A stretch of 64,000 nucleotides of DNA from Leclercia sp. 29361 (GTDB taxonomy: Bacteria; Pseudomonadota; Gammaproteobacteria; Enterobacterales; Enterobacteriaceae): NCBI RefSeq assembly GCF_011290365.1, contig NZ_CP049786.1:1178001-1242000 (forward strand). The letters run 5' to 3'. Under the pieces are notes generated by a model. The model was not told the DNA's origin and did no database searches. It was given only the letters and a program-made list of their open reading frames with translations. A program made the position numbers and the translations under genes. Positions 1-64,000 of this stretch are shown piece by piece. The first letter of the stretch is position 1. Each line of letters starts with the position of its first letter.

Positions 1-414
1 GAAGGCGGCGATATCACCTATAAAGATGTGCTGAAGGTGCAGCCTTTTGGCAACGTGCTGGTGTATGTCGATATGACCGGCAAAGAGGTGACGGACTATC
101 TGACCGCGGTGGCGCAGATGAAGCCTGACTCCGGCGCCTATCCGCAGTTCGCCAACGTGAGCTTTGTGGCGAAGGGCGGGGCGCTCAGCGACCTGAAAAT
201 CAAAGGCGAACCGGTTGATCCGGCGAAAACCTACCGTATGGCGACGTTAAGCTTTAACGCCACCGGCGGCGATGGCTATCCGCATATCGATGATAAACCG
301 GGCTATGTGAACACCGGCTTTATCGACGCCGAGGTGCTGAAGCAGTACATCCAGCAGAATTCTCCACTGGATGTGAATGCGTATGAACCGCAAGGTGAAG
401 TGAGCTGGGAGTAA
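1..414 (+). CDS. ushA: UshA, 3' end (periplasmic UDP-sugar hydrolase / 5'-nucleotidase)
   Basis: The gene is cut by the left edge: the frame is already open at base 1 and stops with TAA at 412-414, leaving 137 C-terminal residues. The residues match the C-terminal 5'-nucleotidase domain of UshA, which binds substrate; the metal centre would lie upstream outside the window. UshA is a periplasmic enzyme that hydrolyses UDP-sugars and 5'-nucleotides to nucleosides and phosphate. The stretch FNATGGDGYPHI is typical of this family, where the Gly/Asp loop sits near the adenine-stacking site. A strong terminator follows at 467. ybaK lies convergent downstream, as in E. coli. Confidence 0.93.
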   Translation, partial: EGGDITYKDVLKVQPFGNVLVYVDMTGKEVTDYLTAVAQMKPDSGAYPQFANVSFVAKGGALSDLKIKGEPVDPAKTYRMATLSFNATGGDGYPHIDDKPGYVNTGFIDAEVLKQYIQQNSPLDVNAYEPQGEVSWE

Positions 415-425
415 CGGTAGTTTTT

Positions 426-455
426 GCCCGGTGGCGCTGCGCTTACCGGGCCTAC
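426..455. repeat. REP-type palindrome
   Basis: This is a GC-rich imperfect palindrome with arms GCCCGG and CCGGGC around a GCGCTGCGC core. It belongs to the REP/BIME family seen at several other gaps in the window (16312, 22801, 26218, 44304, 57769). It lies just after the ushA stop. Confidence 0.75.
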
Positions 456-466
456 GAGGTAAAAGC

Positions 467-494
467 AAAACGGTAACAGGCGTTACCGTTTTTA
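467..494 (+). terminator. Rho-independent terminator after ushA
   Basis: A perfect 10-bp stem (468-477 pairing with 482-491, AAACGGTAAC/GTTACCGTTT) carries an AGGC loop and runs into a T-tract. The A-rich left flank could also allow it to act in the opposite direction for ybaK. Confidence 0.85.
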
Positions 495-502
495 GTGTTT
501 GC

Positions 503-537
503 GCCCTCTCCCGGTGGGAGAGGGACGGGGTGAGGGC
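503..537. repeat. CCCTC-type palindromic repeat
   Basis: The palindrome CCCTCTCCC/GGGAGAGGG is followed by CGGGGTGAGGGC. The same unit, in either orientation, occurs at 16259, 22757 and 62910, always in intergenic DNA. It is distinct from the REP family. Confidence 0.7.
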
Positions 538-565
538 AACAGGCCGCACAGCCACCCGGCGCTTT

Positions 566-1090
<525 letters not shown>

Positions 1091-1132
1091 TCAGAAGAGG
1101 TTAAAAAATAGCACCATCTTGCGCATATAGTG

Positions 1133-1162
1133 TTGGCAGTGATGGTCACTTTGAGCGACAAT
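1133..1162 (+). promoter_or_regulatory. Putative sigma70 promoter of chiX
   Basis: A -35 box TTGGCA (1133-1138) and a -10-like GACAAT (1157-1162) are separated by 18 bp. They would start transcription near 1169, where the chiX-like sequence begins. The placement is inferred from spacing. Confidence 0.6.
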
Positions 1163-1168
1163 CGGCTC

Positions 1169-1247
1169 AACCGGGGGTCTCCTCCGGCATAATAACAACG
1201 ATGAAATTCCTCTTTGACGGGCCAATAGAAATATTGGCCACTTTTTT
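1169..1247 (+). ncRNA. chiX: ChiX (MicM/SroB) small regulatory RNA
   Basis: ChiX is an Hfq-dependent sRNA that silences the chitoporin mRNA chiP and is itself consumed by the chb mRNA trap. The ybaK-ybaP gap here contains the conserved chiX body: a 5' hairpin (CCGGGGGTCTCCTCCGG), GGCATAATAA, the conserved seed region ATGAAATTCCTCTTTGACGG, and the terminator stem GGCCAATA-GAAA-TATTGGCC followed by T6. The seed and terminator match the E. coli RNA as I remember it, while the 5' hairpin differs in sequence but keeps its form. The 5' end is placed from the promoter and is approximate. The T-tract overlaps the stop codon of ybaP on the opposite strand. Confidence 0.93.
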
Positions 1248-2040
1248 ATCTCAGCAACGACGGCAAATTTCCCTCGCCGTATAAATGTAATGCCCCAACC
1301 GCCACCACATAGCGTCCTGCAGGCAGCGCGTGCAGCTTTTCGCACCACGCCTGGTTACGCTCGTGCATCAGCACGTCATACAGCGATTCGCTGAAGGTCG
1401 CCGGCAGCGCCAGCCTGTCGACGACAGGGGGCGAATCCAGCCACCAGCTCACCATAGTCTGCAGCAGGCGCGCGTTGGTATGCCAGTGAGTCAGGGTATC
1501 TTCCAGCAGCAATAATCCGTCGTTCGGCATCTGGCGCAGCAGGGCAATCTGACTGTCGGCCCCTTCCAGCTCGATAATGGGCAGTTGCTGCGCGCGTGCG
1601 GCATTCAACAGCTGGTAATCAATGCCGTAATCCCCGCGCAGCCCCAGACGCTGTGCCTGAGTGGCCTGCAACACCATCGCGATCTGCCACAGCGGCTGGC
1701 TCTCCAGCATGGACAGCGATAACCCCAGCTCGTCGGCAAGCCGCTCCAGCTCCGCCAGCTGACTGGCGCTAAGACGTTCATTCAGCGGAGGCGGGATCGC
1801 CAGCCCCTCGAAGGGCGACTCATTACCTGAGATATCCGCTTCCACGATCAGCGCATCGGCGTGACGCAGCCTGGCGATCAGCCCCTCGGGTAGAGGAGAC
1901 ATATCCCGGGTGCCCATATGGATGCTGCCGACCAGATGCAGATGCTGCCCGCCGGGCAGGGAAATATCGAGGCCCGGCCAGCGATAGCGGCGGGGGAACA
2001 GGGCGCGAAACGATGCTTTTATACGTTGAAACAGACTCAT
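1246..2040 (-). CDS. ybaP: YbaP, TraB/GumN-family protein
   Basis: This 264-residue protein of the TraB/GumN (ChaN-like) superfamily is collinear with E. coli YbaP. The family signature HLVGSIHMGTRDM sits near residues 32-44, and a second conserved motif with VAVGALHLYGEG lies near the C-terminus. Family members are proposed metalloproteases or erythromycin-esterase-like hydrolases; no substrate is known for YbaP. The start at 2040 (MSLFQRIK) is taken because it aligns with the E. coli N-terminus; an upstream in-frame start would add 18 residues. Its stop codon overlaps the chiX terminator. Confidence 0.9.
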   Translation of the reverse strand: MSLFQRIKASFRALFPRRYRWPGLDISLPGGQHLHLVGSIHMGTRDMSPLPEGLIARLRHADALIVEADISGNESPFEGLAIPPPLNERLSASQLAELERLADELGLSLSMLESQPLWQIAMVLQATQAQRLGLRGDYGIDYQLLNAARAQQLPIIELEGADSQIALLRQMPNDGLLLLEDTLTHWHTNARLLQTMVSWWLDSPPVVDRLALPATFSESLYDVLMHERNQAWCEKLHALPAGRYVVAVGALHLYGEGNLPSLLR

Positions 2041-2118
2041 ACGCGCTCCATGAAGGGAAAAATTCATGCTAGCGCGTGGGGAGGGGCGGTGCAAGACGTC
2101 CTTGTCTTATGCTCCTTG

Positions 2119-4617
2119 TTACTCTTTGGGTTTAAAGCGCAGCAGGCGGTTGGCATTGCTCACCACGGTAATCGAGGAGAGGGCCATTGCGGCACCCGCC
2201 ACCACCGGGTTGAGCAGCGTTCCGGTCAGCGGCCAGAGGATCCCGGCGGCAACGGGAATGCCGATGGCGTTATAGACAAAGGCCCCCAGCAGGTTCTGCT
2301 TCATGTTGCGCAGGGTCGCTTTCGAGATGGCGAGCGCGTCGGCAACCCCCATCAGGCTGTGGCGCATCAGGGTAATGGCCGCCGTTTCGATGGCCACATC
2401 GCTGCCGCCACCCATCGCAATCCCGACATCCGCCTGGGCCAGCGCCGGGGCGTCGTTAATGCCGTCGCCAATCATCGCCACCTGGCGACCCTGGCCCTGC
2501 AATTTGATGATTGCGTCCGCTTTGCCATCCGGCAACACTCCGGCGATCACCTCATCAATACCGGCCTCGCGGGCGATAGCCTGAGCGGTGACGGCGTTGT
2601 CACCGGTGAGCATCACCAGACGATAGCCCGCGCGGTGCAGGCGTTGCAGTGCGCTAACGCTGTCAGCGCGCAGCGGATCGCGAACGGCAAACAGCGCCGC
2701 GATGTGACCCTCCACCGCCAGCAGTACCGGGGTGGCGCCCTGAGCGGCATGGGCCTGCAGCTGCGCATCCAGCGCCCCGGTGTCGATGCCGTTTTCGGCC
2801 AGCAGGGCCTGGTTGCCCAACAGCAGCGCATGGCCATCGACCTCTCCGCTGACCCCCAGCCCGCGCAGGGTACGGAAGTTACTTACCTGCGGTAACACCG
2901 CGTCCGCTTTCTCCAGAATGGCCCGCGCCAGCGGGTGACTGGAACCTTGTTCGAGCGCGGCGGCCAGGCGCAGGGCCTCGGCGGCATCAATCCCACCCGT
3001 CGTCTCGACGGCAACCACCTGCGGTTTACCTTCGGTGAGGGTCCCGGTTTTATCAAACACCAGCGTATCCAGGGTGCTGGCGCGCTGCAGGGCGTCGGCG
3101 TCGCGCACCAGCACACCGGACTCCGCGGCACGACCTACGCCGGAGATAATCGACATCGGCGTCGCCAGCCCCAGGGCACACGGACAGGCGATGATCAGCA
3201 CCGTAGTGGCGATCACCAGGGTATAGACGATCTGCGGTGCGGGGCCAAAGACGTACCAGATAGCGGCGCTGAACAGGGCAATCCCCACCACCACCGGCAC
3301 GAAGATGGCGGAAATCTTATCTGCCAGCTTGCCGATCTCCGGCTTGCTGCTCTGGGCCTGGCGCACCATACGGATGATGCGCGACAGGGTGGTGTGGCTA
3401 CCGACCGCACTGGCGCGGAACAGCACGCTGCCATCCTGCACCACCGTACCGGCGTGGACGCTCTCGCCGTCGCTTTTCTGCTGCGGCACCGGTTCGCCGG
3501 TGAGCATCGCTTCGTCAAACCAGGCTTCGCCCTGGGTGATCTCCCCGTCCACCGGGACGCGATCGCCGGTGGTGAGGCGCAGGATCATGCCGGCCTGAAC
3601 GTCCGCCAGGGGCAGGTTCTGTTCACCATTTTCCGTCACCACCCGGGCGGTCGGCGGGGTTAAATCGAGCAATCTTTCCAGCGCTTTCGAGGAGCGCTGA
3701 CGGGCCCGCGCCTCCAGCATATGACCGAGGTTAATCAGGCCGATAATCATCGCGCTGGCTTCATAATAAAGGTGGCGGGCTTCCATCGGGAACCACTGCG
3801 GCCAGAGGTTAACGCTCATCGAGTAGAGCCACGCCGCGCCAGTACCCAGCGCCACCAGCGTATCCATAGTGGCGGTGCGGTTTTTAAGGCTTTTCCAGGC
3901 GCTGGTATAGAAATGGCCGCCGGCGAAGATCATCACCCCGAGGGTGATAACGCCGATCGCCAGCCACAGGGTGCGGTTGTTGTCGGTGACCATCATGTTG
4001 TCACCCAGCATTCCCCAGCCCATCACCGGGATCCCCACCAGCAGGGCGACAATCGCCTGCCAGCGAAAACGTTTCATGGTGGCGATGGCGGTCTCCTGCT
4101 GGCGCTCCCGGCGCTTGAGATCGTCTTCAATCGCCTCGGCGCCGTAGCCCGCTTTTTCAATCGCCTGGACTAAATCAGCGGCGGAAGCACTGCCCATCAC
4201 CAGCGCAGTGCGTTCCGCCAGGTTGACCCGTGCCTGTGCCACACCCGGTACCGCCTGGAGGGCGTTCTGGACCCGGGTCACGCAGCTGGCGCAGCTCATG
4301 CCGTTGATCAACAGCTGTTGGCTGTCATCACTGTCGTGAGCTGCCGGAAGCTCAGAGGGGGCCGCTGTCAGTGCTTCCGACGGTGTTGTTGACGCTGTCA
4401 GCGGATCAGTCTTTGGGTGGCTTAACGCCGCGCCGTAACCGGCCTGTTTAATGGTGTCGATCAGGGCATCGGCGCTGGCGCTGCCGGTCACGGCGGCGTG
4501 GTCGATGGTGACCTCTGCGGTATCAACGTCCGGGCGTTGCTCCAGACTCTCTTTGACGCGTTTGACACAGTGACCACAGGAGAGGCCGTCCAGTGTCAGA
4601 TCGATGGTGTGAGACAT
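2119..4617 (-). CDS. copA: CopA, Cu(I)-exporting P1B-type ATPase
   Basis: CopA pumps Cu(I) from cytoplasm to periplasm. The 832-residue product has two N-terminal heavy-metal-associated domains, GLSCGHC (Cys14/Cys17) and GMSCASC (Cys109/Cys112). Membrane helices follow, then the transmembrane ion site CPC in [11 protein letters not shown], the phosphorylation motif DKTGTLTEG, and [10 protein letters not shown]. The start at 4617 (MSHTIDL) follows a good Shine-Dalgarno (AAGGAGTATTCGT) and matches E. coli CopA in length; an in-frame upstream start has no ribosome site. It is transcribed divergently from cueR through the CueR-type promoter. The ybaQ and glsA-ybaT genes that border copA in E. coli are absent. 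Confidence 0.97.
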
Positions 4618-4684
4618 ACGAATACTCCTTATAAATCTCCAGCCAGATATTGACCGGAGGGACACTTTCATCTAACTGTTATGA

Positions 4685-4715
4685 AGGTTAAACCTTCCAT
4701 CAAGGGGAAGGTCAA
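4685..4715 (-). promoter_or_regulatory. CueR-activated copA promoter
   Basis: Read on the minus strand, a -35 TTGACC (4715-4710) and a -10 TAACCT (4690-4685) are separated by 19 bp. That overlong spacing is typical of MerR-family promoters. The dyad CCTTCC-N7-GGAAGG (4693-4711) fills the spacer and matches the known E. coli CueR operator closely. It would activate copA when CueR binds Cu(I). Confidence 0.93.
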
Positions 4716-4724
4716 GGGGGAAAA

Positions 4725-5135
4725 GTGAATATCAGTGATGTTGCCAAAAAAACCGGCTTAACCAGCAAAGCGATCCGCTTTTACGAAGAGAAGGGGCTGG
4801 TGACGCCGCCGCTGCGTAGCGAAAACGGCTACCGGAGCTACACGCAAAAGCACCTCGATGAACTGACGCTGCTGCGCCAGGCCCGTCAGGTGGGGTTCAA
4901 TCTGGATGAATGCGGCGATCTGGTGAATCTGTTTAACGATCCCGCCCGCCACAGCGCCGATGTGAAAAGCCGGACCCTGGAGAAGGTCGCCGAAATCGAA
5001 CGCCATATCCAGGAATTACAGGCGATGCGCGACCAGCTGCTGGCGCTCGCCGAGAGCTGTCCGGGGGATGAGAGCGCCGACTGCCCGATCATCGATAACC
5101 TCTCCGGCTGCTGTCACCGCAAGGCGAAGGCCTGA
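4725..5135 (+). CDS. cueR: CueR, copper-responsive MerR-family activator
   Basis: CueR senses Cu(I), Ag(I) or Au(I) and activates copA and cueO by DNA distortion. The 136-residue protein has the MerR winged helix ([25 protein letters not shown]), a dimerisation coiled coil around residues 80-110, and the metal-binding cysteines Cys112 and Cys120 in [10 protein letters not shown], followed by the CCH tail. The start is GTG at 4725, matching the family N-terminus. It is divergent from copA. Its last 22 bases overlap the end of the convergent gene at 5114. Confidence 0.97.
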
Positions 5136-5848
5136 CCGCGTTCCGGGTTGAGCATAAACACCACCGTCCCGCGATACCAGGGGGAGCGCTGGAGCTGCGC
5201 TTCGGCCTGGCGATCCCGTTTGCCGTCCTGGACCAGCCCGAGTTTAAACGGAATGCGCAGCCGGGAGAGCGCGGGCAGATAGGCCTGATAATTCTCTACC
5301 GTATGGCGGCCCTGATAGCTCTGGATCACCAGCTCATCCACCGCCAGCGCGTTCAGCGTGGCGACATCCCCGGTTTTCGCCCAGTCCAGCAGCCCGGTCA
5401 CCCCCAGGGAAAACTCGGGCGGCAGCTGCTGGCGTAGTGCCCGTAGAAAGCGCGCGTAGTCCGCCAACTGGTGGGTTGCGGCATCAAAATCGACCTGCAA
5501 ACCCACCACCTGATTCCCGGCAGCCTGCCAGCGCTGCATCAGGCGGACAATTCTCGGCACGATGGCTGGCGGCACCTCAAGGGTGGTAAAGCGCACGGTC
5601 AGCCAGATGGAGGGAAAGGTCAGGCGGCTGACCGGCAGGCCGAGGCGCTGAAACACCACCTCATTCGGCCGGGCCAGCACTTCACCCTGATGGAGATAGA
5701 CCGTTTGTGCCGCTTGCAACGCGTCGCTGGCCCTCACCCCCGACCAGAGCCAGAAAGCAGGTTGCTCCCGGGCGGTGACGATATCCGCCGCCTGCGCCTG
5801 TCCGGCCAGTAGCGCGGCTACCAGTAGTATTTGAGTTTTTGCGCCCAC
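5114..5848 (-). CDS. DUF3142-type exported protein of unknown function
   Basis: This 244-residue protein has a signal peptide ([20 protein letters not shown], cleavage after QAQA near residue 20). The mature part resembles the DUF3142 family, which looks like a TIM-barrel glycoside-hydrolase fold: [20 protein letters not shown] and [12 protein letters not shown] read like barrel strand ends with acidic residues. No reaction is known. Its start lies inside the 3' end of the upstream gene (31-bp overlap at 5818-5848), which suggests translational coupling and a shared job in the periplasm. Its 3' end overlaps cueR convergently. The family assignment is from memory of motif style. Confidence 0.75.
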
Positions 5849-7965
5849 GGACTGCCCGGATACTGCGTTTTCAACTGCGAGAACCAGCCTTTACGCTGGG
5901 CTTTGTCCACCTCTGGTCCGCCACACTCGTTATAGCCAGACGGGGCGTAACACATGATGGCCCGATAGAGCGCGTAGCTCTTATCTTCATGCTCCGCCTT
6001 CGGTGAGGCGATGACCTGCTGGTAGTAAGCCTGTCTGTTGAACTGCCCGTAGGGTGCTTTGCGGTGGATCGCCGCCTCCAGCACGCCGTTGCCCGCGCTG
6101 TCTTTCCACAGATCGACATGGGTATTCGAGGTGCGGAAGAACTCGCCCAGACAGTTCAGGGCATGGGCATCTTTGGCGTTCTGGCTGAGAACCTGCACGG
6201 TTTTATCCAGACTACGGCAGACGTAACCGGCTTCGGCGGCCTCGCCGTTCCAGTCGAAGGTGCTGAGGTTAACATCGTCAAAGGCCTTGCCCACCACGGG
6301 TGACGTTATGGCGCTGGCGAGCTTTCTGTCATTTAACCAGTCGCTAAAGCGGTTCTCCGTTAAATCGCGCACCAGCAGGGTATGCAGCGCAATGGTGCGC
6401 TCTTCGTTGTTGGGCCCCTCGCTGGCCTGCTGGCGTAACCGCTCAGGCGAAGCCACGGCTTTCAGCACCCGGGAGCGATAACGCAGACTGGTGACGGCGC
6501 TATCCGGAGCAAAAATCGCCTCGGTATTGCCGCTAAAGACCAGGGTCGCCGCCAGTCTGGCCTGTACATACTGCTGCTGTTCAGCATCCTGGCTGAGCTT
6601 CAGCAGTTTCAGCCAGAAATCGCGCGCCGCGGGCCACTGCTTCTGCGCCGTCAGCGCGTCGCCGTACAGCACCTGCTCGCTGAAGGCGAGAATGTCGTGC
6701 GTCGGGAGTTTTTCCGCCGGTTTGACGGCCTGAAGAATAGCGGCCTGGTTACCCGTCGCCTGCCACAGATTCAACTGTAGATTGCGCCACAGCGCCAGCT
6801 TGCCACTCTGTTCAAACGCCGGTTTGCTGGCGTTGAGATCCTCCTGGGTCAGGGTCGGTTTTTCGTCGCTGTTCAGGCGAAGGGCGCGCAGCAGTTCGAT
6901 ATAGCTGATCAGCGGCGCGTCGGGGAAGGCCTCCCGCACGGCGCGACCGTTGAACTGCATGCCGTAGACATTATCGTATTCAATTACCAGCCCACGCAGC
7001 GCCTTTGCATCGCCAGCCTGCTGGAACCGCTGCTCGTACAGGCTTGCCAACTGCGGCCAGGCCTGCAGATACCAGTTGATGCGACGCAGCATGCCGCGCG
7101 CCGACTCAGCATAACGCCCCTCCGGCCAGCGCTGGAAGTAGGCCTGAGCAGCTTTCTGCGCCTGTTCAGCGGCCGGGCGGTCGATGCGGTCGATATCAAA
7201 ATCGCCGTACTCGCCCATGCTGTTCTGGCTGCTTTTGTTCAACGCCGTGCGCATCAGCATATAGCTGGCGGTCTCTGCCAGCCACGGACGATCGCTGTCG
7301 ACAAGCGACGTAAACGCCCGATCCGCACCCGCGTAATCGCCGGCATAAAAATAGGCCGCTCCGCTCAGATAGGTTTTATACAGCAGGGCAGAGGATCCCG
7401 CCGGGAGCGTCGCCAGGGAGGCGGAAATCTGCTCATCGGTGGCACCCGAGTAGAGCCCCAGACGCGCCTGGCCCAGGGCATGGCGCTGCTCCGCCGTCAG
7501 GGAATCGTCGGCCAGCAGCGCGGCAAAAAACTGGCTGAGGCTGTCGGCACTGTTTGAGACGAAGCGGTTTTCCTGTTCGCCGTCCTGATGGGTTTCGACG
7601 GGCTCAAGCTGCAACGCGGCCAATTGCTTCGTGAGAAGGCTCTCTTCGGCCGGTTTATCCGCCGCTGCGGCGGCCGGGGCATCGACGTCATCCCACTCCG
7701 GGTGGTAAGCAAAGTAGACATCCCGGGAGCGGGTGATATCCGCTGGCATCGACTGCACCGGCAGGGCGAAGGATTTGGCTTCGCTCAGCAGACGCAGCAG
7801 GTTGTCGCGGGAGTCGTTACCGGGGATCAGCACCGGATCGCCTTTCAGCAGGCAGTGCTCATCGCTCCAGTTGCAGTCTTCCATATCAAAAGAGGCGAAT
7901 GCCGGGGCGGCGCTCGCCAGTAATGCGCTAACGCTGATTGCCAGCGTTGTCTTCCTGACCATCAT
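5818..7965 (-). CDS. Large exported helical-repeat protein, function unknown
   Basis: The product has 715 residues from the double ATG at 7965/7962, preceded by CAGGAATAGC. A signal peptide is visible (MMVRKTTLAISVSALLASAAPAFA). The mature protein is Cys-poor and rich in Ala, Leu and Gln. It shows helix-turn-helix patterns like TPR or Sel1 repeats, for example AYFYAGDYAGADRAFTSLV and GRYAESARGMLRRINWYLQAW, which suggests an alpha-solenoid in the periplasm or attached to a membrane. Two Cys pairs occur: CNWSDEHC near the N-terminus and CYAPSGYNECGG near the C-terminus, possibly disulfides. It overlaps the DUF3142 gene downstream. I do not recognise a function. Confidence 0.8.
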   Translation of the reverse strand: MMVRKTTLAISVSALLASAAPAFASFDMEDCNWSDEHCLLKGDPVLIPGNDSRDNLLRLLSEAKSFALPVQSMPADITRSRDVYFAYHPEWDDVDAPAAAAADKPAEESLLTKQLAALQLEPVETHQDGEQENRFVSNSADSLSQFFAALLADDSLTAEQRHALGQARLGLYSGATDEQISASLATLPAGSSALLYKTYLSGAAYFYAGDYAGADRAFTSLVDSDRPWLAETASYMLMRTALNKSSQNSMGEYGDFDIDRIDRPAAEQAQKAAQAYFQRWPEGRYAESARGMLRRINWYLQAWPQLASLYEQRFQQAGDAKALRGLVIEYDNVYGMQFNGRAVREAFPDAPLISYIELLRALRLNSDEKPTLTQEDLNASKPAFEQSGKLALWRNLQLNLWQATGNQAAILQAVKPAEKLPTHDILAFSEQVLYGDALTAQKQWPAARDFWLKLLKLSQDAEQQQYVQARLAATLVFSGNTEAIFAPDSAVTSLRYRSRVLKAVASPERLRQQASEGPNNEERTIALHTLLVRDLTENRFSDWLNDRKLASAITSPVVGKAFDDVNLSTFDWNGEAAEAGYVCRSLDKTVQVLSQNAKDAHALNCLGEFFRTSNTHVDLWKDSAGNGVLEAAIHRKAPYGQFNRQAYYQQVIASPKAEHEDKSYALYRAIMCYAPSGYNECGGPEVDKAQRKGWFSQLKTQYPGSPWAQKLKYYW

Positions 7966-7978
7966 GCTATTCCTGTTC

Positions 7979-8437
7979 TTATCGGGAAAGGGCCCGGATG
8001 CGAAGGGTGATCCCTTCGACAGCCATAACTTCAACTTTGGTGCCGGGGCTGAGATCGTCCTCGGCAATGACCGGCCACGAGCTGTCGCCGACGCGCATAT
8101 GACCGCGCCCGTTCACCAGGGCGGTATCCAGGGTAAACTGCATCCCCACCAGCTGCTGTCCGCGCTGGTTGAGGCGGGCATCGGCGGGTTTTTGCCTGCG
8201 TACCTGTCTTGAGAGCCAGCGCCACCAGAGCCAGGCGGCCGTCAGGGTCAGCACGGCAAACAGCGCCCCCTGCCACGCCCAGTCGAACGGCAATACCCAG
8301 ACCAGCAGCCCGACGATCACCGCCGCCACGCCGCTCCACAGCAGGTAGCCGTTGCCGCCGAGCATTTCAGCCGCCAGCAGCAGGCCACCAAGGCTCAGCC
8401 AGAAGACATGCGGATGAAGCGCGATCGTCTCGATCAT
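7979..8437 (-). CDS. ybbJ: YbbJ, NfeD-like membrane protein, partner of QmcA
   Basis: This NfeD-family protein pairs with a stomatin/prohibitin (SPFH) protein. The 152 residues show two to three membrane segments (residues 8-30, 32-50 and 52-72, with [20 protein letters not shown]). A C-terminal OB-fold domain follows, in which [15 protein letters not shown] is the diagnostic motif. The start codon overlaps the stop of qmcA by 4 bases, so the two are translationally coupled and probably form a complex in the inner membrane. Length and sequence agree with E. coli YbbJ. Confidence 0.94.
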
Positions 8438-9348
8438 AATTTGCGCTCGTTGCCGCTGGTTTTGATCAGTTCCGCAATGCCGCCGATCGCGCCCATCAGG
8501 CTGCTGGCATCCAGCGGCATCATCACCACTTTGCTGTTATCCGCGGAGCCGATCTGCTGCAATGCTTCGGTGTATTTCTGCGCCACGAAGTAGTTAATCG
8601 CCTGGATATCCCCGGCGGCAATCGCCTCCGAGACCATCTGGGTGGCGCGGGCTTCCGCTTCCGCCGAACGTTCCCGGGCCTCAGCCTGTAAAAACGCGGA
8701 CTGGCGTTCACCCTCGGCTTTGAGGATCTGCGACTGTTTCTCCCCTTCGGCCTTCAGGATCTCCGCCTGGCGCACCCCTTCCGCCTCAAGGATGTAGGCG
8801 CGTTTGGTTCGCTCGGCCTTCATCTGGGCGTTCATGGAGGTGATCAACTCTGCGGGCGGGCGCACGTCGCGAATTTCGATGCGGGTGACTTTGATGCCCC
8901 ACGGGTTGGTGGCTTCATCGACGATATGCAGCAGGCGGGTGTTAATGCTGTCGCGCTGGGAGAGCATCTCGTCCAGCTCCATGGAACCCAGCACGGTACG
9001 GATGTTGGTCATGGTCAAATTAATAATCGCCAGTTCAAGGTTGCTCACCTCGTAGGCCGCTTTTGGCGCGTCAATCACCTGAATAAAACAGACCGCGTCG
9101 ATAGTGACGTTGGCGTTATCCCTGGAGATGACCTCCTGAGAGGGGATATCCAGCACCTGCTCCATCATATTGATCTTGCGACCAATACGGTCCATGAAGG
9201 GCACCACCAGGCTTAAGCCGGGCTGCAGGGTGTTGGTGTAACGACCAAAACGCTCAACCGTCCACTGATAGCCCTGCGGGACGATTTTCACCCCGGCGGC
9301 AACAATGACCAGCGCGACGAAGATCAGAATGGGGATGACGATGAACAT
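8434..9348 (-). CDS. qmcA: QmcA, SPFH/band-7 inner-membrane protein
   Basis: QmcA is a stomatin-like protein linked to membrane protein quality control alongside FtsH-HflKC. The 304 residues begin with one membrane anchor ([21 protein letters not shown]), followed by the band-7 domain ([41 protein letters not shown]). A long Ala/Glu-rich coiled coil with the repeated unit ILKAEGE(K/R)QS follows. The start at 9348 has an excellent Shine-Dalgarno (AGGAGG) and matches the family start; an upstream in-frame start would add 24 residues without support. It forms an operon with ybbJ. Confidence 0.95.
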
Positions 9349-9469
9349 ATAAAACCTCCTGTTTTGTATTCCATGTGGCGATAACAACTGTTCGTTTGTT
9401 ACCCACAAGTATACCGACAAACAGGGCCAACTTCGCGCCGAATCAACGGGACGGGCAGGATCCAGACAT

Positions 9470-9497
9470 AAAAAAGCCCCGCTAAAAATGGCGGGGC
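9470..9497 (-). terminator. Rho-independent terminator of cnoX
   Basis: The stem GCCCCGC (9476-9482) pairs with GCGGGGC (9491-9497). On the minus strand it ends in a run of Ts. It lies 25 bases past the cnoX stop. Confidence 0.88.
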
Positions 9498-9521
9498 CCG
9501 ATGAATGACTTGACCAGAGGA

Positions 9522-10376
9522 TCAGTACAGCAGGGCGTAAAGCTTACGGCGATAGGTTGAGGCCAGGGAGTCACCTGTGCCAAGCGCGGCCAGAATTTCC
9601 TGGAACATTTTACGCGCCTGACCGTCAGCGGCAGCCAGATCGGTTTTCAGATGGCCGAACAGCAGTTCCAGCGCCTCTTCATTACGACCCACCTGATGCA
9701 GCTGCAGGGCCAGCTGGCTGGCCAGCGCGGCGTCGGCTGGGTTGGCAGCGACGTGCTGCTGCAGCTGCTGAATTTCCGGGGTATCCGCGGCCTGCTTCAG
9801 CAGTTCAATCTGCGCCACTAGGCCCTGATAACGGGTGTCCTGATCCTGCAGCGGGATGGTCTTCAGCACCCCTTCGGCATCTTCGGAGCGTTTTAAGATA
9901 ATCAGCGTTTCCGCCAGCAGCAGGCCGGTTTCGCTGTTGTGACCGGAGAGCTCCCAGGCCTCTTTCAGCAGCGGCAGGGCGTCGTCATGTTTGCCTTCAG
10001 CCATCAGGGCCGCTGCCTGCTGCGCTTTCAGCTCATCTTCGCGCGGCAGCACTTTATCCAGCAGGGCGCGAACCGCCTCTTCCGGCTGTGGACCCTGGAA
10101 GCCATCTACCGGCTGACCATTCTGGAACAGATACACCGTTGGGATGGCGCGCAGGCCAAACTGTGAGGCGATCATCTGCTCGGCGTCGCAATCCAGTTTT
10201 GCCAGAATAAACTGACCGTTGTACTGGGCCGCAAGCTTCTCGAGCACCGGCGTCAGCTCCAGACAGTGCTGGCTACGTTCAGACCAGAAGTAGAACAGCA
10301 CCGGTTTGGTCATCGACTGTTCAAGGGTCTGGTGCAGGTTGGCTTCGGTAATGTTGACAATATTCTGTACGGACAT
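9522..10376 (-). CDS. cnoX: CnoX (YbbN), thioredoxin-like chaperedoxin
   Basis: CnoX is a redox chaperone that protects substrates from oxidative aggregation and hands them to GroEL/ES or DnaK. The 284-residue protein has an N-terminal thioredoxin fold (residues 1-110) with the non-canonical site SERSQHC in place of WCGPC, so it is not a classical disulfide reductase. The C-terminal half carries TPR repeats ([50 protein letters not shown]). The length matches E. coli CnoX exactly. A terminator follows; ybbO lies 57 bases upstream on the same strand. Confidence 0.95.
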
Positions 10377-10433
10377 GCGGCATTCTCGGTTATGAGTTTT
10401 AATTTACATGGGGGCGCAGCGCGTGGCTTCAAC

Positions 10434-11243
10434 TCAGCCCTGTAAAATTTTGTCCATCATCCGGCCGGGCAGCAGGCGCTTCAGCAGGCCGACGGCATGG
10501 GTCACCAGGGTGACCGGATAACGCATTTTAGGGTTTTTGCTCTCAAAAGCATGGCGCACTTTGGCGACTACCGCCTCCGGGCCGAGCGTAAAACGTGCGG
10601 CAATACCCGGGTTTTCCACCGGCTTGTCGGCCTGGGTCTGATTGACGTTGTCGGTAAAACGGGTGCGGATGGGGCCGGGCTCAATCAGGCTCACCTTAAT
10701 GCCGCTGTGGCGCAACTCCATGCGCAGCGCATCCGACCAGGCTTCCAGGGCGTATTTGCTGGCGGCGTAAGCCCCGCGTCCCGGCGTGGAGATCAGCCCC
10801 ATCACCGAGGAGGTCATCACGATCCGCCCTTCGCCGTGCGGCAGCATGGCGGGCAGCAGACGCATGGTGAGCTGGTGGACGCCAAAAAAGTTGGCGGAAA
10901 ATTGCTGTTCAAGCTGCTGGCGGGTGACGGTCTGCAGCGGACCGTAAACGCCGAAACCGGCATTATTAAACAGCCCGTACAGACGATTATGGGTGAGGGC
11001 AATCACCTCTTCGGCGGCGCGCTCAATGCTGTCGGTACAATCCAGATCCAGCAATACGCCGGTAAAACCCATCCCGTTCATCCGTTCAACGTCTTCGGGT
11101 TTGCGGCAGGCGGCCAGCACCCAGAATCCCTGACGCTTCAGTTCAAGGGCGCTTTCAAGGCCAATTCCGCTGGAACATCCTGTTATTAAGACCGATTTTT
11201 GCATAACTTTACCTGTCAGGATCTCCGCTGAATTACGAGTCAT
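10434..11243 (-). CDS. ybbO: YbbO, NADP+-dependent short-chain aldehyde reductase
   Basis: This classical short-chain dehydrogenase has 269 residues, the same as E. coli YbbO, which reduces medium and long aldehydes with NADPH. It shows the Rossmann motif TGCSSGIG, the structural NNAG motif (FNNAGFGVYG), the catalytic Ser in MTSSVMG and the YAASKYALEAW (YxxxK) active site. A second possible start (MQKSVLITG) lies 13 residues in; the longer form is given because it matches the E. coli annotation. The 5' end overlaps the tesA stop by 11 bases, consistent with co-transcription. Confidence 0.93.
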   Translation of the reverse strand: MTRNSAEILTGKVMQKSVLITGCSSGIGLESALELKRQGFWVLAACRKPEDVERMNGMGFTGVLLDLDCTDSIERAAEEVIALTHNRLYGLFNNAGFGVYGPLQTVTRQQLEQQFSANFFGVHQLTMRLLPAMLPHGEGRIVMTSSVMGLISTPGRGAYAASKYALEAWSDALRMELRHSGIKVSLIEPGPIRTRFTDNVNQTQADKPVENPGIAARFTLGPEAVVAKVRHAFESKNPKMRYPVTLVTHAVGLLKRLLPGRMMDKILQG

Positions 11244-11865
11244 GTTTAACTAAGGGAGCCAGCCGGGTTGCCATCCAGTCGGCAATAAACGGCTGTGCGT
11301 CCCGATTGGGGTGAATACCGTCATCCTGCATCCACTGCGGTTTCAGGTAGACCTCTTCCATAAAAAAGGGCAGCAGCGGAACATCGAACTCTTTGGCAAG
11401 CTTCGGATATATCGCGCTGAAGGCTTCATTATACCGACGACCGTAGTTGGCGGGCAGACGAATTTGCATCAACAGCGGCTGGGCATTGGCGGCGCGGATA
11501 TCCTGCAAAATTTTGCGCAGGGTCTGTTCGGTCTGTTGAGGCTGGAAGCCGCGCAGACCGTCATTGCCGCCGAGTTCCACCAGCACCCAGCGCGGCTGAT
11601 GCTGTTTCAGCAGGGCAGGCAGGCGCGAGAGCCCCTGTTGCGAGGTATCGCCGCTGATGCTGCCGTTGATAACGGTCGTTTTAGTCTGCCATTTATCGTT
11701 CAGCAGCGCAGGCCAGGCGGCACTGGCCGCCATCCGGTAGCCCGCGCTGAGGCTGTCGCCCAGAATTAATAACGTGTCCGCCGCCGCGGCGCGAAATGTC
11801 ATCAGAATCAGAATCAGAAACAGGAAGGGCAAATGCCAGCGGAAAACATTGTTGAAGTTCATCAT
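11233..11865 (-). CDS. tesA: TesA, acyl-CoA thioesterase I / protease I / lysophospholipase L1
   Basis: TesA is a periplasmic SGNH hydrolase that cleaves long-chain acyl-CoA, lysophospholipids and amino-acid esters. The 210 residues start with MMNFNNVFRW and a signal peptide cleaved near RAAA-ADT. Block I is GDSLS (Ser38 nucleophile), then SGDTSQQG, the GGND block III, and the DDGIHPN block with the catalytic Asp and His. The frame stays open far upstream; the MM start at 11865 is chosen because it fits the signal peptide and E. coli TesA. Its first 33 bases overlap the start of divergent ybbA, as in E. coli. Confidence 0.96.
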   Translation of the reverse strand: MMNFNNVFRWHLPFLFLILILMTFRAAAADTLLILGDSLSAGYRMAASAAWPALLNDKWQTKTTVINGSISGDTSQQGLSRLPALLKQHQPRWVLVELGGNDGLRGFQPQQTEQTLRKILQDIRAANAQPLLMQIRLPANYGRRYNEAFSAIYPKLAKEFDVPLLPFFMEEVYLKPQWMQDDGIHPNRDAQPFIADWMATRLAPLVKHDS

Positions 11866-12519
11866 CTTAAGAAGTCCGTGGGTCAGGGTGAGCACGAGCT
11901 TTCCATCCTTACCGGAGTTGAACTCATTGTCAAACGCGGGCAGAGCATCGCCCTGATTGGTGAGTCGGGTTCCGGCAAATCCACCCTGCTGGCGATCCTT
12001 GCCGGTCTGGATGACGGCAGCAGCGGTGAGGTCAACCTGGTCGGGCAACCGCTGCATGCGCTTGATGAAGAGGCGCGCGCCGCCCTGCGCGCGAAGCACA
12101 TAGGCTTTGTTTTCCAGTCGTTTATGTTGATCCCCACTCTCAATGCGCTGGAGAACGTCGAGCTGCCGGGGCTGCTGCGCGGCGAAAGTACCGGCCAGAG
12201 CCGGGCAGGAGCCAAAGCGCTGCTGGAGCAGCTGGGGCTGGGCAAACGCCTCGATCACCTTCCGGCGCAACTTTCCGGCGGGGAGCAGCAGCGCGTGGCG
12301 CTGGCCCGGGCATTTAACGGCCGCCCGGACGTGCTCTTTGCCGATGAACCTACCGGCAACCTCGATCGCCAGACCGGGGATAAAATTGCCGATCTGCTCT
12401 TTTCCCTGAACCGCGAGCACGGCACCACGCTGATCCTCGTCACCCATGACCCCCAGCTGGCGGCCCGCTGCGATCGTCGCTTGCGTTTGGTGAACGGTGA
12501 ATTGCGGGAGGAAGCATGA
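11833..12519 (+). CDS. ybbA: YbbA, ABC transporter ATPase (MacB/LolD-like)
   Basis: This 228-residue ATPase subunit belongs to the LolD/MacB/FtsE group and pairs with the permease encoded next door. Walker A is GESGSGKST, the signature LSGGEQQRVALARA, Walker B VLFADEPTGNLD and the switch His in LVTHD. The start (MPAENIVEVHHL) lies inside the divergent tesA coding region. The stop overlaps the ybbP start by 4 bases, so the two are coupled. The substrate is unknown; proximity to tesA has led to suggestions of a role linked to its products, but this is inference. Confidence 0.95.
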   Translation: MPAENIVEVHHLKKSVGQGEHELSILTGVELIVKRGQSIALIGESGSGKSTLLAILAGLDDGSSGEVNLVGQPLHALDEEARAALRAKHIGFVFQSFMLIPTLNALENVELPGLLRGESTGQSRAGAKALLEQLGLGKRLDHLPAQLSGGEQQRVALARAFNGRPDVLFADEPTGNLDRQTGDKIADLLFSLNREHGTTLILVTHDPQLAARCDRRLRLVNGELREEA

Positions 12520-14930
12520 TTGCCCGCTGGTTCTGGCGCGAATGGCGCTCCCCCTCGCTGCTCATCGTCTGGCTGGCGTTAAGCCTGGCGGTGGCCTGCG
12601 TGCTGGCCCTCGGCAGCGTCAGCGATCGGATGGAAAAGGGGCTCAGCCAGCAGAGCCGTGAGTTTATGGCCGGGGACCGGACGCTGCGCAGCTCCCGCGA
12701 GGTGCCGCAGGCGTGGCTTGATGAGGCGAGAAAAGCGGGACTGAAGGTCAGCGAGCAGCTGAGCTTCCAGACCATGACCTTTGCCGCCGACACCCCGCAG
12801 CTGGCGAGCGTAAAGGCCGTCGATAATCTCTATCCGCTGTACGGCGATTTGCAGACCACCCCGCCGGGCCTGAAACCGGCCCCGGGCACGGTGCTGCTGG
12901 CCTCGCGTCTGATGGCGCTGCTGAATTTAAAAACCGGTGACAGCATCGACGTCGGCGATGCCACCCTGAAAATTGCCGGGGAGGTGGTTCAGGAACCCGA
13001 TTCCGGATTTAACCCCTTCCAGATGGCGCCGCGCCTGCTGATGAACACCGCGGATGTGGCCAACACCGGGGCGGTACAGCCCGGGAGTCGCGTCACCTGG
13101 CGCATTAAGTTTGGCGGCACGCCCGCACAATTAGCGAGTTACGAGAAGTGGCTCCTGCCGCAGCTGAAGCCGGAGCATCGCTGGTCCGGGATGGAGCAGG
13201 AGGAGGGCGCGCTCGGCAAGTCGCTGGAGCGATCCCAGCAGTTCCTGCTGCTCTCGGCGCTGCTGACCCTGCTGCTGGCGGTAGCGGCGGTGGCGGTGGC
13301 GATGGGCCACTACTGCCGCAGCCGCTACGACCTGGTGGCGATCCTCAAAACCCTGGGAGCGGGCCGGGCGCAGCTGCGCAAGCTGATCGTCGGCCAGTGG
13401 CTGATGGTGCTTGCCCTCTCTGCCATCACCGGCGGGGCAATGGGGCTGCTGTTTGAAAAAGTACTGATGGTGCTGCTCAAGCCGGTGCTGCCTGCCGCCC
13501 TGCCACCTGCCAGCCTCTGGCCGTGGCTGTGGGCCATCGGGGCGATGATCGTTATCTCCCTGCTGGTGGGGCTGCGCCCGTATCGCCTGCTGCTGGCAAC
13601 CCAGCCCCTGCGCGTCCTGCGTCGGGATGTGGTCGCCAGCGTCTGGCCGCTTAAGTTTTACCTGCCGGTTATTGTCGCGGTAGTGGTGGCGCTGCTCGCC
13701 TGGCTGATGGGCGGCAGCATGCTGCTGTGGGCGGTACTGGCCGGGGCGGTAGTGCTGGCGCTGCTGTGCGGCGTGCTGGGCTGGATGCTGCTCAGCGTTC
13801 TGAAAGGGCTGACGGTGAAATCCCTGCCGGTGCGTCTGGCGGTGAACCGCCTGCTGCGCCAGCCGTGGTCGACCCTCAGCCAGCTGTCGGCGTTTTCGCT
13901 GTCGTTCATGCTGCTGGCGCTGCTGCTGGTGCTGCGCGGCGACCTGCTGGATCGCTGGCAACAGCAACTCCCGCCAGAGAGCCCGAACTATTTCCTGATC
14001 AACATCGCTCCGGAGCAGATCGCGCCGCTGAAAGAATTCCTCGCGGAGCACCAGATTATCCCGGAGTCGTACTACCCCATCGTGCGGGCGCGTCTGACTC
14101 AGATTAACGGCCAGACGACCGAGGGCAACAAGGATGAATCGCTTAACCGCGAACTCAATCTGACCTGGCAGGATAAACGCCCGGACCATAACCCGATCAC
14201 CGCCGGCAGCTGGCCGCCGAAAGCGGGGGAGGTGTCGATGGAGGAGGGGCTGGCGAAACGCCTCAACGTCGGGCTGGGGGATACGGTGACCTTCACCGGC
14301 GATACCCAGGACTTCAGCGCTAAGGTCACCAGCCTGCGCAAGGTTGACTGGGAGAGCCTGCGACCGAACTTCTTCTTTATCTTCCCGGTCGGAGCGCTGG
14401 ACGGGCAGCCCCAGAGCTGGCTGACCAGCTTCCGCTGGGAGAACGGCAACGGCATGCTCACGCAGCTTAACCGCGAGTTCCCGACCATCAGCCTGCTGGA
14501 TATCGGCGCGATCCTTAAACAGGTCGGGCAGGTGCTGGAGCAGGTGAGCCGGGCGCTGGAGGTCATGGTGGTACTGGTGACGATTTGCGGCGTGCTGTTG
14601 CTGCTGGCTCAGGTGCAGGTCGGGATGCGTCAGCGTCATCAGGAGCTGGTGGTCTACCGCACCCTGGGGGCGGGCAAAAAGCTGCTGCGCACTACCCTGT
14701 GGAGCGAGTTTGCCCTGCTGGGGCTGGTGGCTGGCCTGGTGGCGGCCATTGGGGCTGAAACCGCGCTGGCGGTGCTGCAGACCCGGGTGTTCGACTTCCC
14801 GTGGGAGCCGGACTGGCGGCTGTGGGTGATCCTGCCGCTCTGCGGGGCGGTGATGCTCTCGCTATGCGGTGGCTGGCTGGGTGCTCGTTTACTGAAAGGC
14901 AAAGCTCTGTTCCGTCAGTTCTCCGGTTAA
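12516..14930 (+). CDS. ybbP: YbbP, MacB/FtsX-type ABC transporter permease
   Basis: The 804-residue inner-membrane permease has the duplicated FtsX layout. It has an N-terminal helix (residues 17-37), a large periplasmic domain and a first block of three helices (about residues 245-370). A linker pair of helices and a second periplasmic domain (about 480-660) lead to a last FtsX block of three helices ending at ARLLKGKALFRQFSG. It works with YbbA; such mechanotransmission-type transporters act on periplasmic substrates. The length equals that of E. coli YbbP. A perfect 8-bp stem-loop follows the stop. Confidence 0.94.
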   Translation: MIARWFWREWRSPSLLIVWLALSLAVACVLALGSVSDRMEKGLSQQSREFMAGDRTLRSSREVPQAWLDEARKAGLKVSEQLSFQTMTFAADTPQLASVKAVDNLYPLYGDLQTTPPGLKPAPGTVLLASRLMALLNLKTGDSIDVGDATLKIAGEVVQEPDSGFNPFQMAPRLLMNTADVANTGAVQPGSRVTWRIKFGGTPAQLASYEKWLLPQLKPEHRWSGMEQEEGALGKSLERSQQFLLLSALLTLLLAVAAVAVAMGHYCRSRYDLVAILKTLGAGRAQLRKLIVGQWLMVLALSAITGGAMGLLFEKVLMVLLKPVLPAALPPASLWPWLWAIGAMIVISLLVGLRPYRLLLATQPLRVLRRDVVASVWPLKFYLPVIVAVVVALLAWLMGGSMLLWAVLAGAVVLALLCGVLGWMLLSVLKGLTVKSLPVRLAVNRLLRQPWSTLSQLSAFSLSFMLLALLLVLRGDLLDRWQQQLPPESPNYFLINIAPEQIAPLKEFLAEHQIIPESYYPIVRARLTQINGQTTEGNKDESLNRELNLTWQDKRPDHNPITAGSWPPKAGEVSMEEGLAKRLNVGLGDTVTFTGDTQDFSAKVTSLRKVDWESLRPNFFFIFPVGALDGQPQSWLTSFRWENGNGMLTQLNREFPTISLLDIGAILKQVGQVLEQVSRALEVMVVLVTICGVLLLLAQVQVGMRQRHQELVVYRTLGAGKKLLRTTLWSEFALLGLVAGLVAAIGAETALAVLQTRVFDFPWEPDWRLWVILPLCGAVMLSLCGGWLGARLLKGKALFRQFSG

Positions 14931-14950
14931 TTCCCCTCCGCAATCATTAC

Positions 14951-14972
14951 GCGCCGGTTAATATACCGGCGC
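14951..14972 (+). terminator. Stem-loop after ybbP, possible terminator
   Basis: GCGCCGGT (14951-14958) pairs perfectly with ACCGGCGC (14965-14972) around a TAATAT loop. No T-run follows, so it may protect the 3' end rather than terminate on its own. Confidence 0.5.
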
Positions 14973-15112
14973 ATTCCACTTAAGTAGCATAAAAAGATAA
15001 TTCCTTGGGTTTTAGTGGCACAAATCATTAAAAACCGGGCAACACGGACGGATTAATCCTGGTTAATATTCACCTGTTAAATAAATGGCAGTGTGTCTAT
15101 CAAGGAAAAATA

Positions 15113-16258
15113 ATGACCATAACTAAAAAAGCGCTGGCGGTAACGATCGGCGCAGCAGTGGCGTTGGCGTCTTTTGCATCCCAGGCTGAAATCACCGTAC
15201 TGAAACAAGATCCGCAGGCGGGCGACCCGCTGAGCCGTCTGAATTTCACCGTGGGCGGCAGTATCCGTCCTCAGTTCCAGAACATGACTGGCGACGACGG
15301 CAAGAACAGCTACAAGCGTAACGGCTTTGACGGCGGCAGCCGCTTCCGTTTCGCAGCAGATTACTACCTTTTTGATGACATCAGCTGGATCAGCTATTAC
15401 GAGCTGGGCGTGAACATTCCGGCCCAGTTCAACTGGGACAATCACCATGCCGACGGCGCGCACGACACCTCCCGCCGTATGCTCTACACCGGCCTGAAAA
15501 GCGACACCTGGGGTACTCTGACCTTCGGCCAGCAGAACAGCGTTTACTATGATGTGGTGGGCGCGAAAACCGATATCTGGGACTACGACATGATCGGCCA
15601 GGCACCGGGTAACGGCATCAACGGCGACTACGACGGCTCTTACCGTTCACGCCAGATGCTGAAGTACAAGAAAACCCTCGGCGATGCGGACATCTACGCC
15701 TCTTACCTGTTCGAAGACAGCGAATATCTGCCGGGCAACGGCCTGCGTTACAAGCGTAAAGGCGGCGGCTCGCTGGGTGTGGATTATCGTCTGACCACCG
15801 ACCTGACCTGGGGCGCGGCCTGGAACTACACCCGTGCCGACATGCGTAACCCGGATAACGGCGACAGCAAGTCCTGGGATCAGAACATCCTCGGTACCGC
15901 GCTGAGCTGGACCCCGGACAACTGGACCTTCTCCGCAGGCGGCGGCTGGTATCAGAACTTTATGACCAGCAAAAAAGTGTCAGTAAATGACTACTTCGCG
16001 GGCGATGCGTGGGGGATTGAGTACTTTGCGGGCTATAAATTCCCGATTGGCCAGTATGCGGTGAAATCCATCCAGCCTTACTTCATGGGCGATCGCATTG
16101 AAACCATGAATGGCCGCAACTACCAGCGCATCGACAACGGCGTGGGTATCAGCTTCCAGCTGGATTACGGTTTCCGTGTGGATTATGAGCACGTGTTCAC
16201 CTCCAGCACCGACGATCTGGGCGATATGAACCTGGTGCGTCTGCGTTACGACTTCTAA
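15113..16258 (+). CDS. Outer-membrane porin (general porin superfamily)
   Basis: The 381-residue protein has a signal peptide cleaved near FASQA-EIT and a mature chain of alternating aromatic/charged beta strands ending in ...LVRLRYDF. The C-terminal Phe is the BAM assembly signal. Motifs LKSDTWGTLTFGQQNSVYYDVVGAKTDIWDYD resemble the L3 constriction-loop region of enterobacterial porins, although the overall sequence is not a close OmpC/OmpF match. The ribosome site AAGGA lies 8 bases before ATG. E. coli K-12 has rhsD at this position instead, so this is a lineage-specific insertion between ybbP and mnmH. The pore substrate is unknown. Confidence 0.87.
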   Translation: MTITKKALAVTIGAAVALASFASQAEITVLKQDPQAGDPLSRLNFTVGGSIRPQFQNMTGDDGKNSYKRNGFDGGSRFRFAADYYLFDDISWISYYELGVNIPAQFNWDNHHADGAHDTSRRMLYTGLKSDTWGTLTFGQQNSVYYDVVGAKTDIWDYDMIGQAPGNGINGDYDGSYRSRQMLKYKKTLGDADIYASYLFEDSEYLPGNGLRYKRKGGGSLGVDYRLTTDLTWGAAWNYTRADMRNPDNGDSKSWDQNILGTALSWTPDNWTFSAGGGWYQNFMTSKKVSVNDYFAGDAWGIEYFAGYKFPIGQYAVKSIQPYFMGDRIETMNGRNYQRIDNGVGISFQLDYGFRVDYEHVFTSSTDDLGDMNLVRLRYDF

Positions 16259-16294
16259 CCCTCACCCTAACCCTCTCCCTGAAAGGGAGAGGGG
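16259..16294. repeat. CCCTC-type palindromic repeat
   Basis: The repeat starts directly after the porin stop with CCCTCACCCTAACCCTCTCC and continues with the complementary GGGAGAGGGG. It is the same family as 503, 22757 and 62910. Confidence 0.75.
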
Positions 16295-16311
16295 ATAGTC
16301 GGGTAGAATAT

Positions 16312-16347
16312 GTAGGCCGGATAAGCGTTAGCGCATCCGGCTTTTTT
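16312..16347 (+). repeat. REP palindrome that can serve as porin terminator
   Basis: The arms GCCGGAT and ATCCGGC are joined by AAGCGTTAGCGC and followed by six Ts, so the REP unit has terminator form. The T-run touches the stop codon of mnmH, which is convergent. Confidence 0.75.
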
Positions 16348-17417
16348 CAACGACTCAGCCAGCCAGCTACATCCTCAAACGTCCCGCGATAAACAATCTT
16401 GTCCGCCTTCTTCTCCAGCTGAAAGCGATACATCGGGTCGTAATAATCATTCAGCAGCGGTGCCAGCCAGCTAAAGTGCGCTTCGGTATCACCTGTGCGC
16501 TGTTGCGCGACGAGCGCGCTATCCAGCAGGGCGGTTAATTCAGCAAAACGCTGTAATCCCAGCCGACGGCGGATGGCAAACAGACCGTGGTGCAGGTACT
16601 CACCGTACTCAATCCAGCCCGCCTCTTCGCCCCGCGCAGTGCGAAAAGCCTGCCACATCTGCTCGAAATACTCTTCCTGCAGACGCTCCAGGCGCACCTC
16701 GAACGGATCTTCCACCACCGCAATCGGCGACTGCACCATGCGGTCACGCAGGCACTCCGGCAGATGGTTAGAGCCAATCATCCGTCCCTCGTCTTCCAGC
16801 ACCCAGCGCGCGGCGTCTTTCTTTAACAGCTCCACCGCGAGATGGTTTTCAAAGCTGGCCTGCGAAAGCTGCGGCGTCAGCGTGCGGCCAAACGACGAAC
16901 CGCGATGGTGCGCCAGCCCTTCGAGGTCAATCCCGTCAGGCCGGGCCTTCACCAGCAGCGTTTTGCCGCTGCCGGTACAGCCGCCAATCAGCACGGTCGG
17001 TTTTTGCACCTGCTCGACGGTAGCCTGTATTGCCGCCTGGCGCAGGGCTTTGTAGCCCCCGCGGATCAGCGGGTAATCGACGCCAGCCTCTTTTAGCCAC
17101 GCCTGCACGATATGCGAGCGCTGCCCGCCCCGGGCGCAACAGAGATAGCCCTGGGGTTGCGCGAGGCAGGCGGTGCGCCAGGCCTCGAGGCGCTGATTGC
17201 GCGTCTCGCCGCTCACCAGCCGATGGCCGAGCGCAAGCGCCGCCTCCGGCCCCTGGCGTTTATAGCAGGTGCCCACGGCGGCGCGTTCGTCGTCATTCAT
17301 TAACGGCAGGTTGATAGCCGCAGGCATGGCGCCCTGGGCAAATTCCACGGGGGCACGCACGTCAATTACTGGCGTGTCGGAAGTAAGAATGGCGCGGTAG
17401 TCCGTCCCATCGTTCAT
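16347..17417 (-). CDS. mnmH: MnmH (SelU), tRNA 2-selenouridine synthase
   Basis: MnmH converts 2-thiouridine at tRNA wobble position 34 into 2-selenouridine through a geranylated intermediate, using selenophosphate. The 356 residues comprise an N-terminal rhodanese domain with the active-site cysteine in CCARGGQRS (Cys94) and a P-loop domain starting at GGCTGSGKT (about residue 146). A C-terminal helical part follows. The sequence is collinear with E. coli SelU (364 residues). The start has AGGGA five bases upstream. No selenophosphate synthase gene is in this window. Confidence 0.95.
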
Positions 17418-17491
17418 AAGGATCCCTCAAAACAGCGATGGGCAGGATTTTACGCCGGGGAAGGGGAATAGCAACTCCCCGGCGGTGGGGC

Positions 17492-18559
17492 TTAGCTCAG
17501 CGTGGACTGCGCCCAGGCGATACCGCTGGCGTACTCCGGCGGCAGCAAAGGCACAATGGCGTCGAGCGTTGCGCTCAGGCGAGAAATATCGCTGTCGTTC
17601 AGGTTGAGGTGGCCGACTTTGCGCCCCGGACGAACCTCTTTGTCATACCAGTGCAGATGCACCAAGGGCAGATTCAGCCAGTCGTAGTTCAGATCGGTAC
17701 CGATCAGGTTGATCATCACCGACGGGCTGTTGACCACCGGCTGCGGCAGCGGCAACCCGGTAATGGCGCGCAGGTGCAGCTCAAACTGGTTGATGGAGGC
17801 ACCGTTTTGCGTCCAGTGGCCGCTGTTATGCACGCGCGGGGCCAGCTCGTTGATCAGCAGGCCATCCGGGGTGACAAAGCACTCCATCGCCATTACGCCG
17901 ACGTAGCCCAGCTCCTGCATAATCGCCGAGAGCATACCTTCGGCCTGCGCCTGCTGAGCCGCATTGGCCTGCGGGAAGACCACGCTGGTGCGCAGAATGC
18001 CGTCCTGATGCAGGTTGTGGGTCAGGGGATAAAAGACCGTGCTGCCGTCGTGGCCGCGGGCACCTACCAGCGACACTTCGCCGCTGAAGTTAATCCCCTG
18101 CTCAACGATGCACTCGCCGTAGCACTCATCCGGCAACTGGTCGGTTTCACCGTCGCGCAGACGCCACTGGCCGCGTCCGTCGTAGCCGCCGACGCGGCGC
18201 TTGACGATTGCCAGCTCACCCAGAGTGGCAAACACGCCGGACCACTGGCCTTTCTCGGTCAGCAACTGCCACGGCGCGGTGGCAAGGTGCAGATCGTCGA
18301 ACAGCTGCTTTTGCGTCAGACGGTCGGCGATGATCGGGAAGACATCGCGGTTAACGAAGGCGTTATGGCGAGCCAGCTCCCGGGTGAGGGCAGTTTCCGG
18401 CCAGCGCTCAATCTCTGCGGTAATGACGCTCTGCTGGAAGGGCACGGCTTCGGGTTCATCGTCCAGCCCGACCGGCCAGACGGCGATCCCCAGTGGTTCA
18501 CCGGCCTGACGCAGCATGCGGCCTAACTGACCGTTACCGAGGACGCAAACCTGTTTCAT
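17492..18559 (-). CDS. purK: PurK, N5-carboxyaminoimidazole ribonucleotide synthetase
   Basis: PurK uses ATP and bicarbonate to carboxylate AIR to N5-CAIR in de novo purine synthesis. The 355-residue ATP-grasp enzyme begins [20 protein letters not shown] and shows [14 protein letters not shown] (ATP-binding loop) and [26 protein letters not shown] (metal-binding end). The start at 18559 overlaps the purE stop by 4 bases, the conserved enterobacterial purEK coupling. A longer in-frame start would lie inside purE and is not supported. Confidence 0.97.
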
Positions 18560-19065
18560 GCCGCACCTCGCGGGTCCGGGTTCTCCAGTACCTCGTCGGT
18601 CTGGGCGGTACGCCACGCGACCAGGCGCTGATGCAGTTCTTTATCATGAGTGGCGAGGATCTGTGCGGCAAGCAGAGCAGCGTTAGCGGCACCGGCTTTA
18701 CCAATCGCCAGTGTCCCCACCGGAATGCCGCGCGGCATCTGCACGATGGAGTAGAGGCTATCGACGCCGCTCAGGGCAGCGCTTTGTACCGGGACGCCGA
18801 GCACCGGCACCAGGGTTTTGGCGGCAATCATGCCGGGCAGATGCGCGGCCCCGCCGGCACCGGCAATAATCACCTGATAGCCGTTCTCTTCTGCGCCTTC
18901 GGCGAAGCTGAACAGTTTATCGGGGGTGCGGTGTGCGGAGACCACTTCAACGTGGTGAGGAACGTTCAGGATGTCAAAGATTTCGGCGGCGAACTGCATG
19001 GTAGCCCAGTCGCTTTTGGACCCCATCACGATGGCGACACGCGCCGGATTATTGCTGGAAGACAT
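18556..19065 (-). CDS. purE: PurE, N5-CAIR mutase
   Basis: PurE moves the carboxyl group of N5-CAIR to give CAIR in purine synthesis. The 169 residues match E. coli PurE closely: [10 protein letters not shown] near the N-terminus, the catalytic SAHRTP loop, [12 protein letters not shown] and [15 protein letters not shown]. The start at 19065 ([10 protein letters not shown]) is the family start; the frame remains open upstream but has no conserved residues. It is followed by purK in one operon and preceded by a PurR box. Confidence 0.97.
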
Positions 19066-19136
19066 GCGTCTTAAAACTCCTGTGGTGCTCAATTCTCGGC
19101 TTTTGAGGTGACAGAGAATAGCACGATAGCCAGGCA

Positions 19137-19152
19137 AGGAAAACGGTTGCGC
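19137..19152 (-). promoter_or_regulatory. PurR operator of purEK
   Basis: Minus-strand GCGCAACCGTTTTCCT matches the PurR consensus (ACGCAAACGTTTGCGT-like) and is nearly identical to the E. coli purE operator. It lies about 70 bases upstream of the purE start, so PurR with hypoxanthine or guanine would repress purEK. Confidence 0.85.
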
Positions 19153-19190
19153 GGCTAAAACTTCTGCCAACGTCCATCTGTTGCAGGAAC

Positions 19191-19212
19191 AAAAAAACCG
19201 CCTTTCGGCGGT
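19191..19212 (-). terminator. Rho-independent terminator for the small gene at 19239
   Basis: On the minus strand, ACCGCC-GAAA-GGCGGT is followed by a run of seven Ts. It lies 27 bases after the stop of the 62-residue gene. Confidence 0.88.
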
Positions 19213-19238
19213 CTTTTCACAGGAGGCTTACGCCATCG

Positions 19239-19427
19239 TTACAGGAGATTGCCTGCGGTCAGGTTCTCTTTGTCGAAGGCATGGTTCACATCAATATGAT
19301 TCTGCTGGAACCTGGTGTCGATATTCGACCCGGCCTCCGGCATGGAGACGTAATGCTCTGCAGCCATTGCGCCAGATGACAGTGAAGCGGCCAGCAGCAG
19401 GGCGCTGACGATGCTGATATTTTTCAT
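19239..19427 (-). CDS. Small secreted protein, 62 residues, unknown
   Basis: The start at 19427 has AAGGA about 8 bases upstream. The product has a clear signal peptide (MKNISIVSALLLAASLSSGAMA, cleaved before AEHYV). The mature peptide of about 40 residues has no cysteine and ends DKENLTAGNLL. The HYVSMPEAGSNIDTRF stretch is not a family I recognise. It has its own terminator and sits between purE and a YhcN-like gene of similar size, so both may be stress-induced periplasmic peptides. An in-frame start 6 codons upstream is possible. Confidence 0.7.
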   Translation of the reverse strand: MKNISIVSALLLAASLSSGAMAAEHYVSMPEAGSNIDTRFQQNHIDVNHAFDKENLTAGNLL

Positions 19428-19497
19428 TCTCTTTTCCTTCTTCATCGTATTATCGCTGTCGCTGGGCTCTTATCTGGCGGCACGGCAATCAGTTAAA

Positions 19498-19707
19498 TTA
19501 TTTAGTCAGTTCAGCGGTCATGTGCACGCGGTTGTCGAACTGGGCGCTGGTGATTTTGTACGCGGCGCCTTCTTTAGCGGCCTGGGCGGCAATTTGCGCT
19601 TCGGCACGGTCCAGGGTAGAGGCGGTAGCGCTGACGCTCTGAGCGAAAGAACCGAAAGAGATCAGAGAAAGTGCGGCAACTGCAACGAAAGTTTTGATGG
19701 ATTTCAT
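19498..19707 (-). CDS. DUF1471 (YhcN/BhsA/McbA-like) periplasmic protein
   Basis: The product has 69 residues with a signal peptide (MKSIKTFVAVAALSLISFGSFA). The mature end EGAAYKITSAQFDNRVHMTAELTK fits the DUF1471 fold, in which a short beta-alpha-beta domain ends in a Tyr-x-Ile-Thr-Ser strand pair. Members such as BhsA, McbA and YhcN respond to acid, peroxide, biofilm or metal stress. The start is chosen where the signal peptide begins; the upstream extension in frame is not signal-like. It is a standalone gene between the small peptide gene and lpxH. Confidence 0.82.
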   Translation of the reverse strand: MKSIKTFVAVAALSLISFGSFAQSVSATASTLDRAEAQIAAQAAKEGAAYKITSAQFDNRVHMTAELTK

Positions 19708-19851
19708 GGTCGTATTCCTTAAATGATTTTGTTTGGGGTAGGGCGTTGTTGCCCTGATGTGAGTAATCATAGGCCGACCAGAGTGTGATTAAAATCAAAA
19801 CAATTTGCCGATACTATTCAAAAAAATTGAATGATTTTCAGGCGGGTGAAT

Positions 19852-20574
19852 TCAGAACGGGAAAGCGATCAGCTCCACGCCTTCGGGCGTGACCTTGATC
19901 ATCGAGCCTTCGGTGTGCCAGGCCCCTAACACCACGCGGTGAGCGGGCCCGCCGTTGACGGTCAGATCGTGCACGTCCGGGCGATGGGTATGGCCGTGGA
20001 TCAGCCACTGCACCTGATGTTTCTCCATCACGCTGACGACCGCCTGCGGATTGACGTCCATGATGGTCATCGATTTGCTGCTGTTGGCGGCTTTACTGCC
20101 GGCGCGCATCTTCGCCGCAATGCGGCTGCGGATAAACAGCGGCAGGGCGAGAAACAGGGTCTGGATCCAGGGGGTATGCACTTTGGCGCGGAACGCCAGA
20201 TAGCCGGTATCGTCGGTGCAGAGGGTGTCGCCATGCATAATCAGCACGCGGCGGCCATACAGGTCGAGGACGGTCTCTTCCGCCAGCAGGGTCATGCCGC
20301 TTTCACGGGCAAAGCGCTTGCCGATCAGAAAGTCGCGGTTGCCATGGATAAAGAAGCAGGGGACGCCGGAATCAACCAGCGTTTTAAGCGCACTCGCTAT
20401 TTCGCGGTGCAGCGGGTTGGGATCGTCATCGCCAATCCAGGCTTCGAACAGATCCCCGAGGATGTAAAGCGCATCGGCATGCCGGGCTTCACCCTGTAAA
20501 AAACGCAGAAAACCGGCGGTGATCGCCGGTTCTTCTGTTTGCAGATGCAGATCTGCAATAAAGAGTGTCGCCAC
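19852..20574 (-). CDS. lpxH: LpxH, UDP-2,3-diacylglucosamine diphosphatase
   Basis: LpxH cleaves UDP-2,3-diacylglucosamine to lipid X and UMP at the inner face of the inner membrane, an essential step of lipid A synthesis. The 240 residues show the calcineurin-type di-manganese motifs in order: [27 protein letters not shown] and HGHTHRP. The length equals that of E. coli LpxH. It follows ppiB by 3 bases and is surely co-transcribed. Confidence 0.96.
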
Positions 20575-20577
20575 GAA

Positions 20578-21072
20578 TTATTCGCTGACGGTCACGCTTG
20601 TGATCACTACGTCTTCTTTTGGAACGTCCTGGTGCATACCGCTGCGGCCGGTAGAAACGCCTTTGATCTTCTCAACAACGTCCATGCCTTCAACCACTTC
20701 TGCGAACACGCAGTAGCCCCAACCCTGCAGGCTTTCGCCGGAGAAGTTCAGGAAGTCGTTGTCTGCCACGTTGATGAAGAACTGCGCGGTTGCAGAGTGC
20801 GGAGCCTGAGTACGGGCCATTGCCAGCGTACCACGGGTGTTTTTCAGACCGTTGTTGGCTTCGTTTTTGATCGCCGCTTTGGTCTCTTTCTGGTTCATGC
20901 CAGGCTCAAAACCGCCGCCCTGAATCATGAAACCGTTAATAACACGGTGGAAAATGGTGTTGTTGTAGAAACCTTCGCGGCAGTAGTCCAGGAAGTTTTT
21001 AACTGTTTCAGGCGCTTTGTCATCAAAGGTCTTGATTACGATATCGCCATGATTAGTGTGGAAAGTAACCAT
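20578..21072 (-). CDS. ppiB: PpiB, cytoplasmic peptidyl-prolyl cis-trans isomerase (cyclophilin)
   Basis: The 164-residue cyclophilin speeds proline isomerisation during folding. It contains [46 protein letters not shown] and the typical C-terminal beta strand. The length equals that of E. coli PpiB. It is the first gene of a ppiB-lpxH operon and lies divergent from cysS, with an ERIC element in the gap. Confidence 0.96.
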
Positions 21073-21193
21073 TTTTGCATCCTGTTCCGTTTATAGTGGT
21101 GCTTCGACCCCGCGGGGGGCCACAATAAGCGCTTGTTATAGCATAACCTCACGGCGCGATCACCTTGCATTGTGTGCTGCTTCGCGTTTGAAT

Positions 21194-21325
21194 TACGGGT
21201 ACACGCCTCATCCTTTAAGCTGCCTCATCGTTGGCTGCGTTCAGAAACCCCGGTCACATAGTTATCTATGCTCCCGGGGATTTCTTCGCTTGCCGCCTTG
21301 ATGCAACTTAAATGATTTTGCGTGT
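21194..21325. repeat. ERIC (IRU) element between ppiB and cysS
   Basis: This is an imperfect inverted repeat of about 130 bp. The central core reads CGTTGGCTGCGTTC, ACCCCGGTCAC, then ATGCTCCCGGGGAT and CGCTTGCCGCC. These are the conserved ERIC segments read in reverse orientation, with outer arms ATCCTTTAAG and CTTAAATGAT. Its right end runs into the cysS promoter region, where a -10-like TAGAAT sits at 21325-21330. Confidence 0.85.
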
Positions 21326-21370
21326 AGAATATGCCGTTTTCACCCACACACGTCTCACATGGAATCTTCG

Positions 21371-22756
21371 ATGTTAAAAATCTTCAACACACTGACGCGC
21401 CAAAAAGAGGAATTCAAACCTATTCATGCCGGGGAAGTCGGCATGTACGTGTGTGGTATTACCGTTTACGATCTCTGCCATATCGGCCATGGCCGTACCT
21501 TCGTCGCCTTCGACGTGGTGTCACGCTATTTGCGTTTCCTCGGGTACAACCTTAAGTATGTACGCAATATCACCGATATCGACGACAAAATTATCAAGCG
21601 TGCTAACGAGAACGGTGAAAACTTCGTCGCGTTAGTCGATCGCATGATTGCCGAAATGCACAAGGATTTTGATGCGCTGAATATCCTGCGCCCGGACCTC
21701 GAGCCGCGTGCCACGCACCATATCCCTGAGATCATTGAGATCACCGAACAGCTGATTGCCAAAGGTCACGCCTACGTGGCGGACAACGGCGACGTGATGT
21801 TCGACGTCCCGACCGATCCGCACTACGGCCAGCTCTCCCGTCAGGACCTGGATCAGCTCCAGGCCGGGGCGCGCGTGGACGTGGTGGACGTGAAGCGTAA
21901 CCCGATGGATTTCGTGCTGTGGAAGATGTCCAAAGAGGGCGAGCCAAGCTGGCCATCGCCGTGGGGCGCGGGCCGTCCAGGCTGGCATATCGAATGTTCG
22001 GCCATGAACTGCAAACAGCTGGGTAACCACTTCGACATTCACGGCGGCGGTTCAGACCTGATGTTCCCGCACCATGAAAACGAAATCGCCCAGTCCACCT
22101 GCGCCCACGACGGCGAGTATGTGAACTACTGGATGCACTCCGGGATGGTGATGATTGACCGCGAGAAGATGTCCAAATCGCTGGGCAACTTCTTCACCGT
22201 GCGCGACGTGCTGAAGTATTACGATGCCGAAACTATCCGCTACTTCCTGATGTCTGGCCACTATCGCAGCCAGCTGAACTACAGCGAAGAGAACCTCAAG
22301 CAGGCGCGTTCCGCCCTGGAGCGTCTGTACACCGCCCTGCGCGGAACCGACACTTCCGTAGCGGCGGCCGGTGGCGAGGCGTTCGAAGCCCGTTTTGTCG
22401 AGGCGATGAACGACGACTTCAACACCCCGGAAGCCTACTCGGCGCTGTTTGATATGGCCCGTGAAGTGAACCGCCTGAAAGGCGAAGATGCCCATGCCGC
22501 TAACGCGCTGGCCTCCCATATGCGTAAGCTGGCTGGCGTGCTGGGTCTGCTGGAGCAGGTGCCGGAACTGTTCCTCCAGAGCGGTGCTCAGGCGGATGAT
22601 GGCGAAGTGGCGGAGATTGAAGCGCTGATCAAAGCCCGTCTGGAAGCCCGTCAGGCGAAAGACTGGGCCGCAGCCGATGCCGCGCGTAACCGTCTCACCG
22701 AGATGGGGATCATCCTTGAAGATGGCCCGCAGGGCACCACCTGGCGCCGTAAATAA
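21371..22756 (+). CDS. cysS: CysS, cysteinyl-tRNA synthetase
   Basis: CysS charges tRNA-Cys. The 461-residue class I synthetase has the zinc-site Cys in YVCGITVYD, the HIGH variant [13 protein letters not shown], the zinc ligands HHENEIAQS, and the KMSKS loop. The start ATG at 21371 matches E. coli; four extra in-frame codons upstream are not conserved. The -10-like TAGAAT at 21325 lies directly against the ERIC element. Confidence 0.97.
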
Positions 22757-22793
22757 CCCCTCACCCTAACCCTCACCCCATAGGGGAGAGGGA
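22757..22793. repeat. CCCTC-type palindromic repeat after cysS
   Basis: This unit starts directly after the cysS stop and has the CCCTCACCCTAACCCTCACC core with complementary GGGGAGAGGG. It belongs to the same family as 503, 16259 and 62910. Confidence 0.75.
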
Positions 22794-22800
22794 ATAGAAC

Positions 22801-22835
22801 GTAGGCCGGGTAAGCGCAGCGCCACCCGGCTTTTC
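22801..22835. repeat. REP palindrome between cysS and ybcI
   Basis: GCCGGGTAAGCGCAGCGCCACCCGGC is a standard REP unit (arms GCCGGGT/ACCCGGC), followed by a T-rich stretch that may end cysS transcription. It fills the convergent gap to ybcI. Confidence 0.8.
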
Positions 22836-22837
22836 TT

Positions 22838-23359
22838 TTACCGCCGTTTCCACCACAACAACCCCATCAGCACCACTCCCGGCAACCACACCCACAGCAG
22901 TTCCGAAAGAATCACCTGATGCCCGTAAGGCGTGGTGTAGCGCGACAGCGCAAAGGGCGCGACCTTGATCACCTGCCAGGGCGCAAAGAAGCGTTCATCC
23001 GACCACGGCCACAGCCAGCCGACCCCTTTCCCACCCGTCGTCACCGAGTCCAGCAGGCTGTGTGACAGCAGCGATACCGTTAAAAACAGCCAGCAGCGTA
23101 TCAGGCCGGCCCTGAACCATCGTCGGGCGACTAACGCGCAGAGTAACGGCACCACAAAAGCGAACAGCAGGGAGTGGGTAAAGCCGCGATGACCAAAAAT
23201 ATTGCCGTAGGCGACGCCGAACTTAAACGACAGCACGTCGGCATCCGGCAGCATGGCGAGGACAATCCCGGCAAACAGCAGGCGAGGGGGAATAACCCGG
23301 GTGCCCAGCCCTAAGCCCAGGCAAATCGGTACCGCGGCGTGGGTAATGATGGTTGGCAT
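22838..23359 (-). CDS. ybcI: YbcI, DUF457 inner-membrane metal-dependent hydrolase-like protein
   Basis: The 173-residue integral membrane protein is collinear with E. coli YbcI. It starts MPTIITHAAVP and carries the DUF457/YdjM-type motif GHRGFTHSLLFA plus SLLSHSLLDSVTTGGKG. The His/Asp residues there resemble a metal site (LPDADVL, FGHRGFTHS, HSLLD). About four helices are visible. Members are annotated as LexA-regulated, membrane-bound metal-dependent hydrolases, without a known substrate. The start is set at the conserved MPT; an upstream start adds six residues. Confidence 0.9.
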   Translation of the reverse strand: MPTIITHAAVPICLGLGLGTRVIPPRLLFAGIVLAMLPDADVLSFKFGVAYGNIFGHRGFTHSLLFAFVVPLLCALVARRWFRAGLIRCWLFLTVSLLSHSLLDSVTTGGKGVGWLWPWSDERFFAPWQVIKVAPFALSRYTTPYGHQVILSELLWVWLPGVVLMGLLWWKRR

Positions 23360-23431
23360 AACAATTATCCATGGCAAATCATGGAAATATAGCAGAGCGC
23401 GGCTAAACGCAGAGCCGGGCGTAAATCTGAA

Positions 23432-24448
23432 TTACGCCGACTCCCGGGCGATCAGCTGTCCCGACAGGGTAATGCGCTGGGTTTGCAGTTCAGGCTCTTT
23501 CAGCTTGCGGATCATCAGCCCCGCTGCCTGACGGCCCGTCTCTTCGCTGGCGGAGGAGACATAGGTAAAGGACGGCGAGGTAAGGTTGACGTGCAGCATA
23601 TCCTCAAACCCTACCAGCGCCACCTGCTGGGTCAAAAACACATCTTTGCCGACCGTGCGGCCCACGTGGTGAATACCCGAGATGGAGCCGATCATCGCAT
23701 CCGGCGAGTGGCAGAGCAGGGCGGTGATGGTGTTGTTTTTCTCCAGCAGCTGCCGGGTGGCGAAACTCACCGCCCGCGTATCGTCGCTGCAGGCGGGAGC
23801 GGATTCATCCCGGAACACCAGCCCGTTTTGCGTCATCGCGCTGCGAAAACCGAGCAGACGCTGTTCGCGGATCAGATCGCCTTCCCTGCCGCCGAGGTAG
23901 GCGATATGGCGATGGCCGCGCTCAATCAGATAGCGGGTGGCCAGATGCGCCGCCTGGCGGTTATCGCGCATCACCAGATTGCAGTTTTCATCCAGCAGCG
24001 ACTGCGACACCGCCACCAGCGGCAGCGGACACTGACGGATTAACGCCGGAAGCGCAGCATGGCGAGTGTCAGACGCCAGATAGATCACCCCGGCAACGCC
24101 CTGCTGCTTAAAAGAGAGCAGGCAGCGCTCAAGATGTTCGCCATCGTTCAGCGGCTGGCCGAGAAAAACCATATAACCCTGCTTCTCCAGCTCCTGGACG
24201 ATGCTCGCCATCACCTTGATGGAAAAGCTGTCGCTGAAGTCGCGCAGGATCAGACCGATAAGATTAGAGGTGTTGGCGCGGAGGTTGGCAGCGGCGACGT
24301 TATGCACGTAGCCCAGGGCGGTGATGGCGGCGTTGACTTTGTCGATCGTCGCCTCGGAGATCTTTCCTTTCTGACGCAAAACCAGCGAGACGGTGGAGAC
24401 GGAAACCCCTGCCTCTCTGGCGACATCAATGATGCTGACCTTCTTCAC
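23432..24448 (-). CDS. LacI/MalI-type repressor of the adjacent PTS gene
   Basis: This 338-residue LacI-family repressor has the N-terminal helix-turn-helix VSIIDVAREAGVSVSTVSLVL and hinge NVAAANLRANTSNLIGLIL. A periplasmic-binding-like sugar domain follows. The start GTG at 24448 has an AGGGAGAA Shine-Dalgarno; a TTG ten codons upstream is possible. The NLIGLI(L/V)RDFS and WxGG-like segments recall MalI. It lies 73 bases downstream of the PTS gene on the same strand, so it probably represses its own operon through the palindrome at 26077. The inducer is unknown, presumably the sugar imported by the PTS. Confidence 0.85.
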   Translation of the reverse strand: MKKVSIIDVAREAGVSVSTVSLVLRQKGKISEATIDKVNAAITALGYVHNVAAANLRANTSNLIGLILRDFSDSFSIKVMASIVQELEKQGYMVFLGQPLNDGEHLERCLLSFKQQGVAGVIYLASDTRHAALPALIRQCPLPLVAVSQSLLDENCNLVMRDNRQAAHLATRYLIERGHRHIAYLGGREGDLIREQRLLGFRSAMTQNGLVFRDESAPACSDDTRAVSFATRQLLEKNNTITALLCHSPDAMIGSISGIHHVGRTVGKDVFLTQQVALVGFEDMLHVNLTSPSFTYVSSASEETGRQAAGLMIRKLKEPELQTQRITLSGQLIARESA

Positions 24449-24477
24449 ATCTTCTCCCTGAAATGCCTGATAAGACA

Positions 24478-24504
24478 ACGTCTCCCGTAAGATACAGGAG
24501 ACGT
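24478..24504 (-). promoter_or_regulatory. Hairpin between the PTS gene and its repressor gene
   Basis: ACGTCTCC (24478-24485) pairs with GGAGACGT (24497-24504) around an 11-base loop. There is no T-run, so it is more likely an mRNA stability or differential-expression element that keeps repressor levels below those of the transporter. Confidence 0.5.
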
Positions 24505-24521
24505 GTCGGTCAGGCAGCTTA

Positions 24522-26021
24522 TTATTTACCGATCATGGTGGACATCGTTTGGGCGATAAACTGCGCCCTGGCGCCAAAGATAACCTGAATGCCGGAGTCG
24601 CCGACGAAGACCACGCCGCGTGCGCCGAGGCCGTTCAGACCGTCTTTATCCACCATCTCGCTCTTCGCCACTTCCAGACGCAGACGGGTGATGCAGGAGC
24701 CGACGGAGTCGATGTTCTGCGCCCCGCCGAGCAGGCCGATGATTTCTGTGGCGATTTCGGTGTCGGTTTTATCATCCGCATTAGCCGTCACTTCGGTACG
24801 GCCCGGGGTTTTCACGTCGAAACGACGGATCACAAAGCGGAAGGTGAAGTAGTAGATCAGCGCCATCGGGATACCGATGATAATGGCATTGAGGAAGTTG
24901 GTCTGGTAGCCGTTAAACGACGGCAGGATCCCGAATGACAGGTAGTCGATAAAGCCGGCGGAGAAGGATTTGGCGATATGGGCATGCATCAGGTACATGG
25001 TCATGTATGCCAGGCCCGCCATGATGGCGTTAAAGACGTAGAGGATCGGCGCCACGAAGATAAAGGTGAACTCTACCGGCTCGGTGATCCCGGTCAGGAA
25101 GCAGGTCAGTGCCGCAGAGAACAGGATCCCGGCCGCGATCTTTTTGTTTTTGGTGTGCGCTTCGTGGTACATCGCCAGACAGGCCGCAGGCAGCGCGAAC
25201 AGCATCAGCGGGAACTCGCCCTGCATGAACTTACCGGCGTTCTGGTAGGTGTCGCTGCTGAAGGATTTGGTGCCTTCTTCCAGCATTTTGAACCAGATAG
25301 TCTGGTCGCCGTGGATCACCTGGCCCGCCTGGGTGGTGTAATCCCCGAACGAATACCAGAACGACGGATACCAGATGTGGTGCAGACCCAGCGGGATCAG
25401 CGCACGTTCCACCAGACCAAAGATAAAGGTCGATGCCGCCTGGTTATCGCCGTTAACCACTACCGACAGGGCGTCGATACCGGCCTGGATATGTTGCCAG
25501 ATGTACGGCAGGAGCAGGCCCATCAGGAACGACAGGAACGCCGTGGCAATGGCGACAAAACGCTTCCCGGAGAAGAAGCCAAGGAATTCCGGCAACTGCA
25601 TGGTGTGGAAGCGGTTATAACACCAGGCGGCGAGGATACCGCACAGCAGGCCGCCAAAGACCCCCATCTGCAGCGTCGGGATGCCCACCACCATGGCGTA
25701 TTTCCCGCCCTGGGAGGCCATCTCCGGCGTAATGCCGAGTACGGTGCCGATGGTGATGTTGGTGACAAACACCGCCACCGCCGCCGACAGCGCCGCGATC
25801 CCGGATTCGGATGCCAGTCCCACGGCCGAACCGATGGCAAACAGCATCGGCAGGTTATCAAAAATGACGCCGCCCGCGTTCATCATCAGCGGCAGGTGGA
25901 ACTTATCCCCGAAGGCCAACAGCAGGCCTGCAGCGGGAAGCAGTGAGATCGGCAGCATTAAGGCGCGACCAATCATCGATAATTTCGACAACGATTTAAC
26001 AAACCCTGATATCAGACTCAT
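24522..26021 (-). CDS. PTS sugar transporter EIICB (glucose/N-acetylglucosamine/maltose group)
   Basis: The 499-residue sugar permease of the PTS glucose superfamily imports and phosphorylates a sugar. The EIIC part (residues 1-395) contains PISLLPAAGLLLAFGD, GIPTLQMGVFGG, RALIPLGLHHIWYPSFW and GITEPVEFTFIFVAP, where the GITEP motif is the sugar/His-binding signature. The EIIB domain (about 420-499) carries the phosphorylated cysteine in DSVGSCITRLRLEV. There is no EIIA domain, so it must borrow one, probably Crr. E. coli has no gene here, between ybcI and ybcJ. The substrate cannot be told; candidates are glucosides, GlcNAc or maltose-type sugars. Confidence 0.88.
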   Translation of the reverse strand: MSLISGFVKSLSKLSMIGRALMLPISLLPAAGLLLAFGDKFHLPLMMNAGGVIFDNLPMLFAIGSAVGLASESGIAALSAAVAVFVTNITIGTVLGITPEMASQGGKYAMVVGIPTLQMGVFGGLLCGILAAWCYNRFHTMQLPEFLGFFSGKRFVAIATAFLSFLMGLLLPYIWQHIQAGIDALSVVVNGDNQAASTFIFGLVERALIPLGLHHIWYPSFWYSFGDYTTQAGQVIHGDQTIWFKMLEEGTKSFSSDTYQNAGKFMQGEFPLMLFALPAACLAMYHEAHTKNKKIAAGILFSAALTCFLTGITEPVEFTFIFVAPILYVFNAIMAGLAYMTMYLMHAHIAKSFSAGFIDYLSFGILPSFNGYQTNFLNAIIIGIPMALIYYFTFRFVIRRFDVKTPGRTEVTANADDKTDTEIATEIIGLLGGAQNIDSVGSCITRLRLEVAKSEMVDKDGLNGLGARGVVFVGDSGIQVIFGARAQFIAQTMSTMIGK

Positions 26022-26063
26022 GCTGATTTCCCCCGAGTGCGCTCTGTGAGCGCTGTTATAGTG

Positions 26064-26092
26064 AGTAGAACGTTTTAGTAGAACGTTCTACT
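26064..26092 (-). promoter_or_regulatory. Palindromic operator of the PTS/LacI operon
   Basis: AGTAGAACGTTCTACT (26077-26092) is a perfect 16-bp palindrome with the central CG typical of LacI-family operators. Its left half AGTAGAACGTT is repeated directly 13 bp away at 26064-26074. The site lies 43-71 bases upstream of the PTS start, where promoter overlap would be expected. It is the probable target of the repressor at 23432. Confidence 0.75.
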
Positions 26093-26217
26093 TATCGTGA
26101 TGAAAGCCTGAAATTCGCGCAACTTAATTTTCACATTTCAACAGATGAAATAGTGATTATTTGAAGTTGATCGATAATTAACCGTGATAGGTGTGAGGGA
26201 TTGGAGAGGAGGGGGTT

Positions 26218-26250
26218 GTAGGCCCGGCAAGCGAAGCGCCGCCGGGCATC
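26218..26250. repeat. REP palindrome after ybcJ
   Basis: GGCCCGGCAAGCGAAGCGCC joined to GCCGGGC forms a REP unit in the gap between the PTS promoter and the ybcJ stop. It is the likely 3' boundary of folD-ybcJ transcripts. Confidence 0.75.
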
Positions 26251-26257
26251 AGACGAC

Positions 26258-26470
26258 TCAGGCCGTAACGGTCACGCTCTGACCTTCAAAACTTACGGTC
26301 TGACCGGCAACAATCTTGCAGCGCTTGCGGGTCTCTACCACGCCATCCACTTTAACCAGACCGTCAGCAATGACGATCTTGGCCTGGGCGCCGCTCTCGC
26401 TCCAGCCTTCGAGCTTCAGCAGATCGCACAGCTCAACGTGCGGGTGTTTACCTAATGAAAAAGTGGCCAT
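26258..26470 (-). CDS. ybcJ: YbcJ, S4-like RNA-binding protein
   Basis: YbcJ has 70 residues and a single S4 RNA-binding fold: LCDLLKLEGWSESGAQAKIVIADGLVKVDGVVETRKRCKIVAGQ. The alpha-L motif residues match E. coli YbcJ, which is thought to bind structured RNA; the target is unknown. Its start lies one base after the folD stop, so the two are co-translated as in E. coli. Confidence 0.95.
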   Translation of the reverse strand: MATFSLGKHPHVELCDLLKLEGWSESGAQAKIVIADGLVKVDGVVETRKRCKIVAGQTVSFEGQSVTVTA

Positions 26471-26471
26471 C

Positions 26472-27338
26472 TTACGCTTCCTCTACGTCGTGATACTCTT
26501 CGCACGCCTGCAAAGTATTCTGAATCAGTGTAGCGACGGTCATCGGACCAACGCCGCCCGGAACCGGGGTGATATAAGAGGCGCGGGCAGCGGCATCTTC
26601 GTACACCACATCGCCTACCACTTTGCCGCTCTCCAGACGGTTAATCCCCACGTCCACGACAATCGCCCCTTCCTTGATCCACTCGCCCGGAATAAAGCCC
26701 GGTTTGCCCACGGCCACGATCAGCAGGTCGGCATTTTCGACGTGCTGACGCAGGTTTTTGGTAAAGCGGTGGGTGACGGTGGTGGTGCAGCCAGCCAGCA
26801 GCAGCTCCATGCTCATCGGGCGACCCACGATATTGGACGCGCCAATCACCACGGCGTTCAGGCCGTAGGTGTCGATGTTATAACGCTCCAGCAGGGTTAC
26901 GATGCCGCGCGGGGTGCACGGACGCAGGCGTGGCGCACGCTGGCACAGACGGCCAACGTTGTACGGATGGAAACCGTCCACGTCTTTGTCTGGCGCAATA
27001 CGTTCCAGCACCTTCACGTTGTCGATGCCCGCAGGCAGCGGCAGCTGGACCAGAATGCCGTCGATCGCGCTATCAGCGTTCAGGGTATCAATCAGCTCCA
27101 GCAGCTCTGCTTCGGAAGTGGTTTCCGGCAGATCGTATGAGCGGGAGAGAAAGCCCACCTCTTCGCAGGCTTTACGCTTGCTGCCGACATAAATTTGCGA
27201 TGCCGGGTTGCTGCCGACCAGCACAACGGCCAGCCCGGGGGCGCGTTTTCCGGCCGCTGTACGCGCCTTCACTTTTTCCGCAACCTCAGAGCGCACCTGC
27301 TGCGCAATCGTTTTACCGTCAATAATCTTTGCTGCCAT
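26472..27338 (-). CDS. folD: FolD, methylenetetrahydrofolate dehydrogenase / cyclohydrolase
   Basis: FolD interconverts 5,10-methylene-THF, 5,10-methenyl-THF and 10-formyl-THF with NADP+. The 288-residue protein shows the motifs [29 protein letters not shown] (active-site Lys), [14 protein letters not shown], the cofactor motif [13 protein letters not shown] and [14 protein letters not shown]. The length equals that of E. coli FolD. It is the first gene of a folD-ybcJ unit. Confidence 0.97.
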
Positions 27339-27658
27339 CAGAGAGAAGATTCCATCTGTAAGGTATGAAAGGGGGATTGCGCATATTTTGTCAGAAGCGA
27401 GGGCTGATGTCAGTCACACTTTGCGAGATTTCACCATTCCCCTGCCGCGCACCCCCGATAACCCCGCATTCGGGATGGGTACTTTCTTAGGCGATTTTAG
27501 GAGGTAACCGGGTTAACTGGCAGTATTTGGGCATATTCACCGCTTTATTCCTGGGCTACTTTAGCCACGTCCAAAATAATGCATCAATTATGCAAGTGAT
27601 AGTCACGCTACTTTCCGGTTGCCATCGGGAAGGGCTTTTTACATTTAAAGGAAATCCT
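27339..27658. other. Intergenic leader between folD and sfmA
   Basis: This 320-base gap is the only room for the promoter of the fimbrial operon. A small inverted repeat TGCAT-N5-ATGCA lies at 27580-27594, about 65 bases before the sfmA start, and could be a regulator site. I see no strong sigma70 promoter and no invertible repeat pair of the fimS type, so phase variation by inversion is not indicated. Confidence 0.5.
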
Positions 27659-28219
27659 ATGAATTTAACTACTATTTCAGCGGCTGTGGTTGCTACTCTG
27701 GTATTAATGTCTGGCGCAGTCTGGGCTGAAGATCCGCCAGCGGTTTCGGTTAATGGCGGCACCGTGCATTTTAAAGGTGAATTAGTCAACGCGGCCTGTG
27801 CAGTAAATACCAAATCTGCCGATCAGATTGTTTATCTGGGACAGTACCGGACGGCGAAATTTACCAAAGTGGGCGACACCACGGTGAATATCCCGTTTAC
27901 TATTCAACTGAACGACTGCGATCCGGCGGTGGCGAAAACCGCGTCCGTGGCCTTTACCGGTCAGATTGATGCCACTGACGACACCCTGCTGGCAGTCTCT
28001 TCCGGCAGCAACGACAACGCGGCAAAAGGCGTGGGCATTGAAATCCTCGACAATAAATCCAGCACGCTGACCCCGGATGGCGCCAGCTTCTCTGCGGCCC
28101 AGGCGCTGATTGAAGGCTCTAACACCCTGAACTTTGCCGCACGTTATAAAGCGACCGCGGCGACCACCCAACCCGGCCAGGCAAACGCCGACGCAACCTT
28201 CGTGATGAAGTACGAATAA
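27659..28219 (+). CDS. sfmA: SfmA, major fimbrial subunit of a type 1-like pilus
   Basis: This 186-residue pilin has a signal peptide ([23 protein letters not shown]) and a FimA-type fold. [19 protein letters not shown] holds the first Cys, followed by QLNDCDP with the second, and the C-terminal strand [10 protein letters not shown] has the penultimate Tyr and final Phe/Tyr pattern that chaperones recognise. It closely resembles E. coli SfmA. The ATG at 27659 follows an AAAGGAAATCCT ribosome site; an upstream in-frame extension lacks a signal peptide. A hairpin after the gene probably gives excess of subunit mRNA. Confidence 0.93.
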
Positions 28220-28228
28220 TAGCGCGTC

Positions 28229-28252
28229 AGGTCTCAGGGATGAGACCTTTTA
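28229..28252 (+). terminator. Attenuator hairpin between sfmA and sfmC
   Basis: A perfect 8-bp stem (AGGTCTCA/TGAGACCT) with a GGGA loop is followed by TTTA. A weak terminator here is typical of pilus operons, letting most transcripts end after the major subunit. Confidence 0.75.
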
Positions 28253-28324
28253 CCTTGTGTCTGGCTAACGTTTATTTCTGACGACATACAGATCTGTAAA
28301 TATTTTATTAAAGGTAACCTGGTG

Positions 28325-29017
28325 ATGAACCTGATCGTTAAATCGGGCGCGGTTGTTTATTTTATTTATAGCCTTATATCCGGGGTCGCCTGTGCATCCG
28401 GGGGTATTGCTCTGGGCGCCACCCGGGTTATTTATCCGGCAGAGGCGCAGCAGACCTCCCTCGCAATGACCAACAGCAATAAACAAGAGCGCTATTTAAT
28501 TAATGCCTGGATTGAAAACGAGCAGGGAAAAAAAGAAAAAACCTTCGCCGTGACGCCACCGCTGTTTGTCAGCGAGCCGAACAGTGAGAACACCTTGCGG
28601 ATTATTTACGCCGGGCCGCCGCTGCCCGCCGATCGCGAATCGCTCTTTTTTATGAACGTGAAGGCGATCCCGTCGGTGAATAAAGCCAGTCTGGAAGGCA
28701 AAAACGTCCTGCAGCTGGCGATTTTGTCGCGGATCAAGCTCTTCGTGCGGCCAGCCAGGCTAGAGATGCCCCCGGAGGAAGCCCTGTCGCACCTGCGCTT
28801 TGCGCGCACAGGCAACTACCTGAAGGTGAGTAATGCCTCACCTTATTACATCACGCTGGTCAATGTTCAGCTCGGCGGGCAGAAACTGGATAACCTGATG
28901 ATCGCCCCAAAAAATCACGCCATGCAGGCGATCCCGGCCGGGGCCAGCGGCAGCCTCTCCTGGCAGAGCGTTAACGACTACGGCGCGATTACGCCAGCCC
29001 GCAGTGTCAGCCTGTGA
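28325..29017 (+). CDS. sfmC: SfmC, periplasmic fimbrial chaperone
   Basis: SfmC is a PapD/FimC-type chaperone that donates a strand to pilins before delivery to the usher. Of 230 residues, the first 26 or so form a signal peptide ending near SGVACA-SGG. The immunoglobulin-fold motifs are [29 protein letters not shown] (the Arg and Lys of the pilin carboxylate site are expected here) and [13 protein letters not shown]. The ATG at 28325 is preceded in frame by GTG at 28322. The stop lies just ahead of the usher start, so translation is coupled. Confidence 0.93.
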
Positions 29018-29031
29018 GCAGAGGCAGGATC

Positions 29032-31596
29032 ATGACGTACGCGCGAGGATGTTATTGCCCGATGGCAGTGGCCCTGATAACCACGATCTGGTCACCGCTG
29101 AGCCAAAGCGAAAGCTACTTTAACCCGGCCTTTTTAACCGACGGCACGGCCAATGTCGCGGATTTGTCGCGTTTCGAGCAGGGCCACCAGCAGGCACCGG
29201 GCACGTACCGCGTTGACGTCTGGCGTAACGATGAGTTTATCGGCACCCTGGATATTCCTTTTGAGGCAGCAGACGAGGACTCGCCGCCGCCTGCCGGGGG
29301 GCTGACACCCTGTATTACCCGCGCCATGCTGGAGCGGATGGGGGTGAATGTGCCCGCGTTCCCGGCGCTGGCAACGGTGGCGGCAGGACACTGTATCCCG
29401 CTGAAAACGGCCATTCCGGGCAGTGAAATTGATTTTAATTTTGCATCGCTACGCCTGAACATCAGCCTGCCGCAGGTGGCGATGCACAACAGCGCCCGCG
29501 GCTACATTCCCCCGGACCAGTGGGATCAGGGCATCCCGGCGATGCTGTTGAACTACAGCTTCAGCGGCAACCGGGGAACTGACGATGACAGCTATTATCT
29601 GAATCTGCAAAGCGGGCTGAATTATGGGGCCTGGCGACTGCGTAACACCGGCTCGTGGCGCGATACCCGCAGCAACGGCAGTCGGCATACCGAATGGCAA
29701 AACATTGGCACCTGGGTGCAGCGCACGATTATTCCCCTGAAAAGCGAGCTGGTGGTAGGCGACAGCAACACCGGGAACGACGTCTTCGACAGCGTAGGTT
29801 TTCGCGGGGGGCGACTGTACTCCTCGGACAGCATGTACCCCGACAGCATGCAGGGCTATGCCCCCACGGTGCGGGGCATCGCGCGAACGCCGGCCAAAGT
29901 GGTGATCCGTCAAAACGGGTATGTGATCTATCAAAGCTATGTCCAGGCCGGGGCCTTTGCCATCGCCGACCTGAACCCGACCTCATCAAGCGGCGATCTT
30001 GACGTCACGGTGGAAGAGAACGACAGCAGCCAGCAACGCTACACCGTGCCGTACTCAACCGTGCCGCTGCTGCAGCGTGAAGGTCGCCTGAAATATGATC
30101 TGGTTGCCGGAGATTACCGCAGCGGTAACCGCGACCAGGAGTCACCCTCCTTCGCCCAGGGGACGCTGATTGCGGGTCTTACGAAGGGCTACACGCTTTA
30201 CGGCGGCACGCAGCTCGCCGCACGTTACACGGCGCTGGCCCTTGGGGCGGGTAAAAATCTCGGCGACTGGGGAGCCCTCTCGCTCGATGTCACCCACGCC
30301 CGCAGCCAGCTGGCGGACGACAGCCGCCACGAAGGGCAATCCCTGCGCTTCCTGTATGCCAAATCGTTGAACACCCTGGGGACACACCTCCAGCTGCTGG
30401 GTTATCGCTACTCAACCACCGGGTTTTACACCCTCGATGACGTGGCATGGCGCACGATGGAAGGCTATCAGTATGGCGATGACAGCGACCATGACGGCGT
30501 GCCGGATGTGCAGAGTTATCACAACCTGGCGTGGAATAAAAAAGGGCGCCTGCAGGTCAATATTTCTCAGTCGCTGGGGGATTACGGCTCGGTGTATCTC
30601 TCCGGCAGCGAACAGACCTGGTGGGGAAACCGCGATGCCAGCGTCTGGTATCAGCTCGGCTATGCTGGCGGCATCCGGGGGGTGAGCTACTCCGTCTCCT
30701 GGTCGTGGAACCAGTCCGCGGAGATTGGCGGCACCGACAACATTGTTTCCCTGAATGTGTCGGTTCCGTTCAGCCTGTTTACCGGCCAGGGTTTTCGCCG
30801 CGACAGCGCGTGGGATCGTGCCTGGGCGACAGCCTCGGCGAGCCGTAGCCGTGGGGGCGATACCAGCGTGCAAACCGGCATCAGCGGCACGCTCCTGGAG
30901 CAGCACAACCTGAGCTACAGCCTGACCCAGGCCCACAACAGTCACACCGGCGGCAGCGGTAGCGCCGGTGCCAACTGGCAGGCCACTTACGGCTCACTGG
31001 GGGCCGGGTATAACTACTCCCGCCAGCAGCACGATCTCAACTGGCAGGTGTCGGGCGGCGTGGTGGGGCATGCGGATGGTGTCACCTTAAGCCAGCCGCT
31101 GGGGGATACCAACGTGCTGATCAAAGCCCCGGGCGCATCGGGCGTCAGCATCGAGAACCAGACCGGGGTGAAAACCGACTGGCGCGGCTATGCGGTGATG
31201 CCCTACGCCACGGTGTATCGCTACAACCGCGTTGCGCTGAATACCAACACCATGAGCACCAGCACCGACATTGAAAACAACGTCAGCAGCGTGGTGCCTA
31301 CCAAGGGCGCGCTGGTGCGTGCCAGTTTTGATACCCGCATCGGCGTGCGCGCTTTGCTGACCGTGATCCACGCCAGCCAGCCGGTGCCGTTTGGTGCCGT
31401 CGTGCGCGAGAGCAAAACGGGCGTCACCAGTATGGCGGGGGAGGACGGGCAGATTTACCTGAGCGGCCTGCCGCTTAGCGGTGAGCTGTTAATTCAGTGG
31501 GGCGAGGGCGCGAATGCACAGTGTCGCGCGCCTTACACGCTGCCGGAAAAGAGCCTGCAACAGGCGATCACGCTTAAGGAGATCCGCTGTGATTAA
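29032..31596 (+). CDS. sfmD: SfmD, fimbrial outer-membrane usher
   Basis: The usher assembles and exports the pilus. It has 854 residues from ATG 29032, which has an AGGCAGGATC ribosome site; a GTG at 29014 overlapping the chaperone stop is possible. A signal peptide and usher N-domain ([16 protein letters not shown]) come first. The plug and 24-strand barrel follow, with [37 protein letters not shown] typical of FimD. The C-domain ends with CRAPYTL..LKEIRCD, whose two cysteines form the C-terminal disulfide. The adhesin gene overlaps its last 8 bases. Confidence 0.94.
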
Positions 31597-32596
31597 TACC
31601 CGCTGCCTGCTGGTACCGCTGCTAACATTGCTGCCCGCCGCGCAGGCGCTGGCTAGCGTATGCGTCAATGAAACGGGCGTACCGACGGATATCTTTTACG
31701 ATCTGTCGGATACCTTTACCCATTCCAATAACCAGCCGGGGCAAATCGTCACCCTCAGCGAAAAATCCCAGTGGGTGGGCGTCAAGGCGGTCTGCCCAAA
31801 AGGGACGACGGGAACCACCACCCTGCGCAGCTATGTCACGGATTTCCCGATAACCACAACGATGGATAACTATAAATATTTGCGACTGAATGAGTATCTG
31901 GAGGGGGCGATGAAAATTACCGACAGCTATGCCGGCGTCTTTTATCCCCCGCAAAACTATATTCAGATGGGAAGCCATCCAAACGTGCCGAAGAACCAGG
32001 CCTTTCCGGTGCAAGATTCCAGCCTGATCTTCCGCCTGAAAGTGACGCGGCGGTTTATCAATATGGTGGTGATCCCGCGTGCAACGATGTTCCGCGTCTA
32101 CGTCACGACAACCTCCTCCGACCCGTTCAGTACGCCGGTTTATACCCTCTCCTATAGCGGCACTATTCAGGTGCCGCAGAGCTGCGCGATCAACGTCGGG
32201 CAGATCGTGGAATTTGATTTCGGTGATATCGGCGCCTCGCTGTTCAGCAAAGCAGGGGCCGGAAACCGGCCTGAAGGGGTATCGGCGCAGAGCAAAACTC
32301 TGGCCATCAAATGCACCAACGTCGAGGCCAACGCCTGGCTGACCCTGCGCATCGAGGCGGAAAAAGCTTCCGGCAGCACGCTGGTGTCCGATAACCCGGA
32401 TGTGGGATTTGTGGTGGCGAATGCGTCCGGTACTCCACTCACACCCAACCATCCCGGAAGCCTGATCCCGTTCCGTCTGGATGATAACGCCTCCGCGCAG
32501 GTGGGGATTATGGCGTGGCCGGTGAGTATCACTGGCCATAAACCGGCGGAAGGGCGCTTTACCTCGCGCGGCTATTTGCGCGTGGATTATCAGTAA
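31589..32596 (+). CDS. sfmH: SfmH, fimbrial tip adhesin (FimH-like)
   Basis: The GTG start at 31589 lies in the usher 3' end and has the excellent site AAGGAGATCCGCT just before it. The 335-residue product has a signal peptide ([22 protein letters not shown]), a lectin-like domain (residues about 24-185, with CVNETGVPT and CPKGTTG supplying the Cys pair) and a pilin domain ([21 protein letters not shown]... ...YLRVDYQ). This two-domain build is that of FimH/SfmH. The lectin domain differs from FimH in the mannose-pocket region, so the receptor may differ; that is inference. Confidence 0.88.
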
Positions 32597-32605
32597 GGAG
32601 GCAAC

Positions 32606-33127
32606 ATGCGTAAAGGGATCACGGGGATGCTGGCCGCCGCCGCGCTGTGGCTGCCGCACGCTCAGGCGGATTCGCCTCTGGGGAACATCAATATTCAGCT
32701 CTACGGCAACATTGTGGATTTTACGTGCGTGGCAGAAGGCAGTGACAGCAACAAAACGGTACAGCTGGGCCGCTGGCCTACCCGACAGCTCAGTACCACG
32801 GGCAGCCGGACGCAGGCGATACCTTTTACCCTGAAGCTCACGGGCTGTCCACCTGGGGCCGCGTCAGTCACCTTCTCTGGCATCGCGGATGCCAGTGATA
32901 ACCAACTGCTGGCCCTGAATGATGCCAGCCAGGCACGCTCGGTGGCGGTGGAAATTCTTGATGGCACCAAAACGCGGCTGCCGCTTCAGCAGGCCAGTCG
33001 CGAAGTGACGGTGGATGCGGCAGGAAATGCGGAGCTGGCGTTTTATGTCAACTATATTGCCACAGCTAACAATCCTCAGCCGGGACGTGCCGACGCAGAT
33101 GCGACTTTTATGATTAATTACTATTAA
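32606..33127 (+). CDS. sfmF: SfmF, minor fimbrial subunit
   Basis: SfmF is a FimF/FimG-like adaptor subunit of 173 residues with signal peptide MRKGITGMLAAAALWLPHAQA. Pilin landmarks are NIVDFTCVAEG (first Cys), LKLTGCPPGA (second Cys) and the terminal ADATFMINYY. It starts 9 bases after sfmH with AGGAGGCAAC ahead of ATG. The gene order A-C-D-H-F equals that of the E. coli sfm operon. It is the last gene, convergent with fimZ. Confidence 0.92.
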   Translation: MRKGITGMLAAAALWLPHAQADSPLGNINIQLYGNIVDFTCVAEGSDSNKTVQLGRWPTRQLSTTGSRTQAIPFTLKLTGCPPGAASVTFSGIADASDNQLLALNDASQARSVAVEILDGTKTRLPLQQASREVTVDAAGNAELAFYVNYIATANNPQPGRADADATFMINYY

Positions 33128-33175
33128 GCGTGAAGCCTCCCTGAAACATTATGGTGTGACAGGGAAAGCCTTTAT

Positions 33176-33808
33176 TTAAAGCAGTTCATGATCTTTGGCA
33201 TAATCAATAAGTTCAACAATACTCTGCACGCCTAATTTCATATAGATATTTGACTTGTGGGCGCTAATTGTTTTATTGCTAAGTAATAATTGTGCAGCAA
33301 TTTCTTTGTTCGATAATCCATTTGCCAGATAACGCAATACCGTGACTTCCCGGTTGGATAACGGCATGTCGGTCGGATTCCCTTTCCGCGTAGTTGAATG
33401 GTTTATAAGATTTAGCGTATCGGCAGGAAAGAATGAATATCCTCCGAGCAGCATCTGTACGGCATTATAGATATCACCCAGATCTTTTCGCTTGCTGACA
33501 AAGCCATTGGCCCCGGCACGCATGGCTCGCCCGGCATAAAAGGATTCTGATTTCGACGACAAGAACAGGACTTTGATTTTATTATTTAATTTTTTGATTC
33601 TTTTCAATAAGGTAAATCCATCCATTCCCGGAAGGTCAATATCAAGGATCACCATGTCGACCGGGTGATGACGGATATGATCGAGGGCTTCATGGCAGTC
33701 TCCCGATTTAAGCGTGATGGTAATATTTTTATTTTTCTGTAGCAGGACTTCTATCGACATTCTGACAATAGGGTGTTCGTCCATAATGATGACGGATGCC
33801 GGTTTCAT
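33176..33808 (-). CDS. fimZ: FimZ, NarL/FixJ-type response regulator of fimbriae
   Basis: In Salmonella FimZ activates fimA transcription and represses motility. The 210 residues have a receiver domain with phosphoacceptor Asp56 (VILDIDLPGMDG) and conserved acidic Asp10-Glu11 and Lys (VLFLSSKSESFY). A LuxR-type helix-turn-helix follows (LSNREVTVLRYLANGLSNKEIAAQLLLSNKTISAHKSNIYMKLG). It is collinear with Salmonella and E. coli FimZ. The reading frame is AT-rich relative to neighbours, like fimZ elsewhere. No cognate kinase is nearby. Confidence 0.94.
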   Translation of the reverse strand: MKPASVIIMDEHPIVRMSIEVLLQKNKNITITLKSGDCHEALDHIRHHPVDMVILDIDLPGMDGFTLLKRIKKLNNKIKVLFLSSKSESFYAGRAMRAGANGFVSKRKDLGDIYNAVQMLLGGYSFFPADTLNLINHSTTRKGNPTDMPLSNREVTVLRYLANGLSNKEIAAQLLLSNKTISAHKSNIYMKLGVQSIVELIDYAKDHELL

Positions 33809-34478
33809 TGTTATGCCTCAGATTGTTTAAGCGCGGGTGAGCCGGAAGGATAGTTCTTATTCCCTGGAAAGAGCGAAAGCATCCTTGTTTACGTCATACT
33901 AAAAAGAGTCCCGCAGCGCAGTGACTGAAAAGAAATTATCCAGATAAATGAAATTGTATTTTTCATTCACGGCTGGAATATGACTTAGTATACCTTTTAA
34001 CGGTTGTGCGAAAAGTCTGAAGATTGACTTCATCCGCTTTCTCAACATGATCTTCTGGATAATTTAAGTGAATATTTTAAAAAGAGGCTAAATATCCACT
34101 AATTCTCATTTGCATGGATTATCGTGATTTTCTCATAATAAAAATAATACAACCCTCTGATTGTTAATATTTTGTGATGGTCGCTGGCATCCGTAAAACG
34201 TTCCTCATGCCGGGATACCAGGATCGTCTGCATGCCATTCAGTGCCCCAGGGCGAGGAGTGCTGAAGTAATTTGTTTTACATCATTATCATAATATTAAC
34301 CGACTCAACCAAACCTTAACGACTGAGCAAAAATGTTGCAATGCGCCCGTTGCTCGGGATTTAACGTTGCTGGAAGGGGCAATTAGGAATAGTTGCTATT
34401 GTTTGTAAGTTGTTAAATTAATGCATAAAACTTACAACAGCGCGTCAGTCATCTCGTCACGATCCAGGCGATAACGTG
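33809..34478. other. AT-rich intergenic region between fimZ and fimY
   Basis: This 670-base stretch is markedly AT-rich and has no plausible gene on either strand. It probably holds the fimZ promoter and perhaps H-NS-bound DNA. The 3' end of fimY abuts it. I see no tRNA, IS end or clear terminator in it. Confidence 0.55.
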
Positions 34479-35186
34479 TTAACCGGCCAGGCGATGCAGC
34501 AGATGCAGCAGCGCCTGGCGGCGATGCAGGCCGAGCTTATCGACGACGCGCCCCACCCGGTAGACGATGCGGCTGTAAGGGCGATCGGACAGGCACGCAA
34601 TGTTGCGTAACGACTCCCCACAGGTTAACAGGCGCAGAATGGCCCACTCCTCCCGCGTAAACCACTCCCTGTCAGAGATGACGGGGCGATGGTTGCGGGA
34701 GATCTTCTGCTGAAGCAGGGCGGCAGAGGACTGGCGTTCAATAAGGTTAAACGGACCGGCAGCCCGGCAAAAAAGCCGTCGGTCGGCGTCATCTGCACGC
34801 ACCAGCAGATGGACCGGCGTGTAGGGGGGATACAGCCTCAGCCTGCGCAGGCTGTCGAGCGTATCCATCAGGGGCTGCGTCCGGCACTCCATATCAATCA
34901 CCAGCCTTGCCGAGGGCCACTGCTGGATCGCGCTTATTGCAGGCGTAAGGGTGTCAAACTGACGGCAGTGATTCAGTGGGAAGGGGCCAGCCTGTAATCC
35001 GGCGCAGAGAAAACGATCGTCGGTGACCAGCACCAGCCAGGGGGCATCTGTTTTACGGCGCTGATTGATGGACTGGCTCAGGTAAACAAGGCGGTCAAAA
35101 AAGGGCGCACTGAAGGGGGGTTGTGCAAAACCTATAGAATCACTTCCCGTGCGACGCCGTCGGTAGCGGCGTACATTGATGCGCAT
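34479..35186 (-). CDS. fimY: FimY-like fimbrial regulator with LuxR-type C-terminus
   Basis: The 235-residue protein begins with a basic tail (MRINVRRYRRRR). Its C-terminus is LuxR-like: WFTREEWAILRLLTCGESLRNIACLSDRPYSRIVYRVGRVVDKLGLHRRQALLHLLHRL. The middle resembles a degenerate receiver domain lacking an obvious phosphoacceptor. Its position after fimZ and before argU is that of Salmonella fimY, which acts with FimZ to activate fimA. E. coli K-12 lacks it. The remote match is by position and domain plan, so the symbol is a judgement. Salmonella fimW, expected next, is not seen. Confidence 0.78.
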   Translation of the reverse strand: MRINVRRYRRRRTGSDSIGFAQPPFSAPFFDRLVYLSQSINQRRKTDAPWLVLVTDDRFLCAGLQAGPFPLNHCRQFDTLTPAISAIQQWPSARLVIDMECRTQPLMDTLDSLRRLRLYPPYTPVHLLVRADDADRRLFCRAAGPFNLIERQSSAALLQQKISRNHRPVISDREWFTREEWAILRLLTCGESLRNIACLSDRPYSRIVYRVGRVVDKLGLHRRQALLHLLHRLAG

Positions 35187-35478
35187 ATCATCCCTCTGCT
35201 GTTTGAGAAGCTAAGCGCAACAATCGGATCAGGCCATTTTTTGGCAGAGCAGAAAAGCATGCGGCACCCACTTCACTATCCTGTTGTGTTCCGGCATACG
35301 GGCACCGGAGCATCGCGGGTAGTGTGCGGGCAAACGGGGGGCGAAAATAGCAGGCGCGGCTTAATTATGGCTAAGGCATTTCGTAGTTATGCGGGAGGCG
35401 CTATGGCGAAAAAACAGACGTCTTCATTCAGGAACCACGGGCAACAGGATATAAGAGAAGCGATCGCGCCAAAAGGCA

Positions 35479-35506
35479 TTGACTCACCAGACATTGACCG
35501 TATAAT
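35479..35506 (+). promoter_or_regulatory. Promoter of argU
   Basis: TTGACT (35479-35484) and a perfect TATAAT (35501-35506) are spaced by 16 bp, followed by a GC-rich discriminator. Transcription would start about 30 bases before the tRNA, as expected for a stable-RNA promoter. Confidence 0.85.
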
Positions 35507-35545
35507 TCCAGGCGTTTCACCACCTCGCACTACACGCATTTCCAT

Positions 35546-35622
35546 GCGCCCTTAGCTCAGTTGGATAGAGCAACGGCCTTCTAAGCCGTAGGTCAAAGGT
35601 TCGAATCCTTTAGGGCGTACCA
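35546..35622 (+). tRNA. argU: tRNA-Arg, anticodon TCT (reads AGA)
   Basis: This is a 77-nt tRNA with encoded CCA. The acceptor stem is GCGCCCT/AGGGCGT, the D arm AGCTCAGTTGGATAGAGC, the anticodon arm ACGGC-CTTCTAA-GCCGT with TCT at 35580-35582, and the T arm holds GGTTCGAATCC. It matches E. coli argU apart from compensated stem changes and reads the rare codon AGA. In E. coli and Salmonella argU lies after the fim cluster and is a prophage attachment site; no integrase or repeated 3' end was seen here. Confidence 0.97.
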
Positions 35623-35827
35623 TTTAAGTCTGTCAGTTGTCCCCTTATCCCTTTTTATCCATAAAAAAGCTGCCGTGTTCAACGGACTAACCCGCTACTC
35701 CCAGGCCGCGGTTTTGCACCGGGTATTGGCCTGAGACTTGACCCCATTCTCACTAAGATTTTTCTGTATAATAGCGCCGAACGCGCGGGCAGCCCCTGCG
35801 CGGATGTCGGGTGAATATGAAGAGGGA

Positions 35828-36652
35828 ATGATGTCCGGTATTGCGCATTACTATGAACAGCAGCAGATTAGCAGCCCGCAGCAGGTGGCCACGCTATCGG
35901 CGCAGCCGTCGTCAGCCGGAATGACGCAGACCAGCGTACCCGCCTCTTTTCAGCAGTTAACCCATTCTGCGCAGCCGATCGTCGCCCAGCCTGCGGCAAG
36001 CTCACCGCAACCTGCCGACCGCCGTCAGGCTTCGGTAACCGCCACGCCCGCCTCGTTTGAGCAACTGGGGCAGTACGCCAGCCTGCAGGGCTGGCGTGAA
36101 AATCAGCTCGCGCTGATGAACCGCTTACCTCAGTACCGCAACAGCCGCACCGGGCCCGCATGGTCGCCGGTCGGGGGCATCCGCGGGATCCGCAATAACA
36201 ACCCCGGCAATCTGGAGGCCAGTTGGGCCTTCACCTGGCAGGGGCAGAACGGTACCGACGGGCGTTTTGCCACCTTTGCGTCCCCGGAACACGGCATCCG
36301 CGCCCTGGGCGTCAACCTGCTTGCTTACCAGCGGCGCGGGCTGGATACCATCAGTAAAATTATTAACCGCTGGGCGCCGCCGCAGGACAATAACAATACC
36401 ACCGCGTACATTCAGAACGTCAGTCAGGCCTTGGGCGTCACACCGACCACCCGGCTGGATGTGGCCTCGCCAGATGTCTTAACCGCGCTGAGTAAGGCCA
36501 TTATTCATCAGGAGAATGGCAACGTGCCGTTTTCCGATGAGACCATCGCGAGCGGGATCGCGTCGGCGCTGGGGATGGCGGCCCTGTCGGACAGCCCGAC
36601 GCCGATAGTGGGGGCGCCACTCCCGGCACCGTTGCGCAGTACCAAAGGATAG
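35828..36652 (+). CDS. Phage P5-like structural/muramidase protein, standalone
   Basis: The product has 274 residues from ATG 35828, with a second ATG directly after and AGAGGGA just ahead. There is no signal peptide. Residues about 1-90 are rich in Gln, Ser, Ala and Pro and repeat the phrase PASF(Q/E)QL twice (QTSVPASFQQL, TATPASFEQL). The C-terminal half has GGIRGIRNNNPGNLEASWAFTWQGQNG, FATFASPEHGIRALGVNLLAYQ and ISKIINRWAPPQDNNNTTAYIQNVSQALGV, a pattern known from phage structural protein P5/muramidase-like domains. It could be a phage relic or a secreted effector. It sits just after argU, a classic phage site. Confidence 0.72.
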   Translation: MMSGIAHYYEQQQISSPQQVATLSAQPSSAGMTQTSVPASFQQLTHSAQPIVAQPAASSPQPADRRQASVTATPASFEQLGQYASLQGWRENQLALMNRLPQYRNSRTGPAWSPVGGIRGIRNNNPGNLEASWAFTWQGQNGTDGRFATFASPEHGIRALGVNLLAYQRRGLDTISKIINRWAPPQDNNNTTAYIQNVSQALGVTPTTRLDVASPDVLTALSKAIIHQENGNVPFSDETIASGIASALGMAALSDSPTPIVGAPLPAPLRSTKG

Positions 36653-36727
36653 TCTCGCCCCCTCTGGGTTGTTTTCTCATCGTTTTTTTACTTTGTTGCC
36701 CCTGTTTACACTTGATTACAGATGGAT

Positions 36728-36746
36728 AATGAGTATAGTTCTCATT
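36728..36746. promoter_or_regulatory. Putative Fur box upstream of the YncE-like gene
   Basis: AATGAGTATAGTTCTCATT is an inverted repeat (AATGAG-N7-CTCATT) within a GATAATGAG... context. It matches the Fur 7-1-7 core TGATAATnATTATCA at 11 of 14 positions. It lies about 190 bases upstream of the lipoprotein gene, so low iron would be expected to turn on the operon at 36937-40270. Confidence 0.75.
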
Positions 36747-36936
36747 CTCTTTAGTGTTTGCGGGCGCGTAGGGACTATCCCGCATCAACAGTGAGTGCAG
36801 ATCTCACACGGAACACTGAGTGTTATCGGTGGACGCTGCACTGGCCTGACGGCCTGAAACCCTAACCATAATCGCAACCATTATGCGACGCAGGCGTCCT
36901 CCTCAAATTTGATTTGCACGGTAAAGGATGTCCCTG

Positions 36937-38019
36937 ATGACCAAGAAATTGTCCGCCCTGGCGCTGCTTGTCGCCGTCTCCCTTAGCGGCTGCGCCGCAC
37001 AGCACACGGCGACAACCGCGCCCGCTGCCGATGCCCCGAAACCTGCCGCCCCCGCGCAAACCAACGTGGTAAAACGCGATCTGGCGGATGGCCTGTACGA
37101 AATGGTGCTGAGCCCGAAAGGCGATGCGCTGTACGTTGCCAGCTCAGAAGGCTTTAAGGACGTGCAGGGCGGCGTGGTCTACAAGCTCGATCCAACGACC
37201 CTGAAGACCATTGGTCGCAGCCATACCGATCTGAAAAACTTCGCCCTCGCACTCTCTGAAGACGGTCAGACCCTCTATGCCACTAACTCGCTGGACGGCG
37301 GGATCAGCGCCATCAGCACCGCTGACGGCAAGGTCAAAAAACGCCTGCTGTTTACCGAGCGCAACAAAGAGGGTTACCCGTACGGCGCGCGTCAGGTGCT
37401 GCTGCATAACGACGTGCTGTACATCGGCGGCGTCGCCGATCCTGCGGTGATCTGGGTGGTAGATGCCAACACGCTGAAGCTGAAAAAGACCATCAAAAAT
37501 GCGGGCCAGTGGGTCACCGGCCTGATGTGGTCTGAGCAAACCCAGCGCATTTACGTGGCGAACGGTGGGGGGGAAATCCTGGTGCTCGACCCTAAAAGCA
37601 ACCGCATCGAAAAACGCTGGAAGCCGCTCGGGGACAAACCTGCGCTGCTGCTGAACCTCGCGGAAGACAACGCGACGGGTCGCCTGTTCGTGACCGACAA
37701 CTCGAAGGCCAAAACCACCCTGGTGTTGGATATCCGTACCGGCGAGCTGATCAAGCAGCTGGATGTCGGCGATTCGATGGGGGTGAAATTCAACCCGGCG
37801 CGTAACGAGCTGTACATCACCCAGCGCGAAAGCGGCAAGCTGCTGAGCCTCGATGCTAAGACCTATGCCGTGAAGCAGAGCTGGGATCTGCCGCCGAACC
37901 CGAACAGCCTGCTGCTGTCGGCGGACGGTCAGACCCTGTACGTCACCGTTAAACAGGCGTTCAACAAAGACCACTCCACCAACGGGCCGGACAGCGTTGT
38001 GCGTATCGCCCTGAAATAA
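36937..38019 (+). CDS. YncE-like beta-propeller lipoprotein
   Basis: The 360-residue protein carries a lipoprotein signal (MTKKLSALALLVAVSLSGC, lipobox LSGC with Cys19). A seven-bladed YncE-type beta-propeller follows, with blades ending in repeats such as GQTLYATNSLDGGISAIS and NELYITQRESGKLLSLD. It is similar to E. coli YncE, which is periplasmic rather than lipid-anchored. The ATG at 36937 is chosen because AGGA lies 8 bases upstream; ATG 36928 overlaps that site. In E. coli YncE is divergent from the TonB receptor YncD; here it is followed by a TonB receptor in the same direction and shares a Fur box. It could help with periplasmic iron chelate handling; that is inference. Confidence 0.85.
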   Translation: MTKKLSALALLVAVSLSGCAAQHTATTAPAADAPKPAAPAQTNVVKRDLADGLYEMVLSPKGDALYVASSEGFKDVQGGVVYKLDPTTLKTIGRSHTDLKNFALALSEDGQTLYATNSLDGGISAISTADGKVKKRLLFTERNKEGYPYGARQVLLHNDVLYIGGVADPAVIWVVDANTLKLKKTIKNAGQWVTGLMWSEQTQRIYVANGGGEILVLDPKSNRIEKRWKPLGDKPALLLNLAEDNATGRLFVTDNSKAKTTLVLDIRTGELIKQLDVGDSMGVKFNPARNELYITQRESGKLLSLDAKTYAVKQSWDLPPNPNSLLLSADGQTLYVTVKQAFNKDHSTNGPDSVVRIALK

Positions 38020-38038
38020 ATTTTCCCATAACAATTAA

Positions 38039-38054
38039 GGCCCGGAAACGGGCC
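38039..38054 (+). terminator. Weak hairpin between lipoprotein and TonB receptor genes
   Basis: GGCCCG-GAAA-CGGGCC forms a perfect 6-bp stem with a stable GNRA loop, then ATTTTG. With 64 bases between the two genes it may attenuate rather than fully terminate. Confidence 0.5.
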
Positions 38055-38083
38055 ATTTTGCGCGTACTTTGAACGAGTTAATC

Positions 38084-40270
38084 ATGAACCACACCAGAAA
38101 AATGAACAAAACGCTGCTGGCCCTCGCCATTGGTGCAATCGCTCATTCCGCCGTGGCGGCAGAGAGCAAAAAAGAAGAGACCATCGTGGTGCAGTCCGCT
38201 GCCAGCGACTTTAAATCCGGCGGCGACCAGCTGGTGCCGGCCTTCCTTGACGGGCAGGTGGCGAACGGCGGACGTATGGGGATGCTCGGTCAGCAAAACG
38301 CGATGGACGTGCCGTTTAACATCATCAGCTACACCTCCAAACTGGTGGAAGATCAGCAGGCGCGGACCATTGGCGACGTGGTGGCGAACGATGCGGGCGT
38401 CCAGTCCGTGCAGGGCTACGGCAACAGCGCGGAAAGCTACCGTATTCGCGGCCTGAAGTTCGACGGGGATGATATGACCTTCGGCGGCCTCTCCGGCGTG
38501 CTGCCGCGTCAGGTGGTGGACGCGCAGATGGTGGAGCGCATCGAGATCTTCAAAGGCGCTAACTCCCTGATGAACGGCGCGGCCAGCTCCGGCGTCGGCG
38601 GGATGATCAACCTTGAGCCAAAACACGCGGGCGCAACCCCGCAGGCGAAAGTGGGCGTCGATTACACCTCAGATTCGCAGATCGGTACCACCCTTGATGC
38701 CGGTCGTCGCTTCGGCGACAGCGACCAGTTTGGCGCCCGCGTCAACGTGGTGCACCGTGAAGGCGAAGCGCCGGTCGCCAACGACCGTCGTCGCACCACG
38801 CTGCTCTCCACCGGCCTCGACTATGCCGGGGAGAATTTCCGCACCTCCGTGGATATGGGGTATCAGAAGAAAACCTTCCACGGCTCCGAGACCGGGGTCA
38901 ACATCTCCGGGGTGGATTTCGTCCCTGAGCCGCCGAAAAACGATCGCAACTACTCGCAGAAATGGGCCTACAGCAACATCGAAAACGAATTCGGTATGTG
39001 GCGCAGCGAGTACGACATCACCGACAGCTGGACCGCCTATACCGGTCTCGGTGCCCAGCATGCCCATGAAGAGGGGCTGTACAGCGGGGCGAAGCTGGTC
39101 GACAAGAGCGGCAAGGCCACCGCGTCCCGCCTGGATACCAACCGCATCAGCGACAGCGTAAGCGGCATGGCGGGCATCCGCGGTAACTTTGCCACCGGCT
39201 TTGTAACCCACAAGGTTAACGTCGGCTACTCGGCGATGACCAAAAACGAGAAAATTGCGTGGAAGATGTCGGCAGCGAAGAATAACCCGGTCACCAACAT
39301 CTATCACAACACCGGCGTCGATGCGCCGCCGAGCACCAACTCCAACGGGGCGGGCGGTAACTACAGCGATCCGCTGACCAGCGGCCGCACCCGCACCCAG
39401 GGCTGGCTGCTGAGCGATACCCTCGGCGTGCTGGACGACAAACTGCTGTTCACCGTCGGGGCCCGTCATCAGAAGGTGGCGATCCGCGGCTATAACAAAG
39501 TGACCGGCATCGAAAACGCGGGCGACAGCTTCGACGGCGACCGCTGGATGCCGACCTATGGCGTAGTCTACAAGCCGTGGAACGAGATCTCACTGTATGC
39601 CAACCACACCGAGGCGCTGCAGCCGGGTAAAACCGCGCCTAACACCGCGATCAACTACGGCCAGAGCACCGGTATCGTCCACTCTAAGCAGAACGAAGTG
39701 GGCGTGAAGGCCGACTTTGGTCGCGTGGGCGGCTCGCTGGCGCTGTTTGAGATCAAAATGCCGTCCGCCATTCTCGACAGCCAGACCAAATATTACGGTC
39801 TGGATGCCGAGCAGCGTAACCGCGGTGTGGAGCTGAACGTTTTTGGCGAGCCGATGCTGGGCCTGCGTCTGAACGCCAGCGCCACCTGGCTGCAGGCGGA
39901 GCTGACCAAAACCAACAACGGGGTTAACCAGGGTAACGACGCTATTGGCGTCCCGTCGTTCTACGGCGTGCTCGGCGCGGAGTATGACATCAAGCCGGTC
40001 GATGGTCTGACCGCCATCGCCCGCGTGAACCACTCTGGTTCCCAGTATGCGGATCTGGCCAACAGCAAAAAGCTGGACAGCTACACCACCCTGGATCTGG
40101 GCATGCGTTATCGCTTCGCGGTGAACAACGATCAGAACCAGATGACCGTTCGCGCCGGGATTGAAAACGTCACCGACGAGAACTACTGGTCAAGCGTGGA
40201 CGACGGCGGCACTTACCTGTTCCAGGGTGAGCCGCGCACCTTTAAGGTCTCCGTCGGCTACGAGTTCTGA
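38084..40270 (+). CDS. TonB-dependent siderophore receptor
   Basis: This outer-membrane receptor has 728 residues from ATG 38084 (MNHTRKMNKTLLALAIGAIAHSAVA as signal peptide; ATG 38102 is an alternative). The TonB box region KKEETIVVQSA follows the mature N-terminus. The plug domain holds NVVAND-type motifs (TIGDVVANDAGVQSVQGYGNSAESYRIRGLKFDGDDMTFGGLSGVLPR, MVERIEIFKGANSLMNG). The barrel closes with SVGYEF. It belongs to the ferrichrome/catecholate type (FcuA/FhuE-like). The exact siderophore is not known. It is the second gene of the Fur-boxed operon. Confidence 0.88.
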   Translation: MNHTRKMNKTLLALAIGAIAHSAVAAESKKEETIVVQSAASDFKSGGDQLVPAFLDGQVANGGRMGMLGQQNAMDVPFNIISYTSKLVEDQQARTIGDVVANDAGVQSVQGYGNSAESYRIRGLKFDGDDMTFGGLSGVLPRQVVDAQMVERIEIFKGANSLMNGAASSGVGGMINLEPKHAGATPQAKVGVDYTSDSQIGTTLDAGRRFGDSDQFGARVNVVHREGEAPVANDRRRTTLLSTGLDYAGENFRTSVDMGYQKKTFHGSETGVNISGVDFVPEPPKNDRNYSQKWAYSNIENEFGMWRSEYDITDSWTAYTGLGAQHAHEEGLYSGAKLVDKSGKATASRLDTNRISDSVSGMAGIRGNFATGFVTHKVNVGYSAMTKNEKIAWKMSAAKNNPVTNIYHNTGVDAPPSTNSNGAGGNYSDPLTSGRTRTQGWLLSDTLGVLDDKLLFTVGARHQKVAIRGYNKVTGIENAGDSFDGDRWMPTYGVVYKPWNEISLYANHTEALQPGKTAPNTAINYGQSTGIVHSKQNEVGVKADFGRVGGSLALFEIKMPSAILDSQTKYYGLDAEQRNRGVELNVFGEPMLGLRLNASATWLQAELTKTNNGVNQGNDAIGVPSFYGVLGAEYDIKPVDGLTAIARVNHSGSQYADLANSKKLDSYTTLDLGMRYRFAVNNDQNQMTVRAGIENVTDENYWSSVDDGGTYLFQGEPRTFKVSVGYEF

Positions 40271-40312
40271 GTTCGACCCTCGTTATCGGGGCAGGGATGC
40301 CCCACCTCTCGA

Positions 40313-40346
40313 CTGTTATAAAAATGTAATCAATTGTTCTTATAGT
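40313..40346 (+). promoter_or_regulatory. Pho box and -10 of the PhoX-type phosphatase gene
   Basis: CTGTTATAAAAATGTAAT (40313-40330) matches 13 of 18 positions of the PhoB-binding consensus (CTGTCATAWAWCTGTCAY). A -10-like TATAGT begins at 40341, leaving the usual 10-bp gap. The gene at 40390 starts about 40 bases beyond. This is the expected layout of a phosphate-starvation promoter. Confidence 0.82.
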
Positions 40347-40389
40347 GTTCCCACTTTGTCATTTCTTAGCCTAAAGACAGGAAGCCATC

Positions 40390-42363
40390 GTGGGTAAACC
40401 TCTTAAGTCCGTATTTAAAAAAGAACATCGCGACGATGTCAGCAATCCCAGCGCTAACCCGGTATTTTCCAGCGTGGCGGAGATGTTTCTCTCCCGCCGC
40501 CGTTTCTTGCAGATGGGCGCCGTTGCCGGTGCCGCCGCCTCCTTCCCCTTTTTACTCAAGCCTGAAAACGCCCTGGCCGCGGTTTCACAGCCTTCAGCCC
40601 TGAGCAAAGCGGTCTCGCTCGGCTTTACCAGCATTCCGGTCTCGACCGACGATACGGTCAGGGTGCCCGAGGGCTATATCGCGCGGCCTTTCTACCGCTG
40701 GGGCGATGCCACCGGCATCAAGGGGAATAAGCCTGAATTCAAATTTGACGCCAGCAACACGGCGGACGAGCAGGCGGCGCAGGCGGGCATGCACCATGAC
40801 GGCATGGCGTGGTTTAGCCTGCCGCAAGGGGAGGAGAATCCCGGTCACGGCCTGCTGGCGATGAACCACGAGTACATCGACAACGGCATGCTCTTTACCG
40901 ACGGTACCGCCAGCTGGAACCTGGATAAAGCGCGCAAAGGCCAGAACGCCATGGGCGTGTCGATTATCGAAGTGAAAAAGAGCGGCAGCGACTGGGAAGT
41001 GGTGCGACCCTCCGGCTTTGCCCGCCGCATTACGGTGAACACCCCGATGCAGCTCACCGGCCCGGCGCGTCAGCAGACGTTGATGAAAACCGCCGCCGAT
41101 CCTCAGGGCGAGCGGGTGCTGGGCACCATGCAGAACTGCGCCAACGGTTACACCCCCTGGGGAACCTACCTCACCTGCGAAGAGAACTGGTCGGATATTT
41201 TCGTCAAGAAAGGCGAGCGTAACGCCCTGGAGAAGCGCTACGGCATCAGCGACAGCGATGAATCCTACCGCTGGAGCGAAGTGGACGACAGGTTCAATGT
41301 TGATACAACGCCCAACGAGCCGAATCGCTTTGGCTGGGTGGTCGAGATCGATCCCTACAACCCGGACTCCACGCCGCGCAAGCACACCGCGCTGGGGCGC
41401 TTCAAGCATGAAGGCGCCGCCGTCACCCTGGCCGCCGATAAGCGCGTGGTCACCTATATGGGCGACGACCAGAAGTTTGAGTACATCTACAAATTTGTTT
41501 CCGACAATAAATACAATCCGGCGGATCGCGACGCCAACCTGCAGCTGCTGACTGCCGGCACACTCTACGTCGCCCGATTCAACGACGACGGCTCCGGCGA
41601 GTGGCTGCCACTGGTGTTTGGCCAGAATGGCCTGGATAAGAGCAAAGGGTTCGAAAGCCAGGGCGATCTGCTGGTTAAAACCCGTCTGGCGGCCGATGCC
41701 GTGGGGGCGACGAAGATGGATCGTCCGGAATGGATTGCGGTCGATCCCCATAACAGCGGCAGCGTTTACTGCACCCTGACCAACAACAGCGATCGCGGCA
41801 AAGAGGGCAAAGCGCCGGTGGATGCGGCCAACCCGCGGGCAAACAACGCGTTCGGCCACATTATGCACTGGCACGAAGAGGGCGGCGATCCTGCGGCGTT
41901 ACGCTTCAAATGGGACATCCTGGTGCTGGCCGGACGCACGGACACCGCGGATGAAAAGGCGAAGGGCAGCATGAAGGGTGCCGAATTTGGCAGCCCGGAC
42001 GGCCTGTCGTTTGACCATCAGGGCGTGCTCTGGATCCAGACCGACGTCTCCTCCAGCACCATTAACAAGAAAGCGTATGAGGGGATGGGCAATAACCAGA
42101 TGGTGGCGACCATTCCGGGCACCAACGAGTATCGCCGCTTCCTGACGGGCCCGCGCGGCTGCGAAATCACCGGCATTGCCTTCACTCCGGACAACCGCAC
42201 GCTGTTTATTAATATTCAGCATCCGGGGGAGGGCGGGGACGACATTACCGACCCGGCTAACCCGCGCGCCGTTTCTAACTGGCCGGACAACAATCCGCAA
42301 GGGCGTCCCCGCGCCTCGACGGTGGTCATCACCCGAGCGGACGGCGGCATTATCGGTTCGTGA
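40390..42363 (+). CDS. PhoX-type alkaline phosphatase (DUF839), Tat-exported
   Basis: PhoX releases phosphate from organic esters using Fe/Ca. The product has 657 residues with GTG start (AGGA seven bases upstream). A twin-arginine signal SRRRFLQMG (Arg36-Arg38) precedes AVAGAAASFPFLLKPENALA. The mature chain shows PhoX hallmarks: GHGLLAMNHEYIDNGMLF, NCANGYTPWGTYLTCEENW, RFGWVVEIDPYNP, FKHEGAAVTLA and FGSPDGLSFDHQGVLWIQTDVSS. Metal ligands are expected in the HEY, CEEN and DPxxP loops. A Pho box precedes it and a strong terminator follows it. Confidence 0.88.
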   Translation: MGKPLKSVFKKEHRDDVSNPSANPVFSSVAEMFLSRRRFLQMGAVAGAAASFPFLLKPENALAAVSQPSALSKAVSLGFTSIPVSTDDTVRVPEGYIARPFYRWGDATGIKGNKPEFKFDASNTADEQAAQAGMHHDGMAWFSLPQGEENPGHGLLAMNHEYIDNGMLFTDGTASWNLDKARKGQNAMGVSIIEVKKSGSDWEVVRPSGFARRITVNTPMQLTGPARQQTLMKTAADPQGERVLGTMQNCANGYTPWGTYLTCEENWSDIFVKKGERNALEKRYGISDSDESYRWSEVDDRFNVDTTPNEPNRFGWVVEIDPYNPDSTPRKHTALGRFKHEGAAVTLAADKRVVTYMGDDQKFEYIYKFVSDNKYNPADRDANLQLLTAGTLYVARFNDDGSGEWLPLVFGQNGLDKSKGFESQGDLLVKTRLAADAVGATKMDRPEWIAVDPHNSGSVYCTLTNNSDRGKEGKAPVDAANPRANNAFGHIMHWHEEGGDPAALRFKWDILVLAGRTDTADEKAKGSMKGAEFGSPDGLSFDHQGVLWIQTDVSSSTINKKAYEGMGNNQMVATIPGTNEYRRFLTGPRGCEITGIAFTPDNRTLFINIQHPGEGGDDITDPANPRAVSNWPDNNPQGRPRASTVVITRADGGIIGS

Positions 42364-42371
42364 TCGCCTCC

Positions 42372-42400
42372 CGCCGGGCAGCAACCGTTGCCCGGCGTTT
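42372..42400 (+). terminator. Terminator after the PhoX-type gene
   Basis: CGCCGGGCA (42372-42380) pairs with TGCCCGGCG (42389-42397) over an 8-base loop, then TTT. It lies 9 bases after the stop. Confidence 0.8.
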
Positions 42401-42466
42401 AACTTGCTCCCGTCTGCCTGAAGTGTTAAAAGGTGCCCCTTCCATAAAAAGAGACAGGGGTCAGAC

Positions 42467-43861
42467 GTGAAAAACGCGTCATCCGCTTCAGGCAATGGTG
42501 TTGCTGAAGCCTCGTCGGAACAGACACCGACGCTGCATCGTGGTTTACAGAACCGACATATTCAACTTATCGCCCTCGGTGGCGCCATCGGCACCGGGCT
42601 GTTCCTCGGCATCGGTCCCGCTATTCAGATGGCCGGCCCGGCCGTACTGCTGGGTTATGCCATCGCGGGCATTATCGCTTTTCTGATCATGCGCCAGCTC
42701 GGCGAGATGGTGGTGGAAGAGCCGGTGTCCGGCTCCTTCGCCCACTTTGCCTATAAATACTGGGGCCCGTTTGCCGGCTTCCTCTCCGGCTGGAACTACT
42801 GGGTGATGTTCGTGCTGGTGGGCATGGCAGAGCTGACCGCCGCGGGCATCTATATGCAGTACTGGCTCCCGGACGTGCCGACCTGGATCTGGGCGGCGGT
42901 GTTCTTCATCATCATTAACGCCGTTAACCTGGTGAACGTGCGCCTGTACGGTGAGACCGAGTTCTGGTTCGCCTTAATCAAGGTGCTGGCGATCATCGGC
43001 ATGATCGGCTTTGGCCTGTGGCTGCTCTTCTCCGGACACGGCGGCGAGCGGGCAACCATCGACAACCTCTGGCAGCACGGCGGCTTCCTCGCCACCGGCT
43101 GGAAAGGGCTGGTGCTGTCGCTGGCGGTGATCATGTTTTCCTTTGGCGGGCTGGAGCTGATCGGCATTACCGCCGCCGAAGCGCAGGATCCGCATAAAAG
43201 TATCCCGAAAGCGGTCAACCAGGTGGTGTACCGTATTCTGCTGTTCTATATCGGTTCGCTGGTGGTGTTACTGGCGCTCTATCCGTGGGTGGAAGTGAAG
43301 TCCGACAGCAGCCCGTTTGTGATGATTTTCCACGATCTGAACAGCAACGTGGTGGCTTCGGCGCTCAACTTTGTGATTCTGGTGGCCTCGCTGTCGGTTT
43401 ACAACAGCGGCGTCTACTCCAACAGCCGGATGCTGTTTGGCCTCTCGGTGCAGGGCAACGCGCCGAAGTTTTTAACCCGCGTCAGCCGTCGCGGCGTGCC
43501 GGTGAACTCCCTGCTGCTCTCCGGGGGCATTACCTCCCTGGTGGTGCTGGTCAACTATCTGCTGCCGCACGAAGCCTTTGGCCTGCTGATGGCCCTGGTG
43601 GTCGCGACATTGCTGCTGAACTGGATCATGATCTGCCTGGCGCACCTGCGTTTCCGCGCGGCGATGCGTCGCAAAGGGCGTGAGACCCAGTTCAAAGCGC
43701 TACTCTACCCGGCGGGGAACTACATCTGTATCGCCTTCCTGGCGATGATCCTGGTGCTGATGTGCACCATGGACGGCATGCGCACCTCGGCCATTCTGTT
43801 GCCGGTGTGGATTGTGTTCCTGTTTGCGGCGTTTAAATTGTCACGGCGGAAGGCGAGTTAA
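42467..43861 (+). CDS. pheP: PheP, phenylalanine-specific permease
   Basis: PheP imports phenylalanine by proton symport (APC superfamily). The 464-residue protein has 12 helices and matches E. coli PheP closely: TPTLHRGLQNRHIQLIALGGAIGTGLFLGIG near the start, GYAIAGIIAFLIMRQLGEMVVEEPVSGSF, and a C-terminal LSRRKAS. E. coli has pheP and ybdG adjacent; here about 5 kb of accessory DNA separates them. No cus cluster precedes it. Confidence 0.96.
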   Translation: MKNASSASGNGVAEASSEQTPTLHRGLQNRHIQLIALGGAIGTGLFLGIGPAIQMAGPAVLLGYAIAGIIAFLIMRQLGEMVVEEPVSGSFAHFAYKYWGPFAGFLSGWNYWVMFVLVGMAELTAAGIYMQYWLPDVPTWIWAAVFFIIINAVNLVNVRLYGETEFWFALIKVLAIIGMIGFGLWLLFSGHGGERATIDNLWQHGGFLATGWKGLVLSLAVIMFSFGGLELIGITAAEAQDPHKSIPKAVNQVVYRILLFYIGSLVVLLALYPWVEVKSDSSPFVMIFHDLNSNVVASALNFVILVASLSVYNSGVYSNSRMLFGLSVQGNAPKFLTRVSRRGVPVNSLLLSGGITSLVVLVNYLLPHEAFGLLMALVVATLLLNWIMICLAHLRFRAAMRRKGRETQFKALLYPAGNYICIAFLAMILVLMCTMDGMRTSAILLPVWIVFLFAAFKLSRRKAS

Positions 43862-43865
43862 TCCT

Positions 43866-43897
43866 GAAAATGGCCTGCGATTGCAGGCCATTTTGTT
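43866..43897. terminator. Bidirectional terminator between pheP and the antitoxin gene
   Basis: AAAATGGCCTGC (43867-43878) pairs perfectly with GCAGGCCATTTT (43883-43894) over a GATT loop. It serves pheP on the plus strand and ends the minus-strand antitoxin gene, whose stop it touches. Confidence 0.9.
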
Positions 43898-44195
43898 AAA
43901 AATGTAAGGCAACGCGCTTGCCGGTCGGAAGGGTGACATCAATACTCACTTCGCCCCCCAGAGCAGTAACATAGCGTTTAAGTGTTGAAAGGCGTGGATC
44001 GTTATCCGGCTGCTCTATCTTTGCAACCGTAGGTTGTTTAACTCCCATCGCGAGAGCAAGTTCCGTCTGTGAAATATTGAGTTCTTCACGCAGTTGATTC
44101 AGCGCGACAATAATACGCAGCTCCTCAACTTTAGCGGCAATTCGCTCCTGACTTTCTTCACTCTGCTGGGCCATGAGTTGTTTTAACGTTGCCAT
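43896..44195 (-). CDS. Orphan HTH antitoxin (HigA/XRE type)
   Basis: The product has 99 residues with an XRE helix-turn-helix (NISQTELALAMGVKQPTVAKIEQPDNDPRLSTLKRYVTALGGEV). It is the antitoxin half of a type II system of the order toxin-antitoxin. Just upstream on the same strand only the tail of the toxin remains (44183-44290), so it now stands alone, preserved but without a visible partner. Its start overlaps that toxin remnant by 13 bases, the normal coupling. It may now regulate other targets. Confidence 0.85.
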   Translation of the reverse strand: MATLKQLMAQQSEESQERIAAKVEELRIIVALNQLREELNISQTELALAMGVKQPTVAKIEQPDNDPRLSTLKRYVTALGGEVSIDVTLPTGKRVALHF

Positions 44196-44290
44196 TTGGC
44201 CTCCTGATTTGCCAGATACTTGCTGAATTCAGCGTCAGCTATGACGATCATCTGTTTATAGAATCGCTTTTCAACGTTATAGCCAAAAGG
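44183..44290 (-). pseudogene. 3' remnant of a RelE-like (COG4679) toxin gene
   Basis: The frame upstream of the antitoxin reads GYNVEKRFYKQMIVIADAEF and ends KYLANQEAKWQR-stop. This is the C-terminal stretch typical of phage-derived Gp49-like/RelE-type toxins (pattern G-x-x-KRFYK-x-MI-x-x-AD-x-EF-x-x-L). It stops at TAA inside the antitoxin start. Upstream, an in-frame TAG at 44291-44293 and REP units replace the 5' two thirds of the gene. So the toxin is dead and the antitoxin gene is an orphan. Confidence 0.7.
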
Positions 44291-44303
44291 CTATAACTGC
44301 AAT

Positions 44304-44425
44304 GCCCGGCGGCGCTGCGCTTGCACGGGCCTACAAAACCGTAGCCGGGTAAGCGCAGCCGTCACCCGGCACACATGCGAGCACATAGCAGAACCGTAGG
44401 CCGGGTAAGCGCAGCGCCACCCGGC
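44304..44425. repeat. Three tandem REP/BIME units
   Basis: Units lie at 44304-44334, 44341-44370 and 44396-44425. They alternate in orientation (ALTERNATE BIME pattern) with GCCGGGTAAGCGCAGC-type cores. They occupy the gap created by the truncated toxin and precede the accessory operon. Confidence 0.8.
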
Positions 44426-44500
44426 ACCTCTCCGCACCCATCCTCATCTTTATCGTGACCCCCTTCGCACTTCTCAATCAACTCACAGGATCTTTATTTT

Positions 44501-44544
44501 GTAATCGATTACTTTTCATGTGATACGGTTTTGTAATCGATTAC
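44501..44544 (+). promoter_or_regulatory. Twin identical palindromic operators before the accessory operon
   Basis: GTAATCGATTAC occurs twice, at 44501-44512 and 44533-44544, inside the shared 20-bp unit TTTTGTAATCGATTACTTTT. The centres are 32 bp apart, three helical turns. The CG-centred dyads are typical of LacI-family operators, and the LacI-type gene at 48055 ends the operon. The second site is 15 bases from the first gene start, so binding would block transcription or initiation. Confidence 0.82.
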
Positions 44545-44559
44545 TTTTTAAGGGTGGGG

Positions 44560-45804
44560 ATGATCATGGTGTCAACAACTGAAAGTAGTGGAAAGGTGAT
44601 AGGGCAGCACCGGATGCTGGTGCCGCGCCTGTCGCTAATGATGTTCCTGCAATTTTTTATCTGGGGTAGCTGGTCGGTGACCCTCGGTCTGGTGATGACC
44701 CAGCACAACATGTCATTGCTGATCGGCGATGCTTTCTCTGCCGGGCCGATCGCCTCGATTCTGTCGCCGTTCGTCCTCGGCATGCTGGTGGACCGCTTCT
44801 TCGCCTCGCAAAAGGTGATGGCGGTGATGCACCTCGCCGGGGCGGCGATCCTGTGGTTCGTACCGGGCGCGTTGATCGCGGAAAACGGCGCGCTGCTGAT
44901 CGGCCTGCTGTTCGGCTACACGCTCTGCTATATGCCGACCCTGGCGCTGACCAACAACATCGCCTTCCACAGCCTGGCGAACGTCGACAAGACCTTCCCG
45001 GTGGTTCGCGTGTTTGGCACCATCGGCTGGATTGTGGCCGGGATCTTTATCGGCGTCACCGGCGTGGCCTCCAGTGTTACCATCTTCCACGTGGCGGCGG
45101 CCAGCTCCGTTCTGCTGGCGCTCTACAGCCTGACGCTGCCGCACACGCCAGCGCCGGCCAAAGGGATGCCGGTGCAGATACGCGATCTGTTCTGCGCTGA
45201 CGCCTTTGCCCTGCTGAAAACCCGTCACTTCTTTATCTTCTGCCTGTGCGCGATGCTGATCTCCGTGCCGCTGGGCACCTACTACGCCTACACCGCCTCC
45301 TATCTGGCGGATGCCGGTATTGCCGACGTCAGTACCGCCATGTCCTTCGGCCAGATGTCTGAAATCTTCTTCATGCTGGTGATCCCGCTGCTGTTCCGCC
45401 GTCTGGGCGTGAAATATATGCTGCTGATCGGCATGCTGGCGTGGTTCGTCCGTTACGCGATGTTTGCCATGGGCGTAAGTGAAGAAGGCCGCATTCTGCT
45501 GTACCTCGGCATCCTGCTGCACGGCGTCTGCTATGACTTCTTCTTTGTGGTGGGCTTTATCTACACCGACCGCGTGGCGGGCGAAAAGGTAAAAGGCCAG
45601 GCGCAGAGCATGATCGTGATGTTCACTTACGGTATCGGCATGCTACTGGGCTCGCAGATCTCGGGCGCGCTCTACAACCGTCTGGTGGCCGGGCAACCCG
45701 TGCCCGAGGCGTGGGTAACATTCTGGTGGATCCCGGCGGTGGCTGCTGCCGTGATTGCACTCGTTTTCCTTGTCTCGTTCAAATATGAAGATGACAAGGC
45801 GTAA
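44560..45804 (+). CDS. Nucleoside:H+ symporter family (NupG/XapB-like) permease
   Basis: The 414-residue, 12-helix permease is of the NHS family (MFS). Its N-terminus FLQFFIWGSWSVTLGLVM and middle ALFKT-like RHFFIFCLCAMLISVPLGTYY resemble NupG, and the late motif FDFFNIS-like CYDFFFVVGFIYTDR supports it. The start ATG at 44560 has AAGGGTGGGG ahead; GTG 44554 and ATG 44566 are alternatives. It is the first gene after the twin operators and is followed at 14 bases by the isomerase gene. The substrate is probably a nucleoside or glycoside; this cannot be fixed from sequence. Confidence 0.85.
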   Translation: MIMVSTTESSGKVIGQHRMLVPRLSLMMFLQFFIWGSWSVTLGLVMTQHNMSLLIGDAFSAGPIASILSPFVLGMLVDRFFASQKVMAVMHLAGAAILWFVPGALIAENGALLIGLLFGYTLCYMPTLALTNNIAFHSLANVDKTFPVVRVFGTIGWIVAGIFIGVTGVASSVTIFHVAAASSVLLALYSLTLPHTPAPAKGMPVQIRDLFCADAFALLKTRHFFIFCLCAMLISVPLGTYYAYTASYLADAGIADVSTAMSFGQMSEIFFMLVIPLLFRRLGVKYMLLIGMLAWFVRYAMFAMGVSEEGRILLYLGILLHGVCYDFFFVVGFIYTDRVAGEKVKGQAQSMIVMFTYGIGMLLGSQISGALYNRLVAGQPVPEAWVTFWWIPAVAAAVIALVFLVSFKYEDDKA

Positions 45805-45818
45805 TTTCTGGAGGTGGT

Positions 45819-46844
45819 ATGAGGACGATTAAAGGCCCGGGAATTTTTCTGTCGCAGTTTATCGGTGGGCAACCGCCGTTTAACACCCTCGACGGGCTGG
45901 CAGGCTGGGCAGCAGAAAAGGGTTATAAAGCGCTGCAAATTCCCTGCAATCATAAGGCAATTTTTGACGTGGAGCTGGCGGCTGAAAGCCAGACCTACTG
46001 CGACGACATCAGCGGCAAGCTGGCCCAGCACGGGCTGGTCATCAGCGAGCTCTCCACTCATCTGGAAGGGCAGCTGATCGCCGTTAACCCGGCCTACGAC
46101 GAGGCGTTTGATAACTTTGCCCCGCAGGCGGTGCGCGGCAATGCGGCCGCCCGCCAGGCGTGGGCTACCGATATCGTGACAAAGGCGGCGGTGGCCTCGG
46201 CACGGCTCGGGTTAACCGCCCACGCCACCTTTTCGGGATCGCTGGCCTGGCCGTTCATGTACCCCTGGCCGCCGCATAACGAGGCGCGCTTTGAAGAGGC
46301 CTTCAATGAACTGGCCCGCCGCTGGCGGCCGATTCTGGACGCCTTCGACGAGCAGGGGGTGAATGTCTGCTATGAGATCCACCCCGGCGAAGATCTGCAC
46401 GACGGCGTCACCTTCGAACGTTTCCTTCAGCTTCTGGATAACCACCCGCGCTGCAATATCCTCTACGATCCGAGCCACCTGCTGCTGCAGCAGATGGATT
46501 ACCTGACCTTTATCGACCACTACCACACCCGCATCAAGGCATTTCACGTCAAGGATGCCGAGTACCGTCCCAACGGGCGCAGCGGGGTATATGGCGGGTA
46601 CCAGAGCTGGATCAACCGCGCCGGGCGCTTCCGCTCCCCGGGTGACGGGCAGATCGACTTCAAGGGCATCTTCAGCAAGCTGACCCAGTACGACTATGAC
46701 GGCTGGGCAGTGCTGGAGTGGGAATGTTGCCTGAAGGATGGCGACACCGGGGCGCGGGAAGGGCGCGAGTTTATCTCCCGCCACATTATTCCGGTTTCCG
46801 ATCGGGCATTTGACGATTTCGCCGCAGGAGAACTTCATGATTAA
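45819..46844 (+). CDS. Sugar phosphate isomerase/epimerase (xylose isomerase-like TIM barrel)
   Basis: The 341-residue AP-endonuclease-2/xylose-isomerase-like TIM barrel has the metal-site motifs CYEIHPGEDLHDG (Glu), NILYDPSHLLLQ (Asp), IKAFHVKDAEY (His) and WAVLEWECCLKDG (Glu). The family covers isomerases, epimerases, myo-inosose dehydratases and enzymes that cleave 3-keto-glycosides. The ribosome site GGAGGTGGT precedes ATG. Its last 8 bases overlap the start of the oxidoreductase gene, so the two are coupled. Reaction not established. Confidence 0.85.
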   Translation: MRTIKGPGIFLSQFIGGQPPFNTLDGLAGWAAEKGYKALQIPCNHKAIFDVELAAESQTYCDDISGKLAQHGLVISELSTHLEGQLIAVNPAYDEAFDNFAPQAVRGNAAARQAWATDIVTKAAVASARLGLTAHATFSGSLAWPFMYPWPPHNEARFEEAFNELARRWRPILDAFDEQGVNVCYEIHPGEDLHDGVTFERFLQLLDNHPRCNILYDPSHLLLQQMDYLTFIDHYHTRIKAFHVKDAEYRPNGRSGVYGGYQSWINRAGRFRSPGDGQIDFKGIFSKLTQYDYDGWAVLEWECCLKDGDTGAREGREFISRHIIPVSDRAFDDFAAGELHD

Positions 46845-47979
46845 CGTCGGCATCATCGGCAGCGGTTTTATTGGCCCGGCGCACATCGAAGCCCTGCGCC
46901 GTCTCGGCTTTGTGCAGGTCGTCGCCCTGTGCGACGGCTCTCAGGCGCAGGCCGAAGAGAAAGCCCGGGCGCTGAACATTCCCCACGCCTATGGCAACGT
47001 GGACGCCCTGCTGGCCCACCCGGATCTGCACGTGGTGCACAACTGCACGCCGAATCATCTGCATGCGGAGATCAACCGCCAGATCCTGCGCGCCGGAAAG
47101 CATGTCTTCTCGGAAAAACCGCTGTGCATGACCCCGGACGAGGCGCGGGAACTGGTGGCCCTGGCGGAGCAGGCGGGCGTGGTGCACGGCGTGAGCTTTG
47201 TCTATCGCCAGTTTGCAATGGTGCGCCAGGCGGCCAGCATGGTAGAGGCGGGCACGCTGGGGCGACTGTTTGCTGCCCACGGCAGTTATCTGCAGGACTG
47301 GATGCTGCTGGAAACGGATTACAACTGGCGGGTCGACGCGGCGCTTGGGGGAGCGTCTCGCGCGGTGGCGGACATCGGTTCCCACTGGTGCGACACCATC
47401 CAGTTCCTGACCGGACGGCGCATTACCGAAGTCATGGCCGACCTCTCTATCGTCTGGCCGACCCGCAAGGCCAACGTGGCCGGGAACCAGACCTTCAGCC
47501 AGGCGGGCGATGCGGTGTATGAAGACAAGCCCGTCACCACCGAGGATTTCGGCTCGGTGCTGTTCCGCTTCGACGACGGCAGCAAAGGCAGCTTTACCGT
47601 CTCGCAGGTCAGCGCCGGACGGAAAAACCGCCTCAGCCTCGAGGTCAACGGCAGCGAAGGCTCTGTGGCCTGGGATCAGGAGGTGCCTCAGCAGCTGTGG
47701 GTTGGGCATCGCGCCCTGGCCAATCAGACTCTGACGGACGATCCGGGCCTGATGAACCGCGACGTGGCCGACAGCGCCCACTTCCCGGGCGGCCACATTG
47801 AGGGTTGGCCGGACGCCTTTAAGAACATGATGGCGCAGTTTTATCGCGCGGTGCAGGCGGGCAGGATGCCGGAAAAACCGCTGTTTGCCACCTTCCACGA
47901 CGGGGCGAACGTGATGTATATCATTGACGCGATAGTAAAAAGCCATCAGCAGCAGCGCTGGGTCAGCGTCGCGCAGTAA
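46837..47979 (+). CDS. Gfo/Idh/MocA-family sugar oxidoreductase
   Basis: The 380-residue NAD(P)-dependent dehydrogenase has Rossmann motif GIIGSGFIGPAHI near residues 4-16 and the catalytic EKP signature (FSEKPLCMTPDEARELV) near residue 91. The C-terminal alpha/beta domain contains GGASRAVADIGSHWCDTIQFLTG, where the DxGxHxxD motif is the active-site His. Start ATG 46837 (after GCAGGAGAACTTC) lies within the end of the isomerase gene. Oxidation of a sugar hydroxyl followed by isomerisation or cleavage by the TIM-barrel enzyme is a plausible route; the substrate is unknown. Confidence 0.88.
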   Translation: MINVGIIGSGFIGPAHIEALRRLGFVQVVALCDGSQAQAEEKARALNIPHAYGNVDALLAHPDLHVVHNCTPNHLHAEINRQILRAGKHVFSEKPLCMTPDEARELVALAEQAGVVHGVSFVYRQFAMVRQAASMVEAGTLGRLFAAHGSYLQDWMLLETDYNWRVDAALGGASRAVADIGSHWCDTIQFLTGRRITEVMADLSIVWPTRKANVAGNQTFSQAGDAVYEDKPVTTEDFGSVLFRFDDGSKGSFTVSQVSAGRKNRLSLEVNGSEGSVAWDQEVPQQLWVGHRALANQTLTDDPGLMNRDVADSAHFPGGHIEGWPDAFKNMMAQFYRAVQAGRMPEKPLFATFHDGANVMYIIDAIVKSHQQQRWVSVAQ

Positions 47980-47982
47980 CAG

Positions 47983-48004
47983 GCTGCCCGGTACGCCGGG
48001 CAGC
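47983..48004 (+). terminator. Hairpin between oxidoreductase and LacI-type regulator genes
   Basis: GCTGCCCGG (47983-47991) pairs with CCGGGCAGC (47996-48004) over a TACG tetraloop. AAATTT follows, a weak tail, so it probably lowers readthrough into the regulator gene. Confidence 0.65.
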
Positions 48005-48054
48005 AAATTTATGGTAGCCTGCTGCAAACGCTAACTGCAGGATCACTCGTCGCT

Positions 48055-49035
48055 ATGTCAATTCAGAAAATCGCCCAACTGGCGGGCGTCTCGGTGGCGA
48101 CGGTATCGCGCGTGCTGAATAACAGCGATACCGTCAAAGCCAAAAACCGCGATCGCGTCTTGCAGGCGATTAAAGAGGCTAACTACCAGCCCAATCTTCT
48201 CGCTCGTCAGCTGCGCACCTCGCGCAGCTATATGATCCTGGTGATGGTCTCCAACATCGCCAACCCGTTCTGCGCCGAAGTAGTGAAGGGCATTGAGGAG
48301 CAGGCGGAGAAAAACGGCTACCGCATTCTGCTGTGCAACTCCGGCTCCGATATTGAACGCTCCCGCTCGGGGCTGAGCCTGCTGACCGGCAAAATGGTCG
48401 ACGGCATTATCACCATGGATGCCTTTACCCGCCTCACCGAACTGGCGGCGCTGATTGGCGATGCGCCCTGGGTGCAGTGCGCCGAATACGCCGATGCCGG
48501 GGCGGTCTCCTGCGTCGGGATCAACGATGTCGACGCCTCCCAGCACGTGGTCAGCCGTCTGGCCGACGGCGGACGCCAGCGGATTGCGCTTATCAACCAC
48601 GATCTGAGCTACAAATATGCCCGCCTGCGCGAGCGGGGCTACAAAAGCGTCCTGCACCTGCGGGATCTGTCGTATCAGGCTATTGAGTACGCCAGCGATC
48701 TCAGCGCGGCGGCCGGGATGGCGGCGATGACCAGACTGCTGGCGGCTGAACCGCGCCCGGATGCGGTGTTTGCGGTGTCTGACACCCTGGCGGCGGGAGC
48801 GTTACGCGCTATCGAAAAGGCCGGGTTACGCGTGCCGCAGGATATTGCGGTGGTCGGGTTCGACGGCACCGAGCTGTCGGAGATGGTCTCCCCGCAGCTC
48901 AGCACTATCGAGCAGCCGTCGCGGGATATCGGGCGCAAGGCGGTCGATCTGCTGCTGAATAAAATCGACAACCCCGATGCCCCCACCGAGCGGGTGATGA
49001 TGAACTGGCACTTTATTTCCCGCGCCAGCACCTGA
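48055..49035 (+). CDS. LacI/CytR-family regulator of the accessory operon
   Basis: The 326-residue repressor opens with the helix-turn-helix SIQKIAQLAGVSVATVSRVLN, then hinge NLLARQLRTSRSYMILVMVSNIANPF, then the sugar-binding core. The end ERVMMNWHFISRAST is like CytR. It ends one base before the convergent ybdG stop. The likely targets are the two palindromes at 44501-44544. An inducer derived from the permease substrate is expected. The ATG has only a distant Shine-Dalgarno (GCAGGA, 12 bases away). Confidence 0.88.
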   Translation: MSIQKIAQLAGVSVATVSRVLNNSDTVKAKNRDRVLQAIKEANYQPNLLARQLRTSRSYMILVMVSNIANPFCAEVVKGIEEQAEKNGYRILLCNSGSDIERSRSGLSLLTGKMVDGIITMDAFTRLTELAALIGDAPWVQCAEYADAGAVSCVGINDVDASQHVVSRLADGGRQRIALINHDLSYKYARLRERGYKSVLHLRDLSYQAIEYASDLSAAAGMAAMTRLLAAEPRPDAVFAVSDTLAAGALRAIEKAGLRVPQDIAVVGFDGTELSEMVSPQLSTIEQPSRDIGRKAVDLLLNKIDNPDAPTERVMMNWHFISRAST

Positions 49036-49036
49036 G

Positions 49037-50281
49037 TTATTTCGCCAGGACCCCGGCCAGGGAGCGAATATCGTTTCCGGTCGGCGTCTGGTGAATGCGC
49101 AGACCAAATTCATCGATCACCGCGAAGATATGATCGAAAATATCGGCCTGAATCGCCTCATATTCCGACCAGATCACGGTGTTGGTAAACGCATATATTT
49201 CAATCGGTAGCCCGTTGGCGTCCGGGGCTAATTGCCGCACCATCAGGGTCATATCCTGACGAATACGCGGATGGTTGCGCAGATATTCATTCAGGTAGGC
49301 GCGGAAGGTGCCAATATTGGTCATCTTGCGCAGATTGAGCACCGATTCCCCTTCGCCATTCTCCTGATTCCACAGCGTAATTTCCTCGTGGCGCGTGGCC
49401 ATATAGGGCTTGAGCAGCTTCGCCTGAATCAGCTGCTGCTGCTCCTGTTCGTCGAGAAAATGGATGCTGGTGGTATCAATATTCAGGCTGCGCTTAATCC
49501 GCCGCCCGCCGGAGGCTGACATCCCGCTCCAGTTGATAAAGGCGTCGGAGACCAGCGCCCAGGTCGGAATGGTGGTGATGGTGTTATCAAAGTTCCGCAC
49601 CTTAACGGTGGTCAGGCCGATATCGGTCACCGTGCCGTTAGCACCATATTTCGGCATCTCCAGCCAGTCGCCGAGCTTGAGCATATCGTTGGCCGAGAGC
49701 TGAATTCCCGCCACCAGCCCGAGGATCGGATCTTTAAACACCAGCATTAATACCGCGGCCATCGCGCCGAGGCCGCTAATCAGAATAGCGGGGGACTGGC
49801 CGATCAGCAGGGAGATAATAAGAATGCCCACCAGAATGGCGCTCACCAGCTTGATACCCTGGAAGATCCCCTTCAGCGGCAGCTGCGAGGCGGTGGCCAT
49901 CTTTTGCGACAGGTTGAAAATCACGTCCAGCAGCGAGAAGAACGCCAGCAGGGCGTACACCATCACCCACAGCCTGGCGCAGGTGGTAAGTATTTCCGCC
50001 GCGTCGCTGCCTTTTTGCAGCCACAATACCGCCTGAACGTTGACGATTATCCCCTGCAGGGTAAAGGCCAGACGGTGAAATAACTTATTCTGGGTAATGA
50101 TTTGCAGCCATAAATGGCTGCTGGCCTGGGCGCGTTTCTCGAACGCCCGGAGCACCACTTTGTGCAGAATAAAATGAATAATCAGTGCAGTAAGAAAAAT
50201 AATGCCAAAAATGATCGCGAGGGAGGTGGTGTGATTAATTTCAATACCTGTCTCTTCGACCAGGGAAATGAACTCCTGCAT
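49037..50281 (-). CDS. ybdG: YbdG, miniconductance mechanosensitive channel (MscS family)
   Basis: YbdG is a MscS-type channel of low conductance. Of 414 residues, four to five N-terminal helices precede the pore helix and MscS beta domain: [70 protein letters not shown] is the conserved MscS core. The length and sequence match E. coli YbdG. It ends two bases after the convergent LacI-type gene. The gene is followed upstream by the exporter at 50349 on the same strand. Confidence 0.95.
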
Positions 50282-50299
50282 AACGTCTCCTGTATTAAA

Positions 50300-50322
50300 G
50301 CAGCCGCCATAATGGCGGCTGC
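50300..50322 (-). terminator. Terminator of the MFS exporter
   Basis: GCAGCCGCCAT (50300-50310) and ATGGCGGCTGC (50312-50322) form a long palindrome; on the minus strand it is followed by TTTAATA. It lies just after the exporter stop and 18 bases before the ybdG start. Confidence 0.75.
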
Positions 50323-50348
50323 GGATCTATTATGCAAATTCGCCAGGC

Positions 50349-51785
50349 CTATTTTACCGCCTGGCAGGGCTTCACCACCGGCAGGCACAGGCGATGGCGC
50401 AGCCGCAGGGTGGCCAGCGCCAGGACGATCATCATGACGGTTTCCACCATCAGGAAGAGGTTAATCGCCTCTGCGTAATCCCCGTGATGGTTGTGCAGGG
50501 CGTGGAGCAAAATCGCACCGAAGATCGCCGGGCCGAGGCCGAGCGCCGCCTGTTGCAGGGTGCTGAGAATGGCGCTGGCGGCCCCGGCGTCGTCAGGCTG
50601 GATATCGCGCATTCCGATGCGGTAGAAGCTGTTCACAATCAGCGCCTGGCCGTAGCCCACCAGCCCGGTGGCCGGGGCGAGGGTCAGGGCGGTGTTCTCC
50701 AGGCCCCAGATGCGGAAGGTAGCGATCAGCGCCAGCAGGCCGCTTATCTGGATCGCCAGCCCGGTAAGCAAAATGGTGCTGGTGCGGTAGCGGGCAATCA
50801 GGCGCGGGGCAAACCATGCCGAAACAAAATAGGTCACCCCGAGGGCGATAAAGCTATTGCCGGACTGCCAGGGTGCCATCCCCAGACCGGTCTGCATGGT
50901 CAGCGCCATACAGAACATAAACCCGGACCAGACGCTGAAAAAGAGCAGCGCAATCAGCACGCCAAAGCGGATGCTGCCGAGCTGCATTAAGCGCGGCGGG
51001 ATCAGCGGATGGGCGCCTTCGCGCTCTTTTTTACGCGCATTCAGCGCCATCAAATACGCCAGCGGGACAATGGCAATCAGCGCCGCCTTCAGCGGCCAGG
51101 ACCAGTGCCACTGCGGCCCCAGCGCCATCGGGAACAGCAGGCAGCAGAGGATCGCCGCCAGTAGCGCGGTGCCCGGCCAGTCGATGCGCGACGGCGTGTC
51201 GCGGCGGGTTTCCGGCACGTAGCGACGGCTCAGGGCCAGCACCAGCAGGCAGATCGGCACGTTGATAAAGAAGGCGTTACGCCAGCCCAGCCCGGCGATA
51301 TCCGCCGACACCAGCCAGCCGCCGCCCATCTGCCCGACGATAAAGGCAATTCCGCCGATGCCGCCAAACAGGCTGATGGCTTTGGCGTGAGCGGTTCCTT
51401 TCAGCGTCACGTGCAGGGTGGCGAGAATTTGCGGCATGATCAGCGCCGCCCCCGCGCCCTGAAAGATGCGCGCGGCCAGCAGCTGCTCGATATTCCCCGC
51501 CATGCCGCACAGCAGCGAGGCCAGGCCAAAGCTCGCTACGCCCCACATAAACAGACGGCGGCGACCGAGGTTATCTCCCAGCTTGCTGCCGAGCGCCAGG
51601 CAGACGGCAAAGGCCACACCGTAAAGGGCGACAATCAGCTCCAGCCCGGTGGCGGTGGCATGCAGCGAGTGGGTGATGGAGTCCAGCGCCACGTTGGTGA
51701 TTGAGGTATCAATCAGCGGCAGCATCTGGCCGGTTAACAGCAATATCAGGCCTGCCCGGCCCGGTGAAACAACTGACGTATTCAT
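50349..51785 (-). CDS. DHA2-type MFS drug exporter
   Basis: The 478-residue permease has 13-14 helices of the EmrB/QacA/SmvA type. It has motif A GSKLGDNLGRRRLFMWGVASF, motif C-like GGIAFIVGQMGGGWL, and the DHA2 signature IDTSITNVALDSI near the N-terminus. Such proteins expel quaternary ammonium compounds or other lipophilic cations by proton antiport. It is divergent from the XRE-type regulator at 51893, with an 8-bp-arm inverted repeat between them, so it is likely regulated by it. The substrate is not known. Confidence 0.9.
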   Translation of the reverse strand: MNTSVVSPGRAGLILLLTGQMLPLIDTSITNVALDSITHSLHATATGLELIVALYGVAFAVCLALGSKLGDNLGRRRLFMWGVASFGLASLLCGMAGNIEQLLAARIFQGAGAALIMPQILATLHVTLKGTAHAKAISLFGGIGGIAFIVGQMGGGWLVSADIAGLGWRNAFFINVPICLLVLALSRRYVPETRRDTPSRIDWPGTALLAAILCCLLFPMALGPQWHWSWPLKAALIAIVPLAYLMALNARKKEREGAHPLIPPRLMQLGSIRFGVLIALLFFSVWSGFMFCMALTMQTGLGMAPWQSGNSFIALGVTYFVSAWFAPRLIARYRTSTILLTGLAIQISGLLALIATFRIWGLENTALTLAPATGLVGYGQALIVNSFYRIGMRDIQPDDAGAASAILSTLQQAALGLGPAIFGAILLHALHNHHGDYAEAINLFLMVETVMMIVLALATLRLRHRLCLPVVKPCQAVK

Positions 51786-51842
51786 GGTGACTCCATTGCG
51801 TCAAACAGCGTAGCGTCGTAGCATCAACCATCTGATAAACGG

Positions 51843-51868
51843 GTACCAGTTCTTGCTTATACTGGTAC
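51843..51868. promoter_or_regulatory. Inverted-repeat operator between exporter and regulator
   Basis: GTACCAGT (51843-51850) and ACTGGTAC (51861-51868) are perfect inverted arms with a 10-bp spacer. A further ACTGG repeat follows at 51871. The site sits between the divergent starts at 51785 and 51893. Confidence 0.75.
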
Positions 51869-51892
51869 TGGCACTACCATGCAGGGGGCACT

Positions 51893-52762
51893 ATGGCGCT
51901 AATGTCTGAACCCGTCACCTCACTCCAGGATGACACCCGTAAACAGCTCGGCGCATTTCTACGTGCCCGGCGAGAAAGTCTCGATCCGCAGCGCCTCGGC
52001 CTGCCGCGCAGCGGCCGCCGTCGCACGCCAGGTCTGCGTCGTGAAGAGGTCGCCATGCTGGCCGACGTGGGTGTGACCTGGTACACCTGGCTGGAGCAGG
52101 GCAGGGACGTCAATCCCTCCAGCACGGTGATGACGGCGGTGGCGAAAGCGCTGCAGTGTACCCCGACCGAAGCCCGACACCTTTTCCTGCTGGCTGGCCT
52201 GCCGCCGGGCGAAGCACCCCAGGCGGTGTGCTGCGAGGGGATCAGCGAAGGCACCCGACGTCTGCTCGATACCCTGATGCCGAAACCCGCCAGCATTCAG
52301 AAGCCGAACTTCGATATTGTGGCGTGGAACGACAGCTTCGGCCATCTGATGGGCGTTGACTTTAACGCCATCCCGCCGGAAGACCGCAACTGCATCTACC
52401 TGTTCCTCACCCATCCGGCGTGGCGCGCCCGGCTGGGCAAGCGCGGCGACGTGCTGCCGATTTTTGTCTCCTACTTCCGCGCGGCGATGGCCGAGCACCG
52501 GGGTGACCCGCAATGGGAAGCCAAACTGGCGCGCTTCTTTGCGGTGTCCGGGGAGTTTGAAGCCCTGTGGCACCAGCGTAACGACGTGCGCGGCGTAGAA
52601 AACCAGCTGAAACTGTTTACCCATCCCGAGCTGGGGGATTTTCATCTCCAGCAGATGTACTGGTACTCCGCTCCGCGTAATGGCTCGCGCCTGCTGGTTT
52701 ATCTCCCGGTGGATGACGAGGGCGAGCGCGCGCTGGCGTGGCTAACGGAGCAGGCCAAATGA
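51893..52762 (+). CDS. MmyB-like XRE transcriptional regulator
   Basis: The 289-residue regulator has the XRE helix-turn-helix LGAFLRARRESLDPQRLGLPRSGRRRTPGLRREEVAMLADVGVTWYTWLEQGR and a C-terminal MmyB-like ligand domain (NFDIVAWNDSFGHLMGVDFNAIPPEDRNCIYLFLTHP, LKLFTHPELGDFHLQQMYWY). MmyB-type domains bind fatty acids or other lipophilic ligands. ATG is preceded by AGGGGGCACT. It overlaps the next gene by 4 bases. Divergent from the exporter, it probably represses or activates it. Confidence 0.88.
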   Translation: MALMSEPVTSLQDDTRKQLGAFLRARRESLDPQRLGLPRSGRRRTPGLRREEVAMLADVGVTWYTWLEQGRDVNPSSTVMTAVAKALQCTPTEARHLFLLAGLPPGEAPQAVCCEGISEGTRRLLDTLMPKPASIQKPNFDIVAWNDSFGHLMGVDFNAIPPEDRNCIYLFLTHPAWRARLGKRGDVLPIFVSYFRAAMAEHRGDPQWEAKLARFFAVSGEFEALWHQRNDVRGVENQLKLFTHPELGDFHLQQMYWYSAPRNGSRLLVYLPVDDEGERALAWLTEQAK

Positions 52763-53240
52763 ACGTCACCCGCAAACAGGAACGCCTTCTGCGCCGCGCC
52801 CTCGCCGAGTGGCAGCAGGAGGGGGCATTAACTCCCGACGAACATCAGCGTCTGACCGGTAGCTTAAAACGCGTCGCTATGGACTGGCAGCGGCTCAGCC
52901 GCTACGCCTTTCCCGCGCGGTGCTGTTGCCGTGGGCGCTGCTGTTTGCCGTGGCGGCGGTGGTCTCTGTTTACATCAGCCTGAAAACCGACGACGGCATG
53001 CTGCGCGGTTTTGGCCTGACGTTTCTCGGGATCAACCTCTATACCCGCTACTTCGAATACTTCTGGGACGGGATGAATAAGGTGCTGTTTTTCCTGATCC
53101 TGGCGGCGTCGCTGGCGGTAATCGGGCGCTATGCGGAGCGGATCTGGCATGGGGGAAGTGGGTCGAAGGAAGATTTTTGCGAGGAGCTTTCAGGGAATGG
53201 ATGCGATTTCGGCCTGATCCGGATAAAGCGTGTAAGGTAA
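52759..53240 (+). pseudogene. DUF2157 membrane protein, internally deleted and frameshifted
   Basis: It starts with the ATGA overlap on the regulator gene. The first 50 residues (MNVTRKQERLLRRALAEWQQ onward, WQRLSRYAF) match the N-terminal soluble part of DUF2157 proteins, which are normally about 350 residues. After about 52912 that frame becomes nonsense, and the last part of the family (LLPWALLFAVAAVVSVYISL onward, INLYTRYFEYFWDGMNKVLFFLILA) resumes in another frame. So the middle, mainly membrane helices, is missing and the reading frame is broken. The gene is probably dead. Confidence 0.78.
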
Positions 53241-53310
53241 ATCACGAAAGGAAAAATTAGCCTTTAATGCAAATTGTCTTACATGCTAATATCTTCAGGG
53301 ATGAAAAAAC

Positions 53311-53418
53311 GTGTTCAGACTCATCGTTCATCAGGCAGTCAGAGAGGAGATCCTCTCGCTAATCCGTCTGGCACTGAAACGACAACAGGAGATGTTGGAT
53401 GAGCAAGAAGATTATTGA
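53311..53418 (+). pseudogene. RelE-like toxin gene with internal in-frame deletion
   Basis: From GTG 53311 the frame reads VFRLIVHQAVREEILSL then IRLALKRQQEMLDEQEDY-stop. The first part is the start of a RelE/HigB-type toxin (pattern (M/V)(Y/F)RLIVH-x-x-V). The second part is its C-terminal tail (usual ...TP-x-x-EI-x-LA-x-x-R). The central catalytic part of some 60-70 residues is missing, leaving 35 codons that overlap the antitoxin start by 20 bases. This looks like an inactive toxin kept in frame with its antitoxin. The family assignment is by motif memory. Confidence 0.65.
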
Positions 53419-53686
53419 CTGGGATGTATTAAGAGCAGAGCTGTTAGGCGATTCAGACGTACAGGCTGCTTTTGATGCCGAAGAACGCAAGGAGCGTCTG
53501 CGTGAGATGCTGGCGCAGTGGCGCAAACAGGCCGGGCTTACGCGTGCTCAGGTGGCAGAGCGAATGGGGGTCAGCGCGCCAACGGTATCCCGAATGGAAG
53601 CCAATATTACCCGGGCGAGCCTGGATACCTTAACGCGTTATGCGCTGGTGTGCGGCGTTAAGCATCCGCAGATTACGCTTTATTGA
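53399..53686 (+). CDS. HTH antitoxin of a disabled toxin-antitoxin pair
   Basis: The product has 95 residues with the XRE helix-turn-helix AGLTRAQVAERMGVSAPTVSRMEANITRASLDTLTRYALVCG in the C-terminal half. The N-terminal half (IDWDVLRAELLGDSDVQAAFDAEERKERLREMLAQWRKQ) is a helical toxin-binding part. It starts within the 3' end of the deleted toxin gene. It is conserved in frame although its partner is inactive. Confidence 0.85.
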   Translation: MSKKIIDWDVLRAELLGDSDVQAAFDAEERKERLREMLAQWRKQAGLTRAQVAERMGVSAPTVSRMEANITRASLDTLTRYALVCGVKHPQITLY

Positions 53687-53730
53687 GTACAAGTCAACGT
53701 TATACAACCCACTGAATTTTCTTCATTTAG

Positions 53731-54378
53731 ATGAGTAACGAAGTGGACTATAATTACGCGATGAGAAACAACCAGATGTCGCCATTGATGATTGATTCTG
53801 CTGACTTCAGCCACAAGTTGGGACTCGTCTCCCGAAACGTTGAACATACCGAAGCTTTCCTTGCGCGCGGTACTGCGGATTTTCATCTGCCGGGCTTTGT
53901 ATTGCCTGTGGGCTACCGTCTTTTAAAATCGCTTTACAGCGACGAGTATCGGATCGTAACCACTGACGAGGGAAAGCCTTACACGGCATATGCCGTTAAG
54001 CTGGAATTTCACAACGAGATTACCTTCCCCCACGGTGCTGCCACGCAGGTTATGGTCTGGCGTACCCCGCGTACTCTTCATCAATCTGTGGTGAGCGGTT
54101 TTCCGCAATTCTTTTTCCAGTGGCTCCTGAGCGAATACAATGTCGTGGTGTCAGACAGCGAGCAAACCGGGGATGGTCAGCGCTTTTGGCTACGGATGAT
54201 CGACTGGGCGTTTACCATGAATTATCAGATCAGCGTGGCGGACGGCACGGTAGGGGAAGAGTGGCATTTAACGCCAGTTAATTCATACGCTGAACTGGAA
54301 GAGCGCTGGATTACGTTCGCCTGGGGATACGATCGTGATGTGCATCCGCATCGCAGACTGGTTATCAGTAAAAAGTAA
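53731..54378 (+). CDS. Hypothetical protein, no family recognised
   Basis: The product has 215 residues from ATG 53731; in-frame starts at 53761, 53776 and 53788 are equally possible because none has a good ribosome site, and a -10-like TATAAT at 53750-53755 argues for one of the later ones. It is a soluble, aromatic-rich acidic protein (YRLLKSLYSDEYRIVTTDEGKPYTAYAVKLEFHNE, WHLTPVNSYAELEERWITFAWGYDRDVHPHRRLVISKK). No membrane segment, signal peptide or catalytic motif is visible. It follows the toxin-antitoxin remnant and is terminated by a bidirectional hairpin. The lower GC content hints at recent acquisition. Confidence 0.7.
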   Translation: MSNEVDYNYAMRNNQMSPLMIDSADFSHKLGLVSRNVEHTEAFLARGTADFHLPGFVLPVGYRLLKSLYSDEYRIVTTDEGKPYTAYAVKLEFHNEITFPHGAATQVMVWRTPRTLHQSVVSGFPQFFFQWLLSEYNVVVSDSEQTGDGQRFWLRMIDWAFTMNYQISVADGTVGEEWHLTPVNSYAELEERWITFAWGYDRDVHPHRRLVISKK

Positions 54379-54402
54379 CGGGCCGCTATTCGCGGCCCGT
54401 TT
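54378..54402. terminator. Bidirectional terminator before nfsB
   Basis: ACGGGCCGC (54378-54386) pairs with GCGGCCCGT (54392-54400) over TATTC. T residues follow on the plus strand and As precede it, so it serves both the hypothetical gene and convergent nfsB. Confidence 0.8.
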
Positions 54403-54405
54403 GCA

Positions 54406-55059
54406 TTAGCACTCAGTCACAACCGTGCTCAGCGGCAGGCGTGATTTTGGCAGCGTGGCGTTAAAATCTTCCACGCTGTGATGCCCAACCGGCACCACCA
54501 CCAGGCTGGTGAAGCCTTTCTCTTTCAGACCAAACTCTTCGTCGAGGACCGCCGCGTCGAAGCCTTCAATCGGCACCGCATCCAGGCCCATGGCGCCCGC
54601 GCCCAGCAGGAAGTTGCCGACGTTGAGGTAAACCTGTTTCGCCATCCACTGGTCGTCATCTTTCAGCTCGACGCGGTGCAGATCGGCGAAGAAAGTGCGG
54701 CCTTTGTGGTTAGCGGCTTTCGCTTCCGGGGTGGCGAAACGGCCGTCGGCCTCTTCCTGATCCACCACGCGGGTCAGCCATGCATCGTCCATCGCGGTTT
54801 TGGCGCAGAAGACCACCACGTGCGAGGCATCCAGCATTTTGCGTTCGTTAAAGACAAAGCCACCGGCTGCGGATTTTGCCACGCGCGCTTTGCCTTCTTC
54901 GGTGCTGGCGACGATAAAGTGCCACGGCTGCGAGTTGGTGCTGGACGGGCTGTACTGCAGCAGGGTTTTAATCTGTTCTGCCTGGTCGGCAGTCAGTTTT
55001 TTGTTCGGGTCAAAGGCCTTGGTTGAGTGACGCTTCAAGGCAACAGAGATGATATCCAT
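54406..55059 (-). CDS. nfsB: NfsB, oxygen-insensitive NAD(P)H nitroreductase
   Basis: This 217-residue FMN-dependent dimeric nitroreductase reduces nitrofurans and quinones by two electrons, activating nitrofuran drugs. It starts [23 protein letters not shown] and has [15 protein letters not shown] (FMN/phosphate site), [25 protein letters not shown], and [18 protein letters not shown]. The length and order match E. coli NfsB. In E. coli it follows pheP-ybdG directly; here accessory genes intervene. Confidence 0.96.
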
Positions 55060-55135
55060 TACGACTCCTGGGGTTCAGTACAAAAGGGAAAATAATACAA
55101 AGGGAAGGGGGCAAAGGTAAGGGCATTATGGGCGT

Positions 55136-55507
55136 TTAACCGCCGGGGCGTAGACGTTTTTGCTCTTTTTTCGGCAGCTTATCCACTACCAGATGCCACG
55201 AATCGTTGACCAGATCGGCTATCAGCGCCGGGGTAATATCCTCTGCGGCGTAAATCGAGATCCAGTGCTTTTTATTCAGATGGTAGCCAGGCTCAATTCC
55301 CTGATAGATCTGCTGATTGAGCAGCGATTTTTGCGGATCGGATTTCAGGCTGACGTGCAGACGTCCGTGCGCCTTGCCCATTAGCATAAAAATCTTGCCG
55401 CTCACCTTAAACACCTCGTATTCCGGGCCAAACGGCCAGCACTGTTCGGTAAACGGCAGTTCCAGCGCCACTTTCTGCGCGCAGGCGGTAAGGGTTTTAC
55501 TGTCCAT
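55136..55507 (-). CDS. ybdF: YbdF, MmcQ/YjbR-type protein
   Basis: This 123-residue MmcQ/YjbR (CyaY-like fold) protein is collinear with E. coli Ybd[85 protein letters not shown]. Function unknown; the family resembles double-stranded-DNA-binding folds. ATG 55507 is chosen because AGAGG lies 6 bases ahead; ATG 55513 is close by. Its start overlaps the ramR stop by 11 bases, suggesting they are co-transcribed. Confidence 0.9.
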
Positions 55508-56087
55508 GGACATCCTCTTCGGCCAGCGCTCGCCACATGGCTTCAAAACCCAGCGCCTTGATTTCGGTGGCACGCGCCGGTTCGCGGGTGGCGAAGGACA
55601 TCGTCGTCTCCGCCAGCGACAAAAACAGGGCATCGCCAAACAGACGAAATTCTTCAGACATAAACACCGGACGAATCGAACGACGGCAGAGTTCATGCAG
55701 TTCCGGGAACATCTCGTGCACCGCCTGTTCGGTTTCAGCGTTGATCTTCTCGCTCACTCCGAGCTGGCGGATGGCGCCGTGGGCCACCGGGTTGCGGATC
55801 CCCCAGTCAATGTAGCTGTTCCAGATATTGCGGGTATGCTCTTTTGGCTGGGTAAGGGCCCTGTCCATATTCGCCAGCATGGTCTGGCACAGATCCTGTT
55901 TCAGGTGCAGGTAGAGGGCGTTGAGCAGATCGTCTTTGGTGGCGAAATAGCGAAACAGGGTGCCTTCAGCCACCCCTGCGCTGCGGGCGATTAACGCGGT
56001 AGAGGCCGCAATGCCCGACTGGGCAAAAGCGGTAGTTGCCGCGTCCAGCAACGCCAGTTTTTTATCTTCACTTTTCGGACGAGCCAC
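55497..56087 (-). CDS. ramR: RamR, TetR-family repressor of ramA
   Basis: RamR represses ramA and is relieved by bile acids, dyes and other cationic or lipophilic ligands. The 196-residue product has the TetR helix-turn-helix ([47 protein letters not shown]) and the [11 protein letters not shown] ligand-binding core near Salmonella RamR. It is divergent from romA-ramA with a perfect RamR operator in the gap. Loss-of-function changes in ramR cause multidrug resistance; I see no stop or frameshift here. Confidence 0.95.
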
Positions 56088-56177
56088 TGCATTTCCTCCA
56101 GTTAATGTGCAAAAACCCTGATTGAATCATGCTCTTTGCGGGGCTGCAACGCGGAATGTCAAAGATCTTAAAACGTC

Positions 56178-56223
56178 TTGACGACTTTCGCATCACTTCT
56201 ATAATGAGTGCTTACTCACTCAT
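56178..56223 (+). promoter_or_regulatory. romA-ramA promoter with RamR operator
   Basis: A -35 TTGACG (56178-56183) and -10 TATAAT (56200-56205) have a 16-bp spacer. The operator ATGAGTG-N6-CACTCAT (56204-56223) starts in the last two bases of the -10 box. It matches the published RamR site. RamR binding would block RNA polymerase. The same gap carries the ramR start on the other strand. Confidence 0.93.
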
Positions 56224-56277
56224 AATCAAGTTTTGCCCGCGCAGGCCATCGGATGGGGCGCGAATTCGGGTCGGGAT

Positions 56278-57381
56278 ATGAAAAAGCGTTTTATTATTAG
56301 CCTGGTGGTAGTGATGATTATTGCAGCAGCGGCGAGTTTGCCGTTCGTACTGAATGCCGGATTCGGCCAGCCGCCACAGGGTGCGCAGGTGAGTGAGTTT
56401 GCCGCCTCGCCGCAGTATCGCGACGGACAGTTCCATAACACCCTGCCCACGCCGGGCTTTACCGGCAACAAGAACATGCTGGCGGCCTGGTGGGATTTTC
56501 TGGTGACCAAACGTGAAAACGCGCGTCCGGCCCAGCCGCTGCCGCTGGTAAAAACCGATCTCGCCCAGTTGCCGCTGGATCAGGACACGCTGGTCTGGCT
56601 CGGCCACTCCTCATGGTATCTGCAGCTGGCGGGCAAACGTATTCTGATCGATCCGGTGTTCAGCAACTATGCCGCACCCTTCTCCTTCCTTAACAAAGCC
56701 TTTGCCGGAGAGTATCCGTGGCATGCTGAAGAGATGCCCGATATCGATCTGCTGATTATCTCCCACGATCACTACGATCATCTTGATTACGCCACCATCA
56801 AGGCGCTGCTGCCGAAAGTGAAGCGCGTGGTCACGCCGCTCGGGGTGGGATCGCATCTGCGCTACTGGGGCATGGCGTCGTCCATCATTGAGGAGCGGGA
56901 CTGGGATCAGTCGGTACGCATCAGCGATGATCTGACCGTACACGTTCTCCCGGCGCGCCATTTCTCCGGCCGCGGACTGAAGCGCAACCAGACGCTGTGG
57001 GGCAGCTTTATGTTTGTCACCCCGCAGCAGAAGGTGTTCTACAGCGGCGATTCTGGCTACGGCCCGCACTTTAGCGCCATCGGCGAACAGTTTGGTGCAG
57101 TCGATCTGGCGATCATGGAGAACGGACAGTACGACCAGGACTGGAAGTACATTCACATGCAGCCTTCTGAAACGGCGCAGGCCGCCGCAGATCTGAACGC
57201 CAGGGCGGTGGTGCCGGGTCACTCCGGGCGCTTTGTACTGGCAAAACATACCTGGAATGACCCGCTGATCAAGCTGTCGCAGGCCAGCAAGGATAAAGCG
57301 TATCGCCTGCTGACGCCGGAACTCGGTGAGCCGCTCAGAGTGGATGATGCCACGCAACAATTTCGCGCGTGGTGGGAATAA
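56278..57381 (+). CDS. romA: RomA, metallo-beta-lactamase-fold protein
   Basis: RomA lies ahead of ramA in Klebsiella and Enterobacter and was first linked to outer-membrane protein repression. The 367-residue product starts MKKRFIISLVVVMIIAAAA (signal anchor) and shows the MBL metal motif IISHDHYDHLDYATIKALLP near residue 160. LPARHFSGRGLKRNQTLWGSF, YSGDSGYGPHF and PGHSGRF supply further metal ligands of the UlaG/NAPE-PLD-like branch. The start chosen follows GGGAT; an upstream in-frame start adds 15 residues. It is co-transcribed with ramA. Confidence 0.9.
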   Translation: MKKRFIISLVVVMIIAAAASLPFVLNAGFGQPPQGAQVSEFAASPQYRDGQFHNTLPTPGFTGNKNMLAAWWDFLVTKRENARPAQPLPLVKTDLAQLPLDQDTLVWLGHSSWYLQLAGKRILIDPVFSNYAAPFSFLNKAFAGEYPWHAEEMPDIDLLIISHDHYDHLDYATIKALLPKVKRVVTPLGVGSHLRYWGMASSIIEERDWDQSVRISDDLTVHVLPARHFSGRGLKRNQTLWGSFMFVTPQQKVFYSGDSGYGPHFSAIGEQFGAVDLAIMENGQYDQDWKYIHMQPSETAQAAADLNARAVVPGHSGRFVLAKHTWNDPLIKLSQASKDKAYRLLTPELGEPLRVDDATQQFRAWWE

Positions 57382-57413
57382 TGTTTAATCGAAGAGCAGA
57401 GGGGGAGAGCAAC

Positions 57414-57755
57414 ATGACTATTTCCGCTCAGGTTATCGACACCATTGTCGAGTGGATCGACGACAACCTTCATCAGCCGTTGCGGATCGAGGATATCGCC
57501 CGTCACGCGGGTTATTCCAAATGGCACCTACAGCGGCTGTTTATGCAATATAAAGGCGAGAGTCTGGGGCGGTACATTCGGGAACGTAAGCTGCGGCTGG
57601 CGGCGAGGGATCTGCTTGAATCGGACGAAAAGGTCTACGACATTTGTCTGCGCTACGGTTTTGACTCCCAGCAAACCTTTACCCGCGTCTTCACCCGCAC
57701 CTTTAACCAGCCGCCTGGCGCTTATCGCAAGGATAACCACAGCCGGGCGCATTAA
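57414..57755 (+). CDS. ramA: RamA, AraC-family activator of multidrug efflux
   Basis: RamA is a MarA/SoxS-like activator of acrAB-tolC and micF. It has 113 residues and no ligand domain. The two helix-turn-helix motifs are LRIEDIARHAGYSKWHLQRLFMQYKG and KVYDICLRYGFDSQQTFTRVFTRTFNQPPGAYRK. ATG at 57414 has GGGGGAGAG upstream. It follows romA by 32 bases within the RamR-repressed unit and matches the Enterobacter/Klebsiella size. Confidence 0.96.
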   Translation: MTISAQVIDTIVEWIDDNLHQPLRIEDIARHAGYSKWHLQRLFMQYKGESLGRYIRERKLRLAARDLLESDEKVYDICLRYGFDSQQTFTRVFTRTFNQPPGAYRKDNHSRAH

Positions 57756-57768
57756 ACGCATCAAACCT

Positions 57769-57801
57769 GTAGCCCGTTGGCGCTGCGCTTACCGGGCCTG
57801 C
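57769..57801. repeat. REP palindrome after ramA
   Basis: A REP unit with arms GCCCGTTGGCGC/GCGCTTACCGGGC follows the ramA stop and likely ends or stabilises its transcript. Confidence 0.7.
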
Positions 57802-57827
57802 AAAACCGCCAATTCCTCTAATGATAT

Positions 57828-57842
57828 TGAAAATTATTACCA
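57828..57842. promoter_or_regulatory. Putative Fur box of the esterase gene
   Basis: TGAAAATTATTACCA matches the Fur 7-1-7 consensus TGATAATnATTATCA at 12 of 14 defined positions. It lies 45 bases before the start of the esterase gene. Iron starvation should induce the gene. Confidence 0.75.
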
Positions 57843-57886
57843 TTTGCATTAGCGTTGGTAACAAATTTCGTCGGGGACACGCGGTA

Positions 57887-59512
57887 ATGAAGAGGGTATG
57901 GAGTGGGTTGTTATTAGGAATCGGCGCGCTGCCTGCGATGGCGGCGACCTGTGAACATTCTTCCCTTCAGGGAGACGTACAGGGGAAGTTTGATGCCAGC
58001 GGCGAAGTCTGTTTTTCACTGCCGCCGCTGGACGAGAATTACGTTTCCGCCACGCTGAACGGCATAACGGATGCCCGCCTGCTGGACGAACAAAACCGAA
58101 AGATTCGCACCCTGGTTGAAAAGGGTCCTGCCGATGGGGAACACACGCTGCTCTTTGCCCTGCCCGTGAAGCAAAACACCTCGCTGGTGCTGCAGGGGGA
58201 GGAGGGCAAAGCCTGGCGTTTTCAGTGGCGGATGAAAGAGACCACTGCCTTACCGCGGGTGCAAATGCTGGAGCCGGAAAGCCCGACGCTGCAGGTGCTG
58301 GCAAAAACGGTTGCTGCCGGTGGAAGTACGGATGCGTTCTGGCAGGCGCAGCGTCAGCAGGGCACGCCGATGGTGGAGCCGGTGGATGCCAGCCATAAGC
58401 GTGTCACCTTCCTGTGGCGCGGCGCGCGGGATAACGTCTTTATTCTGGGCTCTCCGGCGGGCGATCACGATCCGCTGTTCCGCCTCGGTAAGAGCGACGT
58501 CTGGTTTCGCAGCTACGTGGTCCCCGCCGACACGGTGATGCAGTATAAACTCGCGCCGGATGTGCCGCTGATTGACGGCTCTCCTCGCGATCAGCGACGG
58601 GCGATCCTCGTAAGCGCCCAGGCCGATCCGCTCAATCCAAACACCTTTGGTGAACAGAAGGCGGATCGCTGGAACCGCTTTTCTCTGCTCGATCTCAGCC
58701 CGGCACGTTACTGCTCGGCGCAGGCCGCAGCCCAGCCGCTGGTGAGCGGCACGCTGACCCGCCAGATGGTTAACAGCACAATCCTTGGCAATGCGCGTGA
58801 AGTGATGATCTACAAACCGCGCACTGCCCAGCCCGCGCGCTGGACGTTAATTCTCTTCGATGGGCAAATCTATCAGGACGACTACCATTTCGCTAACGTG
58901 CTGGATGGCCTGATTGCCCGCCATCACCTGCCGCCCGTCAACCTGGTGTTTATCGACAGCCTCGATCACGCCCGACGCAGTAAAGAGCTACCGCCGAACC
59001 CGGATTTCGCCGACTTTATGGCCCATGAACTGCTCCCGTGGTTGCGCGGGCAGGGGATGGCGATGCAGCGGCAGAAAACGGTGCTGGCGGGTTCAAGCTA
59101 CGGAGGCATAGCCTCCTCATGGGTGGCGTTGCGCTATCCGCGGCTGTTTGGCAACGTGCTAAGTCTTTCTGGCTCGTACTGGTGGGCGCCGAAAGGTGAA
59201 GCGTCCGGCTGGCTGACGCGTCAGTATCAGCAGTCTCCACCGTATCCGGTCCGCTTCTGGCTGCAGGCCGGTAAGTTTGAAACCACGGGGCCAGGGGGCG
59301 GGATCTACCGCACCACGAAGGATTTCGAAAAGGTTTTGCAGGAGAAAGGCTATCGCGTCAGCTTCCACCCGTCGTCAAGCGGCCACGACTACGCGGCCTG
59401 GTGTGAAGCGCTGATCCACGGGATGCGTGATTTCACCGGCTTACGACGCCCGGGAAAACCAGCGGCGCCAGACGAAGCGCAGGATAAAGAACTCCACGGC
59501 GCCGAGCAGTAA
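57887..59512 (+). CDS. Periplasmic enterobactin-esterase-like hydrolase (Fes/IroD/IroE type)
   Basis: The 541-residue protein starts MKRVWSGLLLGIGALPAMA (signal peptide). An N-terminal Fes-like domain with FLWRGARDNVFILGSPAGDHDPL follows (residues 170-250). The esterase-D-type alpha/beta-hydrolase has nucleophile Ser404 in GSSYGG and the catalytic His500 in SSGHDYAAW. Fes is cytoplasmic, whereas this protein carries a signal peptide, so it should act on ferric or linear catecholate siderophore in the periplasm. A Fur box precedes it. Its last 72 bases overlap convergent ybdJ. The exact siderophore is uncertain. Confidence 0.87.
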   Translation: MKRVWSGLLLGIGALPAMAATCEHSSLQGDVQGKFDASGEVCFSLPPLDENYVSATLNGITDARLLDEQNRKIRTLVEKGPADGEHTLLFALPVKQNTSLVLQGEEGKAWRFQWRMKETTALPRVQMLEPESPTLQVLAKTVAAGGSTDAFWQAQRQQGTPMVEPVDASHKRVTFLWRGARDNVFILGSPAGDHDPLFRLGKSDVWFRSYVVPADTVMQYKLAPDVPLIDGSPRDQRRAILVSAQADPLNPNTFGEQKADRWNRFSLLDLSPARYCSAQAAAQPLVSGTLTRQMVNSTILGNAREVMIYKPRTAQPARWTLILFDGQIYQDDYHFANVLDGLIARHHLPPVNLVFIDSLDHARRSKELPPNPDFADFMAHELLPWLRGQGMAMQRQKTVLAGSSYGGIASSWVALRYPRLFGNVLSLSGSYWWAPKGEASGWLTRQYQQSPPYPVRFWLQAGKFETTGPGGGIYRTTKDFEKVLQEKGYRVSFHPSSSGHDYAAWCEALIHGMRDFTGLRRPGKPAAPDEAQDKELHGAEQ

Positions 59513-59689
59513 AAACCACAGGCAGAAGATAATGGTGTAGAGCTGGTTGAGATCCATCAGATGGAAGGTGCTCATCAGTTTCTGCGCCACCACCAGCCCC
59601 AGGGAAGGGGCAGGCAGCAGCAGAACGGAGAGAAAGGCCATCAACAAGATGCCGCCTGCCGTTAACAGCGATTCCAGTGGGTGTTTCAT
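59441..59689 (-). CDS. ybdJ: YbdJ, DUF1158 inner-membrane protein
   Basis: This 82-residue protein is nearly identical in layout to E. coli YbdJ: MKHPLESLLTAGGILLMAFLSVLLLPAPSLGL and TIIFCLWFLLLGAVEFFILRFVWRRWF are two membrane helices with a basic end. Function unknown. It is convergent with the esterase and shares 72 bases with it, both coding frames intact. Confidence 0.93.
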   Translation of the reverse strand: MKHPLESLLTAGGILLMAFLSVLLLPAPSLGLVVAQKLMSTFHLMDLNQLYTIIFCLWFLLLGAVEFFILRFVWRRWFSRAS

Positions 59690-59854
59690 AATTATGTTAA
59701 TCGTCAGTTAAAAATAACATTGTCACGGATAGGGCTTCGTAAAGCAATATCAACCGCAACGCGCGCGGGCGATAAATAATCGCCCATTAATTCGCTGATA
59801 TTTTCCCGACAGGTGTCCGCTAATTCAACTAATCTGGATTAACGTAAATTATTG

Positions 59855-59971
59855 TCACCCTCCGGCAAATAATTTTACGAAGGTATATGTGCTATATCCA
59901 ATTAACGTCGCAATAACAATGGCAACGATAATATATAACGCCAGGCGACGCCCGCGATAAATCCCAAACAT
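59855..59971 (-). CDS. 38-residue single-helix membrane peptide, unknown
   Basis: From ATG 59971, with GAGAGG eight bases upstream, a 38-codon frame ends with TGA at 59857-59855. It reads MFGIYRGRRLALYIIVAIVIATLIGYSTYTFVKLFAGG, i.e. a basic N-terminus (residues 1-9) then one hydrophobic helix (about 10-28). Such peptides often regulate membrane proteins (MgtS, KdpF, AcrZ and others). A possible PhoP box lies next to it at 59982 and a P-type ATPase gene follows in the other direction. I do not recognise a named homologue. Confidence 0.55.
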   Translation of the reverse strand: MFGIYRGRRLALYIIVAIVIATLIGYSTYTFVKLFAGG

Positions 59972-59981
59972 GCTTACCTCT

Positions 59982-59998
59982 CGTTTAGTTTCGGTTTA
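59982..59998 (+). promoter_or_regulatory. Possible PhoP box upstream of the P-type ATPase
   Basis: CGTTTA-GTTTC-GGTTTA fits the (T/G)GTTTA-N5-(T/G)GTTTA consensus except for the first base. A poor -10 (TAAAAA near 60010) lies at the usual distance. It would tie the ATPase gene to low magnesium or antimicrobial peptides. The 59690-60177 gap holds nothing else recognisable besides the small peptide gene. Confidence 0.45.
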
Positions 59999-60177
59999 GA
60001 AATAATTTGTAAAAATCACTCTATTGAAATGAAACGTTATCTGTTTAATGCCATCGACAGAAATAATAGTGCGTTAAATTAATTGTCCTGACAACCCATT
60101 AAATTAACGCCCGACGATTTATAAAAGCAGACATGGAATTCAGGCTTTTGCTCACCGCAAATTGAAGGAGCTGAAAT

Positions 60178-62898
60178 ATGACCAAAATGCATCATACCCA
60201 CACGCCCCGGTCCAACCCGGGCCACGCACCGACGCAGGCTTATCAGCAGACCGTCGAACAGACCCTTGAGGCACAGCGCAGCACCGCTGCCGGCCTGAGC
60301 CGCACCGAGGCGCAGGCGCGCCTGCAGCAGCATGGCCCGAATGCCCTGCCGGAAAAAAAAGCCAGACCAGCATGGCTGCGTTTTCTGGCCCATTTTAACG
60401 ACGTCTTAATTTACGTCCTGCTGGCCGCCGCGGTATTAACTGCCATTATGGGCCACTGGGTCGATACGCTGGTGATTCTGGGTGTGGCGGTGATTAATGC
60501 CTTAATTGGTCATATTCAGGAGAGCAACGCCGAGAAATCACTGAGCAGTATCCGAAATATGCTCGCCAGTGATGCGCGCGTTATTCGTGAGGGCGTTCAC
60601 GAAACAATACCGACAACTGAAATAGTTCCCGGGGATATTATTGTATTGCGCGCCGGGGATCGTATTCCGGCAGATATGCGGGTCATTGAAGCGCATAATT
60701 TACGCGTGGAAGAGGCGATCCTGACCGGTGAATCCACGGTGGTCGATAAACATATTCAGCCCTTAACCGGAGAATTAACCCTCGGCGACCGCACCAATCT
60801 GCTGTTTTCCGGCACCACCGTTAGCGCAGGCGGCGGCATGGGCGTGGTGATTGCCACTGGCCAGGAGACCGAACTGGGCCACATCAACCAGATGATGGCC
60901 GGCATTGAAAAGCACCGCACCCCGCTGCTGGTGCAGATGGACAAACTCGGCAAAGCCATCTTCGGCCTGATCATGGCGATGATGGTCGCGCTGTTTATCT
61001 TCAGCCTGCTGCTGCGCGATATGCCGATTGGCGAGCTGCTGCTGTCGTTAATCAGCCTGGCAGTGGCCGCGGTACCGGAAGGTCTGCCAGCCATTATCTC
61101 GATTATCCTGTCGCTGGGCGTGCAGGCGATGGCGCGTAAGCGGGCGATTATCCGCAAACTGCCTACCGTAGAAACGCTCGGAGCGATGACCGTGGTCTGC
61201 TCGGATAAAACCGGCACCCTGACCATGAACGAAATGACTGTCAAAGCGATTATCACCGCCGACAGCTGCTATCGCGTCGGGGGTGACAGCTATGCTCCGG
61301 AAGGCAATATCTGCCTTGAAGGCAGCGACGAGCCGGTGCAGATCCAGCCGGGCACCGTGCTGGAGCAGTATCTGCGCACCGTCGACCTGTGTAACGACAG
61401 CCAGATGATTCAGGACGAGCGCGGCCTGTGGGGCATCACCGGTGGGCCGACCGAAGGCGCGCTGAAGGTGCTGGCGGCAAAAGCCCACCTTGCGCCGGTC
61501 ATTACCACGCTTATCAATAAGATCCCGTTCGACTCGCAGTACAAGTACATGAGCACCCACTACCAGATCGGCAGTGAGGAGCAGATCCTGATCACCGGCG
61601 CGCCGGACGTGCTTTTCGCCCTCTGCTCGCAGCAGCAGACCCGTCACGGGGCCGAAGCCTTTAACCGCGCGTACTGGGAAGCGGAGATGGAGCGTTATGC
61701 CCGCCAGGGGCTGCGCATGGTGGCTGCGGCGTTCAAACCGGCCAACGGCGAGCAGTCGCTGACTCACGACGATCTCAGCCACGGCCTGATCTTCCTCGGC
61801 ATCGCCGGGATGATGGACCCGCCACGCCCGGAGGCAATCGACGCTATTCACGCCTGCCAGCAGGCGGGGATCCGCGTGAAGATGATCACTGGAGATCACC
61901 CCCAGACCGCGATGAGCATCGGCCAGATGCTGGGGATCACCAACAGCGCCCAGGCGGTAACCGGCTATCAGCTGGAGCATATGGATGATACTGAGCTGGC
62001 AAAAGCGGCGGTGGAGTACGACATCTTCGCCCGCACCAGCCCGGAGCATAAGCTGCGTCTGGTGCAGGCCTTGCAGGAGCAGGGCGAGATCGTCGGCATG
62101 ACCGGCGACGGTGTGAACGACGCTCCGGCCCTGCGCCAGGCGGACGTGGGTATCGCCATGGGTATCAAGGGCACCGAAGTGACCAAAGAGGCCGCCGACA
62201 TGGTGCTGACGGACGATAACTTCGCCACCATCGCCAGCGCGGTGAAAGAGGGGCGTCGCGTCTACGACAACCTGAAGAAAACCATTCTGTTCATCATGCC
62301 GACCAACCTCGCGCAGGGGCTGCTGATTGTGATTGCCCTGCTGGCGGGGAACATCATTCCGCTGACGCCGGTGCTGATTTTGTGGATGAACATGGCCACC
62401 TCCGCCACGCTCTCCTTCGGCCTCGCCTTTGAAGCCGCCGAGCGCAACATCATGCGTCGTCCGCCGCGTCAGACCGGTCAGCACGTCATGGATGCCTATG
62501 CCGTCTGGCGCGTGGCCTTCGTCGGGACCCTGATTGCCGTCGCCGCCTTTGCGCTGGAAGCCTGGCTGGCCCCGCGCGGCCACAGCGCGGAGTTCATCCG
62601 TACCGTGCTGCTGCAGATGCTGGTCTGCGCCCAGTGGGTCTACATGATTAACTGCCGCAACACCGAAGGCTTCTCCCTCAACCGCGGCCTGCTGGCGAAC
62701 AAAGGGATCTGGCTGGTAACGGGCGTGCTGCTCCTGCTGCAGCTGGCGATTATCTACCTGCCGTTTATGCAGATGCTGTTCGGCACCGAAGCCCTGCCGC
62801 TGCGCTACTGGGGTGTCACCCTGGGGATCGCGAGCGCGATGTTCTTCATTGTCGAAATCGAGAAGCGACTGACCCGCAGGTTCCGTAAGGCTGCATAA
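60178..62898 (+). CDS. P2-type cation-transporting ATPase with unusual ion-site helix
   Basis: The 906-residue P-type ATPase has the actuator motif LTGES (Leu182-Ser186), phosphorylation Asp343 in SDKTGTLTMNEM, the hinge GDGVNDAPAL (Asp644, Asp648) and ten helices. The M4 motif PEGLP (about residue 300) is that of Ca2+-type P2 pumps. In M6 the usual NLVTD ion ligands are replaced by NMATSAT (residues 738-744), so the Asp of Ca2+ and Na+ pumps is missing. The N-terminus opens with a His/Pro-rich tail (TKMHHTHTPRSNPGH). The ion is not known: Mg2+, Mn2+ or another cation are possible. The ribosome site GAAGGAGCTGAAAT precedes ATG. Confidence 0.88.
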   Translation: MTKMHHTHTPRSNPGHAPTQAYQQTVEQTLEAQRSTAAGLSRTEAQARLQQHGPNALPEKKARPAWLRFLAHFNDVLIYVLLAAAVLTAIMGHWVDTLVILGVAVINALIGHIQESNAEKSLSSIRNMLASDARVIREGVHETIPTTEIVPGDIIVLRAGDRIPADMRVIEAHNLRVEEAILTGESTVVDKHIQPLTGELTLGDRTNLLFSGTTVSAGGGMGVVIATGQETELGHINQMMAGIEKHRTPLLVQMDKLGKAIFGLIMAMMVALFIFSLLLRDMPIGELLLSLISLAVAAVPEGLPAIISIILSLGVQAMARKRAIIRKLPTVETLGAMTVVCSDKTGTLTMNEMTVKAIITADSCYRVGGDSYAPEGNICLEGSDEPVQIQPGTVLEQYLRTVDLCNDSQMIQDERGLWGITGGPTEGALKVLAAKAHLAPVITTLINKIPFDSQYKYMSTHYQIGSEEQILITGAPDVLFALCSQQQTRHGAEAFNRAYWEAEMERYARQGLRMVAAAFKPANGEQSLTHDDLSHGLIFLGIAGMMDPPRPEAIDAIHACQQAGIRVKMITGDHPQTAMSIGQMLGITNSAQAVTGYQLEHMDDTELAKAAVEYDIFARTSPEHKLRLVQALQEQGEIVGMTGDGVNDAPALRQADVGIAMGIKGTEVTKEAADMVLTDDNFATIASAVKEGRRVYDNLKKTILFIMPTNLAQGLLIVIALLAGNIIPLTPVLILWMNMATSATLSFGLAFEAAERNIMRRPPRQTGQHVMDAYAVWRVAFVGTLIAVAAFALEAWLAPRGHSAEFIRTVLLQMLVCAQWVYMINCRNTEGFSLNRGLLANKGIWLVTGVLLLLQLAIIYLPFMQMLFGTEALPLRYWGVTLGIASAMFFIVEIEKRLTRRFRKAA

Positions 62899-62909
62899 CA
62901 AAAACCTTA

Positions 62910-62998
62910 CCCCTCACCCTAACCCTCTCCCCATAGGGGAGAGGGGATCGCCCGGTTTTCTCCCTCGCCCCTTTGGGGAGAGGGCCGGGGTGAGGGGA
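62910..62998. repeat. Pair of inverted CCCTC-type palindromic repeats
   Basis: The first unit (62910-62946) reads CCCCTCACCCTAACCCTC with complementary GGGGAGAGGGG. The second (62958-62998) is the same unit inverted, ending CGGGGTGAGGGG. Together they form a BIME-like pair in the gap between the ATPase and the adaptor gene. Confidence 0.75.
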
Positions 62999-63018
62999 CA
63001 AACACCGAGATAATCCCG

Positions 63019-64000
63019 ATGAAACGCATTTTCCTGCGCGCCGCCCTGACCAGCGCACTCCTCGCCTGCACCCTGCAACCCGCCTTCGCCGCCATTCCTG
63101 TGCGTGTCGCCACCGTGGAGCAGACCCCCCACGCCGCCGAGCGCCAGATCCCGGGCCGCGTTGAAGCCATTCACACCGTTGAGCTGCGGGCCCGCACCGA
63201 GGGGGCGATCACCAATATTCACTTCCGCGACGGGGAGTATGTGAAAAAAGGCGACCTGCTGTTTGAACTGGACGATGCCGAGCCGCGTGCCGCCGTGCGT
63301 CTGGCCCAGGCCGAGGTGAAGAGCGCCGAAGCCACCCTGCGTCAGGCGCAGCAGCAGCTCTCCCGCTTTGAAAGCCTGGGCAACAACAACGCCATCAGCC
63401 GTCATGATGTGGATAACGCCCGCATGCAGCGCGACGTCGCCAGCGCGGCGCTGGAGCAGGCCAGAGCCCGGCTTGAAACCCGCAACGTCACCCTGGCGTA
63501 CACGCGCATTACTGCGCCGATTGATGGTCGCGTGGGGCACAGCCGCTTCCACGTGGGCAGCCTGGTGAATCCTGCAAGCGGCGTGCTGGTGGAGGTGGTG
63601 CAGCTCGACCCGATCCGCATCGCCTTTGCGCTGGAGGAGGGGGCGTTTGCCACCAAAGCCGGACAGCATGCGGATATCAGCACCATGAAAAAGGCCTGGC
63701 GGGCCCTGATAGAGAGCAACGGCCAGCGCATCAGCGGGGAACTGACCTCGGTGGATAACCGCATCGACCCGCGCACTGCCAGCGTGATGCTGCGCGCCGA
63801 GTTCGCCAACCCGCGTCATCAGCTGCTGCCCGGCGGCAATGTGAATCTGTTTCTGCGCCCGGCAAGCGAGGAGCCGGTGCTGACCCTGCCCGCCGCGGCG
63901 GTGCAGCAAAACGGCGACGGATTCTTTGCCTGGGTGGTTAACGCCGACGGCAAAGCAGAAATGCGTTCGCTGAAGGTTGCCGGGCAGATCGGCCAGCAGT
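63019..64000 (+). CDS. RND-efflux periplasmic adaptor (HlyD/AcrA-MexE type), cut by window end
   Basis: The frame from ATG 63019 stays open to the right edge, giving 327 residues. The signal peptide is MKRIFLRAALTSALLACTLQPAFA. Adaptor landmarks follow in order: the lipoyl half ELRARTEGAITNIHFRDGEYVKKGDLLFELD, the coiled coil hairpin (AEVKSAEATLRQAQQQLSRFESL... AALEQARARLETRN), and TRITAPIDGRVGHSRFHVGSLVNP, then the beta-barrel SVMLRAEFANPRHQLLPGGNVNLFLRP. It should link an inner-membrane RND pump to an outer-membrane channel, presumably encoded next. There is no lipobox. Confidence 0.9.
   Translation, partial: MKRIFLRAALTSALLACTLQPAFAAIPVRVATVEQTPHAAERQIPGRVEAIHTVELRARTEGAITNIHFRDGEYVKKGDLLFELDDAEPRAAVRLAQAEVKSAEATLRQAQQQLSRFESLGNNNAISRHDVDNARMQRDVASAALEQARARLETRNVTLAYTRITAPIDGRVGHSRFHVGSLVNPASGVLVEVVQLDPIRIAFALEEGAFATKAGQHADISTMKKAWRALIESNGQRISGELTSVDNRIDPRTASVMLRAEFANPRHQLLPGGNVNLFLRPASEEPVLTLPAAAVQQNGDGFFAWVVNADGKAEMRSLKVAGQIGQQ

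Follow-up and report, generated by a model that had tools for sequence, protein, structure and literature searches.

A route that breaks down glucosides by oxidation and elimination is already known. In the O-glucoside pathway of Agrobacterium tumefaciens, four enzymes are described: GlycDH, AtOGE, AtHYD, and a Gfo oxidoreductase (excerpts of PMC10628242). Bacillus smithii degrades levoglucosan by an LgdA-LgdB1-LgdB2-LgdC pathway (excerpts of PMC7676230), and the Caulobacter lactose route, with LacABC and DUF1080, passes through 3-ketolactose (excerpts of PMC9007349). Here we describe a gene cluster of Leclercia sp. 29361 that, judged from its sequence, looks like the second half of the known glucoside route.

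In the window (the whole 64,000-nucleotide stretch of DNA that was analyzed), four + strand genes lie behind two palindrome repeats. They encode an MFS permease of the Nuc_H_symport family, YegT/NupG-like and a proposed 3-keto sugar importer (44566..45804); HYD, a xylose-isomerase-like TIM barrel homologous to 2-hydroxy-3-keto-glucal hydratase (45819..46844); a Gfo/Idh/MocA oxidoreductase, the proposed 3-keto-glucose reductase, whose gene overlaps that of HYD by 8 bp (46837..47979); and a LacI-family regulator, the last gene of the operon (48055..49035). The permease start is a GTG at 44554 in the open reading frame list, and relatives suggest the ATG at 44566. These coordinates confirm the four same-strand genes, the overlapping pair, and the twin palindromes 32 bp apart of a preliminary description of this DNA, whose domain calls (permease, TIM barrel, Gfo/Idh, LacI) also agree with the Pfam profiles (Nuc_H_symport, AP_endonuc_2, GFO_IDH_MocA, and LacI). 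The same description called the operon lineage-specific, which holds against E. coli only: neither a megablast search with 44440-49040 nor a blastn search with the HYD gene gave an E. coli match (20,395 records, 5,426 genomes; relatives of the window's genome possibly excluded), and in E. coli K-12 pheP presumably adjoins ybdG. However, the operon is found in other genera, including Enterobacter, Citrobacter, Klebsiella, Kluyvera, Pantoea, Erwinia, and Pectobacterium. In the enterobacterial records inspected, its proteins carry only generic labels (MFS transporter, isomerase/epimerase, Gfo/Idh oxidoreductase, and LacI regulator).

HYD matches PDB entry 8RO4, a 2-hydroxy-3-keto-glucal hydratase that is likely AtHYD of A. 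tumefaciens, over residues 1-337 of 341 (516 bits, E 4e-154), and the 63.8% identity (215 of 337 columns) constitutes full-length homology. Of the four proteins that HYD matches in the PDB at E 0.001, none is named YcjR or DgpB. HYD is a homologue of this hydratase and is predicted to carry out the same hydration in Leclercia. The substrate, which had appeared undefined in the preliminary description, can be narrowed by this ∼64% identity to a named, solved hydratase and by the published A. tumefaciens pathway (excerpts of PMC10628242), and the proposal of a shared operon with keto-glycoside chemistry is backed by comparison with relatives and homologues. One alphaproteobacterial relative of HYD, in Shinella, is encoded beside iol genes.

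The second homologue of the A. tumefaciens pathway, an OGE-type TIM barrel with a secreted look, is encoded far from the operon on the − strand (G000:C1:2520066-2520914, which is L017:7067-7915), with a copy of the palindrome directly upstream. Its best solved homologue is 8BVK (205.7 bits, E 7.5e-60, 38% identity over 247 columns), which is AtOGE, the 3-keto-O-glucoside eliminase of A. tumefaciens (excerpts of PMC10628242), and the Leclercia protein keeps all 8 of the metal-binding or catalytic AtOGE residues that were checked. Signal peptides were judged by eye, and on this basis OGE would be periplasmic. The palindromic core was present upstream of 15 of 15 OGE genes that are >45% identical in the named loci. 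Five genomes of the family sample have an OGE >50% identical, all with HYD and a site at OGE, as do two more genomes of the order sample (G421 and G384); copies with the site are also found on plasmids in E. huaxiensis and one isolate of the E. cloacae complex. In Pantoea, Erwinia, Mangrovibacter, Pectobacterium, and Brenneria, OGE adjoins the same lacI and has its own operators. Of the 39 family-sample genomes with a strong HYD, only 5 contain such an OGE, and G431, from the same genus as the window's genome, contains HYD and no OGE at E 1e-20; the operon must therefore be able to function without OGE.

The two proposed operators, neither assigned to a strand, are identical 20-mers (TTTTGTAATCGATTACTTTT) at 44497..44516 and 44529..44548, and their palindromic cores (44501-44512 and 44533-44544) are the 12-mer GTAATCGATTAC, with the copies 32 bp apart. 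This core occurs exactly three times in the 4.94-Mb genome, twice at the operon and once before the OGE gene, 1.3 Mb away, where the 20-mer is identical to that of the operon. Two palindromes with one mismatch were set aside, one immediately upstream of a helix-turn-helix gene (905-1480, − strand) and before a GNAT gene (G000:C1:2447720, L006) and the other within a membrane-protein open reading frame (G000:C1:3103848, L008). Across 80 related named loci (1.646 Mb), the core was found 145 times, always ≤200 bp upstream of a permease or OGE gene (0 of 145 elsewhere), whereas the commonest of 179 other palindromes with the same half-site letters was found only 4 times, so the core palindrome is present beyond chance. 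Where permeases are >55% identical, at least one core precedes the permease gene in 64 of 69 loci and two cores in 57, spaced by 31 bp in 34 loci, 32 bp in 11, 30 bp in 9, and another distance in 3.

In the family sample (198 genomes), 52 of 64 flanked sites were ≤3 kb upstream of HYD, 5 were upstream of OGE, and 7 were at other positions; by genome, 30 had the site and HYD, 3 the site only, 9 HYD only, and 156 neither (p 3e-24, with genomes that are not independent). An exact flanked site within 3 kb was absent from 13 of 41 strong HYD loci, and in two Klebsiella loci (L097 and L144) operators are present with no lacI match within the 21 kb covered. Upstream of the operators, a CRP-like half site, GTGA (44455..44458, + strand), lies 46 bp from the core of operator 1; GTGA was found at exactly that distance in 39 of the 57 operator-pair loci, compared with ≤6 at any one distance for the control word AGTG, and may be a CRP site. 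A promoter scan gave no sigma-70-like site at the operators. The regulator itself scores above the cut-offs of both PF00356 (LacI helix-turn-helix) and PF13377 (periplasmic-binding-like domain) but stays below that of every one of the 20 NCBIfam models listed for it. The 32-bp spacing of the operator pair here coincides with one of the pair-spacing peaks (13, 22, and 32 bp) given in a paper on LacI regulons, in whose main text, as available, neither "ATCGAT" nor "levoglucosan" occurs (PMC4052901, in part). A limited literature search found no published account of this enterobacterial regulon. The comparative distribution of operators backs the LacI control that had been proposed for the operon, and the LacI protein is predicted to bind these sites.

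The permease passes the Pfam Nuc_H_symport cut-off (335.5 versus 25.9 bits), so that its earlier naming as nucleoside-type stands at the family level; however, it falls below the curated cut-off of the nucleoside permease subfamily TIGR00889 (331.6 versus 446.1 bits), and among solved structures it matches the putative transporter YegT best. Nucleoside catabolism was rejected on the basis of that score and of an operon that lacks a nucleoside enzyme. The permease is 43% identical to the one adjacent to HYD in Pseudoxanthomonas (L149), and the Leclercia Gfo is 40% identical to the HYD-adjacent Gfo of the same locus. Because Gfo shares ∼30% identity with the HYD-adjacent Gfo of Rhizobium (L195), and because 15 of the 69 close-permease loci lack a Gfo >55% identical, the Gfo step is the weakest assignment; in the pathway proposed below, Gfo would probably act last, as a 3-keto-glucose reductase, and not first.

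What sets Leclercia apart from A. tumefaciens, with which it shares a homologous hydratase (8RO4) and eliminase (8BVK) and a Gfo/Idh gene beside that of the hydratase, is an eliminase that is unlinked and secreted-looking, an MFS permease, a LacI regulon with defined operators, a Gfo only ∼30% identical to that of the Rhizobium HYD locus, and the lack of a recognizable GMC-type GlycDH. This genome has no match to PF05199 (GMC dehydrogenase), none to the GMC protein of the Pseudoxanthomonas HYD cluster (5 of 5 first-look candidates scored), and none to PF06439 (DUF1080), whereas HYD, permease, Gfo, OGE, DUF1080, and GMC dehydrogenase genes are clustered together in Pseudoxanthomonas. The lack of GMC and DUF1080 also distinguishes it from Caulobacter, as the latter is described in the excerpts of PMC9007349. 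In the order sample, all 16 HYD-bearing genomes from one family had a strong GMC protein and none of the 11 from Leclercia's family did, in searches that in many genomes scored only some first-look candidates (≤7 or ≤4 per genome, depending on the search). The likely suppliers of the 3-keto substrate are other microbes or an unrecognized oxidase.

Based on gene layout, operator distribution, homology, active-site residues, and the lack of a GMC family match, all of which were seen directly, we favor, as reasonably probable, a regulon under LacI control that salvages 3-keto-glucosyl compounds through elimination, uptake, hydration, and reduction, without the known oxidation step. A LacI-family repressor would control two unlinked transcription units, the operon and the distant OGE gene, via GTAATCGATTAC operators. 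In the periplasm, OGE would split C3-oxidized glucosides into the aglycone and 2-hydroxy-3-keto-glucal; the permease would import this compound (or 3-keto-glucose), HYD would add water to it to yield 3-keto-glucose, and Gfo/Idh would reduce 3-keto-glucose to glucose. The reaction directions, the transported compound, the source of the substrate, and the chemistry in Leclercia are what we infer.

The order first proposed, import followed by oxidation and cleavage, is not supported by the homology, by which oxidation and elimination precede HYD and the eliminase is separate and secreted-looking, and it persists as a rival. In this self-contained cytosolic cycle, the intact glucoside would be imported, Gfo/Idh would oxidize C3 and later re-reduce it, HYD would both eliminate and hydrate, and OGE would be optional, which would explain why so many genomes have none. 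A precedent is LgdB2 from levoglucosan degradation, described as combining low-affinity elimination with hydration (excerpts of PMC7676230); AtHYD, reported to be inactive on 3-keto-phlorizin (excerpts of PMC10628242), speaks against the cycle. Serratia/Buttiauxella-type loci in which an additional Gfo/Idh separates permease from HYD (L131 and L143 checked) and weak matches of Gfo to DgpA-type glycoside enzymes (9m37, 72.5 bits; 7xr9, 67.8 bits) fit a cycle with its own oxidation, but in 9 of 69 loci permease, HYD, and lacI are retained with no close Gfo between them, and an OGE that looks secreted and shares the operator implies a 3-keto substrate outside the cytoplasm. We consider the cytosolic cycle rather unlikely.

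A different but related substrate (levoglucosan, for instance, or some other compound of the anhydro or inositol type) is improbable. The Lgd pathway shares the intermediate and, by its description, the sequence of oxidation, elimination, hydration, and reduction with two TIM barrels and Gfo/Idh enzymes, but it has an ABC importer (excerpts of PMC7676230), and the Leclercia operon has a single Gfo. The best PDB sequence match of this Gfo is 6A3F (156.5 bits), titled "Putative dehydrogenase," which we take to be levoglucosan dehydrogenase, and its best NCBIfam model is levoglucosan dehydrogenase, with 178.5 bits against a curated cut-off of 650. Scores for inositol 2-dehydrogenase (112.4 of 355 bits) and IolE (75.8 of 290) also fall below their cut-offs, and inositol catabolism was rejected because the IolE and IolG scores lie far below theirs. 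The iol neighborhood of the Shinella relative speaks for a related substrate of this kind; the OGE link favors 3-keto-O-glucosides. Even less probable is that a different member of the LacI family, for example GalR, binds the OGE palindrome, which would leave OGE outside the regulon. GalR-type operators resemble the GTAATCGATTAC palindrome, so that cross-binding is possible, and one flanked site precedes a GalP-like permease gene (G154, L194), where a GalR site is expected, but the identity of the 20-mer at OGE with that of the operon and the adjacency of OGE to the same lacI in five genera argue for one regulon.

With the salvage regulon, a widespread, generically annotated enterobacterial operon gains a concrete pathway, intermediate, and regulator, and its operator motif can be used to find more members of the route in genomes. 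We suggest, tentatively, that carriers of the regulon scavenge a public intermediate: C3 oxidation would have been dropped, with 3-keto-glucosides, 2-hydroxy-3-keto-glucal, or 3-keto-glucose taken from oxidizing (Agrobacterium- or Pseudoxanthomonas-like) neighbors, and OGE would be a mobile, sometimes plasmid-borne add-on plugged into the chromosomal LacI via the operator it carries. The non-hydrolytic glucoside route would then be distributed over separate replicons and perhaps over separate species, in which case 3-keto sugars would be a cross-feeding currency.

The gap between pheP (window 42467-43861) and a minus-strand mechanosensitive channel gene (49037-50281, called ybdG after the preliminary description) contains four plus-strand genes, permease, HYD, Gfo/Idh oxidoreductase (Gfo), and lacI, with an 8-bp overlap between the HYD and Gfo genes. 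The window corresponds to G000:C1:1178001-1242000 of a 4.94-Mb, single-contig genome. Within the locus DNA compared, the operon is flanked by both pheP and ybdG in 25 of 80 named loci, the best 80 of at least 582 confirmed HYD relatives from a HYD-query scan of GTDB species genomes, and by pheP alone in 6 more. The nearest named relative at this locus, among these best 80, is Leclercia adecarboxylata L078 (protein identity of 96-99% for six genes compared), and the operon DNA was not found in any E. coli record searched. Between pheP and the operon there is also a lone antitoxin-like helix-turn-helix gene (minus strand, 43896-44195), followed by copies of a GC-rich repeat, GCCGGGTAAGCGCAGC, in both direct and inverted orientation (44303-44426), which we take to resemble REP/BIME elements.

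When HYD was compared with all PDB sequences, there was a single outstanding match, 8RO4, deposited under the name 2-hydroxy-3-keto-glucal hydratase (516 bits, residues 1-337, identity in 215 of 337 columns); the runner-up scored 141.5 bits. Domain, family-profile, and PDB comparisons of the permease used 44563-45801, which has one codon extra at the front compared with the start favored by its relatives. According to one report (PMC10628242), the A. tumefaciens route consists of oxidation of a glucoside at C3 by GlycDH, elimination of the aglycone by AtOGE (8BVK) to give 2-hydroxy-3-keto-glucal, hydration of this compound by AtHYD (on evidence termed preliminary there), and reduction of 3-keto-glucose to glucose by a Gfo oxidoreductase. 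The same reaction order, with LgdA, LgdB1, LgdB2, and LgdC, appears for levoglucosan in another (PMC7676230).

Identical 20-mers 32 bp apart lie directly ahead of the permease gene (proposed operators 1 and 2, 44497-44516 and 44529-44548). The 13-mer TGTAATCGATTAC has three exact copies in the genome, the two operon sites and one at 2520921, and a whole-genome search with it found no further copy of the palindromic 12-mer core even with one mismatch permitted. In the minus-strand reading at this third site, TTTTGTAATCGATTACTTTT directly precedes a gene for a 282-aa TIM-barrel protein (OGE). In this genome, OGE lies elsewhere on the chromosome with the operator retained in front. The best PDB match of OGE is AtOGE (8BVK, 205.7 bits, 38% identity over 247 aligned columns; second match, 66.7 bits), and AtOGE residues Glu39, His66, His132, His134, Glu161, Asp163, His189, and Glu233 are all conserved in it. 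Across 21 aligned OGE sequences, seven of the eight were invariant, and Glu39 was present in 20, the remaining sequence having a gap at this position. Judged by eye, the Leclercia OGE N-terminus resembles a signal peptide, as do most OGE starts inspected (L140, L152, and L157 were not judgeable). The gene is plasmid-borne, with the operator still ahead, in E. huaxiensis and an E. cloacae complex isolate, and it follows lacI convergently, with its own operators, in Pantoea, Erwinia, Mangrovibacter, Pectobacterium, and Brenneria. Two K. pneumoniae plasmids (L160, L161; pSJ25_1, NZ_CP138784.1) carry OGE copies 87-90% identical, annotated as hypothetical protein, with a shortened front and no exact operator; these look like degenerating relics of the plasmid-borne version.

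Among the named loci (best 80 of at least 582), 69 of 80 have a same-strand permease more than 55% identical, and exact GTAATCGATTAC lies within 200 bp upstream of it at least once in 64 of the 69 and twice in 57, counts drawn from related genomes and so from non-independent samples. The spacing within these 57 pairs is 31 bp in 34, 32 bp in 11, 30 bp in 9, and another value in 3. OGE genes more than 45% identical have the core upstream in 15 of 15 cases (two cores in 9), and none of 145 sites in the 1.646 Mb of these best 80 loci falls outside permease or OGE upstream regions. As a control, 179 other palindromes were built from the same half-site letters, and the commonest occurs 4 times. GTGA precedes operator 1 by exactly 46 bp in 39 of the 57 loci, and we read it as a putative CRP half site. 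Two Klebsiella loci (K. grimontii L097, K. oxytoca L144) have the operon and operator pair, with no lacI orthologue found within 21 kb. The five permease loci without the core (L131, L135, L137, L143, L146) are from Serratia and Buttiauxella. These and L148 have a variant operon with a divergent lacI and a distant Gfo/Idh behind HYD, and L131 and L143 have an additional Gfo/Idh between permease and HYD; this variant could include its own cytosolic oxidase.

A search of 198 family genomes for the flanked pattern WWGTAATCGATTACWW gave 64 sites, spread over 33 genomes. Of these sites, 52 precede a strong HYD gene by no more than 3 kb (three, all in G056, are near OGE as well), 5 are near OGE only, and 7 are elsewhere. 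Per genome, 30 have site and HYD, 3 site only, 9 HYD only, and 156 neither (p = 3e-24, which ignores kinship among these non-independent genomes). Among strong HYD loci (identity of 61-100%), 28 of 41 are accompanied by a site no more than 3 kb away and 13 are not; the family counts exclude one genome whose HYD is broken (G028) and the weak IolE-like matches. OGE more than 50% identical was found in 5 of the 198 genomes, all with HYD and a site at OGE; the remaining 23 OGE matches were weak (24-35%) and excluded.

Gene context is described for six of the seven other sites, the seventh being in G095. Two are in G064, where a short contig (C69, L183) carries them as a pair 30 bp apart, with an orthologous-looking lacI fragment on one side and a gene unrelated to the system on the other; HYD is on a different contig, and the arrangement is rearranged or mis-assembled. 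In G087 a single site lies close to a nupC-like gene, in G154 one precedes a GalP-like gene, and in G068 (L165) and G002 (L179) one stands ahead of a YdgJ-like Gfo/Idh; of the latter two genomes, one lacks a strong HYD. The YdgJ-like gene is a possible extra regulon member, or its palindrome a possible site of another regulator.

A profile search of the Leclercia genome gave no match to PF05199 (GMC, the GlycDH family; positive in 5 of 14 control genomes) or to PF06439 (3-keto-disaccharide hydrolase; positive in 4 of 14). The Leclercia system would work in a manner similar to the A. tumefaciens route, but the GMC-type C3 dehydrogenase that defines that route was looked for and not found here, and for this reason we regard it as an incomplete member. 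A stretch of ∼9 kb in Pseudoxanthomonas (L149, L152, L157) and [Pseudomonas] boreopolis (L155) brings together HYD, permease (43-44% identity), Gfo (40-42%), OGE (38-44%), a GMC dehydrogenase, and a relative of DUF1080. With the L149 GMC protein as query, and up to 4 candidates scored per genome, strong matches (>220 bits) were found in 18 of 295 genomes of the order, 17 of them with HYD (p = 2e-14 for co-occurrence, genomes not independent), and a strong GMC gene begins no more than 10 kb from HYD in 14 of 46 HYD genomes. By family, strong GMC was present in 16 of 16 (f7) and 1 of 1 (f6) HYD genomes, and with this query in 0 of 11 in Leclercia's family, 0 of 10 (f10), 0 of 6 (f25), and 0 of 1 each (f12, f9). 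Relatives at most 30% identical over length occur in 75 of 198 family genomes, some with candidates scored only in part, and, with the same partial scoring, the 5 OGE genomes have none; one OGE genome of the order sample (G421) has two weak relatives. At G028:C1:3838535-3841264, a HYD copy interrupted by stop codons is accompanied, ∼1.6 kb away, by a GMC fragment of 50 residues that shares 52% identity with the Pseudoxanthomonas protein; these are perhaps the remains of a locus that formerly had the oxidase.

In the proposed mechanism, OGE would liberate 2-hydroxy-3-keto-glucal from external 3-keto-glucosides in the periplasm, the permease would carry this compound or 3-keto-glucose inward, and HYD, then Gfo, would complete conversion to glucose, with the repressor quitting its operators once a 3-keto sugar accumulates. 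Because lacI is the last gene of the operon, it is probably autoregulated. Each reaction is predicted from homology, and the Gfo step is the weakest assignment. The best solved match of Gfo is 6A3F (156.5 bits), and it is about 30% identical to a Rhizobium Gfo. No Gfo more than 55% identical is present in 15 of the 69 permease loci (best 80 of at least 582): in nine a close Gfo is missing between HYD and lacI (L103, L105, L106, L115, L116, L123, L124, L126, L134), and six are the Serratia and Buttiauxella loci with a distant Gfo. OGE is absent from most of the HYD-carrying genomes in the family sample, so the core function must be independent of it; either the cells would import free 3-keto sugars, or HYD would eliminate too, and elimination activity with low affinity is reported for LgdB2 (PMC7676230).

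Overall, we consider salvage the somewhat favored reading of this system. Based on the family-wise distribution of GMC, the route is often coupled to its oxidase, and enterobacteria of the Leclercia type retain the rest of it without an oxidase of this known type. More tentatively, these cells may scavenge 3-keto substrates from their neighbors.
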